Below, piece after piece: positions 1 through 64,000 of a stretch of 64,000 nucleotides of DNA. The translations under genes and the position numbers were made by a program. This DNA is from Edaphobacter lichenicola (GTDB lineage: Bacteria; Acidobacteriota; Terriglobia; Terriglobales; Acidobacteriaceae), in assembly GCF_025264645.1 (NCBI RefSeq), contig NZ_CP073696.1, forward strand, positions 434,001 through 498,000, given 5' to 3'. Under the pieces are notes generated by a model. That model was not told where the DNA came from and made no database searches. It saw only the letters and a list, made by a program, of their open reading frames with translations. Within the stretch, counting starts at the first letter, position 1. Every line of letters starts with the position of its first letter.

Positions 1-245
1 CCGATTGTGGCATCACCCGGCTGGCGGGAGACCCTGCCAAGCTGGCGCACTATTTTCAGATCCCGGAAGGGGAGGTCAATTCAAAGTCGGTCACCGACCC
101 TCGCGCGGCCGTTGCCGGCGATGTTGCTTTGCTCCGGACGATTCCCGGACTCCCGGGCAAGTGGCTTCTCTCAGGGCTCGTCTATGACGTGGCGACCGGG
201 CTGGTCGAGGTTGTTGTACCGCCAGCGCCGATTCGTGCTGCGTAA
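1..245 (+). CDS. Beta-carbonic anhydrase, C-terminal fragment (5' end outside window)
   Basis: The frame from base 3 is open to TAA at 243-245 and gives 80 residues. It begins DCGITRLAGDP, which I read as the last zinc-binding Cys block (HTDCG-like) of a beta-class carbonic anhydrase. It ends with the GLVYDVATGLVEVVV strand typical of the carboxy end of these enzymes (CO2/bicarbonate interconversion, cytosolic). The LLRTIPGLPGKW stretch fits the helix before that strand. The N-terminal half, with the first Cys and the His ligand, lies left of the window. A frame-shifted reading of the same bases from position 7 gives a low-complexity Arg-rich product and is not the gene. The family assignment is from memory of motifs and only the tail is visible. 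Confidence 0.68.
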   Translation, partial: DCGITRLAGDPAKLAHYFQIPEGEVNSKSVTDPRAAVAGDVALLRTIPGLPGKWLLSGLVYDVATGLVEVVVPPAPIRAA

Positions 246-398
246 CTATCAGGATGGGTTACGTGAAGCGCGGTGCGACGTACTGATTCGCTCGATGAGT
301 GAGTTGGCCTGTTAGCGACAGATGAGAATAAAGCTGGCAGAAGTCCGATTCTCCGGGCGACGACCATCAATCCTTCCTCTCAATGCAAGATCGGCCCG

Positions 399-1595
399 TT
401 AGTTGGCGAGCCAAGTATTGTAGGTGAGAGAGCGCCAGAGCCACTCGACAGGTCCCCATCTGTGCCTCGCGAGCCACCATCGGCTGAACCAGATTTGAAA
501 ACAAAAGACCACGATCGCCACTTCAACACTGAAGGAGTACGTCTCCTTGTGCAGCAATCCCAATCCGAATCCCGAGAACAGCAGCAGCCCAATGACGTTC
601 TGCATGAGATAGTTCGTCATAGTCATTTGGCCGACGCACTGAAAGGACCTGAAAAATGTCGTATTTCGCAGCTTGAGAAAAATCCGGCAAAGAATGCACG
701 TCAAGCACACCATCAGCGAGAGCTCAAACCAGATAAAGGCGTCATAGTGGCGGTCGACGCGCCATCCTAAGCTGACGAAAGCAAGATGGAGAAGCAGTAG
801 TGCGACCACAACGAGCGCGGATATCCAGAGTGCGCGTTGCAGCAACCGCTGCTGGTTGCCGAGTTGTTCGAAGAAGGCGCTCTTCTGAAGATAGGCTCCA
901 AGAAAACCGCAGGTCAGCATGACAAGGTTCCAATCGAAGTATTTAGGAAATGAGAACAAGACGTGAACCCCTGAAAGGCAGCCGAAGCGGAGAACATCGA
1001 TGAGGTGATGGCTCTGGTAAAGACTTACAGGTGGGTCCGCGAAAGGTGTTATCAGGTGAACCGAGCGGCTCAGGGGAATGAGCAGCGGAACGGTCAGCAG
1101 GCCGCAAATCGTGAGAACGAGAAAGACCTTTTGAGAGGCGCGATAGAAAAGAGAGATGACGAGTCCCATCAGAACGTAGTCCTTCAAGATGTCGCCATAG
1201 TAGAAGCTCGAGTTCACCAAAGCGATGATGCCGAGCCAGAACATGCGGCGCAGAAACAATCGCAGGGAAGCAGAGCTTGTCTCCTGACGGCGTGCTATCA
1301 GCATCGCGAAGCCATAGCCAAACAACACGGACAGCAGGGTCCACTCCTTTGTCTGGAAGCAGAGCTGGACGACGAATTTCATCGTTCTGCTCGTCAGATC
1401 ATGCGTAGGAACTCTGATCACTGCGTCGAAGGAATAGAAGAGAGCGTAGTTCACAAGCACCACACCCAGCAGCGCCCAGCCGCGCAATGCGTCGACGATC
1501 GCGGTTCTCCGGCGTGGCTCCCGGGGAGCGGGAGCAGCGAGCTCCATCGCTTGGGCCACCGCAGGCATTGCTATCATTGCCGCAGATTCGCTCAT
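399..1595 (-). CDS. DUF418 (YeiB-type) integral membrane protein
   Basis: 398 residues, polytopic. After a short Ala/Pro-rich head comes the conserved R-x-x-x-VDALRGWALLGVVLVN helix that opens DUF418/YeiB-like proteins; roughly eight to ten hydrophobic segments follow. The C-terminal DUF418 block is visible as GQMTMTNYLMQNVIG and ends GPVEWLWRSLTY. The biochemical role of the family is unknown; it resembles acyltransferase-3 membrane proteins and is proposed to act in transport or envelope modification. I choose ATG 1595 rather than 1631 because its ATGA overlaps the stop of the upstream HAAS gene and a GAGGAG ribosome site lies 6 nt before it. It is the last gene of the padR-HAAS-DUF418 operon, so it is the likely effector under PadR control. 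Confidence 0.85.
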   Translation of the reverse strand: MSESAAMIAMPAVAQAMELAAPAPREPRRRTAIVDALRGWALLGVVLVNYALFYSFDAVIRVPTHDLTSRTMKFVVQLCFQTKEWTLLSVLFGYGFAMLIARRQETSSASLRLFLRRMFWLGIIALVNSSFYYGDILKDYVLMGLVISLFYRASQKVFLVLTICGLLTVPLLIPLSRSVHLITPFADPPVSLYQSHHLIDVLRFGCLSGVHVLFSFPKYFDWNLVMLTCGFLGAYLQKSAFFEQLGNQQRLLQRALWISALVVVALLLLHLAFVSLGWRVDRHYDAFIWFELSLMVCLTCILCRIFLKLRNTTFFRSFQCVGQMTMTNYLMQNVIGLLLFSGFGLGLLHKETYSFSVEVAIVVFCFQIWFSRWWLARHRWGPVEWLWRSLTYNTWLAN

Positions 1596-2227
1596 GCTCG
1601 TCTCCTCAGCAGACTTGTCACCGTCCGCCAAAGCGTCCAGCGCAGGCCCAGGTATCCGAGCAGGGCCAACGCCAGAAGACTTGGATACATCCCCGCACCC
1701 AGTACCTCTTCGGATTCGGGTATTGGGTTTGCATAGCCGAACTGGATGTGATCGCGGCCAAGACGAAGGGGAAGGCGTTCAGGCGCGCTGTGTATGTACC
1801 GGTGTGGTGTGTTGAGGGGGAGGTCCACCCACAGGCCAACTCGGTCCGGGTGAATGGCTTTAATCGTGAAGCAGGTAAGGCTGCTCGCGATCAGAATCGA
1901 AAAGATACAGGCGAACAAAAGACCGATACAAGCCGTCAGGCTGCCCCGCGCCAACCCCATCACGGCGGAGAGCATCGTGAGCGTTCTTCCGCTATCGCGC
2001 GCGCGGGTTAGCATGTACTCGTCCACAAAGCCAGACGCGTAACCGACGGCAGGGCCAAACGCCCCCAACACGTCTTCAATGTTTTGTCCCTGACGAACCC
2101 GCTCATGAAGATGCTCCCGCACCTCACGGACGATCTCGCGGCGATCGTCCAGAGGCAGGTCTTTGAGAGCAGCTTCGAGGGTCTTAAACCACTCGGTCTC
2201 TTGCGTATTTTGAACAGGGTAGGTCAA
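1592..2227 (-). CDS. HAAS-domain (DUF1700-like) two-helix membrane protein
   Basis: 211 residues from a proposed TTG start. Residues about 8-65 form a HAAS/permease-prefix helical domain (FKTLEAALKDLPLDDRREIVREV, then EHLHER and GQNIEDVLGAFGP), which is usually encoded next to PadR regulators. Two hydrophobic segments follow, at about 85-115 and near the C-terminus. The start is inferred: TTG at 2227 overlaps the padR stop (TTGA) and is preceded 6 nt earlier by GGAGG. An in-frame ATG at 2278 would give 17 more residues lying inside padR and has no such site. In known families HAAS proteins are thought to sense or transmit signals at the membrane. Here it sits between PadR and a DUF418 protein, with stop/start overlaps on both sides, which implies coupled translation. 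Confidence 0.82.
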   Translation of the reverse strand: MTYPVQNTQETEWFKTLEAALKDLPLDDRREIVREVREHLHERVRQGQNIEDVLGAFGPAVGYASGFVDEYMLTRARDSGRTLTMLSAVMGLARGSLTACIGLLFACIFSILIASSLTCFTIKAIHPDRVGLWVDLPLNTPHRYIHSAPERLPLRLGRDHIQFGYANPIPESEEVLGAGMYPSLLALALLGYLGLRWTLWRTVTSLLRRRA

Positions 2228-2592
2228 CGGCCACCTCCGGTAAGAAAGGTACGGAGCCTGTCGCTGATGGACAGCCATTGCTCCGCCTGGATTTTCAATT
2301 CAGCCGCGCCAGCGGGTGTGAGGGTGTAATACTTCCTGGGGTGTGAAATGTCCTTCTGGATACGCCAATCCGCCGCGACGAGCCCGGTTTTCTCAAGCCG
2401 ATACAACAACGGGTAGAGTGTGCCTTCGGCGATGTCGAGACCGGCTTCTGTTCGAAGCCGATCCAGGATCTGCAAACCGTACTCTGGACCGTTCCTCAGC
2501 AGATGCATCAGAGCGAGTTCGGATAACCCCTTAAAAAGCTGGGTTTCGCGCTTATTGCGGCGGGCCTTCTCGGATTCACGTTCAATTGTCAT
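2224..2592 (-). CDS. PadR-family transcriptional regulator
   Basis: 122 residues, one winged-helix PadR domain. Visible landmarks are LFKGLSELALMHLL (helix 1), YGLQILDRLRTEAGLDIAEGTLYPLLYRLEKTGLV (recognition helix and wing) and RKYYTLTPAGAAEL (second wing strand), followed by a C-terminal helix (QAEQWLSISDRLRTFL) used for dimerisation. I take ATG 2592 as start; an in-frame TTG at 2616 would lie inside the palindromic operator just upstream. It is the first gene of an operon with the HAAS and DUF418 genes (TTGA and ATGA overlaps). Family knowledge says such PadR proteins repress their own operon until a ligand or the HAAS partner relieves them; the palindrome at the promoter supports autoregulation. 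Confidence 0.92.
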   Translation of the reverse strand: MTIERESEKARRNKRETQLFKGLSELALMHLLRNGPEYGLQILDRLRTEAGLDIAEGTLYPLLYRLEKTGLVAADWRIQKDISHPRKYYTLTPAGAAELKIQAEQWLSISDRLRTFLTGGGR

Positions 2593-2602
2593 AGCGCATT
2601 TG

Positions 2603-2629
2603 CAAATATCTTGCAATGCAAGATATTTG
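2603..2629. promoter_or_regulatory. Perfect 13-bp inverted repeat, probable PadR operator
   Basis: CAAATATCTTGCA and its exact complement are separated by a single A (2616), just 11 bp upstream of the padR start codon. PadR dimers bind palindromes of this size at their own promoters. An AT-rich stretch (tcaatataaaaag) lies immediately beyond on the promoter-distal side and could supply the -10/-35 region. Confidence 0.8.
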
Positions 2630-2725
2630 TCAATATAAAAAGTGAGCTTTTTTCGACATGTTTTTTCGCAGACCTCGGTGGAACGCTTCTCTCAGGAAAC
2701 GCACCTAAAAAGAGCATTGGTTGGC

Positions 2726-2763
2726 TCTTGATGAGTGATACATCGCCGATGCACTCATCAAGA
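2726..2763. repeat. Intergenic inverted repeat (12-bp arms with nested 5-bp arms)
   Basis: TCTTGATGAGTG at 2726-2737 pairs exactly with 2752-2763, and the interior holds CATCG-C-CGATG (2741-2751), so the whole element can fold as one hairpin with a 3-nt bulge. No T-run follows on either strand, so it is not a standard intrinsic terminator. It lies between the divergent ends of padR's promoter region and the DUF255 gene's 3' end. Confidence 0.6.
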
Positions 2764-2833
2764 AACAGGTTTGTTCGTTGTGGCCTTCGTTTGAAATTAC
2801 GTTGGTTGTGCCGGAGGATGCTTGCCGTTGCGA

Positions 2834-4636
2834 TCAGTTAGAGAGTTGGGCTTTGTGGATCTTTGCGGCTACTTCTTCTGGTTTGAAGATGGGGGAGGAG
2901 CAGGCGCGGGCGGTGCAGAGGAAGAGGGCTGATTGCTTGAGGGGTGGATAGGTGACTGCTGTGGGGACTGGATTGCGGTCGGTGGGGTCGCGCCACTCGA
3001 TGAGTTCGTGTGAGGTGAGGGAGCGGAGGGCGGCGGTGTGGAGAGCCACGGCTTGCTGGTCGGAGGATGGGCCGAGGATGGTGATGTGGAGAGGGTCTTG
3101 CGTGAAGTCTTCGTAGGCGAGGAGGGTGCCGGCGGAGAGTGGTTGCAGGGCGATGGTACTGGAGGCGAGGTAGCGCATGGCTTCGGCGGCCATCTGGTGA
3201 TAGGTGGGGTCTGCGGTGGCGACGGAGAGTAAGGATGTGAAGCGGACGAGGGCTACGTTTTCGTCACGGTCGGGGTGCGGGCGGTAGGCTGCGTCGGTGC
3301 GCGTGGGTGAGGTGAGGAATCCCGTGCCGGGTTTTGTGGGGGCGAAGTGGGCGGCGATGAACTTTGCGGCGGCTGTTGCGGCGGTGAGGTCGTTGCGGTC
3401 GCCGGTGACGTTGTAGAGGGCGAGGTAGGCTTGGCCCATGGCGAGGGTGTCGCCTAGGTAGGGGCCAGCCGGGTCGGCGTCGTCGTGGCGGAAGCCGCCG
3501 CCGGGGATGGTGCGATGGATGGTGATCCAGTTGGCGGCGCGTCTTGCTTCGGTGAGGGCGGAGGTGTCTCCGCTGACGGCGTAGAGCTGGCAGAGGGCGG
3601 CGATGGTCCAGCCGTTTTCGCGGGCATAGACGTGCTTGTCGATACGTGGGATGCCTTGGGCGCGGCGGCCGCGGTCGTCGAGTTTGAAGTAGGGCTCGTT
3701 GTCTTCGCCGTCGTGGAGGTCGGCGTCCTGAGAGACGAAGAAGACGCCGGTGGGGGCGTCGGTGAGGAAGGTGTGGACGTAGTGGTGGACGGATTGGGCA
3801 GCGGCGAGATCTTCGGGGTTGTGGGTTTGCGCGTAGGCGAGGGAGTACTCGCGGAGATAGGAGGCCTGGATGGAGATGAGCTTTTCGAAGTGCGGCTCGC
3901 GCCAGTCGCCGCTGACGGAGTACTGGTAGGCGCCGCCCCAGACGGGGTCGAGGAGGAGGGTGGCGTTGTGGAGGGTGTCGGTGGCGCGCTTGGTGTAGAG
4001 GGTGTTGTTGCGAGCGGATAGGCGGAGGGCGTACTCGACGGACTCCTCGTCGAGGTACTTGTGGACGAAGCCCCAGCCGGAGTTGGGTTGATCGTATTGG
4101 GCGTCGTAGCTGGTGTGGATGCGGGTGAGGAGCGCGGGGGCGATGGTGGCGTCGGCGGCGGGATGGAGCGCGGCTTCGCGCTCGATGCTGGGGCCGGGGG
4201 AGGGGTCGTCGATGATGGCCTTGAGCATGGAGGCCATGAGACGAGGCTGGAGGAAGCCTTGACGTTTGACGATCTCGGAGCCGTCGGCGGCGAAGACAAC
4301 GGTGGCGGGCCAGCCGTAGTCCTGATAGCGATTGGAGATGTCGGGGCGTGAGTCTTGATCGACTTTGACGAGGATGTACTTTTCGTTGAGGAGGCGGATG
4401 ACGGTGGGGTCGCGGTAGGTGACGTCGTCCATGACGTGACACCAGTGGCACCAGACGGCTTCAAGGTCGAGGAGGACGAACTTGTGTTGTTGGCGAGCGG
4501 TGGTGAAGGCGGCGTCGGACCATGGCTGCCAGTGGAGTGTGGGCTGGTGTGCTCGGGCTGGTGATGGTGCGATTGCGCTGACAATGAGTGCGAGGAAGAG
4601 GCAGAGGCGTGCGGCGGCGTGGTTGGTTCGAGTCAC
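2834..4636 (-). CDS. Secreted thioredoxin-fold DUF255 protein (YyaL/SSP411-like)
   Basis: 600 residues from a GTG start. Residues 1-29 are a signal peptide ending PARAHQ. Residues about 35-145 are a thioredoxin-like DUF255 domain with WCHWCHVM (Cys63 and Cys66) followed by YRDPTVIRLLNEKYILVKVD and the cis-Pro region GWPATVVF. The rest is an alpha/alpha-barrel domain of the six-hairpin type (GWGFVHKYLDEESVEYALRL, WREPHFEKLI, AYLALYNVTGD). The family is widespread, often called YyaL or SPATA20-like, and its substrate is unknown; a disulfide or glycan-related role is guessed. The signal peptide makes the protein periplasmic here. Both neighbours are separate transcription units. Long Arg/Pro-rich frames cover the same DNA but are composition artefacts. 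Confidence 0.88.
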   Translation of the reverse strand: MTRTNHAAARLCLFLALIVSAIAPSPARAHQPTLHWQPWSDAAFTTARQQHKFVLLDLEAVWCHWCHVMDDVTYRDPTVIRLLNEKYILVKVDQDSRPDISNRYQDYGWPATVVFAADGSEIVKRQGFLQPRLMASMLKAIIDDPSPGPSIEREAALHPAADATIAPALLTRIHTSYDAQYDQPNSGWGFVHKYLDEESVEYALRLSARNNTLYTKRATDTLHNATLLLDPVWGGAYQYSVSGDWREPHFEKLISIQASYLREYSLAYAQTHNPEDLAAAQSVHHYVHTFLTDAPTGVFFVSQDADLHDGEDNEPYFKLDDRGRRAQGIPRIDKHVYARENGWTIAALCQLYAVSGDTSALTEARRAANWITIHRTIPGGGFRHDDADPAGPYLGDTLAMGQAYLALYNVTGDRNDLTAATAAAKFIAAHFAPTKPGTGFLTSPTRTDAAYRPHPDRDENVALVRFTSLLSVATADPTYHQMAAEAMRYLASSTIALQPLSAGTLLAYEDFTQDPLHITILGPSSDQQAVALHTAALRSLTSHELIEWRDPTDRNPVPTAVTYPPLKQSALFLCTARACSSPIFKPEEVAAKIHKAQLSN

Positions 4637-4689
4637 TCTGAGAGTACGTTTGGGATGCGGTGGTGGATTAGTTCTGTGTACTGGCGGAG

Positions 4690-4739
4690 TGTCCTGCCGG
4701 ATGAACCGCCTGCGCGGCGACTGGCCGCTTCGTGGCCTG
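4690..4739. repeat. 50-bp interspersed repeat, copy 1
   Basis: TGTCCTGCCGGAtgaaCCGC and the following CTGCGCGGCG...GGCCGCTTCGTGGCCTG match the element at 5528-5577 at about 42 of 50 positions by eye. It contains short GC-rich palindromic blocks (GCGCGGC, GGCCGCTTCGTGGCC). It occupies the gap between two minus-strand genes. Confidence 0.65.
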
Positions 4740-4768
4740 GGTACTTTTTTCTCGCGTGCGGGTGGCGT

Positions 4769-5314
4769 CTATTCGGAGGGATGAACAGGCTGGTCGCCCC
4801 AGTGGTCGGAGCGGATGGGCTTGAAGTTATGCCAGTCTATGAGTCCGCCAGCGGACTTTATTCTTGGGGTGATCAACTGTCGTATCCGCTGCGCGGTTTG
4901 TGTGGGAAGGAGAGCCATACAGATGAATCCTCCTGCGCCAGTGTGAGCTAAATTCTTGCTCAAGATGACCGACAGTAAACATGGGACGATCAAGATCAAG
5001 CTTGCCCAAGTCCAGATTGGATTTGCGACCAGAGCCTTAACCGGCTCTAGTTCGGCGTCGTTCCAGATGTCGTTTTGGAAGCCGCGCTTGAATTTCCGCT
5101 CTGCAGAGAGGGAGACGGACAGGCCCAGAGCGAAGGGCGCCAGGAAGGCGATCAGTCGGAGACGATTTGTCCAGAGGATCGCCCAAGCCCCATGCCCGTT
5201 TGTCGAGAGGTGTGGAATCGGCAGGAGAGATAGGAGCAATGCGCTTGCGGCGAGCAATGCGCCCGCGATTGCCCAGGTTACGAGACGCTTCGGGTTGGGC
5301 TTCCGCTCGTCCAT
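4769..5314 (-). CDS. Hypothetical membrane protein
   Basis: 181 residues starting MDERKPNPKR; the in-frame extension upstream to 5389 is Ser/Arg-rich and probably untranslated. Four hydrophobic segments are visible: AIAGALLAASALLLSLL, LRLIAFLAPFALGLSVSL, IWTWASLILIVPCLLSVIL and a weaker GAGGFICMALL. Basic residues flank the helices. I recognise no family motif. It sits alone between two copies of the 50-bp repeat, with the DUF255 gene downstream and the amidase upstream on the same strand. Function unknown; it could be an envelope or small transporter-like protein. Confidence 0.6.
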   Translation of the reverse strand: MDERKPNPKRLVTWAIAGALLAASALLLSLLPIPHLSTNGHGAWAILWTNRLRLIAFLAPFALGLSVSLSAERKFKRGFQNDIWNDAELEPVKALVANPIWTWASLILIVPCLLSVILSKNLAHTGAGGFICMALLPTQTAQRIRQLITPRIKSAGGLIDWHNFKPIRSDHWGDQPVHPSE

Positions 5315-5638
5315 GGCGGAATTATATCCACGGAGCCCGTGGCTTGATGATGAAAAGATGCGGGGGGTTCTCTCCACTGCGCTGCTCACGTGAGACTGTC
5401 AGTAGCTTTGGTCGAGATGACGATCTCTGAGGAATGGGACAGGAGAAGAGGCAACTGCAACTGCTGGTCGAGAGTTTTGCGCTCCCATCCATCGCGATAG
5501 GACTGCGATGGATGGGTATCTGGCTTGTGTCCTGCCGGACGGGCCGCCTGCGCGGCGGGCGGCCACTTCGTGGCTTGTATACCGGTCTCGGCAGGGCCGG
5601 ATGTATAAGGCCTCGCGTTGCTCGGTTGTCGACTGTGA
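5315..5638. other. Gene-free stretch holding degenerate repeats
   Basis: No convincing gene. It contains a second copy of the 50-bp repeat (5528-5577) and, at about 5369-5430, a degenerate element of the kind 'ggttctctccactgcgctgctcac...ggtcgagatgacgat', whose left part recurs at 19330-19350. Short open frames here have no ribosome site and look random. Confidence 0.5.
5528..5577. repeat. 50-bp interspersed repeat, copy 2
   Basis: TGTCCTGCCGGAcgggCCGC then CTGCGCGGCGGGCGGCC and ACTTCGTGGCTTG; about 84 percent identical by eye to 4690-4739 and in the same orientation. The sequence CCGCCTGCGCGGCGGGCGG can fold on itself. Confidence 0.65.
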
Positions 5639-7426
5639 CTAGAAGCCGGGTGGGTTTTCTTGCGCTACGTTGAAGTGGCGTTCCATGGCGAGACCGACGC
5701 TTGCGATGGTGCCTTCGTCGAAGAGGCGGCCGATGAGAGTGACGCCGTGAGGGACGCGACGTGGTGGTGAGAACTTTGGAAGAGGCTTGGTTGGGTCGGG
5801 TGCCCAGTCGCTGCGGGCTTCGGAGACTTCGACGAAGCCGGCGCGGAGTGTGAGCGAGGGATGACCCGTGAAGTTGGTGATGGTGAGGATCTCGTCGCGC
5901 AGGGAGGGAACGAGGAGGAGATCGACTTCGTTCATGATGCGCGCCATCTCGGCGGCGACCATGCGGCGAAGGCGGTCGGCCTGGACGTAGTCGACGGCGG
6001 AGAGGAAGTGGGATTGGCGGAAGGTGTTGGGCCAGGCGTCGGGGACTTGCGCTTTGAGCTGGTCGACGTGGTGGTTGAGGGTGATCTCTTCGAAGGCGGC
6101 GGCTGATTCGGCAAAGAGGATGAGGTCGAGGTTGTCGTAGGGCCAGTCGGGGAGAGTGACTTCAACGGGTGTCATGCCTAGGGTGGAGATGGCAGCGAGG
6201 GCGGCGCGGTCTACGTCAGTGGCGGGGGCCTCCTTCATCCATTGGGGGAAGTAGCCGACTTTCAAATTTTTTACTGATGCGGCTGCGTCGAAGGCCAGTT
6301 TGCTGGGGACGCAGGCTACGTCTTTGTTGTCGGGGCCGGTGATGGAGTTGAGGACGAGCATGGTGTCTTCAACGCTGCGGGCCATGGGGCCGAGTTTGTC
6401 GAGGGACCAGCAGAGTGTCATGGCTCCTGTGCGCGGGACGCGGCCGTAGGTGGGGCGCAGGCCGGTGACTCCGCAACGCATGGAGGGGGAGACGATGCTG
6501 CCTCCGGTTTCAGAGCCGATGGCGAAGGCGACGAGGCCTGCGGCGGTTGCGGCTCCGGGGCCAGCGCTCGAGCCTGAGGAGCCTTCTTCGAGGAGCCAGG
6601 GGTTCATGGTCTGGCCGCCGAACCATACGTCGTTGAGGGCCAGGGCACCGAGCGAGAGTTTTGCGATAAGGACTGCGCCTGCGGCGTTGAGGCGCTCGGT
6701 GACGGTGGCGTCGGCGGTGGGGATGCGGTGCTCGAAGGGCTCGGCGCCCCAGGTGGTTGGGATGTTGGCGGTGTCGAGGAGATCTTTTGCGCCCCAGGGG
6801 ATGCCGTGGAGTGGGCCGCGGTAGTGACCGGCGGCTATCTCTGCGTCGGCGGCTCTGGCTTGCTCGAGCGCGTGGTCGCGAGTGAGGGTGATGATGCAGT
6901 TGATCTTGGGATTCAACTGCTCGATGCGCTTGAGGTAGATCTCGGTGAGGCGCGTGCTGGTGAGTTTGCGGGTTTCGATCCAGCGGGAGAGCTGGTGGAC
7001 GGGAGCGAAGGCGATGGCTTCGTCGGTGGTGGGGAGCGGTGCGTTGGATTTGGTGCGGATGAACTCGTTTTTGGCGGGAAGAGTGGCCTGGCCGGGCAGG
7101 ATGGAGTTGACCGTCGTGTAGGGTGCGATGTTGTCGGGGATGGTGACTTTGCGTGGGCCGGTGCGGCGTTCGTAGAGGGGGGCCATTGCGCTGCGCCAGT
7201 TGCCGGCGGCCTGGGCGCGGTCCTTTTCGGTAAGGGTGTATTGGATTAGTTTTTCGGCTTCGGCGAAGGTGGAGGGCGTGACCTCAGGGCCAACGGAGGG
7301 TGAGGTGCCGAAGGCGGGTGGTGCGCCGGGAGTAGCTGGGGTGTTGGGAGTTTGGGCTAAGGCGGTGGCGGATGCGAGCAGAGTGAGCGTGCTTTGGGTC
7401 AGAAATTCTCGACGCGATTTCGACAT
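5639..7426 (-). CDS. Exported amidase (amidase-signature family)
   Basis: 595 residues. The N-terminus MSKSRREFLTQSTLTLLASATALAQ is a Tat-like signal, so the enzyme is probably exported folded. The amidase-signature core spans about 135-590. Catalytic Lys214 lies in HGIPWGAKDLL, the Gly/Ser loop EGSSGSSAGPG is at 281-291 (cis-Ser 286 or 287), and the nucleophile Ser310 is in GSETGGSI. This is the Ser-cisSer-Lys triad of enzymes that hydrolyse amides (GatA, fatty-acid and aryl-acyl amidases). The exported form and solitary location argue against GatA of the transamidation complex. Substrate unknown. An AGAGGAA site precedes the ATG. It is transcribed alone, with repeats on both sides. Confidence 0.9.
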   Translation of the reverse strand: MSKSRREFLTQSTLTLLASATALAQTPNTPATPGAPPAFGTSPSVGPEVTPSTFAEAEKLIQYTLTEKDRAQAAGNWRSAMAPLYERRTGPRKVTIPDNIAPYTTVNSILPGQATLPAKNEFIRTKSNAPLPTTDEAIAFAPVHQLSRWIETRKLTSTRLTEIYLKRIEQLNPKINCIITLTRDHALEQARAADAEIAAGHYRGPLHGIPWGAKDLLDTANIPTTWGAEPFEHRIPTADATVTERLNAAGAVLIAKLSLGALALNDVWFGGQTMNPWLLEEGSSGSSAGPGAATAAGLVAFAIGSETGGSIVSPSMRCGVTGLRPTYGRVPRTGAMTLCWSLDKLGPMARSVEDTMLVLNSITGPDNKDVACVPSKLAFDAAASVKNLKVGYFPQWMKEAPATDVDRAALAAISTLGMTPVEVTLPDWPYDNLDLILFAESAAAFEEITLNHHVDQLKAQVPDAWPNTFRQSHFLSAVDYVQADRLRRMVAAEMARIMNEVDLLLVPSLRDEILTITNFTGHPSLTLRAGFVEVSEARSDWAPDPTKPLPKFSPPRRVPHGVTLIGRLFDEGTIASVGLAMERHFNVAQENPPGF

Positions 7427-7585
7427 TGGTTCCTCTGGTGGCGATTGTAGCGGGAGCTGCGCGAAGAGATGTCATGGGATGTTCACACTAGGAGTGCGTT
7501 GGCTATTTACCGCTCACTTTGAACAACCAGACAAAATACTCAGTTGTCCGAGAAATCGTTTTACGAGCTAGTGGCTATAGATAAT

Positions 7586-7613
7586 GAGAAGCCGACATAT
7601 CAGGACTAATCAG
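7586..7613. repeat. REP-like repeat, copy 1 (overlaps marR stop codon)
   Basis: GAGAAGCCGACATATCAGG followed by ACTAATCAG; 25 of 28 positions match 15042-15069, and TATCAGGACTAAT is the exact complement of 17150-17162. The marR stop codon (7606-7608, minus strand) lies inside it. Upstream, GAGTGCGTTGGCTATTT (7496-7512) also resembles GAGTGCATTGGCGATTT next to copy 2. Confidence 0.6.
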
Positions 7614-8055
7614 GTGTCAGTGTCTCAATCAAACGACGAATCGTACTGAGCGCGGCGTCGAGTTTCTCAAGTTCATCGTTATCGAGTGCCGTAATGGATT
7701 GACTCAGCCGACGAACACGGCGGTCACGACCTTGCAGCAGCAACTTCTTCCCCTTCATCGTCGCTACGATCTGCGTTAGGCGTCCGTCCTTCGAGTCTCT
7801 CTGTTTGGAGACAAGCTGTTGTTGCGCTAAAGCGTTTACTATGCGCGTCATTGTGGGTGGGCGCACCTGCTCGGCTTCGGCGAGAGCGCCCAAGGTGATC
7901 GAGCCACTGAAGACTATTACAGATAGGGCCGACAAGCGGGGCGCAGTTGAACCACTGGCCTGATCGGCCCGCCTCAAGCCTCGCAACAAGCGTATCGCCA
8001 CAGAATGTAACTCGCTTGCGAGTTGATCCGAATCGCGTGTTTTCTTCATTGACAT
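7606..8055 (-). CDS. MarR-family transcriptional regulator
   Basis: 149 residues from ATG 8055 (ATG 8049 is also possible; the longer form to 8088 would overlap the operator). Helices and wing match MarR: LHSVAIRLLRGLRRA at the N-terminus, then LGALAEAEQVRPPTMTRIVNALAQQQLVSKQRDSKDGRLTQI as HTH and beta-wing with the conserved D-x-R motif, then a C-terminal dimerisation helix (LDNDELEKLDAALSTIRRLIE). It is divergent from the VOC-ABM pair, with a 13-bp palindrome between them, the usual layout for a MarR repressor controlling its neighbours and itself. The last codons and stop are supplied by a REP-like repeat. Confidence 0.9.
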   Translation of the reverse strand: MSMKKTRDSDQLASELHSVAIRLLRGLRRADQASGSTAPRLSALSVIVFSGSITLGALAEAEQVRPPTMTRIVNALAQQQLVSKQRDSKDGRLTQIVATMKGKKLLLQGRDRRVRRLSQSITALDNDELEKLDAALSTIRRLIETLTPD

Positions 8056-8081
8056 GGGTCGCCTGCTCTTAGCATAATTCA

Positions 8082-8094
8082 TTAGCAATGCTAA
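8082..8094. promoter_or_regulatory. Palindrome between marR and VOC gene, probable MarR operator
   Basis: TTAGCA-A-TGCTAA, perfect 6-bp arms around one base, in the 53-bp divergent gap. A further TTAGCATAA half-site lies at 8069-8077. The site sits where it would cover promoters in both directions. Confidence 0.65.
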
Positions 8095-8108
8095 CGAGTG
8101 GAGGTAAA

Positions 8109-8516
8109 ATGAAAGAGGAGCAGACCGCCGAAATCCTGCAAGAGGTGGCCCAAATAGCTTTTACCGTGCCGGATTTGGAAAAAGCGAAGGCCTTCTATCG
8201 TGACGTGCTCCAGCTACGCTTTCTGTTCGACGCCGGGACGATGTCCTTCTTTCAGTGCGGAGCCGTGCGGATCATGGTGGGTGCGGGCGAACGGCCTCAC
8301 GACTCTGGAGGGGCAATCGTGTACTTTCGCGTGGAAAATTTGGAGAAAGCAACGCAGGTGTTGCGGTCACGCGGCGTGCGCTTCACTCAAGAGCCACACA
8401 TAGTAGCCAGGATGAAAAGCCATGACCTTTGGATGGCCTTTCTCAAAGACCCTGCGGGCAATACCTTCGGCATGATCAGTGAAATCGTTCGCGCGACGGA
8501 TGGAGGAAAGCAATGA
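8109..8516 (+). CDS. VOC-superfamily (glyoxalase/dioxygenase-like) protein
   Basis: 135 residues from ATG 8109, preceded by GGAGG at 8101-8105. One vicinal-oxygen-chelate module is visible: IAFTVPDLEKAKAFYRDVLQLRF at the start, then SFFQCGAVRIMVG, the second half beginning AIVYFRVENLEKATQVLRSRGV, and FLKDPAGNTFGMISE at the end. VOC proteins use a metal for isomerisation, ring cleavage or antibiotic binding; the first His ligand position is not a clear His (IAFTV), so activity is uncertain. It overlaps the next gene by ATGA and is divergent from a MarR regulator, suggesting an inducible detoxification or resistance pair. Confidence 0.85.
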   Translation: MKEEQTAEILQEVAQIAFTVPDLEKAKAFYRDVLQLRFLFDAGTMSFFQCGAVRIMVGAGERPHDSGGAIVYFRVENLEKATQVLRSRGVRFTQEPHIVARMKSHDLWMAFLKDPAGNTFGMISEIVRATDGGKQ

Positions 8517-8920
8517 CGTTAAGCAGGTCAATCCTTTATTTACTGCTTGCATTCGGAGCCACAAACCACTTGTGCGCTCAATCTAGTACAAAGACGTTAT
8601 CCGGCCGGCCAGAGACGGTGCTCGCCACATTCAGGGTGAAGCCAGACCAGATGCCAGAATTCCTCAAGCTGATGCCTGCATACTGGGCCGCTCTCCGCGC
8701 TGAGCATCTTGTTCTCGACGCGCCGCACGTTATGCTTCAAGGAGAGGAAAACGGGAAGCCGGTCTTCTTCGAAGTGTTCAGTTGGAGGGACCACGATGCT
8801 CCCGAACATGTTCCCCCAGCTATCCAGCAATATTGGGATCGTATCAACCGGATGGTCGAAAGCAGGGATGGTCATCCCGGCATCGAGTTCCCTGAAATGA
8901 AGCTAGTGACGCCGCGTTAG
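8513..8920 (+). CDS. Secreted protein, antibiotic-biosynthesis-monooxygenase (ABM)-like
   Basis: 135 residues with an N-terminal signal sequence (SILYLLLAFGATNHLCAQ). The mature part looks like a dimeric ferredoxin-like barrel: ETVLATFRVKPDQMPEFLKLMPAYWAALR, then KPVFFEVFSWRDHDAPEHVPPAIQQYWDRI, the pattern of ABM/YgiN-like stress proteins. The start overlaps the VOC stop (ATGA), so the two are co-translated under the divergent MarR regulator. The exact reaction is unknown, and export from the cytoplasm is unusual for this fold. Confidence 0.7.
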   Translation: MTLSRSILYLLLAFGATNHLCAQSSTKTLSGRPETVLATFRVKPDQMPEFLKLMPAYWAALRAEHLVLDAPHVMLQGEENGKPVFFEVFSWRDHDAPEHVPPAIQQYWDRINRMVESRDGHPGIEFPEMKLVTPR

Positions 8921-9070
8921 TACTGTGAAACGCGCTTAGGACCACTTACACCGTATCGTCGAACCCGCAGTCGCATCGGCAGGCTGATCCTCGAATGCTT
9001 CGCCCGGAGAGCCCTCCCATGAAACAATAGTTTGTTCGCCGAAACTGGCGTTGCTAAGGGGAATCTAGGT

Positions 9071-10000
9071 TTGCTTCGATCTGCATTTATCGCTCTCTCT
9101 CAAAACAAGTCTCTCCGCTCTTTTTCAGAGCGATCCGCGATGGGCCGTAAGATGTCCGGCCGCTTCGTCGCCGGCATGTCGGGGGAAGAGGCCCTCGCCG
9201 CGTGCCAGCGCGTCAACCACGAAGGCATCGCCGTCAGCCTGGACTCGCTCGGTGAATCGGTCACCACCGAACCCGAAGCCCAGAAGTCCGCCGACATCTA
9301 TCACCAACTCCTCGACGCGATCGAAGTACGCAAGCTGAACGCAAACGTCAGCGTCAAACTCTCGCAGGTTGGCATGGACTTTGACCCCGCTCTCGCCGAG
9401 CGCATCGTCGGCGAAATGGTCCAGCACGCCGCCGCCGTCAAATCTTTCGTTCGCATCGACATGGAAGGCTCACCCTATACCGAAGCCACCATCGCCATGA
9501 CCGAGCGCCTCGCTGCAAAGTTTCCCGGAGCCGTCGGCACCGTCCTGCAGGCCTATCTCTTCCGCACCGAAGCGGACACCGAGCGTCTGCTGGGGCAGGG
9601 AATTCGCATTCGCCTCTGCAAAGGCGCCTACAAGGAAGGTCCCGAAGTAGCCTTCCCGGCAAAGGCAGACGTCGACGCCAACTACGTCAAGCTGATGAAG
9701 CGCATGGTCACCTTCTCCAACAACGGCAAGGGCGTCTTCTGCGGCATCGCCACGCACGACGAAGCCATCGTCGACCAGATGCGCTCCTTCGTGCGCGAAA
9801 ACAACATCGAGAAACACGCCTTCGAGTTCCAGATGCTCTATGGCGTCCGCCGCGACCTCCAGCGCAAACTAGCCGCCGACGGCTTTGGCGTCCGCGTCTA
9901 CATCCCCTTCGGCCCCGAGTGGTATCCCTACTTCATGCGCCGCCTCGCCGAACGCCCCGCCAACGTCCTCTTCCTCGCCAAAAACTTCTTCAAAAACTAA
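9071..10000 (+). CDS. Proline dehydrogenase (PRODH domain, monofunctional)
   Basis: 309 residues from TTG 9071 (AAGGGG about 10 nt upstream). This start gives the usual N-terminus of bacterial short proline dehydrogenases (LLRSAFIALSQNKSLRSF); a start at 9032 would add 13 atypical residues. FAD-dependent oxidation of proline to P5C, at the membrane face. Landmarks are NANVSVKLSQVGMDFD, DMEGSPYTEAT, GTVLQAYLFRTEADTERL, the substrate-site block IRIRLCKGAYKEG, and the C-terminal FEFQMLYGVRRDLQ and RVYIPFGPEWYPYFMRRLAERPAN (Arg pair contacting the proline carboxylate). Its P5C dehydrogenase partner is not in this window. A strong terminator follows. Confidence 0.93.
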   Translation: MLRSAFIALSQNKSLRSFSERSAMGRKMSGRFVAGMSGEEALAACQRVNHEGIAVSLDSLGESVTTEPEAQKSADIYHQLLDAIEVRKLNANVSVKLSQVGMDFDPALAERIVGEMVQHAAAVKSFVRIDMEGSPYTEATIAMTERLAAKFPGAVGTVLQAYLFRTEADTERLLGQGIRIRLCKGAYKEGPEVAFPAKADVDANYVKLMKRMVTFSNNGKGVFCGIATHDEAIVDQMRSFVRENNIEKHAFEFQMLYGVRRDLQRKLAADGFGVRVYIPFGPEWYPYFMRRLAERPANVLFLAKNFFKN

Positions 10001-10022
10001 CAAGCACAAACAGGCAACGGTC

Positions 10023-10067
10023 ACACGGAGCTCGCAATCTCATTGCGCTCCGTGTTCTGTTGTTTTT
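10023..10067 (+). terminator. Intrinsic terminator of proline dehydrogenase
   Basis: ACACGGAGC (10023-10031) pairs with GCTCCGTGT (10047-10055); inside, GCAAT-CTC-ATTGC extends the stem after a 2-nt bulge. A T-rich run (TCTGTTGTTTTT) follows. It starts 22 nt after the stop codon. Confidence 0.85.
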
Positions 10068-10257
10068 ATTCCGCAAAGCAGCAGAGGAACCCTTTTGCAT
10101 GTTTTTTTGTTGTCATTCCGCAGCGCAGCGGAGGAATCTGCTGTTGCTGTTTTTGCAGTTGCAGTAATTGCTATCCTGCCTACTTCTGTTCATTCTGAGC
10201 GCAGCGAAGAACACCTGTACTTGTCGTTGCTGTTGTCGCAGCGCAGCGAAGACGACC
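10067..10257. repeat. Cluster of four degenerate 'cattCYGmRCGCAGCGaAGAA' repeats
   Basis: Units at about 10067-10092 (ccgcaaagcagcagaggaac), 10111-10140 (cattccgcagcgcagcggag), 10190-10216 (cattctgagcgcagcgaaga) and 10234-10257 (gtcgcagcgcagcgaagacg), all in one orientation, about 25 bp each and spaced 20-50 bp. The core GCGCAGCG-A/G-AGGA recurs. I recall similar interspersed elements from Terriglobia genomes; copy number elsewhere cannot be judged here. Confidence 0.6.
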
Positions 10258-10289
10258 GCCTAACCAAACCAATCTTGTTCCAAAATAGA

Positions 10290-10507
10290 ACGGCCACAAA
10301 ATAAATCTTAAAAACGTGGCGTATTTTTCACGCGCAAAAAAGAAGCCTCCTAAAAACCACATCCACCACACATAACACCACGTTTTCACCATCAAAAAAC
10401 CACGTTCAGACACCCACTTTTCCCAAAACACCCCCAAAAACACCAGCAAAAAAGCAAAACCCTGGCTCTCACCAAGGCTCAACTTTTTTCTCAAAAATAT
10501 CAAAAAA
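10290..10507. other. G-poor, C/A-rich intergenic tract
   Basis: About 210 bp with very few G residues on the + strand and repeated short words (ccacatccaccac, ccacgtt, cacccac, cccccaaaaacacc, aaaaaccac). It runs up to the stop of the TlpA-like gene. No convincing gene, and the composition differs sharply from its surroundings. Confidence 0.55.
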
Positions 10508-11752
10508 CTATCGCGAAGCAGACTGCGTCGGAACCGGCTCCGCAAGCAACTGTTCAACCAGTTCCGTGACCTCATGCACAAGCGCATCATGCGCCGGCGG
10601 ATTCGCCGGTCCCGCGAAACCCGCGTGAATCTCCTTCACCCGCCCATCACGCCCCAGAAAAAACGAAGTCGGCCAGCAGTTCAAATTCACGCCCTGAGGA
10701 ATTTTTTCATTGAGTTGTTCCGTCTCCCCAGCCACCAGAACCGTGTATGTCAGCCCGTAGCGAGCAATGAAAGCCCTCAGTCTTTGCGGGTCTTTCAACT
10801 GATCTGCCTCTTCAAACGACAGGTTCACAATCTCCAGGCCCTGACCATGAAACTGCTTATAGAGGCTCTCAAGAAACGGCGCCTCATCATGGCAATTGGG
10901 GCACCACGATCCACCAATCGCCACAATGACGACCTTCCCATCAAACTGCGGATCGGTATTCGAAATCACCTTGCCGTCGAGGTTAGGAAAGCTGAAAGCG
11001 AAGCGGGCAGAAGGGTCTTTGACTGTAGTTTGCTGTGTTGGATCAGTCGGCCCTGGCAGCGCTGCGGCCCGCGCCTGTGCTGGTCTGCGGGCCACAAGAC
11101 CCTGCTGTTCGTTCACATCAGCGCGCAGCATATTCGAAACCAGAAGAGTCCCATCGGCCTGCGGAGTCAGAGAGTAAAGCGCAGGCCCCGCGGCAGAAAA
11201 ATGACTGACCTTATAACTCTGACCATTCCACTGACCGTAGAGCGAGCCGGTGTCGCCATCGACTCGCTGAATGACGGCTTTGACATCCGAAGAGTGCGGT
11301 TGCGGCTCCACGCGAAGTTGCCACGCGGCCTCCCCCTTCGCTGAGTTCGTTGCAATCTCCCAGTCTCCCTCGATGTTCTTTGCAAGCGGCCCGTTGTAGG
11401 CAGAGACAGCACCAGCCGAACTCAGGCTGATCGGGTAGCGAGCAGAAGCTGTACCAAAGGAGCCGTCCAATCGGCCATTCGCGAGCGTCGCGTCAATGGT
11501 CTTTGCGTAGTAGTTGAAGGTGATCAGCAGATGATTTCCGGTAAAAACGGTGCTTGATGCTGGGCTGCTCTCGGGCCCATTGCGCAAAGCGGCGTGAAGG
11601 TCGTTTGCGCTCCCGGAGATCTCAAGCGTCACAGGAACCTGTTGGCCATGGACGGTGGCATTCCCCATCCATGTGCCGAGAATGGTGCCGTGTTTGGAAC
11701 CCTGGGCCACGAGAGATGTGCTGAGCAGAAAAAGGCCGACTAAGAGCTTCAT
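10508..11752 (-). CDS. Secreted TlpA/AhpC-TSA-like thioredoxin-domain protein
   Basis: 414 residues with a signal peptide (LLVGLFLLSTSLVAQG). Residues about 22-235 are a beta-rich domain without a name I recognise (GTWMGNATVHGQQVPVTLEIS, DGSFGTASARYPISL, WQLRVEPQP). Residues about 248-400 form a TlpA-like thioredoxin domain with FAFSFPNLDGKVIS, GSWCPNCHDEAPFL (Cys284, Cys287) and the cis-Pro loop CWPTSFFLGRDGRV. Periplasmic thiol-disulfide oxidoreductases of this type reduce cytochrome or envelope protein disulfides; the partner is not shown by context. The gene is alone, followed by a C/A-rich tract and a repeat cluster. Confidence 0.85.
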   Translation of the reverse strand: MKLLVGLFLLSTSLVAQGSKHGTILGTWMGNATVHGQQVPVTLEISGSANDLHAALRNGPESSPASSTVFTGNHLLITFNYYAKTIDATLANGRLDGSFGTASARYPISLSSAGAVSAYNGPLAKNIEGDWEIATNSAKGEAAWQLRVEPQPHSSDVKAVIQRVDGDTGSLYGQWNGQSYKVSHFSAAGPALYSLTPQADGTLLVSNMLRADVNEQQGLVARRPAQARAAALPGPTDPTQQTTVKDPSARFAFSFPNLDGKVISNTDPQFDGKVVIVAIGGSWCPNCHDEAPFLESLYKQFHGQGLEIVNLSFEEADQLKDPQRLRAFIARYGLTYTVLVAGETEQLNEKIPQGVNLNCWPTSFFLGRDGRVKEIHAGFAGPANPPAHDALVHEVTELVEQLLAEPVPTQSASR

Positions 11753-12177
11753 GGAAGGTCTCGATTCTTACTTGTATTAGATAGTGGAAGTTGTGACAGG
11801 ATCCGCTTGACTAGCGAATCCGAAGCACGCCTGAGTCGACCGGCATAGAGCGGCGACAACAACAGGAGGTGTGCTGTGAATGCATATGCTTAGGGTAGGC
11901 CGACAGGGAGCTCAGGTCAAGAGCAGTGGCGGATGCAAGACGCGAAGGAGCCACGGCAGTCATCCCGAAGTTGTATAGATAGCAGCGTTAGCCCAGTGCA
12001 CACTGTATCCACTATGGGGAAGGAGACCGTTCCGGATATGGTTCGGACCTGCTTAGACTTCGCGATCACTTCGCCGCAACCCTGATTGGCTTGATCGTAT
12101 TACGTCCGAAACATACTCTAGACGCTGGGCCACAAAGCAGACGGTGTCCTTCCACCATAGCCCCTTCCTCCTCCCCG
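11753..12177. other. Gene-free intergenic stretch
   Basis: Between the TlpA-like gene start and the DUF3106 terminator. I see no open frame with a ribosome site and no clear RNA fold. It presumably carries the TlpA promoter on the minus strand near 11760-11830. Confidence 0.5.
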
Positions 12178-12180
12178 CAA

Positions 12181-12207
12181 TAAAAATAGCCGCCTTCGGG
12201 CGGCTAT
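12181..12207 (-). terminator. Intrinsic terminator of the DUF3106 gene
   Basis: Nine-bp perfect stem ATAGCCGCC / GGCGGCTAT with a TTCG (CGAA on the transcript strand) tetraloop at 12186-12207, followed on the minus strand by TTTTTA. It lies 35 nt beyond the DUF3106 stop. Confidence 0.9.
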
Positions 12208-12241
12208 CTCTCTATTAGAACGGGTGGGTACTCCACAAAGA

Positions 12242-12880
12242 CTATTTCCCAAAGGACGGCCCATCGTTCGGATGCTGAACAGGAAGATACGGTTCGACCG
12301 CTAGGAGCCCGGAGAGCGTGTTGCGTTCCTGTTCCGAAAATTGACTGCGGAAGCGATCTTCTTTGAGGATGGCGTCGCGCTGCTGGGGCGGCATTTCGCG
12401 GAGATCTCGGAAGGCACGAGCGACAAGACGGCGACGGTCTTCCGGAAGGCTGCCAAGCTGCCGCAAAGCGCCCACTACCTGCTGTCGCTGCGGAGGCGTC
12501 AAATGCTCCATCGCCTCAGTCCGTTCAATCACGCGGCGGCGTTGCTCGGGGGTCATATTGTTAAGTTGTGTCAGACGGTCGCGCATTCGCTGCTGTGTCT
12601 GCGGAGGAAGATCTCGGAAGCCAGGCTCGTTTTCCAAGGCTCGCTGTTGGTCCGCTAGCGGAAGATTGCTGTGACGATCCATCCACTGTGCCAGGTGCTC
12701 TTGATTCCTTTTAGGTCCCGGACCGGGGCTCGGTCGTGCCTGACTTACGCCAAGGCGCGCAGGGGCGCCGCCCTGATGCATGGGTCTCGGCTGAGCGATA
12801 CCCGCTACTGAAGCTGTGACCAGCAACAAGGCAGTAAAAGCCGGTTTGAGGGCTCGGCGTGATTGGATTGAGAATGGCAT
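12242..12880 (-). CDS. Secreted DUF3106-type protein, Gln/Arg-rich helical
   Basis: 212 residues from ATG 12880; signal peptide ALKPAFTALLLVTASVAGIAQ, then a Pro/Gly linker (ARPSPGPGPK). Residues about 60-190 are a chain of similar short helices: LPLADQQRALENEPGFRDLPPQTQQRMRDRL, MTPEQRRRVIERTEAM, LTPPQRQQVVGALRQL, MPPQQRDAILKEDRF. Each carries a (L/M)-x-P-x-QR signature, as in DUF3106. Function unknown; possibly a periplasmic sensor or chaperone-like protein comparable to CpxP/ZraP-type helical repeats. It lies directly downstream of the ECF sigma / anti-sigma pair (115-nt gap) on the same strand, so it is a plausible third member of that stress module. Confidence 0.8.
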   Translation of the reverse strand: MPFSIQSRRALKPAFTALLLVTASVAGIAQPRPMHQGGAPARLGVSQARPSPGPGPKRNQEHLAQWMDRHSNLPLADQQRALENEPGFRDLPPQTQQRMRDRLTQLNNMTPEQRRRVIERTEAMEHLTPPQRQQVVGALRQLGSLPEDRRRLVARAFRDLREMPPQQRDAILKEDRFRSQFSEQERNTLSGLLAVEPYLPVQHPNDGPSFGK

Positions 12881-12994
12881 GATGTTCAACTGATGCAAGC
12901 CCCGCATGTCGAGAGAAACCGTTCTATTTAGAACAACTTAATTCGTTCTGTCTCCTCTCGAATAATATTCATCGACGACCGCGCCTGCCAGAGC

Positions 12995-13498
12995 TTAGCT
13001 AATAGGAGGAGCTGCCGCATCATCAGCAGGGCTATCGTCCTGTAAAAGCTGATCCATCGTCTGCAAAGTTTGCGCGTTTTTATCGAGAATTTGCAGATCC
13101 TGGACGGTGGCGGACGTCTCAGGGGCAGAGTGAGGGAAGCCGGTCAGGTTGGCCACCGTGCCCCCGCCTACGAGAAGGATCAACGCTAAAGCGCCAGCGA
13201 GCGCGGGACGAAACTGCCGTCCCGTATTGAAGAGAACGCGGGCTTTTAGCCGTTCGAACCAACCTGCTGGCGCGAGTTCTTTTTCTTCCCGGAGACGGAC
13301 AGCCAGCTTTTGATCAAAGTAGGGCGAAGGATCCGGTGCGTTCCAGGTATCGAGCAGAGCAAAGGTAGCCTTCATCGACTTAAACTCACGGCCGCAGTCG
13401 GCGCAGGACTCGATATGTGCCCGCGCAGTCGCATTGGCAGGCGAGGCCGGATCCATGAGTAAATCGAAGATCTCGGATTTGCAGTCTGTGCAGTTCAT
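12995..13498 (-). CDS. Anti-sigma factor with zinc-finger (zf-HC2-like) head
   Basis: 167 residues from ATG 13498 (AAAGG ribosome site). The N-terminus has Cys3, Cys6 and the H-x3-C-x2-C zinc motif of ZAS anti-sigma factors (HIESCADC, residues 28-35). A helical linker follows, and one membrane segment (ALAGALALILLVGGGTVANL) at about 102-121, then an acidic periplasmic or outer tail. It binds and silences its cognate ECF sigma in the cytosol and releases it on an envelope or redox signal. It is encoded 56 nt downstream of the sigma gene on the same strand, the expected pairing. Confidence 0.88.
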   Translation of the reverse strand: MNCTDCKSEIFDLLMDPASPANATARAHIESCADCGREFKSMKATFALLDTWNAPDPSPYFDQKLAVRLREEKELAPAGWFERLKARVLFNTGRQFRPALAGALALILLVGGGTVANLTGFPHSAPETSATVQDLQILDKNAQTLQTMDQLLQDDSPADDAAAPPIS

Positions 13499-13554
13499 TG
13501 TGAACCTTTCCAATCTTCTTGCTTTAAGCACGTCCAGTAAAGACGTGCGAATAG

Positions 13555-14364
13555 CTAAATAAATGCCTTTAATTTTTCGCGCAGCGTCTGGTAAGCGCGA
13601 AAGAGCAGCGATTTTGTGGCGGATTCGCTCAATTTGAGAACGTCACCGATTTGCTTGTAGTCCATTCCTTCGTATTTATGCATAAGTACAGCCATACGCT
13701 GTCGCTCAGGCAGCGCGAGTACATGCTGACGGATTGCATTAAGTCGCTCCTGGCGAAGTAGGTTAGCTTCGACACTTATGGTCGCGTCCGCGACGTCCGG
13801 TGTGGTGCCAGTCTCCGAATCGGCTTCATCAAGATAAACGGTGGAAGCGGTCCGTTCATGTCTGGTATCGCGAGCGTAGTTGACACCCAAATTGGTTGCG
13901 ATTCGGTAAAGCCAGGTGCTGAAGCGAGCTTCAGCGCGGTAGGTCTCCCGGGAACGGTAGACCCGAAGAAAAACCTCCTGAGCAAGCTCTTCGGCGACCG
14001 CCTGATTGTGGACCATGCGATACATGAAGTGAATGATCGGCTTACGGTACTTCTGAATGAGGAAGTCGAAGCCTGCCATATTGCCGGTTCGCAGCTCCAA
14101 CATGATCGCCGCGTCGTCCATCTGGCCAAAATCACCGGCTACGTGATGGTTCTCGGCAGCCTGGAGGTTTTCGAGAAGTCTCGGGTTGATCGCCAGTGTA
14201 CCCATATCATTCATAACCCCATCTTCGCCATCGGGTTGCGCTTTTTGATCAGAATCTGCAGGAATCTCATCAACGGGTTTAGGGGGGTCAGAACCCACAG
14301 CGTTATGGCGCTCGGAATGTGGAGGGGGAGTGAACATCCTGCTGATAGATTGTACCGTCATCAT
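13555..14364 (-). CDS. ECF RNA polymerase sigma factor (RpoE-like)
   Basis: 269 residues (ATG 14364 or 14361). A non-conserved N-terminal extension of about 85 residues precedes region 2: FDFLIQKYRKPIIHFMYRMV, then AEELAQEVFLRVYRSRETY (2.2) and FSTWLYRIATNLGVNYARD (2.3/2.4). A linker with an acidic patch (DEADSETGTTPDVAD) leads to region 4: LPERQRMAVLMHKYEGMDYKQIGDVLKLSESATKSLLFRAYQTLREKL, containing the -35-binding HTH. It directs RNA polymerase to stress promoters and is paired with the anti-sigma gene just downstream. The long N-terminal extension is longer than the usual ECF size of about 190 residues; it may be partly untranslated if a start at residue 51 (MNDMG) is used. Confidence 0.93.
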   Translation of the reverse strand: MMTVQSISRMFTPPPHSERHNAVGSDPPKPVDEIPADSDQKAQPDGEDGVMNDMGTLAINPRLLENLQAAENHHVAGDFGQMDDAAIMLELRTGNMAGFDFLIQKYRKPIIHFMYRMVHNQAVAEELAQEVFLRVYRSRETYRAEARFSTWLYRIATNLGVNYARDTRHERTASTVYLDEADSETGTTPDVADATISVEANLLRQERLNAIRQHVLALPERQRMAVLMHKYEGMDYKQIGDVLKLSESATKSLLFRAYQTLREKLKAFI

Positions 14365-14408
14365 AGGGTGGGATCAGATCGAGCATGTGGACTTGGATTG
14401 GGGTGAAT

Positions 14409-14438
14409 TTGGTGCAGATAACGCCGGAATGCTATTCT
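14409..14438 (+). promoter_or_regulatory. Candidate sigma-70 promoter for tRNA-Val
   Basis: TTGGTG (14409-14414) and TATTCT (14433-14438) with an 18-bp spacer, ending 46 bp before the mature tRNA. Match is moderate. Confidence 0.35.
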
Positions 14439-14484
14439 TGATGAACACATGTGGCGGGACATCTGCGGTCGTCCCAGCTCTTTT

Positions 14485-14559
14485 GGGCGCATAACTCAGC
14501 GGTAGAGTGCCACCTTCACACGGTGGAAGTCGTAGGTTCGAATCCTGCTGTGCCCACCA
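14485..14559 (+). tRNA. tRNA-Val (anticodon CAC)
   Basis: 75 nt including an encoded CCA. The acceptor GGGCGCA pairs with TGTGCCC (one G-T). The anticodon stem CCACC/GGTGG encloses TTCACAC, giving anticodon CAC for GTG codons. The T arm is GTAGG-TTCGAAT-CCTGC. The D-arm region contains AGCGGTAGAGT. All arms fold. A tyrosine-recombinase relic lies just downstream, consistent with past use of this tRNA as an integration site. Confidence 0.95.
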
Positions 14560-14573
14560 TGTTTTTCAGCTAC

Positions 14574-14919
14574 TTACAGAGGTTTGTAGCAAAAAGCCAA
14601 TCCACGGCTCAGCCCACAGCTACAGGACCAGGATTGCGCGCATTCCAAGCGCCGCAAGAAATTCTCTTTGAAAAGCCCGTCTTCCCTCACCATCTTCTTG
14701 CGCGTAGAAAGCCGGTGCAGCCTGGGTTCTGCTGTGCCGGAGAAGTCCCTGCACCATCTTTGGCCCCGTCTTAGCCTTGTTGATAGCCAGTTGCTTAGCC
14801 AGACGGAGGTTATGAAGGCCGAAGTGCCGGCCTTCCTCGATGGGTATCCCGACACCGATAGCCGCCACCCTCAGATGGTCGGCTACTAAGATTGCGAGAG
14901 TGAGTGGAATCCCGGTCAC
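14574..14919 (-). pseudogene. Degenerate tyrosine recombinase (integrase) C-terminus
   Basis: Reading leftward from 14919, one frame gives ILVADHLRVAAI, then EGRHFGLHNLR, NKAKTGPKMVQGLLRHS, FYAQED and FLAALGM. HNLR (H-x-x-R), RH and a Tyr 33 residues after the Arg match the spacing of boxes of tyrosine recombinases. The segment between HNLR and NKAK (about 14775-14805) is scrambled in this frame, while the neighbouring frame there reads WLSNWL, the sequence expected of an intact relative (RHSLSNWL). This implies compensating frameshifts. There is no start, no N-terminal domain, and the gene ends beside tRNA-Val. It is therefore a relic of an integrated element. Confidence 0.72.
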
Positions 14920-15016
14920 GGGGACTGAACCCGGGCATCAGTTGGTGATACCAGGGGAACCCACTCATTGCCCCAGAATAGGGCGCCCTTTCGAGGAGGA
15001 GTCCTCATTAAACGCT

Positions 15017-15069
15017 CTTCTCGTCAGTAACTATTACTGACGAGAAGCCGACTTATCAGTACCAATCAG
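15017..15069. repeat. REP-like palindrome, copy 2
   Basis: CTTCTCGTCAGTAA (15017-15030), spacer CTA, and its perfect complement TTACTGACGAGAAG (15034-15047): 14-bp arms. The right arm continues into GAGAAGCCGACTTATCAG-TACCAATCAG (15042-15069), which matches copy 1 at 7586-7613 in 25 of 28 positions. Beyond it, 15070-15211 reads as an open frame without a start (contains LAIWHQLKVTVRIIPVGRAF); I cannot name it and it may be a remnant. Confidence 0.7.
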
Positions 15070-15222
15070 CTCAAAGAGTGCATTGGCGATTTGGCACCAG
15101 TTGAAAGTGACGGTTCGGATTATTCCGGTTGGACGAGCATTCGGGGGTTTTGTTGGAGATCTCTTCGCCGAGAAGCTGATCGCACGGCGGAAAGTAGATC
15201 GTCGACGCTAATATGGACCGCA

Positions 15223-16254
15223 TCAGAGAGCTTCAGCGTAGGCATTCCGACGCAGCTCCGATAGCCCTGCCTCTCGCGTGATCACTGGTACGTAGCCAAG
15301 CTCATTGCGAGCCTTCACCGTACTGAGCGTCACTTCCACACCCATGGTCGCGAAGTCCTGTAAGCTGACCGGCGGCGTGATCTTGCCCCTCGTGATCTTG
15401 TACAAGCTGTCGCCCAGCATCGCCATGGTTCGTACAAGTGATCGAGGAATGTTCTTGGTTGGTGCGGTGAGCCCCTGGGTTTCTAGAAGCGCTGTCACAA
15501 ATTCACGAAATTGAACGGGCTCGCTGTCCGTAATGAAGTAGGCCTGACGGCTGCTGCCCCGCTCAAGCGCGCGCTCCACACCTTCGCAGAGATTTGCGAT
15601 GTGCGTGGTAGAGGTGAAATATTTTCCTTCGCCGATCCAAGCAAATTTGCCAGAGCTTACTGCGCCGACCAACTGCGGAAGGGCCGTGGTATCGTCGCGG
15701 CCCCAGACAAAACGCGGTCGTACGATCAAGACTGCAAAGTCTTTGGTGGCAAGAGAACAAGCGACGCGTTCGGCTTCACCCTTGGTACGAGAGTAGGAGC
15801 CCGCCGGCTTCTTCGGAAAAGGAGAATCTTCTTCAACCCCAATCAGCGGCTTGCCAGCGATCAACACAGAGTCGGTACTGATGTGCACAGCACGCCGCAC
15901 TCCCGCTGCACGAGCAGTCTCTAGGACACGACGCGTTCCTTCTACGTTGATTTGCGCTTGCTGAGCGTTACCAAAGCCATGGGTTGTATCCGCTGCTGCA
16001 TGAATGAGCGTGTCGCAGCCTTGCATAGAGGAAAGGAGCGATCCTGAAAGAAGCTCGCTTCTGACCGGCCTCGCGCCCAAACGTTCGACCGTTATCGCAC
16101 CAAGATCATTGCGTACGAGAGCCACGATTTCTACGCCAATTCGCGTGAAGTGACGGATCAAATTGCGACCAACGTATCCACTTCCACCTGTAAGAAAGAG
16201 CCTCTTTGGCAGCTCAGCTGCTAGCGTTGCGTTGTTTGGGACATTGAGTGGCAT
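15223..16254 (-). CDS. NAD-dependent epimerase/dehydratase (extended SDR)
   Basis: 343 residues from ATG 16254, preceded by AAGGAG 8 nt away; an upstream in-frame extension to 16404 runs into the tetR gene and is rejected. The Rossmann head RLFLTGGSGYVGRNLIRHF carries the TGxxGxxG NAD(P) motif. VRRAVHISTDSVL follows, with the catalytic region SPFPKKPAGSYSRTKGEAERV (Y-x-x-x-K). The region IVRPRFVWGRDDT is typical of extended SDR / 3-beta-HSD-like enzymes, acting on sugar nucleotides, sterol-like or dihydroflavonol substrates. It lies 64 nt downstream of a TetR gene on the same strand, so it is probably regulated by it. Confidence 0.88.
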   Translation of the reverse strand: MPLNVPNNATLAAELPKRLFLTGGSGYVGRNLIRHFTRIGVEIVALVRNDLGAITVERLGARPVRSELLSGSLLSSMQGCDTLIHAAADTTHGFGNAQQAQINVEGTRRVLETARAAGVRRAVHISTDSVLIAGKPLIGVEEDSPFPKKPAGSYSRTKGEAERVACSLATKDFAVLIVRPRFVWGRDDTTALPQLVGAVSSGKFAWIGEGKYFTSTTHIANLCEGVERALERGSSRQAYFITDSEPVQFREFVTALLETQGLTAPTKNIPRSLVRTMAMLGDSLYKITRGKITPPVSLQDFATMGVEVTLSTVKARNELGYVPVITREAGLSELRRNAYAEAL

Positions 16255-16318
16255 CTTGATCTCTCCTTGGGTCATCGCATTTGGCATCTCTATGTGGGCT
16301 CCACACAGAGAAGGTGAT

Positions 16319-16921
16319 CTAAGAAAGATCGGTAGTTCTGGGTCGTCTGGCTGCCATTGGCTTCCTGGGTGCTGGTGACTGATCCACAAGCCAACTGATG
16401 TCACGAAGGATCTTTTTCCGCTCCTTCGGTGGCCAGTTGTGGTAGTCGAGGCTTTCGAGCAATTTGAGACCTTCCAAGGCTAAGTACGCAAGGAGCGCCC
16501 CTTTAGGCTTTGCCGAGGTCCTGACAATGCTTGAAATCACTTTTTTCTGGTTGTCCTTGATTGCAGCTCGTAATGTCTCGTCCTGCGCCAGGGCCGCGCA
16601 AAGATTAAGAGCAACGGCTCGGAATTCGTCGGGTAAAGGTGCGACGGCAGCCGCGATGCGGCCACGGATGACAGCACTTGGCACCTGTCCAAGGCTGCGG
16701 GCCCTCGCTTCATTGAAGGCGTTGTCGTTGCGCACAGCTCGATCGATGACTGCGGCAATCAAGGCGTGCTTCGATCTGTAGTGATAAAGCAGGCTGGCCT
16801 TGCCAATCCCAGCCTCGGCTGCTACTGCATCGATTGTGAGCTGTGCGGCGCCTTGCCGTCCTACAACTGCTTCCGCAGCGTCCAGAATCCGCTCTGGTTC
16901 GATGACTCGTTTTCGTCCCAA
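16319..16921 (-). CDS. TetR-family transcriptional regulator
   Basis: 200 residues from a TTG start (AGAGG ribosome-like site upstream). The N-terminal HTH is clear: RILDAAEAVVGRQGAAQLTIDAVAAEAGIGKASLLYHYRSKHALIAAVIDRAV. The C-terminal ligand domain has the TetR_C-type IKDNQKKVISSIVRT and GALLAYLALEGLKLLESL helices. It precedes an NAD-dependent epimerase and has a palindrome-like operator immediately upstream, so autoregulation and control of the downstream SDR are likely. The ligand is unknown. Confidence 0.92.
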   Translation of the reverse strand: MGRKRVIEPERILDAAEAVVGRQGAAQLTIDAVAAEAGIGKASLLYHYRSKHALIAAVIDRAVRNDNAFNEARARSLGQVPSAVIRGRIAAAVAPLPDEFRAVALNLCAALAQDETLRAAIKDNQKKVISSIVRTSAKPKGALLAYLALEGLKLLESLDYHNWPPKERKKILRDISWLVDQSPAPRKPMAARRPRTTDLS

Positions 16922-16937
16922 GTTGACCTCTTTTTAT

Positions 16938-16955
16938 ATCCGACCAGTTGGTTAT
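16938..16955. promoter_or_regulatory. Probable TetR operator
   Basis: On the minus strand AACCAACTGGTCGGA is close to the ACCGACTGGTCGGT-type palindrome common in front of TetR genes; symmetric positions CC-AC--GT-GG agree. It lies 17-34 bp before the tetR start within an AT-rich promoter region. Confidence 0.6.
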
Positions 16956-17149
16956 AAATAAACCCGGTCTGCGACGTCAAGCTCGTCAAGCTATCGAATC
17001 GTCGCGATGCAATGGCGGCGCTCTTCGAACCGGGTGATCAGTGATCCTGACGACCTGGCCGCTAGCGGGAAATCAGACGTTGAGTTATCAATTGGTGCTT
17101 ACGGGTCTGGGTGCACTCATCGAGCCAGGATTTGAGCCGACCTCGGACC

Positions 17150-17205
17150 ATTAGTCCTGATAAACGCCGTTGTCGTCATTTTGACGAAGAGCCGGAATAT
17201 CGGGC
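17150..17205. repeat. REP-like palindrome, copy 3
   Basis: ATTAGTCCTGATA (17150-17162) is the exact complement of 7598-7610 in copy 1. A TCGTCA-TTT-TGACGA core (17173-17187) follows, then AGAGCCGGAATATCGGG resembling the right arm of copies 1 and 2. The rest of the tetR-to-lipoprotein gap (16960-17290) shows no gene. Confidence 0.55.
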
Positions 17206-17292
17206 AAGGGAACTCGATTGGCAAATGGCGATGACTGGCTTGTTGGTTGTTGCGTCGGTGCTGGATAGGTTTTTCTCTCGTAGGCGGCGTGT

Positions 17293-17865
17293 CTAGTCGG
17301 GGACCTGCCAGCCTACGGGGGATTGGGCGAGGACGATGGTGTCGGTGGCCTGGCTGGTGGTGGCGTGGGCCATGGCAGGGAAGGCGGCCTGGATGTCGTG
17401 GCTTTCGGCCCAGACTGGAACTTCTTTCATGGTGTAGGTGTAGGTGACGGTGGTTTCTTTGAAGCCGTTGTGGACGGCGACGGGCGTGAAGCTGTTGATG
17501 CCGGTGACCTCGCGGTGGCCGTAGCAGAAGCGCGGAGCGTAGCGGGTTCCGGCGGTGGCGACGGTGTAGCGGCTGACGTGAATGCTGGTCTCGACGGACT
17601 TTTCGAGGAGGAGGTTTTTGACCAGGGTGTCCATCTGTTTGGTGATTACGGGGTCGCTGGTCTCGAAGGGGAAGCGGGTGTCGGTAAGGAGACAGGCAGG
17701 GTGATCGAGGTAGTGGTTGTTGATGCCGAGGGTGAAGTTTGCGGGGGTAGGAGAGGCTTTGCCGGTGTCGTTGCAGCCTGTAAAAGCAGGTGTAGCAATG
17801 GTTAGAAGGATTAGAGCAGCGGCTGCGAGAGAGGTTGAGACGGGCTTACATGGAACGATTTTCAT
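17293..17865 (-). CDS. Hypothetical lipoprotein
   Basis: 190 residues. Signal sequence STSLAAAALILLTIATPAFTGC ends in a plausible lipobox Cys, so the protein is probably lipid-anchored. The mature part has FTLGINNHYLDHPACL, then RFCYGHREVTGI and TVTYTYTMKEVPVWAES; two Cys residues (CLL and CYG) could form a disulfide. I do not recognise the family. An AAGGAGA site precedes the ATG. It follows the phospholipase-like gene by 80 nt on the same strand and may be co-transcribed with it. Function unknown. Confidence 0.65.
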   Translation of the reverse strand: MKIVPCKPVSTSLAAAALILLTIATPAFTGCNDTGKASPTPANFTLGINNHYLDHPACLLTDTRFPFETSDPVITKQMDTLVKNLLLEKSVETSIHVSRYTVATAGTRYAPRFCYGHREVTGINSFTPVAVHNGFKETTVTYTYTMKEVPVWAESHDIQAAFPAMAHATTSQATDTIVLAQSPVGWQVPD

Positions 17866-17944
17866 CGCTTCTCCTTAGTTTAGTTCGTTGGATGCAGGAG
17901 CGGGGATGAGAGAGGTGTGGGTGTCGTGTCCGAGCGCGCGATAG

Positions 17945-19291
17945 TTATTCGGCCAGAATCTCGTCGGGGATTGGGTCGAGGTCGCCGATGGTCTTCATGG
18001 TGGCCAGGGTTTTTAGATTGGTTTGAACCTGCGCCCACTTTTGAGGATCGTTTTTCGTCGTGATGGGGGACTGCGGATCGGCGTAGTAGGCGATGAGGTC
18101 GTGCTTGAGTTCGTTGGGGACGATGTTGGATGGGTTCTTGGTGATGACGGCGAGGAGCTTGGCGTACGTGATGTCGGTGAGCGGATAGCCGCCGGGATGT
18201 ACGACGTCTCCGGTGTCGAGATCGCGGTTGGAGATGTAGTGGTCGATGGAGTCGTAGTTGGTGAGGACGAGTCGCAGAGCGATGATGGAGTGGTTCACGC
18301 TCTTGATGTAAAAGTCTTCGGTCTGCGGAGTGGGGCCCTTGATGGCCAGCATCTTGAGGGTGCCCACCTTGGGCAGGATGAAGATGAATCCGGCGTAGAG
18401 ATGACTGCGGAAGCCAGGAGTTTTGCGATATTTTTCCCATTCGTTGTCGGCTGATGCCTGGAGGAGATCGGCTCGGAGGGTGTCGAGATCAGGACTGGGA
18501 GTGTCGGTGGGGAAGCTGTTTTTGTGCAGAATGGTTTCGGCGCGGGCGATGTTGGGCAGGAAGCGGCGAACGGCGTAGCGGTAGATGTGGATGGAGGTCT
18601 CTTTGCTTCCGATGATGTCGGGGAGGCGGAGCCCGTAGGTTTCGAAGAAGGCAGTGCGAAGAAGGGACATCGGGACTTCGAGGCCTACGTGTTTGAGATA
18701 GTCGGAGGGGGCGAAGCGACGTTTACTGAGCTGGTTGATGTCGAAGGCGAACTCGGTCTGGACGTGGGCGTGGGGGTTTTCGGCGTAGTTGACGGAGGAG
18801 CCGTACTTTTTTTCGAGCTTGGGGAACTCGATAGGGACGGATTGGTTGACGGCGTATTTGTGACCGAAGTTGTCACCGATGTAGTGGGAGAGGGAGCCGA
18901 TGGCGAAGGCGAGCTCATCGGCGGTTTTGGCGTTGTGAAGGAGGGCGAGGACGAAGTCGCCGGAGCGGACGTAGTGGGTGAGCTCGGAGAAGAAGGCATT
19001 GCCGAAGGGGTAGTAGCCGAAGTCCTGAATCGCGCAGCCGCCGTAGGCGTAGGCGTGAGCTTCCTGGAGCTGAGCTTCGGTGAGGGTGGGGTATTGCTTG
19101 AGCAGAAGAGGGCGGATGGTCTGTTTCCAGGCGAGGTCGATGAGCTCCTGATGGGTCTGGACGGAGTAGGGGACGGCGGGGGGTGCCGTGAGGAGCAGTG
19201 CCAGGGACGCTATCGTCTTGAGGAGGGTAGAGCGACGTGAGGTGAGAATGAGGTGGACCCCTTCTGATGCTGGCGTGCTTGTTCCTCTCAT
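17945..19291 (-). CDS. Zinc-dependent phospholipase C-like secreted protein
   Basis: 448 residues with an N-terminal signal sequence (TLLKTIASLALLLTAPPAVPYS). His/Asp-rich segments match the S1/P1 nuclease / zinc-PLC fold: SVQTHQELIDLAW at the mature start, GSLSHYIGDNFGHKYAVN (S-H-x3-D-x3-H) and NPHAHVQTEFAFD. The later half (YDSIDHYISNRDLDTGD, PNELKHDLIAYY) is less characteristic. Expected to be an exported metal-dependent hydrolase, possibly on phospholipids or phosphoesters; the substrate is inferred from fold only. It is upstream of the hypothetical lipoprotein on the same strand. Confidence 0.78.
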   Translation of the reverse strand: MRGTSTPASEGVHLILTSRRSTLLKTIASLALLLTAPPAVPYSVQTHQELIDLAWKQTIRPLLLKQYPTLTEAQLQEAHAYAYGGCAIQDFGYYPFGNAFFSELTHYVRSGDFVLALLHNAKTADELAFAIGSLSHYIGDNFGHKYAVNQSVPIEFPKLEKKYGSSVNYAENPHAHVQTEFAFDINQLSKRRFAPSDYLKHVGLEVPMSLLRTAFFETYGLRLPDIIGSKETSIHIYRYAVRRFLPNIARAETILHKNSFPTDTPSPDLDTLRADLLQASADNEWEKYRKTPGFRSHLYAGFIFILPKVGTLKMLAIKGPTPQTEDFYIKSVNHSIIALRLVLTNYDSIDHYISNRDLDTGDVVHPGGYPLTDITYAKLLAVITKNPSNIVPNELKHDLIAYYADPQSPITTKNDPQKWAQVQTNLKTLATMKTIGDLDPIPDEILAE

Positions 19292-19334
19292 ACTTTACAT
19301 AGCTCGCGAGTGTGAGCCTTAGACCGGTGGGTTT

Positions 19335-19395
19335 CTCCTCTGCGCGACTCACGATTGAGATCGTGAGCCGCTTCAGTCGCTGATGCTCAGAGGAG
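19335..19395. repeat. Nested intergenic palindrome
   Basis: Outer arms CTCCTCTG (19335-19342) and CAGAGGAG (19388-19395); inner perfect hairpin CTCACGAT-TGAG-ATCGTGAG (19348-19367). The left part (ggtttctcctctgcgcgactcac) resembles 5366-5390. No T-run, so probably an interspersed repeat rather than a terminator. Confidence 0.5.
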
Positions 19396-19420
19396 TACTG
19401 TCTGTTGTCACTTGTTCGGT

Positions 19421-19786
19421 TTACATATCGTAGAAGAACTCTTCGTAGACGACCTTGCCGTCTTTGACTTTATAGACGCCGACCTCTTCCATTGTGAAGC
19501 GCTTGTTCTGAGGTTTGAAGGTGACGTCAAGTTTGAAGGTGACGGCGAAGTGTGATCCGGCTACAAGTGGGCCTTCGACCGTAGCGCCATGCACTTCGTG
19601 ATTTTCTTCCCACCACTTGCCCTTGGCCTTCACCGCGTCCAGGCCCTTGGACTCGCGAGATCCTCCTGGAGGTGCCCCGGCCTCCATACTCACGATGTCG
19701 TTTGAGTAGAGGCTACCGACTGCTTCGGCGAACTTACCTTCTTTACATAGCTTCACGAGTTGATTGGCTAGTTCCTGGGTTGTCAT
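19421..19786 (-). CDS. SnoaL/NTF2-like small protein
   Basis: 121 residues from ATG 19786 with AAAAGGAGA upstream. The NTF2-like fold is visible: ELANQLVKLCKEGKFAEAVGSLYSNDIVSMEA (two helices and first strand), ESKGLDAVKAKGKWWEEN, the strands VEGPLVAGSHFAVTFKLDVTFK, and EEVGVYKVKDGKVVYEEFFYD. Such proteins act as isomerases, binding proteins or simply unknown cytosolic proteins; no catalytic residues can be assigned. Transcribed alone on the minus strand. Confidence 0.85.
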   Translation of the reverse strand: MTTQELANQLVKLCKEGKFAEAVGSLYSNDIVSMEAGAPPGGSRESKGLDAVKAKGKWWEENHEVHGATVEGPLVAGSHFAVTFKLDVTFKPQNKRFTMEEVGVYKVKDGKVVYEEFFYDM

Positions 19787-19929
19787 GTGAGTCTCCTTTT
19801 GTCGAGTTCTCGTTCTTTGAGCGCAGCCAGCATAATGCAATTGGCGAGCGCCTGGCTTTCGAGGGTCAGCACCGCTCCTTGCGAATTGCTATCGCCCTTG
19901 CATCCTTGGACTGCGGGCTTTGGCAGTGG

Positions 19930-21228
19930 TTAGGTTTGGCCAACCTTGGTTGGGTCGGATTTGATGAGGATTGGGGTAGCGGGCAGGTGAAAGTCCGGTT
20001 GAGAGTCGGGGTGGGCCGGGTTGAAGTCGGGTACGGCGGGGTCGAGGAACTTCGCGATGGGGAGGTTGGATTCGCGAATGCTGTGAACAATGCAACGTGC
20101 GAGCTCGTAGGCGCCGTAGCTGTTGAAGTGCGTATCGTCACTGATGGCCTTGGTCTGGTTCACGTAGGCGTTGGCGGGGTAGTGCATGAAGGCTTTGATG
20201 CTGCCTTCGGGGCCAAGGGTTTCAAAGAGCGTTTTGCTCATGGCGTTGAGGTCGATGAGGGCAACTTTTTGTTGGGCTGCGACTTCGCGCATGGCGTCGG
20301 GGTAGCCACCGAAGGAGTTGGTGATGTGGCCGGAGTCGTCGAAGGTGCGGCGGTTCATGGAGGTGACGAGGACGGGAGTTGCGCCTTTGGCGCGGCTTTG
20401 GGCGATGTAGTCGGCGAGGAGGGTTTTGTAGTCGTCGAGAGATACAGCGCCGGGCTTCATGTCGTTGTGGGCGAACTGGATGAAGAGGTAGTCGCCGGGC
20501 TTGATGGTTGTCATGATTTTGGCGAGGCGATGTTCGGTGACGAAGCTTCGGGTGGTCTCACCGGATTCGGCGTGGTTGGCGATGACGACGCCGGGCAGGA
20601 AGAAGCGTGGAAGCATCTGGCCCCAGGCGGCCCAGGGCTCGTAGTACTGGTCGACGACGGTGGAGTCGCCGGCGAGGTAGATGGTGGGCTCGTTGGGGAT
20701 GGGTTCGATGGAGATGGAGCGGACGCTGGGGTGGTCGCCGTTGAACTCGAGGGTGAGTTTGTGGTCCCAGTTGAGGATGCCTTGCTCGCGGTCTTTGAGT
20801 TTGACGAGGTTGGCTGGGTTGCCGGCGATCTCGGGGTAGCGGACGTTGGTGTCGAAGGAGCGTGTGAGGGACGCGTTCGGTTCCGTGGGGATCTTTTCGA
20901 GCATGAGGCGGCGGCCTTCTGCGCGCACAGTGGTGACGGAGGCTTGTGGGCCGCCGAGGATGACGGTGACGCGATAGTTGCCTTCGGGAATGGCGACGGA
21001 GAAGAAGAACGGCTGATCGCTGGTGCAGGAGTTGCCGGCGATTTCGGGTGACGCGATGAGGTCGAAGCCGGCGGTAGTGTCGGTGAAGCGAGAGGTTGGG
21101 CTGAGGCTGGCGAACATGCGGTTGGCGGGACCGCAGGCGTACTTCATCAGGGCGAGGTTGGGGGTCTGCGCGTGGGAGGCGACCGTAAGGGTGGCAAAGG
21201 TGGCGAGGGTAGGGAAGATTCGTGGCAC
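19930..21228 (-). CDS. SGNH/GDSL esterase, rhamnogalacturonan acetylesterase-like
   Basis: 432 residues from GTG 21228 (GGAGAG five nt upstream). Signal peptide TLATFATLTVASHAQ. Residues about 25-175 are a carbohydrate-binding-like beta domain (FDLIASPEIAG, NYRVTVILGGPQ, WDHKLTLEFNGDHPSVRSISIEP). The SGNH esterase domain follows: TIYLAGDSTVVDQ (nucleophile Ser), GETTRSF, DYLFIQFAHNDMKPG (oxyanion Asn block) and DDTHFNSYGAYELARCIV (Asp/His of the triad). This architecture is that of secreted rhamnogalacturonan acetylesterases acting on pectin side groups. A sugar oxidoreductase gene lies just upstream on the same strand. Confidence 0.9.
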   Translation of the reverse strand: MPRIFPTLATFATLTVASHAQTPNLALMKYACGPANRMFASLSPTSRFTDTTAGFDLIASPEIAGNSCTSDQPFFFSVAIPEGNYRVTVILGGPQASVTTVRAEGRRLMLEKIPTEPNASLTRSFDTNVRYPEIAGNPANLVKLKDREQGILNWDHKLTLEFNGDHPSVRSISIEPIPNEPTIYLAGDSTVVDQYYEPWAAWGQMLPRFFLPGVVIANHAESGETTRSFVTEHRLAKIMTTIKPGDYLFIQFAHNDMKPGAVSLDDYKTLLADYIAQSRAKGATPVLVTSMNRRTFDDSGHITNSFGGYPDAMREVAAQQKVALIDLNAMSKTLFETLGPEGSIKAFMHYPANAYVNQTKAISDDTHFNSYGAYELARCIVHSIRESNLPIAKFLDPAVPDFNPAHPDSQPDFHLPATPILIKSDPTKVGQT

Positions 21229-21356
21229 TGGGACTCTCCAGAAACATTTTCAAATGGGAATCCTATCATTTCGGGGCTGTGCCTGATCTTCGCTGCGGGT
21301 GATTCGTTGGCGGGTCAGTTTTGTGAACTAATGAACTCGCCTGGTGAGATATCGAT

Positions 21357-22460
21357 TCAAGCGATTGGAGTTCCTGCTGCGGCGTAGATTGCTTCGATCG
21401 CTAGTAGATCGGCCAAGCCCTCCTCGCCTGAAGTCAACGGTTTAGAGTTGTGAAGAATGCAATCGGCGAAGTGGGTTGCCTCTGAGACAAACTGGTCGGG
21501 ATCATAGACGGGGCCAGCTCCTGACAGATCAGCATCGCCAGAGGTACCGGTGTACTTCAGGATCGCATCTCCATAGACGAAGGCAGGCTCGAGTCTAAGG
21601 TGTCCAGTTGTTCCGTTGATTGCGAGGAAATTGGTACCGCTCTGGCCGTACGAACTGCCACCGCTTGCGAGAATGCCGGAAGGAAACTTCACCATCCAGT
21701 CAATACTCTGCTCGACGCTCGCGTACGCCCCACTCTTGTCACGCGTCGCCACCAGGGCGCGGCACGATTCGGGCTCTTCGCCGGTGAACCAGCGTATGGT
21801 GTTCAGAGGATAGATGCCAAGGTCCAGCAGAGAGCCGCCTCCAGCAAGAGTGCGATCAAGCCTCCATTGCTGTTTATTTCGCATACCGTAGAAACCTCCC
21901 TGATAGGACTGGATCTCTCCGAGGGCGCCAGAGCGTACAAGTTCTCGAAGCTTGCGAAACGTCGCATCGTAGTGGGTGCGGTATCCAATCATCAGTTTGA
22001 CGTTTGCGAGACGACACGCCTCGATCATGCGACGGCACTCTGCTGACGAGATGGCCATGGGCTTTTCGCACAGCACATGTTTGCCCGCCTCAGCCGCTCG
22101 TATCGTGAACTCGCAGTGCATGCTGTTGGGTAGTGCGATGTAAACCGCATCGACTGCAGGATTGTCTCTTAGCCGATCGAAGGTCTCGTAGTTGTAAATA
22201 GAGTTCTTTGGCACGTTGTAGAGCGCACCGAACTTTACTCCCTTCTCTGCGGGATGGCCGGTAACCAGGCCAGTGATCCGTGCATTGGAGGAGGCTGTTG
22301 CTGCGTGCATAAACACCTCCGCAATGCTGCCCAAGCCTACGGCGGCGATACCAACTCGGCGGGTCGCTGACGTTGAGTTGTCAGTTGATTGACCAGAAAC
22401 GCGCACTTGCATACTTGCCAGGGCGAGGGCGGAAAGATGGGTGAAGCGGCGACGGTCCAT
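21357..22460 (-). CDS. Gfo/Idh/MocA-family oxidoreductase (Tat-type signal)
   Basis: 367 residues. The N-terminus DRRRFTHLSALALASMQ resembles a Tat signal, as in periplasmic members of this family. The Rossmann domain begins VGIAAVGLGSIAEVFMHA. The catalytic-lysine motif is HVLCEKPMAISSAEC, and the C-terminal domain contains GGSLLDLGIYPLNTIRWFTGEEP. These enzymes oxidise or reduce sugars using NAD(P); the substrate is unknown. It lies 128 bp upstream of the rhamnogalacturonan acetylesterase-like gene on the same strand, consistent with a role in polysaccharide breakdown. Confidence 0.9.
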   Translation of the reverse strand: MDRRRFTHLSALALASMQVRVSGQSTDNSTSATRRVGIAAVGLGSIAEVFMHAATASSNARITGLVTGHPAEKGVKFGALYNVPKNSIYNYETFDRLRDNPAVDAVYIALPNSMHCEFTIRAAEAGKHVLCEKPMAISSAECRRMIEACRLANVKLMIGYRTHYDATFRKLRELVRSGALGEIQSYQGGFYGMRNKQQWRLDRTLAGGGSLLDLGIYPLNTIRWFTGEEPESCRALVATRDKSGAYASVEQSIDWMVKFPSGILASGGSSYGQSGTNFLAINGTTGHLRLEPAFVYGDAILKYTGTSGDADLSGAGPVYDPDQFVSEATHFADCILHNSKPLTSGEEGLADLLAIEAIYAAAGTPIA

Positions 22461-22588
22461 GGCAGATGGACGTTATCTTACCAAAATGGTTCGTCGCATC
22501 GTTGTATAAATCCTCGTCCGGTCAAATCAATGCCTCTCAGCAATTAATGATGGGCAGTATGACGATCTGATTGAGAGAAAGGTGGCGG

Positions 22589-23200
22589 CTATTCGCTGAG
22601 GATTTGCGGTTTTTTGTCGAAGTCGTGGCCGAAGGTGAAGCGCTCGACGAGCATGCAGAAGATGTGTTCGAGGGCGAGGTGCGACTCCTGGATGTTCATG
22701 GTGACGGCAGAGGGGATGACGATGTTGTAGTCGCAGAGGGGGCGCATGTGGCCGCCGTCGTTGCCGGTGAGGGCGATGGTGGGGATGCCGATGATCTTGG
22801 CTTGAGTGATGGCTCGGATGAGGTTTTTGGAGTTGCCGGAGGTGGAGATGGCGAGGAAGATGTCGCCGGGTTGGCCGAGGGCTTCGAGCTGACGGGAGAA
22901 GAGGTGGTCGAAGCCGTAGTCGTTACCTGCGGCGGTGAGGATCGACGTGTCGGTGGTGAGTGCGATGGCGCGGAGGGCAGGGCGGTCGACGGTGAGGCGG
23001 ACGACGAACTCGGCGACGAGATGCTGGGCGTCGGCGGCGGAGCCACCGTTGCCGGCGACGAGGAGCTTGTGGCCGGATTCCATGGCCTTGGCGGTGAGCT
23101 TGGCGACGGTGACGAGAGTTTCGGAGATGGTTTCGTCGGCGAGGACGGCTTGCATGGTGGCGATGGATTGAGCGAGCTGCTTTTGAACCAGGTGCTTCAT
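22589..23200 (-). CDS. gmhA: Phosphoheptose isomerase (SIS domain)
   Basis: 203 residues. An N-terminal helix (LVQKQLAQSIATMQAVLADETI) is followed by the SIS domain: KLLVAGNGGSAADAQHLVAEFVVRL, then the TDTSILTAAGNDYGFDHLFSRQLEALG block characteristic of GmhA, DIFLAISTSGNSKNLIRA, and a C-terminal His/Glu helix (SHLALEHIFCMLVE). Converts sedoheptulose 7-phosphate to glycero-manno-heptose 7-phosphate for lipopolysaccharide core. GGAG precedes ATG 23200. No other heptose genes are adjacent. Confidence 0.93.
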   Translation of the reverse strand: MKHLVQKQLAQSIATMQAVLADETISETLVTVAKLTAKAMESGHKLLVAGNGGSAADAQHLVAEFVVRLTVDRPALRAIALTTDTSILTAAGNDYGFDHLFSRQLEALGQPGDIFLAISTSGNSKNLIRAITQAKIIGIPTIALTGNDGGHMRPLCDYNIVIPSAVTMNIQESHLALEHIFCMLVERFTFGHDFDKKPQILSE

Positions 23201-23376
23201 GAATTCTCCGGTGGGGCCTGTGGTGCTGATGCAAGGGTACGGGATGGGTGGGGAGGATGTCGAAGGTGTGATCTTTGGAGTGGTGAGGTTTTTCGTGTGG
23301 GCTGCTTCAGGGGTTGATGAGGTGGTTGTACCATTGCTTCCGTTGGCGCTTGTATAAGGGCTAAGGGAGATGATGC

Positions 23377-24297
23377 GTGGTGAAGGGCTTTCTGGGCTAC
23401 TTTATTTTTGCGGTGGTGTTGGGTGGCGTGGGGTTTGGACAGGAGGCAGGGCCTGTCGTGTCGCATGAGATAGCGGCGAAGACCATTTTGCTTTGGCCGG
23501 ATGGGGCTCCGGGGGCGCGGGGGAGTGAGGATATAGATAAGCCTGCCCTGACGATATTTGTAGCGCCGGGCGAGAATGCTACGAAGACGGCTGTGGTGAT
23601 TGCGCCGGGTGGTGGGTACGAACATCTGTCGTGGGCGAAGGAAGGAACGGACTTTGCGCAGTGGATGAATGCGCGTGGTGTGACGGCGTTTGTTCTGCGA
23701 TATAGGTTGGGGCAGAAGTATCACTATCCTGCTGAGCTGGAAGATGCGCAGCGGGCGATTCGATGGGTGCGGGCGCATGCGGCGGAGTATGGCGTTGCCG
23801 CAGATCATATTGGGATGATGGGTTTTTCGGCGGGTGGGCACCTGACCGCTACTGCGGGGACGCACTTTGATGATGGGAAGGTGGGGGACGCGGATGTGGT
23901 GGAACGGCAGGGGAGTAAGCCGGACTTTCTGCTGCTGGCTTATCCGGTGATTACGTTTGAAGAGCCAGCCGTGCACAGTGGGTCGAAGAAATATTTGTTG
24001 GGGGCAGATCCTGATCCGAAGTTGGTTGAGTTGCTGTCGGACGAGACGCAGGTGACGAAGGATACGCCGCCGACATTTTTGTTTGCGACGACCGATGACA
24101 AGACTGTTCCGGTGATGAACAGTGTGATGTTTTATTCTGCGCTGGTGAAGGCGGGAGTTCCGGCAGAGATGCATCTGTTTCAGCATGGTTCGCATGGGGT
24201 CGGGCTGGCTGCGGGGAATCCGGAGTTAAGTGTGTGGCCTGATTTGATGGCGAAGTGGATGAGGGAGCGCGGATATATGGCTGCGGCTTCGCAATAG
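23377..24297 (+). CDS. Secreted alpha/beta-hydrolase (acetyl-xylan-esterase-like, BD-FAE/Aes type)
   Basis: 306 residues from GTG 23377 with AAGGGA 8 nt before. Signal sequence GYFIFAVVLGGVGFGQ. Alpha/beta hydrolase motifs: oxyanion-hole loop VVIAPGGGYEHLS (78-84), nucleophile elbow GFSAGGHL with Ser151, acid region TTDDKTVPV and His in HGSHGVGLA. Such esterases remove acetyl or feruloyl groups from hemicellulose; exact substrate unknown. It is followed 9 nt later by a small conserved gene, probably in the same transcript. Confidence 0.9.
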   Translation: MVKGFLGYFIFAVVLGGVGFGQEAGPVVSHEIAAKTILLWPDGAPGARGSEDIDKPALTIFVAPGENATKTAVVIAPGGGYEHLSWAKEGTDFAQWMNARGVTAFVLRYRLGQKYHYPAELEDAQRAIRWVRAHAAEYGVAADHIGMMGFSAGGHLTATAGTHFDDGKVGDADVVERQGSKPDFLLLAYPVITFEEPAVHSGSKKYLLGADPDPKLVELLSDETQVTKDTPPTFLFATTDDKTVPVMNSVMFYSALVKAGVPAEMHLFQHGSHGVGLAAGNPELSVWPDLMAKWMRERGYMAAASQ

Positions 24298-24306
24298 GAG
24301 TTTGTG

Positions 24307-24582
24307 ATGACGGTTGAGGAGTTTCTTAAGACTGAGGCGGGCGAGTTTCACGGGGCTTTGCTGGCTCTGTGGTGGGATGGGAGAGGCGATTGGGGGAAGG
24401 CGCATGAGATTGCGCAGGATATTGCCGGGGTGGATGGCGCATGGGTGCATGCCTATCTGCATCGCAAAGAGGGTGATGTGGGGAATGCTGGCTATTGGTA
24501 TCGGCGGGCGGGCCGGGATGTGGCGCGAGGAGATTTAAGGGTGGAGTGGGTGGCGATCGTGACGGAGATGCTTGGGCGTTGA
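24307..24582 (+). CDS. Small conserved hypothetical protein
   Basis: 91 residues from ATG 24307, with GGAG 6 nt upstream overlapping the end of the esterase gene. Reads MTVEEFLKTEAGEFHG, then LLALWWDGRGDWGKAHEIAQDI and DGAWVHAYLHRKEGDVGNAGYWYRRAGR. I recall this WWD...HAYLHRKEGD...AGYWYRRAG pattern from unnamed proteins in several phyla. It resembles a single TPR-like helical pair. Role unknown; co-transcribed with the esterase. Confidence 0.8.
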   Translation: MTVEEFLKTEAGEFHGALLALWWDGRGDWGKAHEIAQDIAGVDGAWVHAYLHRKEGDVGNAGYWYRRAGRDVARGDLRVEWVAIVTEMLGR

Positions 24583-24643
24583 GTGATTGCGGGCTTTTTT
24601 GTTCGAGGAACAAATGTTGAGATGGCGCGCAGTGGATTCTTCA

Positions 24644-24674
24644 AAGCTGCTCACGATGAGGCTGTGAGCAGCTT
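24644..24674. terminator. Bidirectional hairpin between converging genes
   Basis: AAGCTGCTCAC (24644-24654) pairs perfectly with GTGAGCAGCTT (24664-24674), with a 9-nt loop. It lies between the stop of the small + strand gene and the stop of the minus-strand cupin. T-runs are weak on both sides. Confidence 0.5.
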
Positions 24675-24698
24675 GCCGTAGGACTTCGCTAAGCATTG

Positions 24699-25055
24699 TT
24701 AGCGGAGGTAGCTGTCGTCTTTGTCGATCCAGTCCTGGCGGGGTGGGGCGAAGATGTCGAAGTTGATCGTGTCTTCGAGCGCTTCGGCGGAGTGGGCGAG
24801 GTTGCCGGGGATGACGAGGATCTCTCCTGACTTGACGACGTGGGTTGTGCCGTCGCCCATGACGAAGCGGAGAGCGCCCTGGAGGATGAAGGCTAGTTGC
24901 TCGTTGGCGTGGGAGTGGGTAGGAACGACGCAGCCCTTGGTGAGGACGATGCGGGAGAGCATGGCCTGGGAGCCAGTGACGAACTGACGGATGAGGAGTG
25001 GATTGAGCTGCTCTTTTTCAACTTCGTTCCAACTGTAGAGAGTTGCAGTCGACAT
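24699..25055 (-). CDS. Cupin-domain protein
   Basis: 118 residues, single cupin-2 barrel. Motif 1 is GCVVPTHSHANEQLAFILQGALRFVMG (His-x-His and Glu metal ligands), motif 2 is KSGEILVIPGNLAHSAEALED (Pro-Gly and His). Small metal-binding cupins serve as sugar isomerases, quercetinase-like or simply sensory proteins; no assignment is possible. The gene stands alone and is transcribed toward the esterase pair. Confidence 0.88.
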   Translation of the reverse strand: MSTATLYSWNEVEKEQLNPLLIRQFVTGSQAMLSRIVLTKGCVVPTHSHANEQLAFILQGALRFVMGDGTTHVVKSGEILVIPGNLAHSAEALEDTINFDIFAPPRQDWIDKDDSYLR

Positions 25056-25309
25056 GGTGGATGCCTTTCGGAGAATGAGTGCTGCTGCGTGACGCCTGTG
25101 GGAATAATTTCTCGCTTTGTGTTGCGCGCTCCCTTGTGTAGAGTAAAGCGAACCGGGGCGGTGCAGCGGGTGCTTCGCTACTTTCGCTCTTATGACGTGT
25201 GAAGATTGAGTCGTAGGCTGCCAGATTGGCGAATTGACGGCGTATCTCTTCTCTCCTGCTACTTTCGTTTTATTTTGAAATGAATAACTTTGAAACGGGT
25301 GATTGAATC

Positions 25310-26770
25310 ATGCGTCTTCCAGTAGCGAAGGTGTTTTCTGTTTTTCTGTTTGCGCTGATCGTTCTGATGATCGGCGGGTCGGTTGTGGGTGGAGCGCGGG
25401 TGATGGCCCAGACGGTGGTCCAGACGGCAGCTCCTGCGGCGACGAGCCAGGCGGATCGGATTGCTGCGCTGGAGAAACAGAATGCGGATAATGCGGCACT
25501 GATTGCGGCCGCGCAGTCGGCTGGGGATAACGCCTGGATGCTAGTTTCGGCGGCGCTGGTGTTGATGATGAGCGGACCTGGGCTGGCGTTGTTTTACGGC
25601 GGGTTAGTGCGAAAGAAAAATATTCTGGGCACGATGATGCAGACCTTCGCGATGATGGCGGTGATCACGGTGCTTTGGGCGTTGGTGACGTATTCGCTGG
25701 CGTTCGGCGAGGGGAATGCGTTCATTGGGGGGCTGCACAATGTGTTTTTGCGCGGGGTTGGGCTGGCGCCGGATGTGAAGTACGCGGCGACGATTCCGTT
25801 GCAGACGTTCATGGTGTATCAGCTGATGTTTGCGATTATTACGCCGGCGCTGATTACGGGCGCGTTTGCGGAGCGGATGAAGTTTTCGGCGATGCTGGCG
25901 TTTATGGTGTTGTGGGCGTTGATTGTGTATAGCCCGATGGCACATATGGTGTGGGGCAAAGGTGGGTTGTTGAATGCTTCGCTGGGCGGACGGTTTCCTT
26001 GTCTGGACTTCGCCGGTGGGACCGTTGTGCATGTGACCTCGGGGGTCTCGGCGTTGGTGACTGCGCTCTATTTGGGGAAGAGGCTTGGGTATCCGAAGGT
26101 GCCGATGCCGCCGCACTCGGTGGTGCTGAGCTTTATTGGCGCGTGTCTGCTGTGGGTGGGTTGGTTTGGGTTCAATGCGGGTTCGGCGTTGAGCGCAGGG
26201 ACACTGGCGACGTCAGCGTTTGTGGCGACGCACTTCGGCGCAGCGGCTGCGGCGATTGGCTGGAGCGTTGCTGAGTGGATTCGCCAGGGTAAGCCGTCGG
26301 CGCTCGGTGCGATTTCGGGCGCAGTGGCGGGGCTGGTTGCGATTACTCCGGCCTCGGGTTTTGTGACGCCTATGTCGGCGCTTTGGATTGGGCTGATCGC
26401 TGGTGTGTTCTGTTATTTGATGGTTGTAAAGGTGAAGGCGGCGTTTGGCTATGACGATTCGCTGGACGCATTTGGCGTGCACGGAGCAGGCGGGACGATC
26501 GGAGCGCTGCTGACGGGTGTGTTTGCGAACAGCGTGATCAACCCGATCTTCGGGGCAGGGAAGGCTACCGGGCTTCTTGAGGGGAATGGCCATCAGTTGC
26601 TGAACCAGTTTGTTGGCGTGGCGATTGCGTGGAGTTTGTCGATTGTGGGGACGCTGGTGATCCTGTTCATCGTCGATAAACTGATCGGGCTTAGAGTGAG
26701 CGAAGAGGCGGAGCGCGAGGGACTGGATCTTTCGCAGCACGGCGAAGAAGGGTACGATTGGGCGCACTAG
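25310..26770 (+). CDS. amtB: Ammonium transporter with cleavable signal sequence
   Basis: 486 residues. An N-terminal signal segment (VFSVFLFALIVLMIGGSVVG) and a linker containing QADRIAALEKQNADNAALIAAAQ precede eleven Amt helices starting AWMLVSAALVLMMSGPGLALFYGG. Conserved features: PCLDFAGGTVVHVTSG (ammonium-site Asp and nearby His), LLWVGWFGFNAGSALS, AFGVHGAGGTIGALLTGVF (second pore His). It conducts ammonium across the inner membrane and is blocked by GlnK. It is followed 42 bp later by glnK and then by glnD, the classic nitrogen-status cluster. Upstream, a weak sigma-54-like GG-N10-GC site lies at 25228-25241. Confidence 0.96.
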   Translation: MRLPVAKVFSVFLFALIVLMIGGSVVGGARVMAQTVVQTAAPAATSQADRIAALEKQNADNAALIAAAQSAGDNAWMLVSAALVLMMSGPGLALFYGGLVRKKNILGTMMQTFAMMAVITVLWALVTYSLAFGEGNAFIGGLHNVFLRGVGLAPDVKYAATIPLQTFMVYQLMFAIITPALITGAFAERMKFSAMLAFMVLWALIVYSPMAHMVWGKGGLLNASLGGRFPCLDFAGGTVVHVTSGVSALVTALYLGKRLGYPKVPMPPHSVVLSFIGACLLWVGWFGFNAGSALSAGTLATSAFVATHFGAAAAAIGWSVAEWIRQGKPSALGAISGAVAGLVAITPASGFVTPMSALWIGLIAGVFCYLMVVKVKAAFGYDDSLDAFGVHGAGGTIGALLTGVFANSVINPIFGAGKATGLLEGNGHQLLNQFVGVAIAWSLSIVGTLVILFIVDKLIGLRVSEEAEREGLDLSQHGEEGYDWAH

Positions 26771-26797
26771 ATTTCATCAGTAGAACGATTGGGTTGA

Positions 26798-27151
<354 letters not shown>

Positions 27152-27178
27152 CAATTTCTTGGAAGCCGGTAGTACGCA

Positions 27179-27566
27179 ATGAATGTGCAAGCGCACTCGA
27201 CGGAACCAATGTATCGCGGTGTTAGAAGCATGCGGTTACCACTTGGTAGCCCACGCAGTAATCCCTTATTGAGAGCTGTCGTCCGCTTCTTCTCGATTGT
27301 GGTACTACTCGTGTTCAGTAGCGGAATGCATGCTCAACCGGCATCTGAATCGTCGGGCGGCAGTTTGAAAGGCGGGGTGACAGATGTCGCAGAGAACGCA
27401 GGGATACAGCATGCGTTCCTTCTATTGCGTCATTCAGGAAGCCACGGCATCACTACCGTCACAACTGGAAAGAGTGGTCAGTTCGACCAGACACTTGAGC
27501 CCGGGTTATATGACGTTTTTGTTTACGGCTGATGGTTTTGTCCCGGTGTGCAAGAAAACCAGATAA
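27179..27566 (+). pseudogene. Frameshifted small exported protein with carboxypeptidase-regulatory-like repeat
   Basis: The first frame encodes 117 residues: a signal-type segment (VVRFFSIVVLLVFSSGMHAQ), then SGGSLKGGVTDVAENAGIQHAFLLLRHSGSHGITTVTTGKSGQFDQTLEPGLYDVFVYG and a stop. This is a carboxypeptidase-regulatory-like beta-sandwich. At the stop, the next frame continues with ADGFVPVCKKTR, the expected end of such a domain (LYDVFV-ADGF), before two stops. One base too many near 27529-27532 explains the break. It sits between glnK and glnD but has no evident nitrogen role. Confidence 0.6.
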
Positions 27567-27716
27567 TGACCATCTTCAGTCAATTTTGAAGAAGTGATTG
27601 CCAGTCATAACTTGTAGTACGTTGGCTGGAGTAAACGAAGTTTTGCCTAGTAGGTATAGCAACGCAATTACAAAACAGTTGGCTGTATGCTTAAGGTTCT
27701 TTCGAGCTAAATAGCC

Positions 27717-30353
27717 ATGCAAGAAAACGAGTCCACGGGAGGCGGGATGCGCGGAGTCTACCAGCGTAAGATGCTGGAGGTTCGTGGTGCGTTTGAGGCA
27801 GGGGGCGCTTCTGGTGCGGTGACGATTGCGGCGCGGGCAGCAGCGCTGGATGAGTTGGTGAAGGGCCTGTGGGGGCAGGCGGTGGAGCAGGATTCGCGTC
27901 TGCGAACAGGTATCGCGCTGGTGGCGGTGGGCGGTTATGGACGCCGGGAGCTGTTTCCTTATTCGGATGTGGACCTGCTTTTCCTGCTCGACGGCAAAGT
28001 GGCAGAGAAGGACGTCAAAGACGCGATTCGGCGTGTGAATCAGGAGATGTGGGACTGCGGGATTCGAGTTGCGCCGACGACACGGAAGCTGGCCGAGTGC
28101 GAGAAGTTCGATCCGGATAACGCGGAGTTTGCACTGTCGCTGCTGGATCATCGACTGGTGACGGGCGATGATGCTCTGTACGGAAGCCTTGCTGGTCAGA
28201 GTGTGCCGAAGCTGTTGCAGCGCGAGCACAAGGCAGTGATGATTCGGCTTCTGGAGATGACACGTGTGCGCCATGCCAAGTATGGGGACACGTTGTTTCA
28301 TCTGGAGCCGAATATCAAGGACTGTCCCGGCGGCTTGCGAGATGTACATGTGTGCGGATGGATGGCCAAGCTGCGAGAGGCAGCGGAGTTGGCGCAAAAG
28401 AAGGGCGGCAACACTGCCGTCACTTCAGCGGCTGATGGGGATGAGTTTCGCAAGGCGGTGGATTTTCTGTGGCTGGTTCGGTGTTTTTTGCACTACCGCC
28501 ATGAGCGTGACGACAACACGCTGGACTGGCAGGCGCAGGACGCAGCGGCTGAGGATGCGGTTGGATTGAAGGGGCGCAGGCCGAAGAAAGCGGATGCTGC
28601 GTATTGGATGCGGATCTATTTTCGTCATGCGAGGAGCGTTGAACGGCGAGTGACGCAGATGCTGGACGAGGTGCCTGCGCCTTCGAAGCTGCTGGGGTTG
28701 AAGCGGGAGCGGAAGATCGAGGTGGTGCAGCATGGGTTTCGCCTGGAGCGCGGTCGGGTGATACTGCAGGCGGCGGCAGAGTTTGGGCATGATCCTGCGG
28801 AGGATCCGGATGTTGTGCTGCAGGTGTTTGCTGCGATGTCGAAGACCGGGGTGACACTGGGACGAGACGCGGAGGAGCGGCTGGCGGAGGGATTGCCGCT
28901 GCTGTCAGCTCAACTGGAGGAGGGACCTGCGCTGTGGCATCACCTCCAGGGGATTTTGACGGGGATTCACGCGGGAGATACGCTGCGGTCGATGCATGCG
29001 CTTGGTGTGTTGGAGCTGCTGATCCCTGAGTTTCACGGGATCGATGCATTGGTGATTCGGGATGCGTATCACCGTTATACGGTCGATGAACATACGTTTG
29101 TGCTGATCGATACGCTGCATGGATTGGAGAAAGTTCAGTCGGGGGGGATGGCGGAGTGGGCGACACGGTTTGGTGGAGTGTTGCGGGAGTTGCCGCATCC
29201 GGGGTTGTTGTATCTGGCAGCGTTGTTGCATGACACGGGAAAAGGAAGGAGCACTGGAGACCATACGCGGGAGAGCGCGCGGATGGCAGAGAGTGTGCTT
29301 GAACGGTTGGAGTTGGACACGTATGAGAGCGGGCTGGTGGTGAGCCTGATTGCGAACCATCTGGAGATGTCGGCTGCGCTGCGAAGAGATATCTTCGACG
29401 CCGAGACGGTGCGGGCGTTTGCCGGGAAGATGCAGACGCCGGAGGCACTGCGGATGCTGACGCTGTTTACGTATGCGGATATCAACGCGGTGCATCCGGA
29501 TGCGTTGACGCCGTGGAAGGCGGAGAATCTGTGGCGGCTTTATATTGCCACGGCGAACTATCTCGACCGTAGCGTGGATGATGAGCGGTTGGGCGCGCAG
29601 GAGGAGAGCGAACTGGTGCATCGCGTGGTGGCTCTGCTGCCGGGGCAGAAGGCTGCTGTGAGGGAGTATCTCGAGGGGTTTCCCGAGCGGTATGTGTTGA
29701 CGAGGACGCCCGAGCAGGTTCGGATTCACTTCAAGATGGCAACCGGATTTGCGAGTGATCCGGTGCAGCTGGACTTTCGTTATACGGCAACGGTAAGCGA
29801 GCTGACGCTGGTGACTCGGGATCGGCCGCAGCTGTTTGCGACCATGGCGGGAGTGCTGGCGGCGTGGGGCATGAATATTGTCACGGCGGATGCGTTTTCG
29901 AATCGGCAGGGCGTCGTGGTCGATTCGTTCCGGTTTACCGATAGCTTTCGAACGCTGGAGATGAATGCCTCGGAGCATGAGTCGTTTGTGAAGAGCGTTC
30001 ATGATGTGATGACGGGTACGGTGTCGGTGGAGAAGCTGTTAAGCGGGCGACGGCGAGGGCGGCGGAAGGCTCCGCTGGTGGTGGTTGAGACACGGGTGGA
30101 GTTTGATGATGAAGCCTCGTCGCACAGTACGCTGCTGGAGGTAGTGGCGCAGGATACGACCGGGCTGTTGCGGGCGTTGAGTCTGACGTTGGCAGCGCAG
30201 AGCTGCAACATTGAGGTGGCGCTGGTGGATACGGAGGGAGAGACGGCGATCGACGTCTTTTACCTGACTCGTAGCGGAGCGAAGCTGGATAAAGATGAGG
30301 AAGTCGTGTTGCGACAGGCGCTGTTACAAGCTATCGAGGAGAATGCTCGTTAA
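27717..30353 (+). CDS. glnD: [Protein-PII] uridylyltransferase / uridylyl-removing enzyme
   Basis: 878 residues, the normal size. Nucleotidyltransferase domain with VGGYGRRELFPYSDVDLLFL (72-90; metal Asp residues in SDVD), helical GlnD domain (GDTLFHLEPNIKDCPGGLRDVH), HD domain with YLAALLHDTGKGRSTGDH (about 500) and IANHLEMS, and two C-terminal ACT domains beginning ELTLVTRDRPQLFATMAGVL (about 694) and LEVVAQDTTGLLRALSLTL (about 806) that sense glutamine. It adds UMP to Tyr51 of P-II when nitrogen is scarce and removes it when glutamine is high. It is cotranscribed or closely linked with amtB-glnK. Confidence 0.97.
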   Translation: MQENESTGGGMRGVYQRKMLEVRGAFEAGGASGAVTIAARAAALDELVKGLWGQAVEQDSRLRTGIALVAVGGYGRRELFPYSDVDLLFLLDGKVAEKDVKDAIRRVNQEMWDCGIRVAPTTRKLAECEKFDPDNAEFALSLLDHRLVTGDDALYGSLAGQSVPKLLQREHKAVMIRLLEMTRVRHAKYGDTLFHLEPNIKDCPGGLRDVHVCGWMAKLREAAELAQKKGGNTAVTSAADGDEFRKAVDFLWLVRCFLHYRHERDDNTLDWQAQDAAAEDAVGLKGRRPKKADAAYWMRIYFRHARSVERRVTQMLDEVPAPSKLLGLKRERKIEVVQHGFRLERGRVILQAAAEFGHDPAEDPDVVLQVFAAMSKTGVTLGRDAEERLAEGLPLLSAQLEEGPALWHHLQGILTGIHAGDTLRSMHALGVLELLIPEFHGIDALVIRDAYHRYTVDEHTFVLIDTLHGLEKVQSGGMAEWATRFGGVLRELPHPGLLYLAALLHDTGKGRSTGDHTRESARMAESVLERLELDTYESGLVVSLIANHLEMSAALRRDIFDAETVRAFAGKMQTPEALRMLTLFTYADINAVHPDALTPWKAENLWRLYIATANYLDRSVDDERLGAQEESELVHRVVALLPGQKAAVREYLEGFPERYVLTRTPEQVRIHFKMATGFASDPVQLDFRYTATVSELTLVTRDRPQLFATMAGVLAAWGMNIVTADAFSNRQGVVVDSFRFTDSFRTLEMNASEHESFVKSVHDVMTGTVSVEKLLSGRRRGRRKAPLVVVETRVEFDDEASSHSTLLEVVAQDTTGLLRALSLTLAAQSCNIEVALVDTEGETAIDVFYLTRSGAKLDKDEEVVLRQALLQAIEENAR

Positions 30354-30478
30354 GTTTTGAGGTTGGTATTGCGTGAGCGTGCAAATTTGAGCTGCAGACT
30401 GCTATTTTTGCTAGTCCGGTGCGAGAAAGTGAGCGAAATAAGTTATGCGGCGCGCGCAACCGGTTTTATAGTAGAGAC

Positions 30479-31096
30479 ATGAGCACAGCATCCAACGAGA
30501 ATACGAGCAACGGCCGACCGACAGCGACTCCACAAAAGAACGATCGCTACCTCTTCGGCAGTCTGGACAGCTTCGGGAAGAACCACGAGAAGGTGACTGA
30601 GGTGAGCTGGGGGGATCAGCAGCCGGAGGGTGTGGTGCTGGCGTCGATGGATGCTGCGATCAACTGGGTGCGAAAGAACTCAATCTGGCCGATGACGTTT
30701 GGTCTTGCGTGCTGCGCGATCGAGATGATGTCGATGGGCGGATCGCGGTACGATATTGCGCGGTTTGGGGCGGAGGTGTTTCGTCCGTCGCCGAGACAGA
30801 GCGATCTGATGATCATTGCGGGCCGCGTCTCGCAGAAGATGGCGCCCGTGATTCGGCGGCTATATGAGCAGATGCCGGAGCCAAAGTGGGTGATTTCGAT
30901 GGGTGCCTGCGCAACATCAGGTGGGGTGTTCAATAATTACGCTCTGCTGCAGGGTGTTAACCAGGTGATACCGGTTGATATCTATGTTCCGGGATGCCCA
31001 CCACGCCCAGAGCAGCTGTTGTACGCAATTACTCTGTTACAGGAAAAGATTCAGCAGGAGCGCGGAACGGTACGTAAAACTCTGAATTTGTCATAG
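30479..31096 (+). CDS. nuoB: NADH-quinone oxidoreductase subunit B, encoded alone
   Basis: 205 residues from ATG 30479; upstream in-frame codons to 30419 lack a ribosome site. The four N2-cluster cysteines are present: LACCAIEM (Cys78, Cys79), [14 protein letters not shown] (Cys144) and [13 protein letters not shown] (Cys173). It carries the [4Fe-4S] N2 centre that hands electrons to quinone in complex I. No other nuo gene is nearby, so it is either a dispersed nuo gene or a second copy. Downstream, a GTGCACT-GTATGG-AGTGCAC hairpin (31096-31115) overlaps the stop. Confidence 0.94.
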
Positions 31097-31115
31097 TGCA
31101 CTGTATGGAGTGCAC
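31096..31115. repeat. Hairpin overlapping the nuoB stop codon
   Basis: GTGCACT (31096-31102) and AGTGCAC (31109-31115), perfect 7-bp arms with a 6-nt loop. No T-run, so it is a weak terminator candidate or an RNA-stability element. Confidence 0.45.
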
Positions 31116-31317
31116 GTTACTGGAAGGGTTCTTTAGGCAGGCCATCTGGAGTTTTTTGCTCGGTGGGCTGGTAACCTATTGAAAATAGTGTCATCGAGGA
31201 GTATTTTTTTACCCTGATACATAGCAACTGAAGTAAGCTGTTAGGAATCGAACAAAACAAAACGATCTCTGAATAAAGGTTCGTAAAAAACGCAAGACTT
31301 TGAGTGGAGGAACTCGA

Positions 31318-32946
31318 ATGGTTTATCGCCCGTTTCGTAGTACACGCCGGTTCATACTGGCTGCATGTGCAGTCGGTCTCGGAGTCGCCAATTTAAGCGC
31401 GCAGACTCCCAGCACAGCCGCCCCGGTGGGGCCTAACCCTTCCCGAGTGGATGTATTTTTGGGTTACTCCTATTTTGGGGCTCATGGACAAATTAAGCCC
31501 GCAGATATCAGCTACTCTTCCATCAATGCCGGCGCGATTGGCAGCGTAGCCTATTACTTCAGCAAGTATGTCGGCGGAGAGGTTATCTTCGCTGCGCATC
31601 CGAATGGTACGAACGACGATCTCTATACTGGCTCTGCCGGTCCCATCTTCCGCGCTCCGATGCAGAACTTTACGCTATTTGCGCACGGCCTGGCCGGCGG
31701 CGGCCGTCTTGACGGACCGAACTCCCACGATGGCACCTATTTCAACCCGTATCGTTGGGGCCCTACCCTGACGGCCGGCGGCGGCATGGACTACGATCTT
31801 CCGTTCTTCGACAACCGTTTCTCGCTTCGCTTGTTCCAAGCCGATTATCGTTACATTCACGCGAGCTACGGCGCTCCGACGCCGCCCCCAACTGCTGGAG
31901 TACTGGGCGGTCGCGCGAACCTGAGTGGTGTTGAGTTGAGCACCGGTATCCTGATGCACTTCGGTCACATTATTCCTCCTCCACCTGTGACCTACTCCTG
32001 CGTAGTTTCGCCTACGACTGTTTATCCTGGGGACCCTGTTACGGCGACCGGAACGGCGTTGAACCTCAACCCGAAGAAGACGGCGACGTACTCCTGGACA
32101 GCTGACGGTGGTGTAATCTCCGGCTCATCCACCACAGCCAACATCGACACGAAGTCTGCGGCTCCGGGCACCTATACGGTGAAGGGCCATGTCACCGAGG
32201 GCGCAAAGCCTGGCGAGACAGCGGACTGCTCGGCCACCTACACCGTGAAGCAGTTTGACCCGCCAACGGTAAGCTGCTCGGCGAATCCGTCGACGGTTGC
32301 TCCTGGAGATTCGGCAACGATCACCGCAACTGGTGTTAGCCCGCAAAATCGTCCTCTGACCTATAGCTACAGCTCGACAGCAGGTTCGGTATCGGGAAGC
32401 ACCTCGACCGCAACTCTGACGACGACCGGCGCAGCGCCTGGAACGATTACGGTGACTGCAAACGTGGTTGACGATAAGGGTCAGAGTGCATCCTGCACAA
32501 CGACGGTTACGGTAAATGCGCCGCCGCCGCCGCCAGCCCCAACGACCAGCGCTCTTTGCTCGATCAACTTCGATCGTGACAAGAAGCGTCCAGCACGTGT
32601 CGATAACGAAGCGAAGGCCTGCCTTGACGATATCGCTCTCAACCTGCAGCGCACTTCGGATGCGAAGCTTGCTGTGGTTGGCGATAAGGACAGCGCAGAG
32701 AAGAAGGGCGACCAGCTCGCTGCTGAGCGCGCTGTAAACGCCAAAGCCTACCTGGTAACGGAGAAGGGTATCGACGCTGGCCGTATCTCGGTCTACACCG
32801 GTTCGGATAACGGAAAGACTGTGACGACGACGTTGATCCCTGCCGGCGCCACACTGAGCACCTCTGGTCTAACCCCCGTGGACGAAAGCGCAGTAACGGC
32901 TAAGCCACGGACGGCGCCACCAGCGAAACACCACAAGAAGCAGTAA
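31318..32946 (+). CDS. Outer-membrane beta-barrel protein with PKD/Ig-like repeats and OmpA-like C-terminus
   Basis: 542 residues from ATG 31318 (GGAGG upstream at 31306). Signal sequence FILAACAVGLGVANLSAQ. Residues about 35-220 form a barrel-type domain (RVDVFLGYSYFGAHG, YVGGEVIFAAHPNG, PFFDNRFSLRLFQADYRYIHASYG, ELSTGILMHFGHI). Two homologous Ig/PKD-like repeats follow (VTYSCVVSPTTVYPGDPVTATGTA and VSCSANPSTVAPGDSATITATG), then a Pro linker and an OmpA-like domain (ALCSINFDRDKKRPARVDNEAKACLDDIALNLQ, KAYLVTEKGIDAGRISVYTG). Likely anchors outer membrane to peptidoglycan. A strong terminator follows. Confidence 0.85.
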   Translation: MVYRPFRSTRRFILAACAVGLGVANLSAQTPSTAAPVGPNPSRVDVFLGYSYFGAHGQIKPADISYSSINAGAIGSVAYYFSKYVGGEVIFAAHPNGTNDDLYTGSAGPIFRAPMQNFTLFAHGLAGGGRLDGPNSHDGTYFNPYRWGPTLTAGGGMDYDLPFFDNRFSLRLFQADYRYIHASYGAPTPPPTAGVLGGRANLSGVELSTGILMHFGHIIPPPPVTYSCVVSPTTVYPGDPVTATGTALNLNPKKTATYSWTADGGVISGSSTTANIDTKSAAPGTYTVKGHVTEGAKPGETADCSATYTVKQFDPPTVSCSANPSTVAPGDSATITATGVSPQNRPLTYSYSSTAGSVSGSTSTATLTTTGAAPGTITVTANVVDDKGQSASCTTTVTVNAPPPPPAPTTSALCSINFDRDKKRPARVDNEAKACLDDIALNLQRTSDAKLAVVGDKDSAEKKGDQLAAERAVNAKAYLVTEKGIDAGRISVYTGSDNGKTVTTTLIPAGATLSTSGLTPVDESAVTAKPRTAPPAKHHKKQ

Positions 32947-32970
32947 CTATAGTTGTAGTTCTGCACAAAA

Positions 32971-33003
32971 AGCTGACTGGGGAGGATCCCCAGTCAGCTT
33001 TTG
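32971..33003 (+). terminator. Intrinsic terminator of the OmpA-like gene
   Basis: AGCTGACTGGGG (32971-32982), loop AGGAT, perfect complement CCCCAGTCAGCT (32988-32999), then TTT. Flanking A and T tracts extend the stem. Confidence 0.92.
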
Positions 33004-33061
33004 TGTTGAAGGCTATATGTAAAATGTTCTACTCTTCAACACACAGATTGGATAACCTCCC

Positions 33062-35065
33062 TTGAATAAATATCTCCGGCTCCCTAGTAAGTTAATTCTT
33101 CTCCTCGCTTTATTCTCCCTTCAGGCGTTTGCCACGGCCAACTGGTTGCCTTTTGGACCGGATGGCGGGGATGCTCGAGCCTTCGTCGTCGATCCTCACA
33201 ATCACTCGCACCTCTACCTGGGTTCCGCAACCGGGTGGATGTATGAGTCGCAAAATGGGGGTAGTGATTGGAAGCGTTTGGCGTGGATCGGCAAGCGCGA
33301 TGACCTGGTGCTGGATTCGATCGTGCTCAACAGCACGGATACGAAGCGCATTTTGGTTGGGGCCTGGGTTTTGGGCAGTCCCGATGGTGGCATCTTCCTC
33401 AGCAAAGACGGGGGCTTAAGCTGGGAGAATGAAGTGGATATGCATGGGCAGTCCATTCGCGCTCTTACCTCTGCGCCATCGAATCCCAATATTGTCGTGG
33501 CAGGTACGCTTAAGGGGGTCTACCGGTCGACCGATGGAGGGGAACACTGGCAGCTCATCAGCCCTGAGGGAAGCCACGAGTTGCATGAGGTCGAGTCGAT
33601 TGCAATCGATCCGGTGGATCCTCAGATCATTTACGCGGGCACATGGCACCTGCCATGGAAGACGGTTGATGGCGGTCAGCACTGGACCAACATGAAAGAG
33701 GGCATCATCGAAGACTCTGATGTGTTTTCAATCATCGTAGACCCTAAAGATCCGAAGACCGTTTATGCGAGCGCCTGCTCGGGAATCTACAAGAGCCAGA
33801 CCGCGGGCGAGAAGTTCCAAAAAATTCAGGGGATTCCGTCAACGGCACGAAGGACCAGGGTTTTGATGCAGGATCCGAAGAATTTGAATATTGTTTTTGC
33901 CGGAACAACGGAAGGTTTGTGGCGTACCGTCGATTCGGGCGCGACGTGGCAGCGTACGACTGGTCCCGAGGTGATCATCAACGATGTGTTCGTTGATCCG
34001 ACCAACACCAGTCGAGTTATGCTCGCGACAGATCGCGGAGGCGTCCTGGTGAGCAACGATGGTGGCAATTCGTTTGCACAATCGAACAGCGGATTTTCGG
34101 CACGAGAGATTACGTCCTATGTGGCGGACGCTTCTAATCCCCAGACTGTCTACGTGGGAGTCGTGAACGATAAGGCGCTGGGTGGGGTATTCGCCAGCAC
34201 GAATGGCGGGTTAAATTGGACCCAGAAGAGTGCGGGATTAGAGGGCCACGATGTGGTCAGTCTTGGGCAGGGAGCGGACGGGAGTCTAGTGGCAGGCACG
34301 CGACATGGTATTTATCGGTTGCAGGGAGAGACGTGGAGCCGCGTGAAAGATATCACGCTCAACCCGCCGCCGGCGCCAGCGCCTCGAACAGGAAAGAAGG
34401 TTGCCGGACACGCCACTGCTCCAACAACTGTCCACAAGCCTGTTGCAAAGCCGCTCACGGACTTTCAGGCGACGATCAATGGAATCGCCCGTGGTGGAGA
34501 CACACTTTATGCTGCAACTTCGAGTGGACTTTTTCGAAGTGTTACGTCAGGTCAGAGCTGGAAAGAGGTTCCGGGTTTCGAACCAAGGAGCTGGAACTTT
34601 GTAGCCGCATCGAAGTCTACGGTGCTGGCGGCCAGTCTGAACTCTGCGTCAGTTTCTTCAGACGGCGGTGAGCAATGGACACCGGTCAAGCTACCGGAGG
34701 CTATCGACCAGGTCTCGGCTTTGGCCGTGGATGACGCAGGCGGCCTTTGGGTGGGCGGGCGACAAGGCATATTCGTCTCCGACGATAAAGGAGCTACCTG
34801 GCAGACGATCAAGAATCTTTTCCTTCGTGATGTGAACAGCATTTTTTATGATGCTGCCTCACAACGCGTCCTTATTGCAGCTGGCAGCAAAAACACGATT
34901 GCCTTTGGCGTTCATCTTCCCGATCGAACCGTACAGTACTGGAACACCGGCTGGAATCTGCGACTTGTGCGACCGATGGGGGACCATCTCGTCGGGGCGA
35001 CCTGGTTTGATGGTGTCGTGATACAGCCACGTATGGTTGATTCTAAGGAAGTGGCCAGTCATTGA
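33062..35065 (+). CDS. Secreted BNR/sortilin-type repeat protein (YCF48-like beta-propeller)
   Basis: 667 residues from TTG 33062. The start is supported by the signal sequence it creates (LRLPSKLILLLALFSLQAFATA) although no clear ribosome site is seen. At least ten repeats of the BNR/VPS10 type: DPHNHSHLYLGSATGWMYESQNGGSDW, GGIFLSKDGGLSW, GVYRSTDGGEHW, KTVDGGQHW, GIYKSQTAGEKF, GLWRTVDSGATW, GVLVSNDGGNSF, GVFASTNGGLNW, SVSSDGGEQW, GIFVSDDKGATW. These form one or two beta-propellers, probably outside the cytoplasm. No catalytic motif; the role may be binding or assembly. It lies 38 bp upstream of mqnE. Confidence 0.85.
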   Translation: MNKYLRLPSKLILLLALFSLQAFATANWLPFGPDGGDARAFVVDPHNHSHLYLGSATGWMYESQNGGSDWKRLAWIGKRDDLVLDSIVLNSTDTKRILVGAWVLGSPDGGIFLSKDGGLSWENEVDMHGQSIRALTSAPSNPNIVVAGTLKGVYRSTDGGEHWQLISPEGSHELHEVESIAIDPVDPQIIYAGTWHLPWKTVDGGQHWTNMKEGIIEDSDVFSIIVDPKDPKTVYASACSGIYKSQTAGEKFQKIQGIPSTARRTRVLMQDPKNLNIVFAGTTEGLWRTVDSGATWQRTTGPEVIINDVFVDPTNTSRVMLATDRGGVLVSNDGGNSFAQSNSGFSAREITSYVADASNPQTVYVGVVNDKALGGVFASTNGGLNWTQKSAGLEGHDVVSLGQGADGSLVAGTRHGIYRLQGETWSRVKDITLNPPPAPAPRTGKKVAGHATAPTTVHKPVAKPLTDFQATINGIARGGDTLYAATSSGLFRSVTSGQSWKEVPGFEPRSWNFVAASKSTVLAASLNSASVSSDGGEQWTPVKLPEAIDQVSALAVDDAGGLWVGGRQGIFVSDDKGATWQTIKNLFLRDVNSIFYDAASQRVLIAAGSKNTIAFGVHLPDRTVQYWNTGWNLRLVRPMGDHLVGATWFDGVVIQPRMVDSKEVASH

Positions 35066-35103
35066 GGTGGGCCTCGAGGGCTAATGAGGAATAGAATCGA
35101 AGT

Positions 35104-36255
35104 ATGAGTTCTTTATCCGCCGCTCCACGCCCTCGCCACTCGTTCCAGACAGACGATGCTGCACTTTTGCCCATTGCGGCGAAGGTGCAACAGGGCGAGA
35201 GGCTTAGCTTTGACGATGGGGTGACGCTCTATCGGAGCGGCGATATCCTCGCAGTGGGCTGGCTGGCAAACCTTGTGCGGGAGCGTATGCACGGGGACAT
35301 CGCGTATTTCAATGTCAACCGGCATATTAACCCAACCAACGTTTGCATGGCGTCCTGCCGTTTATGCGCGTTCGGACGCAAAAAGGGAGAAGCCGGGACC
35401 TACACGATGGCGCTCGAAGAAGCTTGGGAGACGGCAGCTTCGGGGTATTCGGAGGCCGTGACCGAGTTTCATATTGTTGGCGGACTGCACCCAGATCTGC
35501 CGTTTGAATATTTCATGGATTTGGTTCGCGGGCTCAAGGTTCGTTTTCCGAAGGTTCACGTAAAGGCCTTCACCATGGTGGAGGTGGCGTTTCTGGCCAA
35601 GCGCGCGAAGATGACGATTCCGGAGACGCTTGCTCACATGAAGGCCGCAGGGGTGGATTCGATGCCAGGTGGTGGTGCAGAGATCTTTGCGGATCGGGTG
35701 CGGCATATTATCTGCGACCACAAGATTGACGGCAGTGAGTGGCTCGATACAGCGCGCATGGCGCACCAGATTGGGTTGCGGTCGAACGCGACCATGCTGT
35801 ACGGGCATGTGGAGAACGAAGAAGATCGCGTAGACCACTTGCTGAAGCTGCGTGCAGTGCAAGATGAGACTGGCGGGTTTCAGACATTTATTCCGCTATC
35901 GTTTCATCCGGATAATACGGCGTTGGCTCACATTCCAAGAGCGACTGGAATGCTGGATCTTCGGCAGATCGCTGTGGGGCGGCTGATGCTGGACAACTTT
36001 CCGCATATAAAGAGCTATTGGCAGATGGTTTCGCCGAAGATGGCACAGATCTCTCTGCGATTTGGCGCGGACGACATTGATGGAACGGTGATCGAGGAGA
36101 AGATCTACCACGATGCCGGAGCAACGACTCCGCAGGGTATGCGGCGGGCGGATCTGGTTCGGTTGATTACCGAGGCTGGCCGCGAGCCGTTTGAGCGCGA
36201 CACTATGTATCGAGCTGTGACAAGAAGCGAAGACAGCTTTACTGTTGCCGTGTAA
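35104..36255 (+). CDS. mqnE: Aminofutalosine synthase (radical SAM)
   Basis: 383 residues. Radical-SAM cluster Cys81-x3-Cys85-x2-Cys88 in NRHINPTNVCMASCRLCAFGR, a sequence specific to the MqnE/MqnC group; downstream VTEFHIVGGLHPDLPFEYF, DSMPGGGAEIF and QTFIPLSFHPDNT also fit MqnE. It joins the enolpyruvyl-benzoate product of MqnA/D to adenosine from SAM, making aminofutalosine in the alternative menaquinone pathway. No other mqn gene is in the window. A terminator follows 36 nt after the stop. Length is typical. Confidence 0.94.
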   Translation: MSSLSAAPRPRHSFQTDDAALLPIAAKVQQGERLSFDDGVTLYRSGDILAVGWLANLVRERMHGDIAYFNVNRHINPTNVCMASCRLCAFGRKKGEAGTYTMALEEAWETAASGYSEAVTEFHIVGGLHPDLPFEYFMDLVRGLKVRFPKVHVKAFTMVEVAFLAKRAKMTIPETLAHMKAAGVDSMPGGGAEIFADRVRHIICDHKIDGSEWLDTARMAHQIGLRSNATMLYGHVENEEDRVDHLLKLRAVQDETGGFQTFIPLSFHPDNTALAHIPRATGMLDLRQIAVGRLMLDNFPHIKSYWQMVSPKMAQISLRFGADDIDGTVIEEKIYHDAGATTPQGMRRADLVRLITEAGREPFERDTMYRAVTRSEDSFTVAV

Positions 36256-36291
36256 CCTGTACAGTTCCATTTTGATACCAGTTCTATTTAG

Positions 36292-36326
36292 GGAAAGCCA
36301 CTTCGGAACGGAGTGGCTTTCCTTTT
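36292..36326 (+). terminator. Intrinsic terminator of mqnE
   Basis: GGAAAGCCACT (36292-36302), 9-nt loop, AGTGGCTTTCC (36312-36322), then TTTT. Confidence 0.92.
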
Positions 36327-36704
36327 GCGTTTAATGATGTCGCCTTTTCTCTGGATCTACTCAGAAGGATCGAGGTATTGAGTCCCCGCAATAATTTTGT
36401 GGCCCCGTCGAACGACTGTTGGAGATTGGGAATCGTCACTTGCTTGGTTCTTAACCACCTATAGACCCTTCGTGCCGCACTACGTCATTTTTGCCTTATT
36501 GTTGGCTGAGTGGTTGAAAACTCATGGAAAAGGACGCCTTTTGCGGAGAAACGCACACGTTGTTGCCAAGAATTGCATGTGGATAGTGGAAATGTTTTTC
36601 CTCATGGGTAAACCTTTGACACGAAACCCAGAATTTTGCCACGCAATTTGAGCGGGGTTATTTGAAAACTCGGGAATTTCAGTGATTTTCTAATCTTTCG
36701 TGAA
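36327..36704. other. Gene-free stretch upstream of the PEP-CTERM gene
   Basis: About 380 bp, AT-richer than its surroundings. A GTG-started frame at 36397-36651 (84 codons) has no ribosome site or family features and I leave it out. TTGAAAACTC occurs twice (36514-36523 and 36662-36671), as a direct repeat that could be an activator site upstream of the sigma-54 promoter at 36705. Confidence 0.5.
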
Positions 36705-36721
36705 TGGCTCCCAAGTTGCAA
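36705..36721 (+). promoter_or_regulatory. Sigma-54 (-24/-12) promoter of the PEP-CTERM gene
   Basis: TGGCTCCCAAGTTGCA carries GG at 36706-36707 and GC at 36718-36719, exactly 10 nt apart, with TGGC and TTGCA matching the TGGCAC-N5-TTGCA consensus. The start codon is 38 bp further on, leaving a reasonable leader. PEP-CTERM genes are often sigma-54 dependent with the PrsR activator in other bacteria. Confidence 0.7.
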
Positions 36722-36758
36722 CAGAGAGGGTGCAGTAGATATCTCGGGGAAGGTTTTC

Positions 36759-37406
36759 ATGAAACTCAAGTTTGCATTACTTGTTCCAATTTTCTGCCTT
36801 GCAGCTAGTTCGGTTGCTGTTAAAGCGGACACGCTCACACTTAATAACGGAACGGTGAATCTCTCAGGCGGTAGTGCTGACATTTACCCGTATTCTTTCC
36901 AACTCAACACATCTTCCGGTACATCGACGGTGAACCTGATGTGCCTCAACTACAACCGTGAGATCACTGCGGGCGAGAGCTGGAGCGCCACAGAGGAGAG
37001 TATTCCGACAGGCCACTCGGCGATGGATCAAGACTATCGCGCAGATGCGATTCTCTATTCCGAAATTCTTCACCCGCAAGCGGGCGTGAGCATCAGCGAG
37101 ATTCAGTACGCAGAGTGGAGCATCTTTGATCCATCTGATCTGAATGGCAATTCGTTGTTCGACTCTACGGCTCAGATCTTGGCGAGCAATGCGCTGAAGG
37201 CCGCCGACAACCAACAGTTGATCAACTCTGGTTACTTCAATCAGTTCACTTTGTATATTCCATCCGACGATACCTCTTCGGGACCGCAGGAGTTTATTGG
37301 AACTGCGGCTACTCCAGAGCCTTCGAGTCTGTTGCTTCTTGGATCGGGACTTATAGGAATGGCCGGAATGCTTCGCCGAAAGTTAGTAACTGCACAAGTT
37401 GGGTAG
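36759..37406 (+). CDS. PEP-CTERM sorting-domain protein
   Basis: 215 residues. Signal peptide KFALLVPIFCLAASSVAVKA, then a beta-rich body (TLTLNNGTVNLSGGSADIYPYSFQLN, VNLMCLNYNREI). The C-terminal tripartite signal is ATPEPSSLLLLGSGLIGMAGMLRRKL: PEP motif, hydrophobic helix, Arg cluster. Exosortase removes this tail during surface export, linked to exopolysaccharide or biofilm formation. Neither exosortase nor PrsK/PrsR is in the window. AAGG precedes the ATG at about 9 nt. A sigma-54 promoter lies upstream and a small membrane peptide gene follows. Confidence 0.9.
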   Translation: MKLKFALLVPIFCLAASSVAVKADTLTLNNGTVNLSGGSADIYPYSFQLNTSSGTSTVNLMCLNYNREITAGESWSATEESIPTGHSAMDQDYRADAILYSEILHPQAGVSISEIQYAEWSIFDPSDLNGNSLFDSTAQILASNALKAADNQQLINSGYFNQFTLYIPSDDTSSGPQEFIGTAATPEPSSLLLLGSGLIGMAGMLRRKLVTAQVG

Positions 37407-37412
37407 CGAAGG

Positions 37413-37430
37413 TTGGTGTCGCAGTTGCTT
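37413..37430 (+). promoter_or_regulatory. Sigma-54-like promoter upstream of the 29-residue peptide gene
   Basis: TTGGTGTCGCAGTTGCTT: GG at 37415-37416 and GC at 37427-37428, exactly 10 nt apart, with TTGCT at -12. It starts 6 bp after the PEP-CTERM stop codon and is 104 bp before the peptide's start. Confidence 0.55.
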
Positions 37431-37534
37431 TTGTACAGTCGTCAGCCTGTTGCTTGATGAAGGGCAATTCCCGAAATCACGCAATGAGCCGTAAGGTTTC
37501 AGTTTGCATATTTCACTCTTGGGAAGGAGGCACT

Positions 37535-37624
37535 ATGTATCTTTTATTCGGACCAGCTATGGCTGCCGTTGTTGTCATTGGCGTAATTCAACTCCGCGAT
37601 CACTTTGTAGCCCCTGCCAAATAA
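37535..37624 (+). CDS. 29-residue single-helix membrane peptide
   Basis: ATG 37535 to TAA 37624. The sequence is MYLLFGPAMAAVVVIGVIQL followed by RDHFVAPAK. An excellent ribosome site (GGAAGGAGG, 37522-37530) lies 4 nt before the ATG. The first 20 residues form one transmembrane helix; the tail is short and mixed charge. A perfect-looking intrinsic terminator starts 23 nt after the stop, and a sigma-54-like promoter lies upstream, so this looks like a complete tiny transcription unit. No known family is recognised; it could be a regulatory or complex-stabilising membrane peptide. Its position after the PEP-CTERM gene suggests shared control. Confidence 0.7.
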   Translation: MYLLFGPAMAAVVVIGVIQLRDHFVAPAK

Positions 37625-37646
37625 TGTTGTTGGCATTATCCCCATG

Positions 37647-37674
37647 GAGGTCAGGCTGAGCCTGGCCTCTTTTT
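37647..37674 (+). terminator. Intrinsic terminator of the small peptide gene
   Basis: GAGGTCAGG (37647-37655), loop CTGAG, CCTGGCCTC (37661-37669; one G-T pair), then TTTTT. Confidence 0.9.
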
Positions 37675-37739
37675 CCGTGTGGTCGCTTAGAGAGTTGTGA
37701 CTCGGTCTACTGAGTCATCTTGATTGGGAGTCTGTTCTT

Positions 37740-38969
37740 CTAACTCTTAGGATCAGCGACCAGCACATCTGCCTGCGGGGATGTGATCGGTTTGGCGGTG
37801 ATGACGCCGGAGAGAATAAGGAGTAGAACAGCGCCGGTGGCAGGAACAACGAGTCCTGCGCGGAGGTTGTGGAATTGGGTAGAGCAGACGCCTGTGATCC
37901 AAGGGAGTACAGCCCCGCCGACCGAGGCGCTGGCAAAGAGAGGACCCAGTCGTTTGTGGTTGCCGGTGCGGGCGAGCATAAACGAGACCAGGAGAGGAAA
38001 GACAGGAGCTAAGGTAAAGCCGCCGAGGATTGTGAGTGCGAGAATCCCGCCTGCGGAGATGTGCACCAAAACGCAGAGCAGAGTTTCGATGACAATAAGT
38101 AAACCGAGACAGAGTCGATAGAGAGCCGGCTCTCCCAGGAGAAGCATAAGAACGGCTACAAGAAGACGACCGACTAATTCCGCCACCCAGAAATAGATGG
38201 CGACAGACGACGCCTGCAGAGATGGGTGGGTCCGGACCGCGTAGGTAGGAAGCCATCCTCCAAGCGAGTTTTCGACGCCGACGTAGAGGAACATGGCGGC
38301 AGCGAAGGTCATCAGAGGTAATAGGGGCAGAGGCATTCGCTGCTTAAGCTGCCAATTTGAGGTTGGTTGCGAGGTCGTGTCCGCGCCGTCGCTGGAAGCC
38401 CTCGAACTTTGGATGGCGGTTGAGAAGAGGGAAGAGATGACAAAGAGTATGGCGACGATAAAGAAGAAGCGGCCTATTCCGCCCGCGCCGGTAATGCGGA
38501 GCAGCAGGGGGCATGCGATCGCACCAAGACCCCAGGCGACATTTAATATGGCGAGGAGGCGTGCTCGTGCGGAAGGTACGGTTGTTCCTGCGATGATGTT
38601 GCCAGCGGTAAGACCAGTGCCAAGACCGACACCGATGCAGAAGAGGGCAATGTGGGCGTTGCCAAAGCTCAGCGACGATAAGGTTACACAGCCCAACGCG
38701 GAGAGCGCCGAGCCATAGAGGAGACTCCCTCGAAGGTTGCGTGCGGCGATCCAAGCTCCGCAGAGCTGGCCTAAAAAATCGGCGGTAAAGAGAGTTCCTG
38801 CCTGAGAGTCCTGGATCTGCCAGTGCTGAATAAGTGCTGGCAACAGTGGACCCAGCATCACGGTTGCAATGCCGGCCACGAAAAAGTAGAAGAAGACGGG
38901 CCCGAGCATGCGAAATATTGCGATACTGTCTTCGTTGGGGGCCGTTACTCCTGGATGAGGTTGTTGCAA
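37740..38969 (-). CDS. MFS transporter (fucose-permease-like, FHS group)
   Basis: 409 residues, twelve predicted helices, from a TTG start 4 nt after AGGAG. Begins PVFFYFFVAGIATVMLGPLLPAL; a central basic loop follows TAIQSSRASSDGADT. Helix sequences (GTLFTADFLGQLCGAW, GVGLGTGLTAGNII) resemble the FucP/FHS sugar-proton symporters. It starts 10 nt after the lacI stop on the same strand, so the two form an operon. With the divergent TonB-dependent receptor it suggests a carbohydrate uptake locus. Confidence 0.85.
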   Translation of the reverse strand: MQQPHPGVTAPNEDSIAIFRMLGPVFFYFFVAGIATVMLGPLLPALIQHWQIQDSQAGTLFTADFLGQLCGAWIAARNLRGSLLYGSALSALGCVTLSSLSFGNAHIALFCIGVGLGTGLTAGNIIAGTTVPSARARLLAILNVAWGLGAIACPLLLRITGAGGIGRFFFIVAILFVISSLFSTAIQSSRASSDGADTTSQPTSNWQLKQRMPLPLLPLMTFAAAMFLYVGVENSLGGWLPTYAVRTHPSLQASSVAIYFWVAELVGRLLVAVLMLLLGEPALYRLCLGLLIVIETLLCVLVHISAGGILALTILGGFTLAPVFPLLVSFMLARTGNHKRLGPLFASASVGGAVLPWITGVCSTQFHNLRAGLVVPATGAVLLLILSGVITAKPITSPQADVLVADPKS

Positions 38970-38979
38970 AGTGCTCCTG

Positions 38980-40056
38980 TCAGGATTTGTCTCGCTTCGA
39001 CCGGGATTGGCGGACGTTGTGTATGCTTGCCGTCGATTCTCTCACGACCAACTCCGGTTCAAACCAGACCTCGTGCGGGAAGGGTTCATCCGGGTACTGG
39101 ATACGCTTTATGAGCAGCTGCGCCGCGGTCCATCCCATCTTGTGCAGAGGCTGGCGCACCGTGGTGAGGCGAGGATTGAAGTACTCCGCCACAATGATGT
39201 CGTCGAACCCAATGACCGAGATGTCGCGGGGGCAGTTGAGGCCGGCATCTTCAATGGCGCGGATGGCGCCGATCGCTGCCGTGTCGTTGAAGCAGAACAT
39301 GGCGGTGAAGTCATGAGTGCGGGAGAGCAGCTCGCGCATAGGTGGATAGCCGAGCTCGGGGGACCACAAGTTCTTTTCCAGATAGATGCAGAGTTCAGGT
39401 CGTATGGCGATGCCAAGCTCCTTCGCGATGCGAACGATGGCTTCCCAACGGGCCTCGGAGTCGAGAGAGTAACGCTGGCCCTTCATGAATGCAATTTTTC
39501 GGTGTCCGAGGTCATATAGGTGGCGAAGAGCCTTGCTAGCGGCGAAGTTGTGATCGAGCATCATGTTGGAGACACCGGCGGCCTTGCTATGGGAGGAGAC
39601 CCCGACGACAGGGAGTGGGACATTGAGAGATAGTTCGGTATTGACCAGGAGAAAGCCGTCGACGCGGCGGCTCATGAGGAGCTCCTGGTACTCATCTCGG
39701 AGGTCATTGCGGCCGAGATGGCTGACAGTGAAGTAGAGGAAGCCCTCTTGCAGAAGATATTCTTCTACGCCCAGCATGACGCCGGTGAAGTAGCCTTCAC
39801 TGAGCTCCGGAACGATGACCCCGATCGTGTTGGTGATGCGGGTGCGCAGCATACGGGCGTGCAGATTGGGCCGATACTCAAATTTTTTGGCCGCGGCCTG
39901 GACGCGTTCCCTGGTCGCTGGAGAGATCGACTTCGCGACCGGTGAGTCATTCAGGACAATCGAAATTGTCGCGGGAGACAGATCAAGGTACTCGGCAAGG
40001 GTCTTGAGCGTCACGGGTCTGGCTGCGTCGGGCGCGTTTTTTTTGATACCTGTCAT
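38980..40056 (-). CDS. LacI-family transcriptional regulator
   Basis: 358 residues from ATG 40056 (GGAG 4 nt upstream; ATG 40059 is nearly on top of the site). HTH: VTLKTLAEYLDLSPATISIVLNDSPVAKSISPATRERVQAAA with hinge helix. The periplasmic-binding-type effector domain contains TIGVIVPELSEGYFTGVMLGVEEYL, FNDTAAIGAIRAIEDAGL and RDISVIGFDDIIVAEYFNPRLTTVRQP. It controls the downstream MFS gene and, probably, the divergent TonB receptor. The sugar is unknown. Confidence 0.93.
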   Translation of the reverse strand: MTGIKKNAPDAARPVTLKTLAEYLDLSPATISIVLNDSPVAKSISPATRERVQAAAKKFEYRPNLHARMLRTRITNTIGVIVPELSEGYFTGVMLGVEEYLLQEGFLYFTVSHLGRNDLRDEYQELLMSRRVDGFLLVNTELSLNVPLPVVGVSSHSKAAGVSNMMLDHNFAASKALRHLYDLGHRKIAFMKGQRYSLDSEARWEAIVRIAKELGIAIRPELCIYLEKNLWSPELGYPPMRELLSRTHDFTAMFCFNDTAAIGAIRAIEDAGLNCPRDISVIGFDDIIVAEYFNPRLTTVRQPLHKMGWTAAQLLIKRIQYPDEPFPHEVWFEPELVVRESTASIHNVRQSRSKRDKS

Positions 40057-40757
40057 CATGCTCCGAGGAATCTATCTTCTTTGTATGGCAACATTTGTAC
40101 ACCCTTTCATTCAAATGCAGCGAACAGACGCAAGTGGCAAGGCAGTGAATACTGCTTAACGCAGAGTCGAAATTACAAGAAAACGACAAGGCCATTACCT
40201 CTTCGTGACATTGTTCAAGGGCCGTACAAGTAGATTTCCTACATTGCCTTTCCGAAAAAACTTCGTCGCGAAGGGCAATACGATTCGATAGCGCTGTAGT
40301 GTAGAGCACCTCCCCTACCCCCTCGTTTTACTGCGAGGGGAATGCAACTCTTGAACTTTCCGCAACGCTCATCTGCGAGAGTGTCAGCACCAAATTCTCG
40401 TAGATGTGTCGTTTGAGCTGAAGCGCGTCACGTCTGTGACACGCGGAGCAGATTATCTCTACGATATTGCGTTTCCGTCTAAAGGTTTTACCAAGAAAAA
40501 ACCTGCCAGTAATGACAGGATGTATTGACACAGTTTTTGAGTCGTGAAACTTTAGATATCACATAGTAGATTCTACTTGTGGAACTGGTTACTGACCCCA
40601 TTGCAGGGCATAGAGGGCTTACAAGACCGGGCCATCGGCGTTACTTAGGGCCATCGGGTGTGTTTTGCACACTGCAAACGATCAGAAGCCTTGTTCCATT
40701 TAGCCGCAGCTCGCCGGACACGATTCCGGCGGCCGCGTTTTTCGGAGGCTTGAAGTG
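40057..40757. other. Divergent regulatory region between lacI and the TonB receptor
   Basis: 700 bp without a supported gene. It carries promoters for both directions. A palindrome TTTGCA-CAC-TGCAAA at 40664-40678, 80 bp before the receptor start, is a plausible regulator site; TTTGTATGGCAACATTTGTA near 40078-40097 is a direct repeat. No conserved RNA is recognised. Confidence 0.55.
40664..40678. promoter_or_regulatory. Palindrome upstream of TonB receptor, possible LacI-type operator
   Basis: TTTGCA-CAC-TGCAAA, perfect 6-bp arms with a 3-nt centre. Location fits control of the receptor by the divergent LacI regulator; sequence alone does not prove the match. Confidence 0.4.
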
Positions 40758-43700
40758 ATGAATACATGGAAGTTCTCTAAGGGTCTGTTAGGTGTTGCTG
40801 CTTCGGTCTCGATGACCGTTGGCGTGGGCCTGGCACAATCGACTGCTACCTTGTCTGGAACCGTCACCGACCCTAGTGGTGCGGTGCTGCCAGGCGCGCA
40901 TGTCAAGGTTCATTCCACTGCGACCGGGCTTGATCGTGAGGTGGTGACCGATGGAGCGGGTCTCTATGCCGTTCCTTCGTTGCAGCCAGGCGAGTATCAG
41001 GTGCAGGTCTCGGCCAGCGGATTCAGTCTCTACACCGTTCAGAAGGTCAATCTCGATGTTGACCAGACGGCGGCGATCAACGCTCAGCTGCAAGTCACTT
41101 CGTCTGGTGACGTCGTTCAGGTGGACAGCGGCGCGACGCAGATCGAGACACAGACGATGACGGTCGGGCAGGTTATCGACAAGACGACAGTACAGGAGAT
41201 TCCGTTGAATGGTCGTCACTTCCTCGACCTGACGGTGCTGACGCCCGGGGGTGTGGTTGCACCTACGGCTGGCAGCTTGACAGGTGCCAGCCGTGGGCTG
41301 GGCGCAAACGCCTTCATTACGGCTGGAAATCGCGAAGACTCTACGAACTTCCAGGTCAATGGCGTGAATCTGAACGATATGAGTCAGAATCAGATCACGT
41401 TCCAGCCTTCCATCAATACAACATCTGAGTTCAAGATCGACAACTCGACCTTTAGCGCAGAGTATGGCAGAAGCTCAGGCTCGATCGTGAATATCAGCAC
41501 CCGTTCCGGAACGAGTGCCTTTCACGGCGAAGTCTTCGATTACTTTCGCAATGAGGCGCTGGATGCGCGGAACTACTTCAATCGCGCCGCCCCGTTTGTT
41601 ACCGGCACGGCCTCCGATAAAGCTCCTTTGAAGCGCAATAACTTCGGCGCGGCTTTCGGCGGCCCGATCTGGAAGAACCATACGTTCTTCTTCGCCAGCT
41701 ATGAGGCGTTGCGGCAGCATCAGGGTGTGCTGCAGAACAGCACTGTTTTTTCTCCAACTGAACGCGCGGCTATCACGACGGGTGGAGCTCCTGCTGCGAA
41801 CTCGTTGCTGGCGTTAGTTCCTGGTGCGAACAGCATCACGACGAACAGCCAGGGAGTTCAGCAGTTCAACTTCGTGCAGTTCACTCCGGGCCCGGTGAAT
41901 ATCGATCAGGGTACGATGGATATCCTTCATGAAATTAGCGACAAGGATCAGATCCATGGGTTTTATGCGTATCAGCGGGACGTCCGGGTCGAACCAACGG
42001 GTCTGCAGGGCATCACGATTCCGGGCTTTGGCGATCATCGTGAGGGGAAACGGCAGATCCTTACGCTCAATGAGACCCATATCTTCAACCCAAACCTGGT
42101 AAATGAGGCACGGCTCGGCTTCAATCGGATCGCAATCTCGTTCGATCCTGCGACGCCGCTCAATCCGACGGACTTTCATATCGGCGACGGTATCAGCACT
42201 GCCATTGGCATTCCACTCATCACGATCGACGATCTTGGGCTCATCTTCGGCGGCCCGATGCTGGAGCCTCAGGGTAGGACCGATACCCTCGGCCTGTTCT
42301 CTGACACCGCGACTTATCTGAAGGGAAGACACAGCATCAAGTTTGGAGGAGAGTTCCGGCGGTCCCTCGCAGCGAGCTTCCAGGGGGATACCGGTGTGCT
42401 TACGTATGACACCACGGCACACTTCGAGCAGGATCTAGCCACCACCTTCACGATCACGCCCAAGACGATTGCTAGTCGTATCTACGTCAACGCGGCTGGC
42501 CTCTTTGTGCAGGACAACTTCAAGCTCACTCCAACCCTGACCCTTGAATACGGCCTGCGCTTTGAATGGAACGGAACGCCGACCGAGGGAGCGAATCGTT
42601 TCGTCAACTTCGACCCAACTACCGTCTCGCTGATTCAACATGGAGTCAACGGTGTGGGAGGCGTCTACCCGCAGAACTACAACTACGAGCCCCGCGTTGG
42701 CTTCGCATGGGATGTCTTCGCTACCGGCAAGACAGTTTTGCGAGGGGGGTACGGGTATTTGGTGGACGAACCGGTCTCCAACGTAGTTACCAACTTGGCG
42801 CAGAACCCTCCTTTCGTCTCGAAGGTCTCTTACCAGAATGCTGCGGCGCCGATCTCTGTCGAAAACCTGTTTTCCTCGGCTTTAGCGGCTGGCGTCTCAA
42901 TCAACGCGGTCAACCCCAACCTCAAGAACGCCTATATGCAGACGTACAACCTGAACGTTCAGCAGGAGTGGGTCGGGGGGATTGTTACCTCGATTGGCTA
43001 CTACGGCTCGGTTGGAAGACATCTTCGTACTGAGACCAACGAGAACCAGCCGAATGCAGCGGGAGTTCGTCCTTTCCCTGTTCTGTCCGCCAACAGCCCA
43101 ATCGATCCGGGCATCGCGTCCAACTCCAACATCGCTGAGATCGACGACTCTGGCTACTCAAGCTACAACGCACTGTGGGTCGTGGCGACGAAGAATGCCG
43201 GTCACGGCTTGCAGTTCAACATGAACTACACCTGGTCCAAGTCACTCGATACCAATTCACTCGGGTCGGAGGACGCCCTCACAGGTCCAGGCGGTGCCTT
43301 TCAAGACAGCACGAATCCGGCTGGCAACTATGGTCTGTCTGACTTCGACACGCGCCATCACTATGCCGGCAATGCGATCTACAACCTGCCCTTCAAGGGG
43401 AACCGGTTTGTAGAAGGCTACAGCCTGTCGACGATCGTTCAGTACCAGACTGGCAATCCGGTCAACATCACCTACAACACGTCGACCTTCACGGGAATTG
43501 CCGGTGTCATTCGGCCAAATCTTGTTGGTCCGATCGTGACCAAGAAGGTTCAGACCGGAATCACGAACGTTGACTTCATTCAATCGACCGTCTGCCCCGC
43601 GTCCGGGATTACACCAACGTGCAGCTTTCAAAACGTGACGGCGGGACTTGGCGACATTCAGCGCAACGCCGTTACCGGACCGGGCTTTGCGGATGTCGAT

Positions 43701-43910
43701 CTTTCGGGAGAGAAGAATACGAAGATAACGGAGCGAGTTACTTTCAAACTTCGCGCCGATGCCTTCGATATACTCAACCACCCGAACTTTGGCCAGCCAA
43801 CGGGAAACACAGCGTCGGCGACCTTTGGCCAGATCTCTTCAACCCGCTTTGCGACCAGCGATGGCGGATCTTCACGGCAACTTCAACTTAGCGGCAAGTT
43901 CGTCTTCTAA
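40758..43910 (+). CDS. TonB-dependent receptor, Oar-like, with carboxypeptidase-regulatory domain
   Basis: 1050 residues from ATG 40758 (GGAGG 9 nt upstream). Signal peptide, then residues about 27-110 are a carboxypeptidase-regulatory-like beta-sandwich (ATLSGTVTDPSGAVLPGAHVKV, YAVPSLQPGEYQVQVSASGF). The plug follows (VQEIPLNGRHFLDLTVLTPG, FQVNGVNLNDMSQNQI, EFKIDNSTFSAEYGRSSGSIVNISTRSGT), then a large barrel to the C-terminal LQLSGKFVF ending in Phe, as in outer-membrane proteins. It takes up polymers or siderophores with TonB energy. The divergent lacI-MFS operon points to a saccharide. A 16-bp-stem terminator follows. Confidence 0.94.
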   Translation: MNTWKFSKGLLGVAASVSMTVGVGLAQSTATLSGTVTDPSGAVLPGAHVKVHSTATGLDREVVTDGAGLYAVPSLQPGEYQVQVSASGFSLYTVQKVNLDVDQTAAINAQLQVTSSGDVVQVDSGATQIETQTMTVGQVIDKTTVQEIPLNGRHFLDLTVLTPGGVVAPTAGSLTGASRGLGANAFITAGNREDSTNFQVNGVNLNDMSQNQITFQPSINTTSEFKIDNSTFSAEYGRSSGSIVNISTRSGTSAFHGEVFDYFRNEALDARNYFNRAAPFVTGTASDKAPLKRNNFGAAFGGPIWKNHTFFFASYEALRQHQGVLQNSTVFSPTERAAITTGGAPAANSLLALVPGANSITTNSQGVQQFNFVQFTPGPVNIDQGTMDILHEISDKDQIHGFYAYQRDVRVEPTGLQGITIPGFGDHREGKRQILTLNETHIFNPNLVNEARLGFNRIAISFDPATPLNPTDFHIGDGISTAIGIPLITIDDLGLIFGGPMLEPQGRTDTLGLFSDTATYLKGRHSIKFGGEFRRSLAASFQGDTGVLTYDTTAHFEQDLATTFTITPKTIASRIYVNAAGLFVQDNFKLTPTLTLEYGLRFEWNGTPTEGANRFVNFDPTTVSLIQHGVNGVGGVYPQNYNYEPRVGFAWDVFATGKTVLRGGYGYLVDEPVSNVVTNLAQNPPFVSKVSYQNAAAPISVENLFSSALAAGVSINAVNPNLKNAYMQTYNLNVQQEWVGGIVTSIGYYGSVGRHLRTETNENQPNAAGVRPFPVLSANSPIDPGIASNSNIAEIDDSGYSSYNALWVVATKNAGHGLQFNMNYTWSKSLDTNSLGSEDALTGPGGAFQDSTNPAGNYGLSDFDTRHHYAGNAIYNLPFKGNRFVEGYSLSTIVQYQTGNPVNITYNTSTFTGIAGVIRPNLVGPIVTKKVQTGITNVDFIQSTVCPASGITPTCSFQNVTAGLGDIQRNAVTGPGFADVDLSGEKNTKITERVTFKLRADAFDILNHPNFGQPTGNTASATFGQISSTRFATSDGGSSRQLQLSGKFVF

Positions 43911-43923
43911 GAGGAAGCCTGCA

Positions 43924-43966
43924 AAATTCGCCTCGCTGAGTAGCTTTCAGCGAGGCGAATTTTTTT
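43924..43966 (+). terminator. Intrinsic terminator of the TonB receptor
   Basis: AAATTCGCCTCGCTGA (43924-43939), loop GTAGCTT, perfect complement TCAGCGAGGCGAATTT (43947-43962), then TTTT. Confidence 0.95.
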
Positions 43967-44003
43967 GCTCGGCTGATCGAGGTTATTCTGAGCACGGTGC
44001 CTG

Positions 44004-44480
44004 ATGAGCGATGAAATTGTTCTGCGTGACTATCGGACGTCTGATCTCGATGCGATGTTTCGGTTAGACCAAGACTGTTTTTCCGTTGAGTTTCGTTTTG
44101 ACAGCGAGTCAATTCGAGTGTACGCAGAGGAGCAAGGTGCTGTCGTTTGCGTTGCCGAAAAGGCGGGTGCGGAGATCATAGGGTTTGTGATTGTTCATGT
44201 GGAGCGTGTTGCGAAGGAATGGCGAGGATATGTCGTTACGTTGGATGTCGCAGAGCAGCATCGAGGACAGGGCATCGCTCGAAGACTGATGGAGCAGGCA
44301 GAGTTTCGCGCCGCGGCCGCTGGGGCACGATGGATGGAACTGCATGTGTTTACGGGGAATGAGAGTGCGATCCGATTTTATGAAGGAACGGGATATAAAC
44401 GAGTCGCGACAAGGCGCCGGTTCTACGGCGAGGCCGGACTCGACGCCTTTGTGTATCGAAAGGGATTGTCGAGTTTGTAA
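44004..44480 (+). CDS. GNAT-family N-acetyltransferase (RimI-like)
   Basis: 158 residues. One GNAT domain: VLRDYRTSDLDAMFRLDQDCF at the start, VVTLDVAEQHRGQGIARRLMEQAEF as motif A with R-G-Q-G-I-A for acetyl-CoA, and MELHVFTGNESAIRFYEGTGYKRV as motif B. The spacing and the EG-TGYK ending resemble RimI-type protein N-terminal acetyltransferases, but the substrate cannot be assigned. Its stop is 10 nt from the converging murA stop. Confidence 0.9.
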   Translation: MSDEIVLRDYRTSDLDAMFRLDQDCFSVEFRFDSESIRVYAEEQGAVVCVAEKAGAEIIGFVIVHVERVAKEWRGYVVTLDVAEQHRGQGIARRLMEQAEFRAAAAGARWMELHVFTGNESAIRFYEGTGYKRVATRRRFYGEAGLDAFVYRKGLSSL

Positions 44481-44489
44481 TAGGTCAAG

Positions 44490-45770
44490 TTACTTTTTAC
44501 CGAAGACATCTCCCATTCGGCGAATCTGAGCTCCGACGCCGCGAAGCTTCTCCTCGAAGTGCTCGTAGCCGCGATCAAGATGGTAGACGCGGTCGAGAAT
44601 GGTTTCGCCATCTGCGACGAGCGCCGCAAGGACCAGGGAGGCGGAAGCGCGCAGATCAGAGCACATGACGGCGGCAGATTGAAGCGGCGTTTTACCCCGG
44701 ATTGTCGCGGTGCGACCGGAGATGGTGATGTTCGCGCCCATCCGGATGAGCTCTTGAACATGCATGAAACGATTCTCGAAGATATTCTCCGTGATGGAGC
44801 TGGTGCCTTCGGCTTGAGTGGCCAGGGCCATGTACTGGGCCTGCATATCGGTGGGGAAGCCGGGATACTCTTCCGTGGTCATGTCTGCAGCTTTGAGTTC
44901 ACCGCCGGAGCGGACGCGGACGTGATCCGCACCCACATCGATCTTGACGCCGCATTGTTCGAGTTTCGAGATGAGAGCGCCGAGGTGCTTCGGTTCGCAG
45001 CAATCGACGTTGAGATCGCCGCCGGTAATTGCTCCTGCAACGAGGAAGGTTCCGGCTTCGATGCGGTCTGGGTTGATACGGTGCCGCGCGCCGTGAAGCC
45101 TGGTGACCCCCTGAACGCGAATCGTGGCGGTCCCGGCGCCTTCGATCTTGGCTCCCATGGCGATGAGCAGGGCGGCCAGGTCGGTGACTTCGGGCTCGCG
45201 AGCACAGTTCTCAAAGAGGGTCTCGCCTTCGGCCAAGGTGGCGGCCATCAGAAGATCTTCGGTTCCGGTGACGGTAATCTTGTCGAAGACGATGTGAGCG
45301 CCTTTGAGACGGTCTGCGCGAGCTTCGAGGTAGCCGTGGTCCTGGGTAATGGTGGCACCCATCGCTTCGAGGCCGCTGATGTGGAGGTCGATGGGACGGC
45401 CGCCGATGGCGCAGCCTCCAGGCATGGCGACGCGGGCAATACCTGTGCGGGCGATGAGCGGGCCAAGGACGAGTGAGCTGGCGCGCATCGTTTTGACGAT
45501 CTCATACTTGGCAACGGGGTCGGAGAGGATCGCGCATTTGATATGAGTGCGGTGCTGGGCGCGGCCGTAGCCGAGTTCAACCTCAGCGCCCATGCTGGTG
45601 AGGAGTTTGCGCTCGGTCTCAATGTCATGAACTTGAGGGATGTTCTCCAGGATGACTTCGTCTTCGGTCAGGATGGCGGCGGCCATGCATGGGAGGGCGG
45701 AGTTTTTAGCTCCGGAGACTTTAATCGTGCCAAGAAGGGGGTTGCCGCCGCGTACTACGAACTTATCCAT
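44490..45770 (-). CDS. murA: UDP-N-acetylglucosamine 1-carboxyvinyltransferase
   Basis: 426 residues. The fosfomycin-reactive Cys is present at Cys120 in RVAMPGGCAIGGRPIDLH; Lys22 in SGAKNSALP and the inside-out alpha/beta repeats (GTLTG-like) match the family. It transfers enolpyruvate from PEP to UDP-GlcNAc, the first committed step of peptidoglycan synthesis. Size and motifs are typical, with no truncation. It converges with a GNAT gene and is otherwise a single-gene unit. Confidence 0.97.
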   Translation of the reverse strand: MDKFVVRGGNPLLGTIKVSGAKNSALPCMAAAILTEDEVILENIPQVHDIETERKLLTSMGAEVELGYGRAQHRTHIKCAILSDPVAKYEIVKTMRASSLVLGPLIARTGIARVAMPGGCAIGGRPIDLHISGLEAMGATITQDHGYLEARADRLKGAHIVFDKITVTGTEDLLMAATLAEGETLFENCAREPEVTDLAALLIAMGAKIEGAGTATIRVQGVTRLHGARHRINPDRIEAGTFLVAGAITGGDLNVDCCEPKHLGALISKLEQCGVKIDVGADHVRVRSGGELKAADMTTEEYPGFPTDMQAQYMALATQAEGTSSITENIFENRFMHVQELIRMGANITISGRTATIRGKTPLQSAAVMCSDLRASASLVLAALVADGETILDRVYHLDRGYEHFEEKLRGVGAQIRRMGDVFGKK

Positions 45771-46274
45771 CTTGCCAGTTTACGGAGATTTGGCGTGGAA
45801 ATGAGTAACGGTGGTGGTTCAAGTTGCAGATCTGGCCGGAAACCATATCGTGCTGTGCTGCAGGGCTAACGTAAGTCAAAATCTATCAGCAGTTTGGCCA
45901 GCAGCTGATATGCAAATTCAATCGCAGACGAGCTTGGCAAATTCATTCGTGCTGCACTGCATAGATCGTCTCGGGCGCATGTCTTCGAGTTTCGACAGAT
46001 TTCGCAGGCGACGATAGCTCGGAATAGGGCAGAAGAGGGAGCCGCTGAGATTGTCTGGTGAAGGCCACAGAGCCGAAGAAAGGCATTAGAGTGTGAAGAA
46101 TTGATGTAGAAGTTCAGGTAATTCACGTTTTGATTACTCTCGAGCGCTTGAAAAGTGATCTGATTACCGTTGCCAGAAATCTTGGGTTACCCCGTATTTC
46201 TCTCAAGCCAAATAGTTTCTTTTCGCGTACACCTTGCATATCGCGGACGCACGTCGATCCTGCAAAGGAGAATT
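45771..46274. other. Gene-free stretch upstream of the sortase cluster
   Basis: About 500 bp between the murA start and the sortase-cluster start. Open frames here lack ribosome sites and show no motif. It should contain the divergent promoters; TGATTAC occurs twice (about 46130 and 46160). Confidence 0.5.
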
Positions 46275-47003
46275 ATGCGACTAAAAACCTTTGTTTCTCT
46301 CATGTCTGTCTGTTTAGTCAACGCTGTCGTATGGGCCGCCAGTCCGGCAGCTCCCTCTACTGATTTCACACTTTCCAGCACGTCCCACATTCCCGGCGCT
46401 ACGCTGCAGCCGGGCACCTACTCCATCCATGTTGTGAATCGTTTGTCGGATCGCATCATTCTGAAGGTCGATGCGGCGAACGGTGCTCAGCATTCAACTT
46501 TCATCGGTATTCCAAACAATAAGATTGAAAAGCCAGCGAGCAGTGGCCCCGTGAAGTGGGCCAACTCACCGGATGGCACTCCATACATTAAGGGCTGGTA
46601 CTTTAACGGAAGTCCATCGGTCGTTGAGTTCGTTTATCCAAAGGATGACGCGGTCGCAATTGCTAAGTCGAATCCCGCCAAGGTTCCGGCTGTTGATCCA
46701 GCGTCCGAGGGAAAGGTCACCGACAATACGCTCTCGCAGGACGACATGCAGTTGCTGACACTCTGGGTTCTATCGTTAGAACAGGTTGGGCCAGGAGAGG
46801 CGCCGTCTATCAAAGCTGCGCGCTATGAGATGGCCAGCGTCAGCCAGAAGCCGGCAATCAAGGCGCTGCCTCATACTGCAAGCTGGCTGCCGTGGGTATG
46901 GGTGGTTGCACTTTGCTCACTGATTGCAGCAACTGCGTTGCGCCTCATCGCGTCGAAGAACCGCACATCCCCTGCGAGCGAAAGACAGCCGCTGCGGGAG
47001 TAG
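46275..47003 (+). CDS. Exported, C-terminally anchored protein of the sortase cluster
   Basis: 242 residues from ATG 46275 (AAAGGAG 6 nt upstream). Signal peptide TFVSLMSVCLVNAVVWA; the body has a small beta-domain (TDFTLSSTSHIPGATLQPGTYSIHVVN, RIILKVDAANGAQHSTFIG) like those of other short Terriglobia exported proteins. A C-terminal membrane helix (WLPWVWVVALCSLIAATALRLIA) is followed by a basic tail. No LPxTG is visible. The sortase gene starts 2 bp after its stop, so this is a candidate partner or substrate. Role unknown. Confidence 0.72.
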   Translation: MRLKTFVSLMSVCLVNAVVWAASPAAPSTDFTLSSTSHIPGATLQPGTYSIHVVNRLSDRIILKVDAANGAQHSTFIGIPNNKIEKPASSGPVKWANSPDGTPYIKGWYFNGSPSVVEFVYPKDDAVAIAKSNPAKVPAVDPASEGKVTDNTLSQDDMQLLTLWVLSLEQVGPGEAPSIKAARYEMASVSQKPAIKALPHTASWLPWVWVVALCSLIAATALRLIASKNRTSPASERQPLRE

Positions 47004-47005
47004 GA

Positions 47006-47596
47006 ATGCGGATATCAGCACATGCCGAACATCTGCTTTGGGCGGCCGGGGCTCTCAGCCTCGGCTATTGCCTTGTAGTAGGTATTCAGGTAAGAGGATC
47101 GCAGAACATCGCCGCAGGTATTGGCAAACCTCAGCAAGCTGGCGATCTTGTTCCTCAGAACGACGCGGCCCGGGCAGACGGGGTGATTGGAAGGATAGAG
47201 ATTCCCGCGCTCGCATTGTCGGCTCCGATTACATCGGACTACGACGTGAACAGTCTTCGACTGGGCGTCGGCCATATTCCCGGAACCGCAGTGCCTGGCG
47301 GTCTTGGAACGGTCGGATTGGCAGGTCATCGCGATTCGTTTTTCAGGCCTTTGCGTCGTGTAACTCCGAAGATGGAGATACGACTTGTCGATAAAAGTGG
47401 CACCTATCATTACGTTGTAGACTCCACTGAAATCGTGAGCCCCGACAAGGTCGAGGTGCTCGATATCGTTGCACGGCCGGAACTTGCACTCATTACCTGC
47501 TTTCCCTTTGACTATGTAGGCTCCGCGCCGAGACGTTTTATCGTGCACGCTCATCTTTTGTCAGCTTCCCCGGACGGGGTTTCTGCCATCCATTAA
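47006..47596 (+). CDS. Sortase (class D/E-like transpeptidase)
   Basis: 196 residues from ATG 47006 (GGGAGTAGGA just upstream). N-terminal anchor helix HLLWAAGALSLGYCLVVGIQV. Sortase core: IGRIEIPALALSAPI, GHIPGTAVPGGLGTVGLAGHRDSFFRPLRRV (catalytic His108), then LALITCFPFDYVGSAPRRFIV (Cys165 and Arg176/177 in the expected order). Sortases cut a sorting signal and join the protein to an amine; in Gram-negative bacteria the targets are poorly known. It is flanked by an anchored protein upstream and a 743-residue protein 12 bp downstream, suggesting a dedicated small operon. Confidence 0.9.
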   Translation: MRISAHAEHLLWAAGALSLGYCLVVGIQVRGSQNIAAGIGKPQQAGDLVPQNDAARADGVIGRIEIPALALSAPITSDYDVNSLRLGVGHIPGTAVPGGLGTVGLAGHRDSFFRPLRRVTPKMEIRLVDKSGTYHYVVDSTEIVSPDKVEVLDIVARPELALITCFPFDYVGSAPRRFIVHAHLLSASPDGVSAIH

Positions 47597-47608
47597 GGAT
47601 GAGGTTTT

Positions 47609-49840
47609 ATGAGATTTGAAATCCTGGAGACGGTGCCCACGCCAGACCGTGAGATGGTCTTGCGTGCTTTGGAGATGTGTTCGCGTGAGGTCTCCAGTAA
47701 GGTTGTGCGTTACGGGGATCGGATTACCCTGCAAGGCTTAGGGCCATCGCCACGAGCAAAGAACGTCCGGGACACGACCGTGTTTCGTGTTGATGCTGAT
47801 AACGATAAAACCATCATCACCGGAGAGGTGAGTTTTCAAGCGTCAGCCATGCTTGGCGACCAAGCGCAAGGTGATGTCGTACGTTCAAAGATTGAAGAGC
47901 TCTTCAACCAGATGAAGGCGCAGATCAGCATCGACGAACTGCACGCTGGTCCTGTTTTGTCGGTGTGCGCAGCCCCGATCGAACCAGATTCAGGCGTGAC
48001 AACAGACGTTTCGAACGATGGTTCCTTCGCTGCTTTTGTTCAGAATCAAAGACTGGAGATTCGGGCCGAGCACCCAGAGTCTGGAGCGGCAGATATAGTC
48101 TCGGCATATAGCTTGGAGTTGCCGACTGATTTTGAACGAAATGCAGAATCGGAGACGCCTGTCACGATTGAGCAGAATGCTGAAGTCGAACCAGAGCGAA
48201 ATGTTTGGTTGGACGAGTTGTTTAGTCAGCTAAAGGCGCAGGGTGATCTTGAAGAGGGGTTAGCGGTTGATGGTGCTTCACCGACAACTGCTTCGATACA
48301 GGCAATGACCGGTGCCATGAACTCTGTTGCGGCAGATATATCGGAAAGGGCAGCAGATATCACCGTCTCATTGGATAAGCCGGAGGAGAGTGTGATCGCA
48401 TCCACTGAGCCCGTATTATCCGAGTCGACTTGTTTGGAGGAAAGCGGCGAACCTAAACGGACCACTCCCACCGGGCAAAATGCCGAGGTGGAACAGAATG
48501 TCGATCTGAAAGGGCGTGTCGAGCCGGAGGACAACTTCGATCTAAAACAAAATGCGTGGCTGGAAGAGCTATTTCACCAGATGAATGCGGAGATTGACGT
48601 CGAAGGCAGCCCGACAGCGCAGGATGTTATTGGCACGGCGTCAATTGATTCTTCTGATTCGTCCTTGCCGACTACCCCGGTTGATGCGCCTTCGATTTTG
48701 ACGGAAGACACTTCGGCGAAGGAAGCCGCTTTCATTGATGTTCCAGACAAAGAGACAGAAGTCATGAATTCGGATGTCGAATCCAACTCGGAGAAGGAAA
48801 TCGCGGTTGCTGAGCCGGAAGTGGCTGCTGATGCGAAGCAGCATGCCGAAGATAGCCGCACCTCCGAATTTGTGCAACATGCCGAAGTGGAATCAAGCGT
48901 CAAACTACGACCAAATCCCGCGCTGGAACAGGGTTTTAAGCATGCACAGAGTATTGAGGCGCAGCTGATTTCGCTGCAAGAAGAAAGTGCCAAGACTGTA
49001 GAGGCAGCCACAGCACAGCCGAGTATCGATCCGGGGCAAAGTGTCTGGCTGCAACACGTGACCGAGCTGGATCAGCATCCCCGAAAGCCATTAGAGACAC
49101 CGCCATTTCTAGTAGCGGGGACAGTCGAAGAGGCTCCCCCAAGAAAGCGATTTGGAAGATGGGTGATTGGATTGGTTGCGCTGCTATTAATCGCCGCCGG
49201 TATCTTCTTTTTTATGTATCGCTCTCGTATTAGCCCTGAAGTTCCCTCAGCCCAGACGGTTGAACAGCCCGCTCCTGTCACGACGGATTTGTCACCCGTG
49301 CCTGAGCCGAGTCACATGACTGGTGCGAATCCACCGTTGCCACTTACGAGGAGCCCAGTCGTCGACCCGGCACTTCAGGTGACAGACATTAGAGTGTGGT
49401 TGGATAACTGGGGGAATGCTATGCGCACACGCGATGCCGCTGCGCAGGCTGCCTTTTATGCGGACTCGGTTGACGAATACGTCGGTAAATACGATGTAAG
49501 CAAAGATGCGGTGTTAAAGGATCGGGAGGCCACCATTCACATGAGGAAGGGATTGTGGACGGTGAAGATGGAGAAGGTTGTAATCGTGAGGCAAACAAAA
49601 TCCGAAGCGGAGGTTCGCCTGGTAAAGCACTTTATTGACGAACCCGAACCATCCGAGATTGTGGAGTCGTTTGTCCCAACTCGACTCAAGCTGAAACGCG
49701 CTGATGGAAGAGGTTGGAGGATCACTTCGGAGCAGGACCTGCCGTCGCTGTCTCCACCGCGGTCAGATGAAATGAAACGGCCTGAACCATTCTCTGGTCC
49801 AGGCCGTTCGATAGAGCCGGGCACTCTGGTGGCGAACTAG
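47609..49840 (+). CDS. 743-residue protein with repeated helix modules, one TM segment and NTF2-like tail
   Basis: No name recognised. The N-terminal 110 residues form an unassigned domain (MRFEILETVPTPDREMVL, ITLQGLGPSPRAKNV). Repeats follow: IEELFNQMKAQISIDE (95-110), NVWLDELFSQLKAQGDLEE (198-216) and NAWLEELFHQMNAEIDVEG (315-333), with degenerate copies near 437 and 477. QNAEVE or QHAEVE occurs at 189, 290 and 423. The linkers are acidic and Ser/Thr-rich. One TM helix (WVIGLVALLLIAAGIFFFMY, about 518-537) is followed by a Pro linker and an NTF2/SnoaL-like domain (VWLDNWGNAMRTRDAAAQAAFYADSV, about 590-715). It follows the sortase gene by 12 bp and ends overlapping the converging murQ by 4 bp. 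Possibly a membrane scaffold. Confidence 0.75.
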   Translation: MRFEILETVPTPDREMVLRALEMCSREVSSKVVRYGDRITLQGLGPSPRAKNVRDTTVFRVDADNDKTIITGEVSFQASAMLGDQAQGDVVRSKIEELFNQMKAQISIDELHAGPVLSVCAAPIEPDSGVTTDVSNDGSFAAFVQNQRLEIRAEHPESGAADIVSAYSLELPTDFERNAESETPVTIEQNAEVEPERNVWLDELFSQLKAQGDLEEGLAVDGASPTTASIQAMTGAMNSVAADISERAADITVSLDKPEESVIASTEPVLSESTCLEESGEPKRTTPTGQNAEVEQNVDLKGRVEPEDNFDLKQNAWLEELFHQMNAEIDVEGSPTAQDVIGTASIDSSDSSLPTTPVDAPSILTEDTSAKEAAFIDVPDKETEVMNSDVESNSEKEIAVAEPEVAADAKQHAEDSRTSEFVQHAEVESSVKLRPNPALEQGFKHAQSIEAQLISLQEESAKTVEAATAQPSIDPGQSVWLQHVTELDQHPRKPLETPPFLVAGTVEEAPPRKRFGRWVIGLVALLLIAAGIFFFMYRSRISPEVPSAQTVEQPAPVTTDLSPVPEPSHMTGANPPLPLTRSPVVDPALQVTDIRVWLDNWGNAMRTRDAAAQAAFYADSVDEYVGKYDVSKDAVLKDREATIHMRKGLWTVKMEKVVIVRQTKSEAEVRLVKHFIDEPEPSEIVESFVPTRLKLKRADGRGWRITSEQDLPSLSPPRSDEMKRPEPFSGPGRSIEPGTLVAN

Positions 49841-50805
49841 AGCTCCAGGCGCGAGTCGTCGATGGCGAGGCGAACGTTGCCGTCGGATTTTGTAAGGCGG
49901 CGCACAGCTTCCATCTTGTCGACATTGGCTTTCAGCATGACCACTGCGATCGGTATTGATTTACCTGCGGACTTGATGGTGCGAATCGCAGTATCGCGGT
50001 CGATGTCGCAGACCTTCATCAAGACGCGGATGCCGCGCTCGACGAGCTTCGCATTCTTCATGTGCACGTTGACCATGAGATTGTCGTAGACGTAGCCGAG
50101 ACGGGTCATGGCACCAGTGGTGATCATGTTGAGGACCATCTTCTGAGCAGAAGCAGACTTCATGCGTGTGGAACCGGAGATGACCTCGGGACCGACCTCT
50201 GTGATCACGGTGGTGTCCGCAACATCGGCTAACGGAGTATGCAGATTGCAGGTGATGGCAGCTGTCTTTGCTCCCCGTGCGCGGGCATACTCGACCGCTC
50301 CAACGACGTACGGTGTACGACCGCTGGCCGATACTCCAATGACGATGTCTTTTCGCGTTGGACGGCGGCGGGCGATGTCGCGCTGGCCGATCTCAGGGGA
50401 GTCTTCATTGACGTCCGAGGCGGAGGCGAGGGCTTTAGGGCCGCCGGCCATTATGTACTGGACTTGCGAGGGAGCAGTGGAGTACGTTGGTGGGCACTCT
50501 GAGGCGTCGAGGGAGGCGATGCGGCCGCTCGAGCCTGCACCGACATAGATAAGCCGGCCTCCATCGCGGAGGGAACGAGCGACTGTATCGATGACGATAG
50601 CGATCTCTGGCAGCGCTTTTCTTACTGCTGCAGCTATCTTCGCGTCCTCGTGGTTGATGATCCGGGCTATCTCGAGGGCTGACTTGGTGTCGAGTCCCTC
50701 TGAGGCGGCGTTGGCGGTCTCCGTGGTGAGATCGTTGAAGTCTGCTGCACCACGGTTGACGTTCTTGGGTGTCGGGGCCTGCTCGAGCATGGTAAGGGTT
50801 GCCAT
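49837..50805 (-). CDS. murQ: N-acetylmuramic acid 6-phosphate etherase
   Basis: 322 residues from ATG 50805 (AGTAGGA upstream). SIS-domain enzyme: GGRLIYVGAGSSGRIASLDASECPPTY, NEDSPEIGQRDI, then DIVIGVSASGRTPYVVGAVEYARARG and GPEVISGSTRMKSASAQKMVLNMITT, which is the MurQ signature, with the catalytic Glu/Ser loops. It cleaves the lactyl ether of MurNAc-6-P in cell-wall recycling. No murP or anmK is adjacent. Its stop overlaps the stop of the converging 743-residue gene. Confidence 0.96.
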   Translation of the reverse strand: MATLTMLEQAPTPKNVNRGAADFNDLTTETANAASEGLDTKSALEIARIINHEDAKIAAAVRKALPEIAIVIDTVARSLRDGGRLIYVGAGSSGRIASLDASECPPTYSTAPSQVQYIMAGGPKALASASDVNEDSPEIGQRDIARRRPTRKDIVIGVSASGRTPYVVGAVEYARARGAKTAAITCNLHTPLADVADTTVITEVGPEVISGSTRMKSASAQKMVLNMITTGAMTRLGYVYDNLMVNVHMKNAKLVERGIRVLMKVCDIDRDTAIRTIKSAGKSIPIAVVMLKANVDKMEAVRRLTKSDGNVRLAIDDSRLEL

Positions 50806-51129
50806 AAGTGTCCTACTATTCTGCTGGGGCAATTCTAGTCTTAACCGTCTCGAATACGTCAAGAAAGGTTTGCCACAGACCGGTTATCATAAAGGGTCAG
50901 AGGCAGCTTGAAATCGAAGATAGAAATGGCGCACTGCCGGAACCTGTGGTACGCAAATGAGGTTCGGATCGCAACGGATGATTCTCATAGGTTTGCGAAG
51001 CAAATGCAGGCCTCAGCTTGTGTTACGTGAGATGCAGCTTTTATAAATAGGTTTGCTCCGCCATGAACCTTGATGCAGCAACGAAATACAGGGAGCGGCA
51101 GTAGGCTTTCTGGGGAGTGGGACGTCTAA
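50806..51129. other. Gene-free stretch between murQ and lepB
   Basis: 324 bp carrying the divergent promoters. No open frame with a ribosome site and no recognised RNA. Confidence 0.45.
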
Positions 51130-51726
51130 ATGACACAGGAGTCGGAAGATCGAGTGCAGATCGACGCACAGTTAGAACCTAATGATGGGCCGGTGAAAGA
51201 GCCACCACGGCGCGATCGGGGCGGAATGCATTCCTGGATGCGTGACCTGGTGATCTCAGTCGTCGTTTCGGCGTTCATTATCATCTTTTTGTACCAACCG
51301 GTGCGAGTGGAGGGGACCAGCATGTTGCCCGTGCTGGAGGATCAGGACCGGCTCTTCATCAACAAGATGGCCTATCGCATGGGAGAGATTCATCGTGGCG
51401 ACGTGGTGGTGTTTCAGTATCCGCGTGACCATGAAAAGAGCTATATCAAGCGGGTGATCGCTCTCCCGGGCGATGATCTGCGGATCGATCATGGCCAGGT
51501 CTATGTGAACGGGAAACTGATTGCCGAGTCGTATGTACCGAAGCGATTTGCGGACGACCGCTCTCAGCCTGAGATGTTGGTTCCGGCGCACGAGTACTTC
51601 GTGATGGGCGATCATCGATCAATCTCGAGCGACAGCCGGGACTTTGGGCCCGTTGAGCGGGAACTGATCTACGGTAAGGCGGCCTTTGTGTACTGGCCGG
51701 TGGACCAGGCCGGAGTTGTGCGGTAG
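51130..51726 (+). CDS. lepB: Signal peptidase I
   Basis: 198 residues. After a short acidic tail comes one membrane helix (DLVISVVVSAFIIIFLY, 39-55). Catalytic Ser64 lies in VEGTSMLP and the general-base Lys107 in KSYIKRVIALPGDDL. The box E motif is FVMGDHRSISSDSRDFG. It removes signal peptides at the outer face of the inner membrane. It converges with tpiA; stops are 20 bp apart. The form is the compact type with a single TM helix, as in many non-enteric bacteria. Confidence 0.95.
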   Translation: MTQESEDRVQIDAQLEPNDGPVKEPPRRDRGGMHSWMRDLVISVVVSAFIIIFLYQPVRVEGTSMLPVLEDQDRLFINKMAYRMGEIHRGDVVVFQYPRDHEKSYIKRVIALPGDDLRIDHGQVYVNGKLIAESYVPKRFADDRSQPEMLVPAHEYFVMGDHRSISSDSRDFGPVERELIYGKAAFVYWPVDQAGVVR

Positions 51727-51745
51727 CTGGCCCGACGATTCGCCG

Positions 51746-52504
51746 CTATGCGGTGGCGTTATGAATAATCTCGAAGAATGACTTGGGCTGGAGGCTGGCG
51801 CCGCCTACGAGCGCGCCGTCGATCTCGGGTTGACTCATGAGGCTGACCACGTTATCGGCTTTGACCGAGCCGCCATAGAGGATGCGCATGCCGCTGGCGC
51901 AGGGTTCGCCGAGGTGCGTTGCGACTTCGCGGCGAATGATGGCGTGGGCGTCATTCGCCTGTTCCGGGGTGGCGACGCTGCCGGTACCGATGGCCCACAC
52001 CGGCTCGTAAGCGATCACCAACCGGCCACAGGAGGCTCCTTTGATCCCATTGAGCGCGCAGGCAACCTGCCAGCGGAGAACCGCCTCAGTGAGGCCGGAC
52101 TGGCGCTTGTCCAGGGTTTCGCCGACACAGACGATCGGGATGAGGTCGTGGTCGAGCGCGGCCTTGAGCTTGAGATTGACCATGTCGTCGGTCTCATGGG
52201 CGTAGATGCGCCGCTCGGAGTGGCCCAGCAAAACGCGGGTGCAACCGATGCTCTCAAGCATGGTGGGAGAGGTCTGGCCGGTGTACGGACCCTCGTTCAA
52301 CCAGTGCATCGTCTGGGCTCCCGCGGTGACGCGGGTGCCTTTGGTTGCCTCGATCACGTACCCCAGCGAGGACATGGTCGGGAAGATTGCGATCTCGCTG
52401 GCAGTGTGGTCTTCGACCAGGGGAAGGAACTCGCTGAGGAATGCGAGGGACTCTTTGGGGGTCTTATACATCTTCCAGTTGGCTGCGATTAATGGCTTGC
52501 GCAT
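51746..52504 (-). CDS. tpiA: Triosephosphate isomerase
   Basis: 252 residues from ATG 52504 (an upstream extension to 52606 is non-conserved). TIM barrel with Asn9 and Lys11 (AANWKMYK), catalytic His95 (LLGHSERR), Glu167 (AYEPVWAIGTG) and the C-terminal ILYGGSVKADN phosphate loop. Interconverts DHAP and glyceraldehyde 3-phosphate. It is on the same strand as pgk and gap further upstream, a loose glycolytic cluster interrupted by other genes. Confidence 0.97.
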   Translation of the reverse strand: MRKPLIAANWKMYKTPKESLAFLSEFLPLVEDHTASEIAIFPTMSSLGYVIEATKGTRVTAGAQTMHWLNEGPYTGQTSPTMLESIGCTRVLLGHSERRIYAHETDDMVNLKLKAALDHDLIPIVCVGETLDKRQSGLTEAVLRWQVACALNGIKGASCGRLVIAYEPVWAIGTGSVATPEQANDAHAIIRREVATHLGEPCASGMRILYGGSVKADNVVSLMSQPEIDGALVGGASLQPKSFFEIIHNATA

Positions 52505-52592
52505 GTGCGGATCAGTATTCCATTTTCGCGCCGTTGAGGGAAGGGAAGAAAGAAAAACGGTATCTTTCGATCGAGACAAAACATGACTTGTC

Positions 52593-53240
52593 TTAACTTT
52601 CCCCAACTCTGCGGGTCAATTCGATGTCTGTATCTGTGTTAAACCAAAGAGTGCTTTCCTTGCCGTCTTCTCCCACTACCGTCATCCTGTCAAATGAGTG
52701 CGCTCCGTTCTTGACCAGCGCCTGAGACTTCGGTTTCAGCCCTAAAATGCGGATGACGAAATATTCTTCTGAGGTACTTACCGTAAACCAAGCCGTGTCA
52801 ACAGTCTTGCCATCCCCGGAACTCATTATGGATTGTACGATTTGATCGACGATTAGCTTTTCTTTCGTGGTCTCCTCTTGTTTTCCAAGATGCTTCAAAG
52901 CAGCCATCACAAGAAAGTGTCCATCCCCGTTTGCGATGTTGTGCTGAATGATCTCCTGGCCTTTGCGGAGCGCTCCCTCGTAGTCACCCGCATTGAATGC
53001 GGCTACGCCAGCTGTGTTCGCTTCATGCCAATCGAATGCGCCGTCGACATCTGCAACGACTGCATCCAGCCGTATCTCTCGCCAATCGATGTTGACGTCG
53101 CCACCCTGTACTTTAGCCTTCAGAGCATCATATTTCGCTTGAGCGACCTTGGCACTGTCGAGACCAAATGCAGTAGAGACGAAGGCACAGCCAAGCAAAC
53201 AAAACGTAAGGCACGATAACTTATGGTGGCGAAGTCTCAT
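52593..53240 (-). CDS. Secreted DUF4919-type protein
   Basis: 215 residues with a signal peptide ([19 protein letters not shown]). The DUF4919 pattern is visible: [23 protein letters not shown], then [40 protein letters not shown], and the C-terminal [30 protein letters not shown] with [21 protein letters not shown]. The function of the family is unknown. It lies between pgk and tpiA on the same strand (29-bp and 88-bp gaps), so it may be co-transcribed with glycolytic genes without taking part in glycolysis. Confidence 0.8.
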
Positions 53241-53269
53241 TATTGTAAATTTCGGCCTTACCTAAACCT

Positions 53270-54478
53270 CTACTTGTTCGTTAACGCGGCTACGCCGGGG
53301 AGGGTCTTGCCTTCGAGGAACTCGAGGCTGGCACCACCGCCGGTGGAGATGTGAGTGATGCGATTTGCGAAGCCGGACTGCTGGATCGCTGCGACCGAGT
53401 CACCGCCGCCGACGATTGTCGTCGCATCATGATTGCGGGCGACTGCGCCGGCGATCTCGTTTGTGCCATGAGCGAAGGCAGGCATTTCGAAGACGCCCAT
53501 CGGGCCGTTCCAGATGATGGTGCGGGCCTCGGTGATCTCGTCTTCAAAGAGCGCGATGGATTTAGGGCCGATATCGAGTGCCATGAGCTCAGCGGGGAAG
53601 GCGCCATCGCCGTCGAAGACCTGGGTCTTGGCGTTCGGGGCGAATTTATCAGCAAGGATGTGGTCGACGGGGAGGAGGAAACGAACACCCATGGTCTTCG
53701 CTTTTTCGAGGGCGGCTTTGGCAACGTCGATCTTGTCGTCTTCGACGAGCGATTTGCCGGTGCTCTGACCCCGCGCATTGAGGAACGTGTAAGCCATACC
53801 CCCACCGATGATGATGGCGTCTGCCTTCTCCAGAAGATTGTCGATCACCTGGATCTTGTCGGAGACCTTGGCTCCGCCGATGATGGCGACGAAGGGCTTA
53901 TCGGGCTCCGCAAGCGCCTTGCCGAGGTAGTTCAGCTCTTTTTCCATCAGCAGCCCGGCTGCGGACTGTTTCACGAAGTGGGTGATGCCTTCGGTGGAGG
54001 CATGAGCGCGGTGAGCACTGCCAAATGCGTCATTGACGTAGATATCGCAGAGCGAGGCGAGCTTTTTGCTGAAGGCCGGGTCGTTCGCCTCTTCCTCTGG
54101 ATGGAAGCGAAGGTTTTCGAGCAGAAGAGGTTGCCCGGACTCGAGGTTGGCGGCCATCTCGCTTGCGATTTCGCCGACACAGTCTGGTGAGAAGGCGACG
54201 TTCTCATCATCACCGAGGATGTGGTCAAGGAGCGTACGCAGATGATCGACGAGCGGGCGGAGGCTCATGCCCGCGACAGGCTTGCCCTTGGGCCGGCCAA
54301 GGTGCGAGCAGAGGATGACCTTGGCCTTGTGACGAAGTGCGTACTCGATAGTAGGAAGTGTCTCGCGAATACGAGTGTCGTCGGTGATGATGCCGTCTTT
54401 GAGAGGGACGTTAAAGTCGACGCGAATGAGCACGCGCTTGTCGGCCAGGTCGAGGTCGCGGATGGATAGTTTGGACAT
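53270..54478 (-). CDS. pgk: Phosphoglycerate kinase
   Basis: 402 residues from ATG 54478. N-terminal domain: [27 protein letters not shown], and [18 protein letters not shown]-terminal domain: [48 protein letters not shown], and [31 protein letters not shown]. Transfers phosphate from 1,3-bisphosphoglycerate to ADP. It is 2 bp downstream of the small membrane-protein gene's stop and 29 bp upstream of the DUF4919 gene, so it is in a minus-strand operon with tpiA. Confidence 0.97.
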
Positions 54479-54479
54479 G

Positions 54480-54968
54480 TCAGTTAGAGAATACCCGAGG
54501 AGGCGGCCCAAAGTGGCGATTGGCCAAAGATATGGGCAGGCCCACCAGAAAGACCATCGCGACGATGCTATTGAGGAGAACCGGGCCAGTCGGGTGGTTT
54601 TTGGGGAATACGTTCGTGCGGGGAAGCACGAGAAAGTACATCACGACGTAGATGAAAGCTCCGTAGGTCAGCCCCGAGAGGACAGCATACCGCCTAAGCA
54701 GCGGCAGGAGGCGAGATGCTAGGACAAAGAGTGTAGCCCAGACCAATGCGATAAACAGGTGAAGGGCAAGTCCGAGAAGCGCGGTGCGAAGGCCGCCAGA
54801 GTATGCGCCGCGGCCCAGAACTCCGCTTGCGATGGACTGCGGGATCTGAATGGGCGCTACGCCGCGAAGTCCAAAGAAGAAGATGGGGTCGAGTATGTCG
54901 AGAATCGCGGCGACGGCTGCGCCCACGAGAATAGCCTTCAGGACAGGCCGACTGTGAGGATCTGGCAT
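54480..54968 (-). CDS. Conserved four-helix membrane protein
   Basis: 162 residues from ATG 54968; the in-frame upstream codons to 55226 lie in another frame of ridA and are Arg/His-rich, so not used. Four hydrophobic segments: [70 protein letters not shown] and [19 protein letters not shown], with a conserved-looking Asp in the first helix. No family name that I can defend. Its stop lies 1 bp before the pgk start, so translation may be coupled. Confidence 0.7.
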
Positions 54969-54997
54969 GCCGAATTTTAGGGCATGTTGAGAGTCAA

Positions 54998-55375
54998 CTA
55001 GTCGGGAATGCAGGCGTCTGCTTCGATCTCGATACGCCAGGATGGGTTGAGCAGCGCAGCAATGACAACCATGGTTGCGGCGGGACGAATGGTGCCGAAG
55101 AACTTGCCATGAACCCCGCCGACGATCTCCCAGTCCTGAGCATGAGTGAGGTACATGCGAGTGCGGTAGACGTGCTCGACGGAGCTGCCAGCCTGCTTGA
55201 GCGCCGTCGCGATGATCGTGAGGCACTGTTCGGTCTGCGCGGCGACGTCGCCTTCGTCGCAGCCGACCGGCCCGGTGCCGGAGACATGGACCTGATTTCC
55301 TATGCGGACGGCACGGGAGAATCCGATGATGGGTTCGAAGGGTGAGGTGCCCGGGATGTTGGTGCGGGTGGTCAT
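54998..55375 (-). CDS. RidA-family protein (YjgF/UK114-like)
   Basis: 125 residues. Starts with FEPIIGFSRAVRIGNQVHVSGTGPVG and GDVAAQTEQCLTIIATALKQAGSSVEHVYRTRMYLTH, the RidA fold. The usual conserved Arg before the last strand is present in GTIRPAATMVVI. RidA proteins are deaminases that clear enamine/imine intermediates (for example 2-aminoacrylate). The C-terminal IEIEADACIPD fits the family. It is upstream of the four-helix membrane protein and pgk on the same strand. Confidence 0.88.
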   Translation of the reverse strand: MTTRTNIPGTSPFEPIIGFSRAVRIGNQVHVSGTGPVGCDEGDVAAQTEQCLTIIATALKQAGSSVEHVYRTRMYLTHAQDWEIVGGVHGKFFGTIRPAATMVVIAALLNPSWRIEIEADACIPD

Positions 55376-55430
55376 GGTGATCCGTTCGTTGTGCTGTTAG
55401 GCCGCGACGTTGCTCTGCGAGTATGCAAGC

Positions 55431-56618
55431 TTACTTTGTAGTGAAGGCATGACGGCGCTCCTCTAACTCGGAGTCGTATTCGAAGTGAGTCTTTTGGCTG
55501 AGGAACCGGACTTCGAATAGGTCGTAGCTGAGTTTAGCGACCAAAAAACTGGCTGAGAAAGCGCACCCTAATTCGATGAGACCGCTGAGCGCCAACGAGT
55601 GCGTCCATTGAGTTAGCACAATGAGTAGCCTAACGAATGCAAGCGCAAAGAGCATGTGGTAGATGTAAAAACCGTAGCTGTACTTCCCCAGGGTTCGTAA
55701 CGGCTTAAGATAAAAAAAACGGAACGCGCGGGAGTCGGATCGAAGGGTGGCGCCGATCAATCCGAAGGAAGTCACGGCAACAATGGTCAGGCCGAGGGTG
55801 AGGATCCAAGGGGATGTGATGTCGGGGACCTCGATAAACAAGGGGATGCCCAGAGCCAGTCCGGCAAGAAAGATCCATTTGCAGCTCTTCTGCCATGAGT
55901 CAGAGCGGGGTCCACGCAGCACGAGCGCGAGGATGGCGCCAAACAGCAGAGTGTCCATTCGAAAGGGCAGGGTGCGTATGATCCAGGTCTCGGCGTACGC
56001 GGGAAATAGCAGGCACATGGCGAGGCGCAGGACGAGAGCGAGAAGACAGATGCCAACCGAGATCCAAAGAAGTCGAATTCTGTCGCGTACTGTCCACACA
56101 ATCAATGGCCATAGCAGATAAAACTGCTCCTCGACGCAAAGCGACCAAAAGTGACCGATGAGGACATTGGCGGCTGGGTGGGTTGGGCTGACAATCTCGT
56201 ACAAGCTAAAGTCATAGTTGCCGAAAAAGTTCCCGACGTAGACGAGAAAGGTCAGTTGCAACCAGTGCCACTGATAGTGAAATATCGGCGTCAGCAGTAA
56301 CAGAATCGTACATGCGAGATAGAACACAGGGAAGATGCGTAGGCTCCGACGAGCGAAGAACCGTTTGAAAAAATGGGAGTCGGCTCTTGTGTCGAAGAGT
56401 ATTCCGGTGATCAGGAAACCAGATAGAACAAAGAAAAGATCGACTCCCACCCACCCGTTCCAACGTATCCGGTTCAGCATCTGCAGGATGAATCCGCCAT
56501 GAGAACCCCCACCGTAGTGGCAAAGGAAGACCATGGTTACTGCTAGAGCTCGAATGCCATCCAGGGCCGGAAATCGCATTTTGAAGTCAATTGGATGAAA
56601 GGGAGGTATTTCGGGCAA
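55431..56618 (-). CDS. Membrane acyltransferase-3 family protein (OafA/YrhL-like)
   Basis: 395 residues from TTG 56618, chosen because AGGAG lies 7 nt upstream; an ATG at 56681 has no such site. Ten or so helices start with FPALDGIRALAVTMVFLCHYGGG (the acyltransferase-3 H in FLCHY). GVDLFFVLSGFLITGILFDTR and ARRSLRIFPVFYLACTILL follow, then the GHFWSLCVEEQFYLLWPLIV motif. It should transfer an acyl group to an envelope saccharide from the cytoplasmic membrane. It sits between gap and ridA on the same strand; the substrate is unknown. Confidence 0.9.
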   Translation of the reverse strand: MPEIPPFHPIDFKMRFPALDGIRALAVTMVFLCHYGGGSHGGFILQMLNRIRWNGWVGVDLFFVLSGFLITGILFDTRADSHFFKRFFARRSLRIFPVFYLACTILLLLTPIFHYQWHWLQLTFLVYVGNFFGNYDFSLYEIVSPTHPAANVLIGHFWSLCVEEQFYLLWPLIVWTVRDRIRLLWISVGICLLALVLRLAMCLLFPAYAETWIIRTLPFRMDTLLFGAILALVLRGPRSDSWQKSCKWIFLAGLALGIPLFIEVPDITSPWILTLGLTIVAVTSFGLIGATLRSDSRAFRFFYLKPLRTLGKYSYGFYIYHMLFALAFVRLLIVLTQWTHSLALSGLIELGCAFSASFLVAKLSYDLFEVRFLSQKTHFEYDSELEERRHAFTTK

Positions 56619-56819
56619 CAGGACGCTCCTGGAAGGCTTTGGACTGGAGGCTACAGTGTACGTGACCTGCTGATGGCGCATAAAGCCACTGCCAGCGATA
56701 TTTGGCGTGAGGCGTGAAGGTCAGTTCCTGAAGGTGACGGTCGTAGCGCGCTCGATCAAGGCAGGTAAACCTCTGCCAAACGTACAGACTCAGGAGATAC
56801 GATTTAATGCAGAATCGAT

Positions 56820-56857
56820 GCCCAGGCAGCAGTTTGAAGACAGACGGCTGCCTGGGC
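56820..56857 (-). terminator. Hairpin after gap
   Basis: GCCCAGGCAGC (56820-56830) pairs with GCTGCCTGGGC (56847-56857) around a 16-nt loop, ending 8 nt before the gap stop on the minus strand. The T-run afterwards is weak, so it may attenuate rather than fully stop transcription. Confidence 0.5.
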
Positions 56858-56864
56858 GCTGGTC

Positions 56865-57875
56865 TTACAGGCCCTTTTGTACGAGGAAGGTGATGAGGTC
56901 TTTCACGCGGTTGGAGTAGCCCCACTCATTGTCATACCAGCTGATCACCTTGCCGGTGTTGCCGATGACCTTGGTCAGCTTGGAGTCGAAGATGGACGAG
57001 AGAGGATTGCCGCGGAAGTCGGAGCTGACGAGCTCTTCCTCGGTATAGCCAAGGTAGCCCTTCAGCGGACCATCGGCGGCAGCGGCCTTGATCGCGGCAT
57101 TGACGCTCTCCACCGTGATGGGCTTCTCGGAGACGAAGGTGAGGTCAACGACGGAGACCGTCGGTGTCGGGACGCGGATGGAGAAGCCGTCTAGCTTGCC
57201 GGCCATCTCAGGGATGACGAGCTTCAGGGCCTTGGCGGCTCCGGTGCTCGTCGGGATCATCGACAGCGTAGCGGCGCGGGCGCGACGGAGGTCCTTGTGG
57301 GGCGCGTCGAGGACAACCTGATCGTTTGTGTAGCTGTGAATCGTGTTCATCAGGCCGTTGACGATGCCGAAGGTATCGTTGATGACTTTGACGACCGGTG
57401 CGAGACAGTTGGTGGTGCAGGACGCATTCGAGATGATGTTGTGCTTCGCGGCCTCGTATTTGTTGTCGTTGACGCCGAGGACGAGGGTGATGTCCTCGTT
57501 GGTAGCCGGGGCGGAGATGATGACTTTCTTGACCGTGCTGCCGAGGTGGGCCTTGGCCTTTTCGGCATCGGTGAAGAATCCTGTGGATTCGACGACGATC
57601 TGTGCGCCGACGGAGGCCCAGTCGAGCTTGGCTGGATCGCGTTCGGCGAAGACCTTGATCTTCTTGCCGTCGACGGCGATGAAGTCTTCGCCGTGGGTGA
57701 TCTCGTTTTTGAGGTTGCCGAGGATGGAGTCGTACTTGAGGAGATGAGCCAGGGTGGCGGGGGTGGTGAGGTCGTTGACGGCGACGAATTCGATGTCTGG
57801 GTTACCGATTGCGCTGCGGAAGACGTTGCGTCCAATGCGGCCGAAGCCGTTGATGCCTACCTTTACTGCTGCCAT
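56865..57875 (-). CDS. gap: Glyceraldehyde-3-phosphate dehydrogenase
   Basis: 336 residues. NAD site VGINGFGRIGRNVFR, catalytic Cys153 in SNASCTTNCLAPV, His in the GLMNTIHSYTNDQ loop, and the C-terminal NEWGYSNRVKDLI. Oxidises glyceraldehyde 3-phosphate to 1,3-bisphosphoglycerate. It is the first glycolytic gene of the minus-strand group (gap, then pgk, tpiA) with an acyltransferase and RidA between. Start at ATG 57875 is unambiguous. Confidence 0.97.
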   Translation of the reverse strand: MAAVKVGINGFGRIGRNVFRSAIGNPDIEFVAVNDLTTPATLAHLLKYDSILGNLKNEITHGEDFIAVDGKKIKVFAERDPAKLDWASVGAQIVVESTGFFTDAEKAKAHLGSTVKKVIISAPATNEDITLVLGVNDNKYEAAKHNIISNASCTTNCLAPVVKVINDTFGIVNGLMNTIHSYTNDQVVLDAPHKDLRRARAATLSMIPTSTGAAKALKLVIPEMAGKLDGFSIRVPTPTVSVVDLTFVSEKPITVESVNAAIKAAAADGPLKGYLGYTEEELVSSDFRGNPLSSIFDSKLTKVIGNTGKVISWYDNEWGYSNRVKDLITFLVQKGL

Positions 57876-58060
57876 GATTTTCGGTTGCTCCTGTCAGGGT
57901 GCTGCGTTATTTACAAGTTTCACTATTGTAGAGCGCAGCAAGCGGGCCTGCACGCCATCAGACCGGGATGCTATCACTGGGGCTGAGGCGACGCAAACTG
58001 TGGCGCGCCGTGGCATGAGCCATGTTCGTGCAGGTTTGTTGGAAAACTGGCGTCTGTGGG

Positions 58061-58294
58061 CTAAAACTTGAAAAACTTCTCGCGAAGAGCGCCTTCGTAG
58101 TTTTTCTTGGCTTCTTTCGCCTTCTCGCGAGCATCTTCCTCGCGAAAATCCGCCGCCTCCCACGAGTCAATCTCTGCCTCGGAGTGGTTGCCGGAGGCGA
58201 GCGCCTCTTCTTGGTGGATGGTGTCGACCCAGGCATCGACGGCTTCTTTGTAAGCGGCCTGCATCTTATCGAGATCGGAGACTTCGATTGTCAT
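58061..58294 (-). CDS. Small charged helical protein
   Basis: 77 residues from ATG 58294 (AGAGGTG upstream). Almost entirely helical and charged: MTIEVSDLDKMQAAYKEAVD, then SEAEIDSWEAADFREEDAREKAKEAKKNYEGALREKFFKF. No cysteines or membrane segment. Not recognised; it may be a scaffold or antisigma-like helper. It is divergent from the P-loop kinase-like gene and separated from gap by about 180 bp. Confidence 0.6.
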   Translation of the reverse strand: MTIEVSDLDKMQAAYKEAVDAWVDTIHQEEALASGNHSEAEIDSWEAADFREEDAREKAKEAKKNYEGALREKFFKF

Positions 58295-58466
58295 CGTTCA
58301 CCTCTTTTATCCGCGACAGTACTGCAGCCGTGTAAACGGACGATGTAAAGTGCTGAGAAAAGATGGGATGGAGCGGCAAAATCTGGGCGGATGGAGCAAT
58401 GGATGGGGTGTCTCTGAAGGTGCGACCGATTTGCGGGAGGCTTCCGCGCTGTGTTACAAGCGTCGT

Positions 58467-59294
58467 ATGCGCGATTTGCGCGAATGGATAAGCGAAAAGA
58501 TGAGACGACGCCCGAGACGTGGACCGAATGATTCGGAGTCCACGGGGAAAAGCGGGCAGGAACTGCCCGCAAACCAGCAAGCTCCCCTGAGACCAAGCTA
58601 CCCGGAGCCGGTGGCGACACGCGCCCCCGAGCCGACCAAGGCCGAACCGTCTGTTGAACCCGTTGCCGAGCCATCGGCTCCGGAGCCCTTCACTCCAGCC
58701 TCTCCGACCGAACCAAAGATGGTGATGGAGACGCAGCCCGAGTCGCTCGGCACGCCGCCCGCCGAGCAGACGGCGCTGAAGTCCCCCAAGGGGTATGTCG
58801 TTCTGGCTATTGGCCTGCCCGGTTCGGGCAAGACAACCTGGTACAAGCGCCGTGGGGTCACTCCGCTATCCAGCGACCTGCTCCGGACGTTGTTGTTCGA
58901 CGACATTACAGAACAGCGGTATCAGGGATTAGTGTTTTCGACGCTGCGAAGTCTTCTGCGTGCGCGGCTCATTGCTAAGATGCCATGGAACTATGTGGAT
59001 GCGACGAACCTGTCTCCGCACGAGCGCAAACAGTGGATCAAGATGGCCAAGAGCTTCGGATACGAGGTGCAAGCTGTCTTCTTCGACGTGCCGCTGGCTG
59101 TGTGTCTGGAGCGGAACTCAAAACGTGACCGCCAGGTCACCGACGAGGTGATGCATAAGATGGCCGAGCGTCTGAAGCCTCCCACCTTCAAAGAGGGATT
59201 CGAGAAGATTACGGTAGTCCGCGTCAAAGGGCAGCCCGGATCAGCAGCTGAACCCGCTGCTGTAGCAGAGCCGGCTGCGGAGACCACGGAGTAA
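58467..59294 (+). CDS. P-loop kinase-like protein (zeta-toxin/PNK-type AAA)
   Basis: 275 residues from ATG 58467. An N-terminal basic helix is followed by about 80 residues of Pro/Glu-rich linker. The P-loop GLPGSGKTT is at 116-124, then YKRRGVTPLSSDLLRTLLFDD (lid/DR region), IAKMPWNYVDATNLSPHERKQWIKMA and DVPLAVCLERNSKRDRQVTDEVMHKMAERL (lid with Arg residues). Such domains act as polynucleotide or zeta-like kinases; target unknown. A second Pro/Ala-rich stretch ends the protein. It stands 34 bp before the ABC operon, apparently unrelated. Confidence 0.82.
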   Translation: MRDLREWISEKMRRRPRRGPNDSESTGKSGQELPANQQAPLRPSYPEPVATRAPEPTKAEPSVEPVAEPSAPEPFTPASPTEPKMVMETQPESLGTPPAEQTALKSPKGYVVLAIGLPGSGKTTWYKRRGVTPLSSDLLRTLLFDDITEQRYQGLVFSTLRSLLRARLIAKMPWNYVDATNLSPHERKQWIKMAKSFGYEVQAVFFDVPLAVCLERNSKRDRQVTDEVMHKMAERLKPPTFKEGFEKITVVRVKGQPGSAAEPAAVAEPAAETTE

Positions 59295-59328
59295 GTTTCT
59301 CTTTCGCCAAGACACGGTAGAGTAAACC

Positions 59329-60078
59329 ATGCCCACAGTTGGCGTTGAGTTCGCGAAGGTGAGCTACACGTTGGCAGGTGGGCGTACTCTTTTGCGCGAC
59401 ATCTCGCTTCAGCTTGAGGCTGGGACTACGACCGCCTTGCTGGGGCGCAGCGGGTCGGGTAAGACGACCTTGTTGCGCATGGTCAACGGATTGGTGCAGC
59501 AGAGCGCGGGTGAGGTGCTGGTTGCGGGGAAGAACACGCAGGGTGGCGACTCGGTGGCGCTCCGCCGAAGCATTGGATACGTCATCCAGGAGACCGGGCT
59601 GTTTCCACACATGACTGTGGAGCGGAACGCAGGGATGGCTCTTGAGCTTGCAGGCCGATCAAAGCAGCAGACTGCGGCTCGCGTGCGGGAGGTGCTGCAG
59701 CTTACAGGTTTGGACTATGAAGAATTTCACGAACGGTATCCGTGGCAGCTGTCCGGCGGCCAACGCCAGCGGGTTGGTCTTGCCCGAGCCCTGGCAACAG
59801 ACCCGACCGTGTTGCTGATGGATGAGCCGTTCGGCGCGCTCGATCCGCTGACGCGCGCAGAGATGCAGACCATGTTGAAAGATCTGTTGAAGCGCGTCGG
59901 GAAGACCGTTTTGTTGGTAACACACGATCTTGATGAAGCCTTGTATCTCGCTGGCCGAGTGGTCTTTCTGGCCGAAGGCGCGGTGGTGGCGGATCTTCCG
60001 GCAAACGAGGTTCTCCTGTCCGAAAATCCTCATGTAAAAGACTATGTTCAGGCGGTACATCGCGCGGTGCTTGCATGA
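59329..60078 (+). CDS. Osmoprotectant (glycine-betaine type) ABC transporter, ATP-binding protein
   Basis: 249 residues. Walker A GRSGSGKTT (39-47), Q-loop VIQETGLFPHMTVERN, signature LSGGQRQRVGLARALATDP (141-), Walker B LLMDEPFGALDPLTR and the switch His region LLVTHDLDEALYLAG. Resembles OpuCA/YehX-like ATPases for betaine or choline import. No CBS domains are present, so it is not the osmo-sensing OpuA type. Its stop overlaps the permease start (ATGA), and the permease overlaps the binding protein. Confidence 0.93.
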   Translation: MPTVGVEFAKVSYTLAGGRTLLRDISLQLEAGTTTALLGRSGSGKTTLLRMVNGLVQQSAGEVLVAGKNTQGGDSVALRRSIGYVIQETGLFPHMTVERNAGMALELAGRSKQQTAARVREVLQLTGLDYEEFHERYPWQLSGGQRQRVGLARALATDPTVLLMDEPFGALDPLTRAEMQTMLKDLLKRVGKTVLLVTHDLDEALYLAGRVVFLAEGAVVADLPANEVLLSENPHVKDYVQAVHRAVLA

Positions 60079-60707
60079 TGGATTTCTTCAACCACCATGG
60101 GTGGGAGATCGGCAGGCTGACCTTTGAACATCTCTGGTTGACCTTGTCGGCGATGGTATTAGCCGCAGCAATTGGTCTGCCGCTTGGGATTGTGCTGACA
60201 CGGAATCGGGCTCTGGCGAAGCCTGTCATCGGCTTTGCGAATGTGCTTCAGACTGTGCCGAGCCTTGCGCTGTTCGGTCTTCTATTGCCGGTGCCATGGC
60301 TGGGGGAGAATGCAGCCCGACTGGCGATTCTGGCGTTGACCGGATACGCGCTGCTGCCGATCTTGCGGAATACCTACGCGGGAATCGGAAGTGTCGATCC
60401 CGCACTGGTTGATGTTGCGAATGCAATGGGGATGACCTCCTGGCAGCGGCTGATAAAGGTAGAGTTGCCGCTCGCAGCGAGCGTAATCCTTGCAGGTCTA
60501 CGCACGGCAACGGTGACGTGTGTCGGCGTCGCGACGATTGCGGCTGCGATCGGCGCCGGGGGGCTTGGCGAACTGATCTTTCGCGGGGTAGCCAGCGTGG
60601 ACAACGGTTTAGTTCTGGCAGGAGCAATTCCAGCAGCACTCTTGGCGCTCATTGCGGACGCCGGGTTGGGACTACTGGAGAAGCGATTGGCCGTGAGGCG
60701 GGTGTGA
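60075..60707 (+). CDS. Osmoprotectant ABC transporter, permease
   Basis: 210 residues, five to six helices. Starts FNHHGWEIGRLTFEHLWLTLSAMVLAAAIGLPLG, and the EAA-like loop is visible: GSVDPALVDVANAMGMTSWQRLIKVELPLAASVILAGLRTATV. This fits a BPD-type permease of the OpuCB/YehY kind. It overlaps the ATPase gene upstream and the binding-protein gene downstream (GTGA), so the three are translated together. Confidence 0.93.
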   Translation: MMDFFNHHGWEIGRLTFEHLWLTLSAMVLAAAIGLPLGIVLTRNRALAKPVIGFANVLQTVPSLALFGLLLPVPWLGENAARLAILALTGYALLPILRNTYAGIGSVDPALVDVANAMGMTSWQRLIKVELPLAASVILAGLRTATVTCVGVATIAAAIGAGGLGELIFRGVASVDNGLVLAGAIPAALLALIADAGLGLLEKRLAVRRV

Positions 60708-61651
60708 GGGGCGAGTCTACAGATCAGCGAGCCGGCGAGTCTGCGCCACGACGGTCGTCGGAGCTATTACTGAGCGCAGTCATCCTCTGCCTTTTGCTGA
60801 CATGTGTATCGTGTGCCCCACCGCGCTCATCACGCATCACCATCGGAGCGAAGAACTTTACCGAGCAGGTTGTGCTCGGGGAGCTGCTGTCTCAGGAGAT
60901 TGAGGCTGTCACCGGGGGCCAAGTGGATCGAAGGTTCTATCTGGCCGGAAGCTATCTCTGTCAGCAAGCGTTGGTGAGTGGACGAATCGATGGCTACGTC
61001 GAGTACACGGGAACGGCCTTGACGGCGATCTTGAAACAGCCTCTGCCACCGGTGGGTCAACGAGATGCCGCGACGGTGCTACGACCAGTGACTCAGCTCT
61101 ATGCTTCGCGATATCACGTGCTTGTGGGACCGTCCCTGGGGTTCGAGGATACGTTTGCGATGGTGGTACGAGGAGACGACGCGCGACGGCTGGAGTTGAA
61201 GACCATCTCGGATGCCGTCAAGGTCGCCCCGCAGTGGCGGCTCGGCGTGGGGTATGAGTTCGAGGAGAGGCCAGACGGACTGCGCGGCCTCGAGGCAACC
61301 TACGGCCTCAAATTTGCCGATGCCCCGCGAACGATGGACCTCGGACTACTGTACCGAGCACTATCGAACAATCAGGTTGACATGGTCGCAGGTAACTCAA
61401 CCGACGGGCCGATACGAGCGCTCGGGTTCGTCGTCCTGGCTGATGACAAGCATTACTTTCCCCCATACGATGCGGTGCCGCTGGTAAGGCAGGACTCCCT
61501 TCATCGTCATCCGGGAATTCAAGTGGCGATGGATCGGCTTGCAGGGAAGGTAAGCGCAGATGAGATGCGCGGAATGAACTACGCTGTGGATGGCGAACAC
61601 CGTGATGTAGGAGATGTGGTGCGGGAATTTCGTAAAGCGAAGGGGCTCTGA
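60704..61651 (+). CDS. Osmoprotectant ABC transporter, substrate-binding lipoprotein
   Basis: 315 residues from GTG 60704 (GTGA overlap with permease). A lipobox-like LLTCVSC closes the signal region, so it is probably lipid-anchored. OpuAC-type binding domain: RITIGAKNFTEQVVLGELLSQEIEA, GYVEYTGTALTAIL, then YGLKFADAPRTMDLGLLYRALSNNQVDMVAGNSTDG and GVGYEFEERPDGLRGLE. Binds quaternary amines such as glycine betaine, choline or a related ligand; the aromatic cage cannot be fully assigned by eye. End of the operon. Confidence 0.92.
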   Translation: MRGESTDQRAGESAPRRSSELLLSAVILCLLLTCVSCAPPRSSRITIGAKNFTEQVVLGELLSQEIEAVTGGQVDRRFYLAGSYLCQQALVSGRIDGYVEYTGTALTAILKQPLPPVGQRDAATVLRPVTQLYASRYHVLVGPSLGFEDTFAMVVRGDDARRLELKTISDAVKVAPQWRLGVGYEFEERPDGLRGLEATYGLKFADAPRTMDLGLLYRALSNNQVDMVAGNSTDGPIRALGFVVLADDKHYFPPYDAVPLVRQDSLHRHPGIQVAMDRLAGKVSADEMRGMNYAVDGEHRDVGDVVREFRKAKGL

Positions 61652-61738
61652 GTTTGGCTGAACAATTCGGAGTGTGAGCACAACTCGTTTTCGCGAGAAT
61701 GGCTTCAGTGGTTGAGTTTCCATGACTGGAGAGTTCCG

Positions 61739-62218
61739 ATGAGCGAGTTACGAATCATTGCAATTGCAAGTGAGTTAGCCGATCAGGTAAGAGCCACGAT
61801 GGTGTCGCCTGGATATGGGCATCCAGTGACGGCGAAGGTAGCGACAGGGTTGGGTCCTTGCCGGCATTGCTTGCAGCCCTTTGCGGTGGGTGAGGAGGTA
61901 AGGCTGTTGTTTACGTTGAATCCGTTTGATGGCGTGGCGTCGATACCGCAGCCAGGGCCGGTATTTTTGCACGAAGAGGCATGCAAACGGCACGGGGAAG
62001 AAGAGGAGTACCCGGAGGGGTTGTTGCAGTTGGGTGCTCTGCTGGACGGCTATGATGCAGAGCAGATGATTCGTCGGCGGGAGTTGGTCGCGAGGGATGT
62101 TTCGCCCGAGACGTCGCTGCGCGAGATGCTGATGGATCCGCTGCTTCAGTACGTGGTGGTGCGGGATCCGAATGCAGGGTGCTATCGGATGCGTGTGGAG
62201 CGAAGGGAGGGTCACTGA
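61739..62218 (+). CDS. DUF1203-family protein
   Basis: 159 residues from ATG 61739. DUF1203 signatures are LGPCRHCLQPFAVGEEVRLLFTLNPFDGVASIPQPGPVFLHEEAC and LLQLGALLDGYDAEQMIRRRELV. The CRHC pair near residue 42 may bind a metal or sit on a loop. Function is unknown for the family. Its stop overlaps the DinB gene start (TGATG), indicating coupled translation. Confidence 0.88.
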   Translation: MSELRIIAIASELADQVRATMVSPGYGHPVTAKVATGLGPCRHCLQPFAVGEEVRLLFTLNPFDGVASIPQPGPVFLHEEACKRHGEEEEYPEGLLQLGALLDGYDAEQMIRRRELVARDVSPETSLREMLMDPLLQYVVVRDPNAGCYRMRVERREGH

Positions 62219-62718
62219 TGGTTGAGCCGTGGCTGCGGGGAACGCTGCCGGAAGTGGATTCTGTACGGCGTCAGATACTACACGCTCTGGAGTTGGCGGG
62301 CGAAGATATTGATCGATGGTGCGCCGGTTTGAGCGACGCAGAGATGAATGCACGGCCATTTGGGCTGGCATCGGTCGCGTTCCATCTGCGACACATCGCA
62401 CGGAGCCTGGACCGTCTGCTGACATACGCGGAAGGAAACGCGTTAACCGGAGCGCAGATGGATGCTCTGGCTGGCGAGATGGCGGGCGACGCGTTTGCGG
62501 AAGAGGTTTTGGCCGAAGTTCGGGCGGCCTTGGGTGAGGCTTACCGGCGAGTCCTGATGATCTCGCAAAACAGTTATGAAGAGAAGCGAGGCGTTGGCCG
62601 GGCGCTGTTGCCCAGTACGGTGGGTGGGCTGTTAGTCCACTGTGCGGAGCACACACAGCGGCACGTAGGCCAAGCGGTAACGACTGCGAAGGTTGTAGTG
62701 GGAGTGCAAAAGAGCTGA
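62218..62718 (+). CDS. DinB-like four-helix-bundle protein
   Basis: 166 residues. DinB/DUF664 fold: SVRRQILHALELAGEDIDRWCAGLSDAEMNARPFGLASVAFHLRHIARSLDRLLTYAEG has the first metal-binding His (HLRHIARS), and the last helix HCAEHTQRHVGQAV has the other two. Such metal bundles may act as transferases or thiol-linked enzymes. It overlaps the DUF1203 gene, implying joint function. A small GAGCGC-CTG-GCGCTC hairpin follows at 62723-62737. Confidence 0.88.
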   Translation: MVEPWLRGTLPEVDSVRRQILHALELAGEDIDRWCAGLSDAEMNARPFGLASVAFHLRHIARSLDRLLTYAEGNALTGAQMDALAGEMAGDAFAEEVLAEVRAALGEAYRRVLMISQNSYEEKRGVGRALLPSTVGGLLVHCAEHTQRHVGQAVTTAKVVVGVQKS

Positions 62719-62722
62719 TCCG

Positions 62723-62737
62723 GAGCGCCTGGCGCTC
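62723..62737 (+). terminator. Weak hairpin after the DinB-like gene
   Basis: GAGCGC-CTG-GCGCTC, 6-bp stem, followed by ATCCTTTAG. T-run poor. Confidence 0.3.
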
Positions 62738-62821
62738 ATCCTTTAGTCTGGCTTCGATCTCAGCCCTTTAGGTGGGTTGACTCATCTCCGACGGCAGCGT
62801 TGAATCGCTGCGAGGAAGAAC

Positions 62822-64000
62822 ATGCCACAGATGCAAGAGCTCCACACAAAGACTGAGTCGAAACCCGTTCTATCCCTGGCTTCGGTGAGTGCTGCAATTT
62901 GCGTCGCTTGTGTAGCTATCCCCATGTTTATTATTCGTCCGTTTCGCCCCCAGGGTACCCGGGAACTGGAGATTGCCCTGGCCGTTCGTCATGCGGCTCC
63001 GTGGCTTGCTGGCGCATGCGCTGTGATCGTGCTGTTGCTGGTAATTCAAACGTGGAAGACCACGCAGTTGGGATCTCGCATTGCGTTGGTCGGGTTGCTT
63101 CTTATGGCCACGCTATGCGCGGTTTTCACGCACGTCAATATCTTCGAAAAGATGTTTCATCCCTATGGGTTGCCGTCGTTCGGAGGTGCTGCCAACGCGG
63201 CGGTCGATCCGGATGACAAAGTGCTGGCGGTTACCTTAGGACAAGATGCCCGTGCTTACCCAATCCGAACGATGGGCTACCACCACATCGTGAATGACAT
63301 CATTAACGGTGTGCCGATCGCGGTGACATATTGCACGTTATGTCATACCGGATTAGTGTGGAACCGCATGCTCGACGGGAGGTTGCTGCACTTCCGCCTC
63401 GCGGGCATCAACAATGGAAACGCTCTGCTGCGCGACGAGGAGACGAGCAGCATCTGGCAACAGAGCACCGGTGAGGCGATCTATGGCCCGCTCAAAGGGA
63501 AGCAGCTTGAACTCGTTCGCAGCAACGAGTTGAGTTTTGGCCTCTGGAAGCAAGAGCAACCACATGGGCAGGTGCTGCAGCCGAACTCACTCTATGCGGC
63601 TGAGTACGACCCAAAGGACTGGGAGAAACACGTCGAGAAGACGCGAACAGTGGTGAACACGACCAAGTCCGGGATCGGGCCTCACCAGCTCATGTGGGGT
63701 ATCACTACGGCCGGGGAGAGCAAGGCCTATCCGGTTCAGGCAATACTTGCGACAAAGTTGATTCGGGATCACGTCGGGAAGGTTCCGATCCTTCTGTTGG
63801 TCGGGCCCGACGGCACATCCATCCGGACGTTTGAAACCGGAAATACCGATCTGACCTTCGCCACGGGGCCGCATGACGGAACGATGACGGATACAGGGAC
63901 GGGGTCGACGTGGAACTTTCAAGGCTGCGCGGTGGAAGGAAGTCTCTCAGGACGCTGCTTGAAGGAGATCGACGCACACAAGGACTATTGGTTCGACTGG
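62822..64000 (+). CDS. DUF3179 membrane protein, partial (3' end outside window)
   Basis: 393 codons are visible from ATG 62822 (GAGGAAG upstream) and no stop occurs before base 64000. Three hydrophobic segments open the protein (LASVSAAICVACVAIPMFII, APWLAGACAVIVLLLVI, IALVGLLLMATLCAVF). The DUF3179 region then shows DDKVLAVTLGQDARAYPIRTMGYHHIVNDIINGVPIAVTYCTLCHTGLVWNR. The family usually has CPLC here; this copy reads YCTLCHTG, which also resembles a CxxCH heme-binding motif. Later GIGPHQLMWGITTAGESKAYPV is a second conserved block. Function unknown. Confidence 0.9.
   Translation, partial: MPQMQELHTKTESKPVLSLASVSAAICVACVAIPMFIIRPFRPQGTRELEIALAVRHAAPWLAGACAVIVLLLVIQTWKTTQLGSRIALVGLLLMATLCAVFTHVNIFEKMFHPYGLPSFGGAANAAVDPDDKVLAVTLGQDARAYPIRTMGYHHIVNDIINGVPIAVTYCTLCHTGLVWNRMLDGRLLHFRLAGINNGNALLRDEETSSIWQQSTGEAIYGPLKGKQLELVRSNELSFGLWKQEQPHGQVLQPNSLYAAEYDPKDWEKHVEKTRTVVNTTKSGIGPHQLMWGITTAGESKAYPVQAILATKLIRDHVGKVPILLLVGPDGTSIRTFETGNTDLTFATGPHDGTMTDTGTGSTWNFQGCAVEGSLSGRCLKEIDAHKDYWFDW

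Follow-up and report, generated by a model that had tools for sequence, protein, structure and literature searches.

The window analysed here, meaning the whole 64 kb stretch of DNA (G000:C1:434001-498000), lies inside the 5.66 Mb single-contig genome of Edaphobacter lichenicola (G000), and contains a gene for a PEP-CTERM protein followed on the same strand by an open reading frame of just 29 codons, each of the two being preceded by a sigma-54 type promoter, P1 and P2, respectively (Table 1). A radical SAM gene is found upstream, and an MFS-type gene, named as such by eye, comes after the terminator of the small frame in convergent orientation. The PEP-CTERM domain exceeds the cut-offs of both the Pfam model PF07589 (20.7 bits) and the NCBIfam model TIGR02595 (16 bits), such that the surface protein gene placed behind the first promoter by an earlier sequence-only reading is borne out. 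The two GG-N10-GC sites which that reading described ahead of the PEP-CTERM gene and the tiny frame are likewise present, as are the frame itself, its good ribosome site and its own terminator, all three of which are conserved in 10 relatives. The comparisons below draw on a genus set of 62 genomes and, for the peptide, a family set of 300 genomes from 79 genera.

Table 1. Features of the locus, in window coordinates.
Feature	Position	Strand	Evidence or remark
Radical SAM gene, CofH/MqnC type	35104-36255		upstream of P1
Palindromic element GTGGAAATGTTTTTCC, predicted activator site	36586..36601		17.5 bits; 119 bp before the P1 -24 box
P1, sigma-54 type promoter TGGCTCCCAAGTTGCA	36705..36720	+	score 10 of 12; start predicted near 36731
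PEP-CTERM protein gene, 215 aa	36759..37406	+	PF07589 27.9 bits, TIGR02595 23.8 bits
P2, sigma-54 type promoter TGGTGTCGCAGTTGCT, without its own upstream element	37414..37429	+	score 8 of 12
Ribosome site AAGGAGG	37524..37530	+	sequence; conservation 1.00 in 10 relatives
Peptide gene, 29 codons, MYLLFGPAMAAVVVIGVIQLRDHFVAPAK	37535..37624	+	homologues in 36/62 genomes; dN/dS 0.062
Intrinsic terminator of the peptide gene	37646..37670	+	scan; fold z = -3.0; conservation 0.96

As judged from its sequence, the 29-codon frame is a real conserved gene. The search of relatives that the sequence-only reading had called for finds homologues in 36 of the 62 genus genomes, nearly all of them 28-32 residues in length, and 13 close sequences give a dN/dS of 0.062, with pairwise differences at codon positions 1, 2 and 3 of 172, 102 and 845, respectively. 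Across 10 close genomes which share the PEP-CTERM neighbour, mean majority-base conservation is 0.89 in the frame and 0.96 in the terminator, dropping to 0.37 behind the latter. The frame stays open in the 5' direction as far as a TTG at 37454 (37454-37624, + strand, 56 aa), but the 29-residue form is favoured since the ribosome site is conserved and a start with M-Y is common. M1, Y2, P7 and I15 are invariant among 40 sequences, and F5, A11, I18, L20 and F24 are nearly so. From the central hydrophobic stretch and the polar end of LRD[QH]F type, both seen by eye, the peptide is predicted to span the membrane once as a single helix. None of the 40 members matches any NCBIfam family, and in Pfam there is no fitting family, the only match being to YldA in three of the 40 (best E 0.019).

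No credible match to the peptide was found outside the genus among the 300 family genomes, a weak one in G329 (E 0.005) having been dropped as it lies within a 481-aa frame, along with matches inside long frames in G022, G017 and G008 (612-614 aa) and in G043 (336 aa). A scan of public records returned 19 named records with the peptide, all acidobacterial, with 12 bearing the label Edaphobacter or Granulicella; among plasmid records there was no match. Adjoining copies in twos or threes occur in five genomes, and scattered copies in G354 and G035, of which the two in G035 (E 4e-5 and 2e-4) are counted here, divergent as they are and lacking the combination of element and promoter described below. 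In one further arrangement (G026:C1:1437000-1453000), three PEP-CTERM genes stand between one copy of the peptide gene and two more, a layout that looks like the duplication of units made up of both kinds of gene.

Lone -24/-12 sites are weak evidence of a promoter: the window has nine occurrences of the pattern TGGN8TTGCW where 4.05 would be expected, nine being reached by three of 100 shuffles, and the genome-wide core TTGGCN7TTGCA is not enriched (19 sites, with 15 for the reversed control). The case for the promoters rests on their conservation. Within 20-280 bp upstream of 45 peptide frames, a count that takes in a third, divergent copy in G354 which is absent from the alignment A3 and from the composite test below, a site scoring at least 9 of 12 precedes 22 (2.7 expected from shuffles) and one scoring at least 10 precedes 10 (0.43 expected), the reverse-strand control giving four and none, respectively. 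The second peptide copies of G015, G013 and G024 have no -24/-12 site of their own. A site orthologous to P1 precedes the PEP-CTERM gene in relatives. P2 is likely to be functional, since among the 10 relatives its boxes are conserved at 0.89 as against 0.68 for the leader, the few bases before P2 standing at 0.50. For the PEP-CTERM genes of G000 at large, a site scoring at least 9 is found at six of 22 starts in a first start set and at four of 22 with automatic starts, the latter not differing significantly from the six of 88 control genes (p 0.11); two of the automatic starts were probably called too late, and the composite test given below is the better one. Two other sites of this type were observed. 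One, TGGCAATTCGTTTGCA at 34063-34078 (+), lies within a 667-aa frame (33062-35065) and is identical in its letters to the peptide promoter of G321; it has no strong upstream element and is probably due to chance. The other, TGGCACGCAGCTTGCA, stands with full score before the peptide genes of G364 and G362, at another chromosomal place and without a strong element, such that these two genes are perhaps under another activator.

The palindromic upstream element is new here. For 32 non-redundant promoters of peptide and PEP-CTERM genes (41 collected), a motif search of the 215 bp ahead of each -24 box gave one palindrome, with a consensus of about GKRAAA-N3-TTTSCC, situated mostly 110-135 bp ahead of the -24 box. 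Its likelihood of 153, as compared with 51-59 in four shuffled sets, is somewhat flattered because the shuffled sets received fewer starts and rounds, and the matrix and composite tests which follow are independent of this gap. The training set of the matrix consisted of 18 peptide promoters from other genomes, all of them lacking a PEP-CTERM gene in the 1.5 kb upstream, and the matrix gives the element before P1 17.5 bits (18.0 bits with the background of the composite test). When applied to held-out PEP-CTERM promoters it finds the element at 11 bits or above in seven of 11, P1 among them, with the other four scoring 4.2 to 9.4; among 2340 random windows, 2.4% reach the same threshold. Under a more stringent control, in which the 270 bp ahead of ordinary genes were scored, 10 of 88 reach 11 bits, from which it is evident that the element alone is not specific; it is the pair of element and promoter, hereafter the composite, that is.

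The composite test covered 38 of the 39 peptide loci fetched, and found a composite within 1.6 kb upstream in 32 of the 38, as against two in the 372 kb of sequence elsewhere in the same loci; half of these 32 loci lie outside the training set, most of the 16 being orthologous and from one clade. On both strands of the window there is exactly one composite, that at P1. In 14 of the 38 loci the 1.5 kb upstream of the peptide contain a PEP-CTERM gene, one of the 14 (G362) being doubtful, and in 13 of them the composite is placed ahead of the PEP-CTERM gene. In the remaining 24 loci a composite is found in 19, its distance from the first peptide frame downstream being 61 to 575 bp, leaving six of the 38 loci with none. 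Adjacency to a PEP-CTERM gene is not, then, the rule. G000 has 22 PEP-CTERM genes over the family cut-off, one of 23 matches, in a 906-aa frame, having been excluded, and four carry the composite (none at 23 loci on the opposite strand), such that, with 18 of the 22 lacking it, the switch would govern a minority of these genes. In the peptide-free G012, the composite is at the same place, ahead of a PEP-CTERM gene. Three of the 19 genome-wide promoter cores have an element of at least 11 bits, the genes behind them being two of PEP-CTERM type and one that is OmpA-like. The latter (G000:C1:2100177, minus strand) is a 255-aa frame, judged OmpA-like by eye, whose sigma-54 core is accompanied at -136 by an element scoring 13.3 bits; it is a possible further target of the same activator.

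As to what that activator might be, the genome of the window has an exosortase (PF09721, 261 bits; TIGR02602, 198 bits against a cut-off of 105.55), near which are found EpsI over its cut-off, PrsT (TIGR02917, 352.9 bits against 312.2), exopolysaccharide-type genes recognised by eye, and a 363-aa sigma-54 activator with an AAA+ domain (PF00158), a Fis-type HTH (PF02954) and no receiver domain listed. This receiver-less protein is the best candidate for the regulator. It is present in 41 of the 62 genomes at 82-100% identity, in 39 of the 41 within 40 kb of the exosortase, and is almost confined to the genus, with one further genus (71-72% identity) among 200 family genomes. It accompanies the peptide closely: the activator is found in 35 of the 36 genomes with the peptide and in six of the 26 others, 20 of the 21 activator-free genomes being also peptide-free (Fisher p 4.5e-10, descent ignored). 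The association persists, again with descent ignored, in the 47 genomes of at least 95% completeness (31/4/0/12, p 3.5e-8) and in the 50 with a long-type exosortase (35/6/1/8, p 4e-5). The peptide itself is in none of the 12 genomes without a long-type exosortase (p 4.5e-6) and in none of the nine without any exosortase match (p 1.5e-4), with descent likewise ignored. On a 29-row tree, built from one protein and poorly supported, the peptide requires four changes, three of them forced by firm branches, and clusters weakly, 37 of 500 shuffles being as low. Many of the genus genomes have a second, longer type of exosortase (in G000 at G000:C1:3509659-3510462, 574-aa frame, 126 bits); those with only this second type, G295, G006 and the fragmentary G356, are peptide-free.

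Relatives without the peptide frame, which the sequence-only reading had named as a sign against itself, do exist: 26 of the 62 genomes have no match. Of the 16 peptide-free genomes with completeness of at least 95%, however, 12 also have no activator gene. For 16 of the 26 peptide-free genomes, the frames listed for the 1.5 kb behind mqnE include none that fits the family pattern, and wider stretches from four of those 16 contained no such frame either.

The element and promoter being common to both kinds of gene, the PEP-CTERM gene and the peptide gene probably answer to one activator. The reading favoured here, to which a probability of about two in three may be given, is that one sigma-54 promoter with its palindrome heads both genes, that the exosortase-linked activator likely switches both on, and that the peptide is an accessory. 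In such a scheme the activator, in response to some cue, would bind the palindrome some 120 bp upstream and set sigma-54 polymerase going at P1, and the RNA made from there would span the PEP-CTERM gene and continue into the peptide gene, given that the scan lists no terminator between 37406 and 37535. P2 would supply a second start for the peptide. No element accompanies P2 within 215 bp (best -3.7 bits), and the full switch is at P1 only; P2 may thus be auxiliary and minor, or may be served by the element of P1 from about 0.8 kb away. In relatives that do not have the PEP-CTERM gene it is the peptide gene that this switch heads. The peptide and some of the surface proteins would in this way be produced together, and the peptide would reside in the inner membrane and there assist the exosortase/exopolysaccharide apparatus as a small accessory; the role preferred here is that it would modulate an inner-membrane component such as the exosortase. 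It is co-regulation and co-occurrence, and these two alone, that suggest this role. Of the earlier proposal that the peptide is a co-regulated element of the surface-display system, what stands is that the gene is real and conserved and has a promoter type and upstream element in common with PEP-CTERM genes, which makes such a co-regulated element the best reading; what changes is the regulator, for which the receiver-less activator fits better than PrsR as defined by TIGR02915, and the adjacency to PEP-CTERM genes, which is not regular.

An alternative which is unlikely, yet survives best, is that the peptide has its control in common with the PEP-CTERM gene and its function in another place, for instance as a small subunit of a respiratory or transport complex, its tie to the exosortase being an accident of regulation and descent. 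The scarcity of PEP-CTERM genes ahead of the peptide (14 of 38 loci), the loci at other genome places without a PEP-CTERM gene nearby (G013, G015, G007) and the weak clustering of the peptide on the 29-row tree are what such a function would lead one to expect. It accounts less well for the co-occurrence with an exosortase-linked activator (35/6/1/20) and for the absence of the peptide from all 12 genomes without a long-type exosortase. Six genomes have the activator and no peptide.

Among known systems the proteobacterial PEP-CTERM regulon comes closest. The available text of Haft et al. 2006 (PMC1569441) describes PEP-CTERM genes of Proteobacteria as being preceded by a sigma-54 site and an activator box, together with PrsK, PrsR and PrsT, reports that within its set the motifs are shared by Proteobacteria only, and anticipates that further regulators and DNA motifs await discovery, both in that phylum and beyond it. 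By comparison with that regulon, so far as this text describes it, the Edaphobacter locus has the same sigma-54 site and predicted upstream activator box at a PEP-CTERM gene, and the genome has the exosortase, EpsI and PrsT. It differs in its receiver-less activator, in having a microprotein among the targets, and in the box itself, which in the proteobacterial case ends in TTTACA at 32-92 bases before the promoter motif and here is an AAA-N3-TTT palindrome at a longer distance. As for PrsR, which the sequence-only reading had cited from other phyla, no genome of the 62 exceeds the cut-off of its curated model TIGR02915 (best 426.2 against 502.6 bits). The Edaphobacter case works like the system of Haft et al. 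but fails on two of its defining features that were tested, PrsR and the TTTACA box. That a diverged pair of PrsR and PrsK nonetheless acts as the regulator, in place of the receiver-less activator, is somewhat less likely again than a function elsewhere. NtrC-type relatives of TIGR02915 occur in all 62 genomes and PrsT is over its cut-off in G000, as this alternative would have it; these relatives, however, are present whether or not the genome bears the peptide, none reaches the PrsR cut-off, and TTTACA is absent from both strands around P1 (window positions 33023 to 53244). The candidate itself resembles in architecture receiver-less activators such as PspF, having the same AAA+ and Fis-type HTH domains and no receiver listed, but it scores 246.6 bits with TIGR02974, below the cut-off of 443.55, and is encoded near exosortase and exopolysaccharide-type genes. 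A PEP-CTERM gene with -24/-12 motifs is also known in pepA of Aquincola tertiaricarbonis (PMC9850573), where, according to the available text, primer extension together with an rpoN1 mutant established the dependence on RpoN1; Aquincola is a proteobacterium and no small peptide is noted in that text, whereas the Edaphobacter case is known from sequence alone. A literature search, most subscription journals lying outside its scope, returned no paper on the regulation of PEP-CTERM genes in Acidobacteria.

Far less probable is a type I toxin-like membrane peptide silenced by an antisense RNA, as with TisB or Ldr. The length, the one hydrophobic stretch, the clustering of two or three copies seen in five genomes and the leader of about 100 bases are all reminiscent of such toxins, yet a sigma-70-like promoter is absent from both strands between 36300 and 37900, there is no Rfam match, purifying selection is strong and includes the polar end, and the predicted sigma-54 control is shared with surface proteins. 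An untranslated frame, with the conserved unit being a small RNA, can practically be dismissed, for the strong terminator and conserved start region that it would explain are outweighed by the codon-position differences and dN/dS given above, a fully conserved ribosome site and, once more, no Rfam match.

The overall picture is of a peptide which is likely a tiny part of the exosortase surface-display system of the Edaphobacter group. A bolder version, to be held tentatively and with the odds somewhat against it, is that this is the first microprotein of an exosortase system, a single helix of 28-32 residues which would bind and tune the exosortase or its exopolysaccharide partner and be produced on demand, with the dedicated sigma-54 activator and its palindrome being an acidobacterial counterpart of PrsR and its box. 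What is provided is a testable set within one genus of the Acidobacteriota, comprising one element, one candidate activator and common targets that include a microprotein small enough for gene finders to miss, and with it a starting point for learning how surface sorting is turned on and perhaps also which factors help the exosortase.
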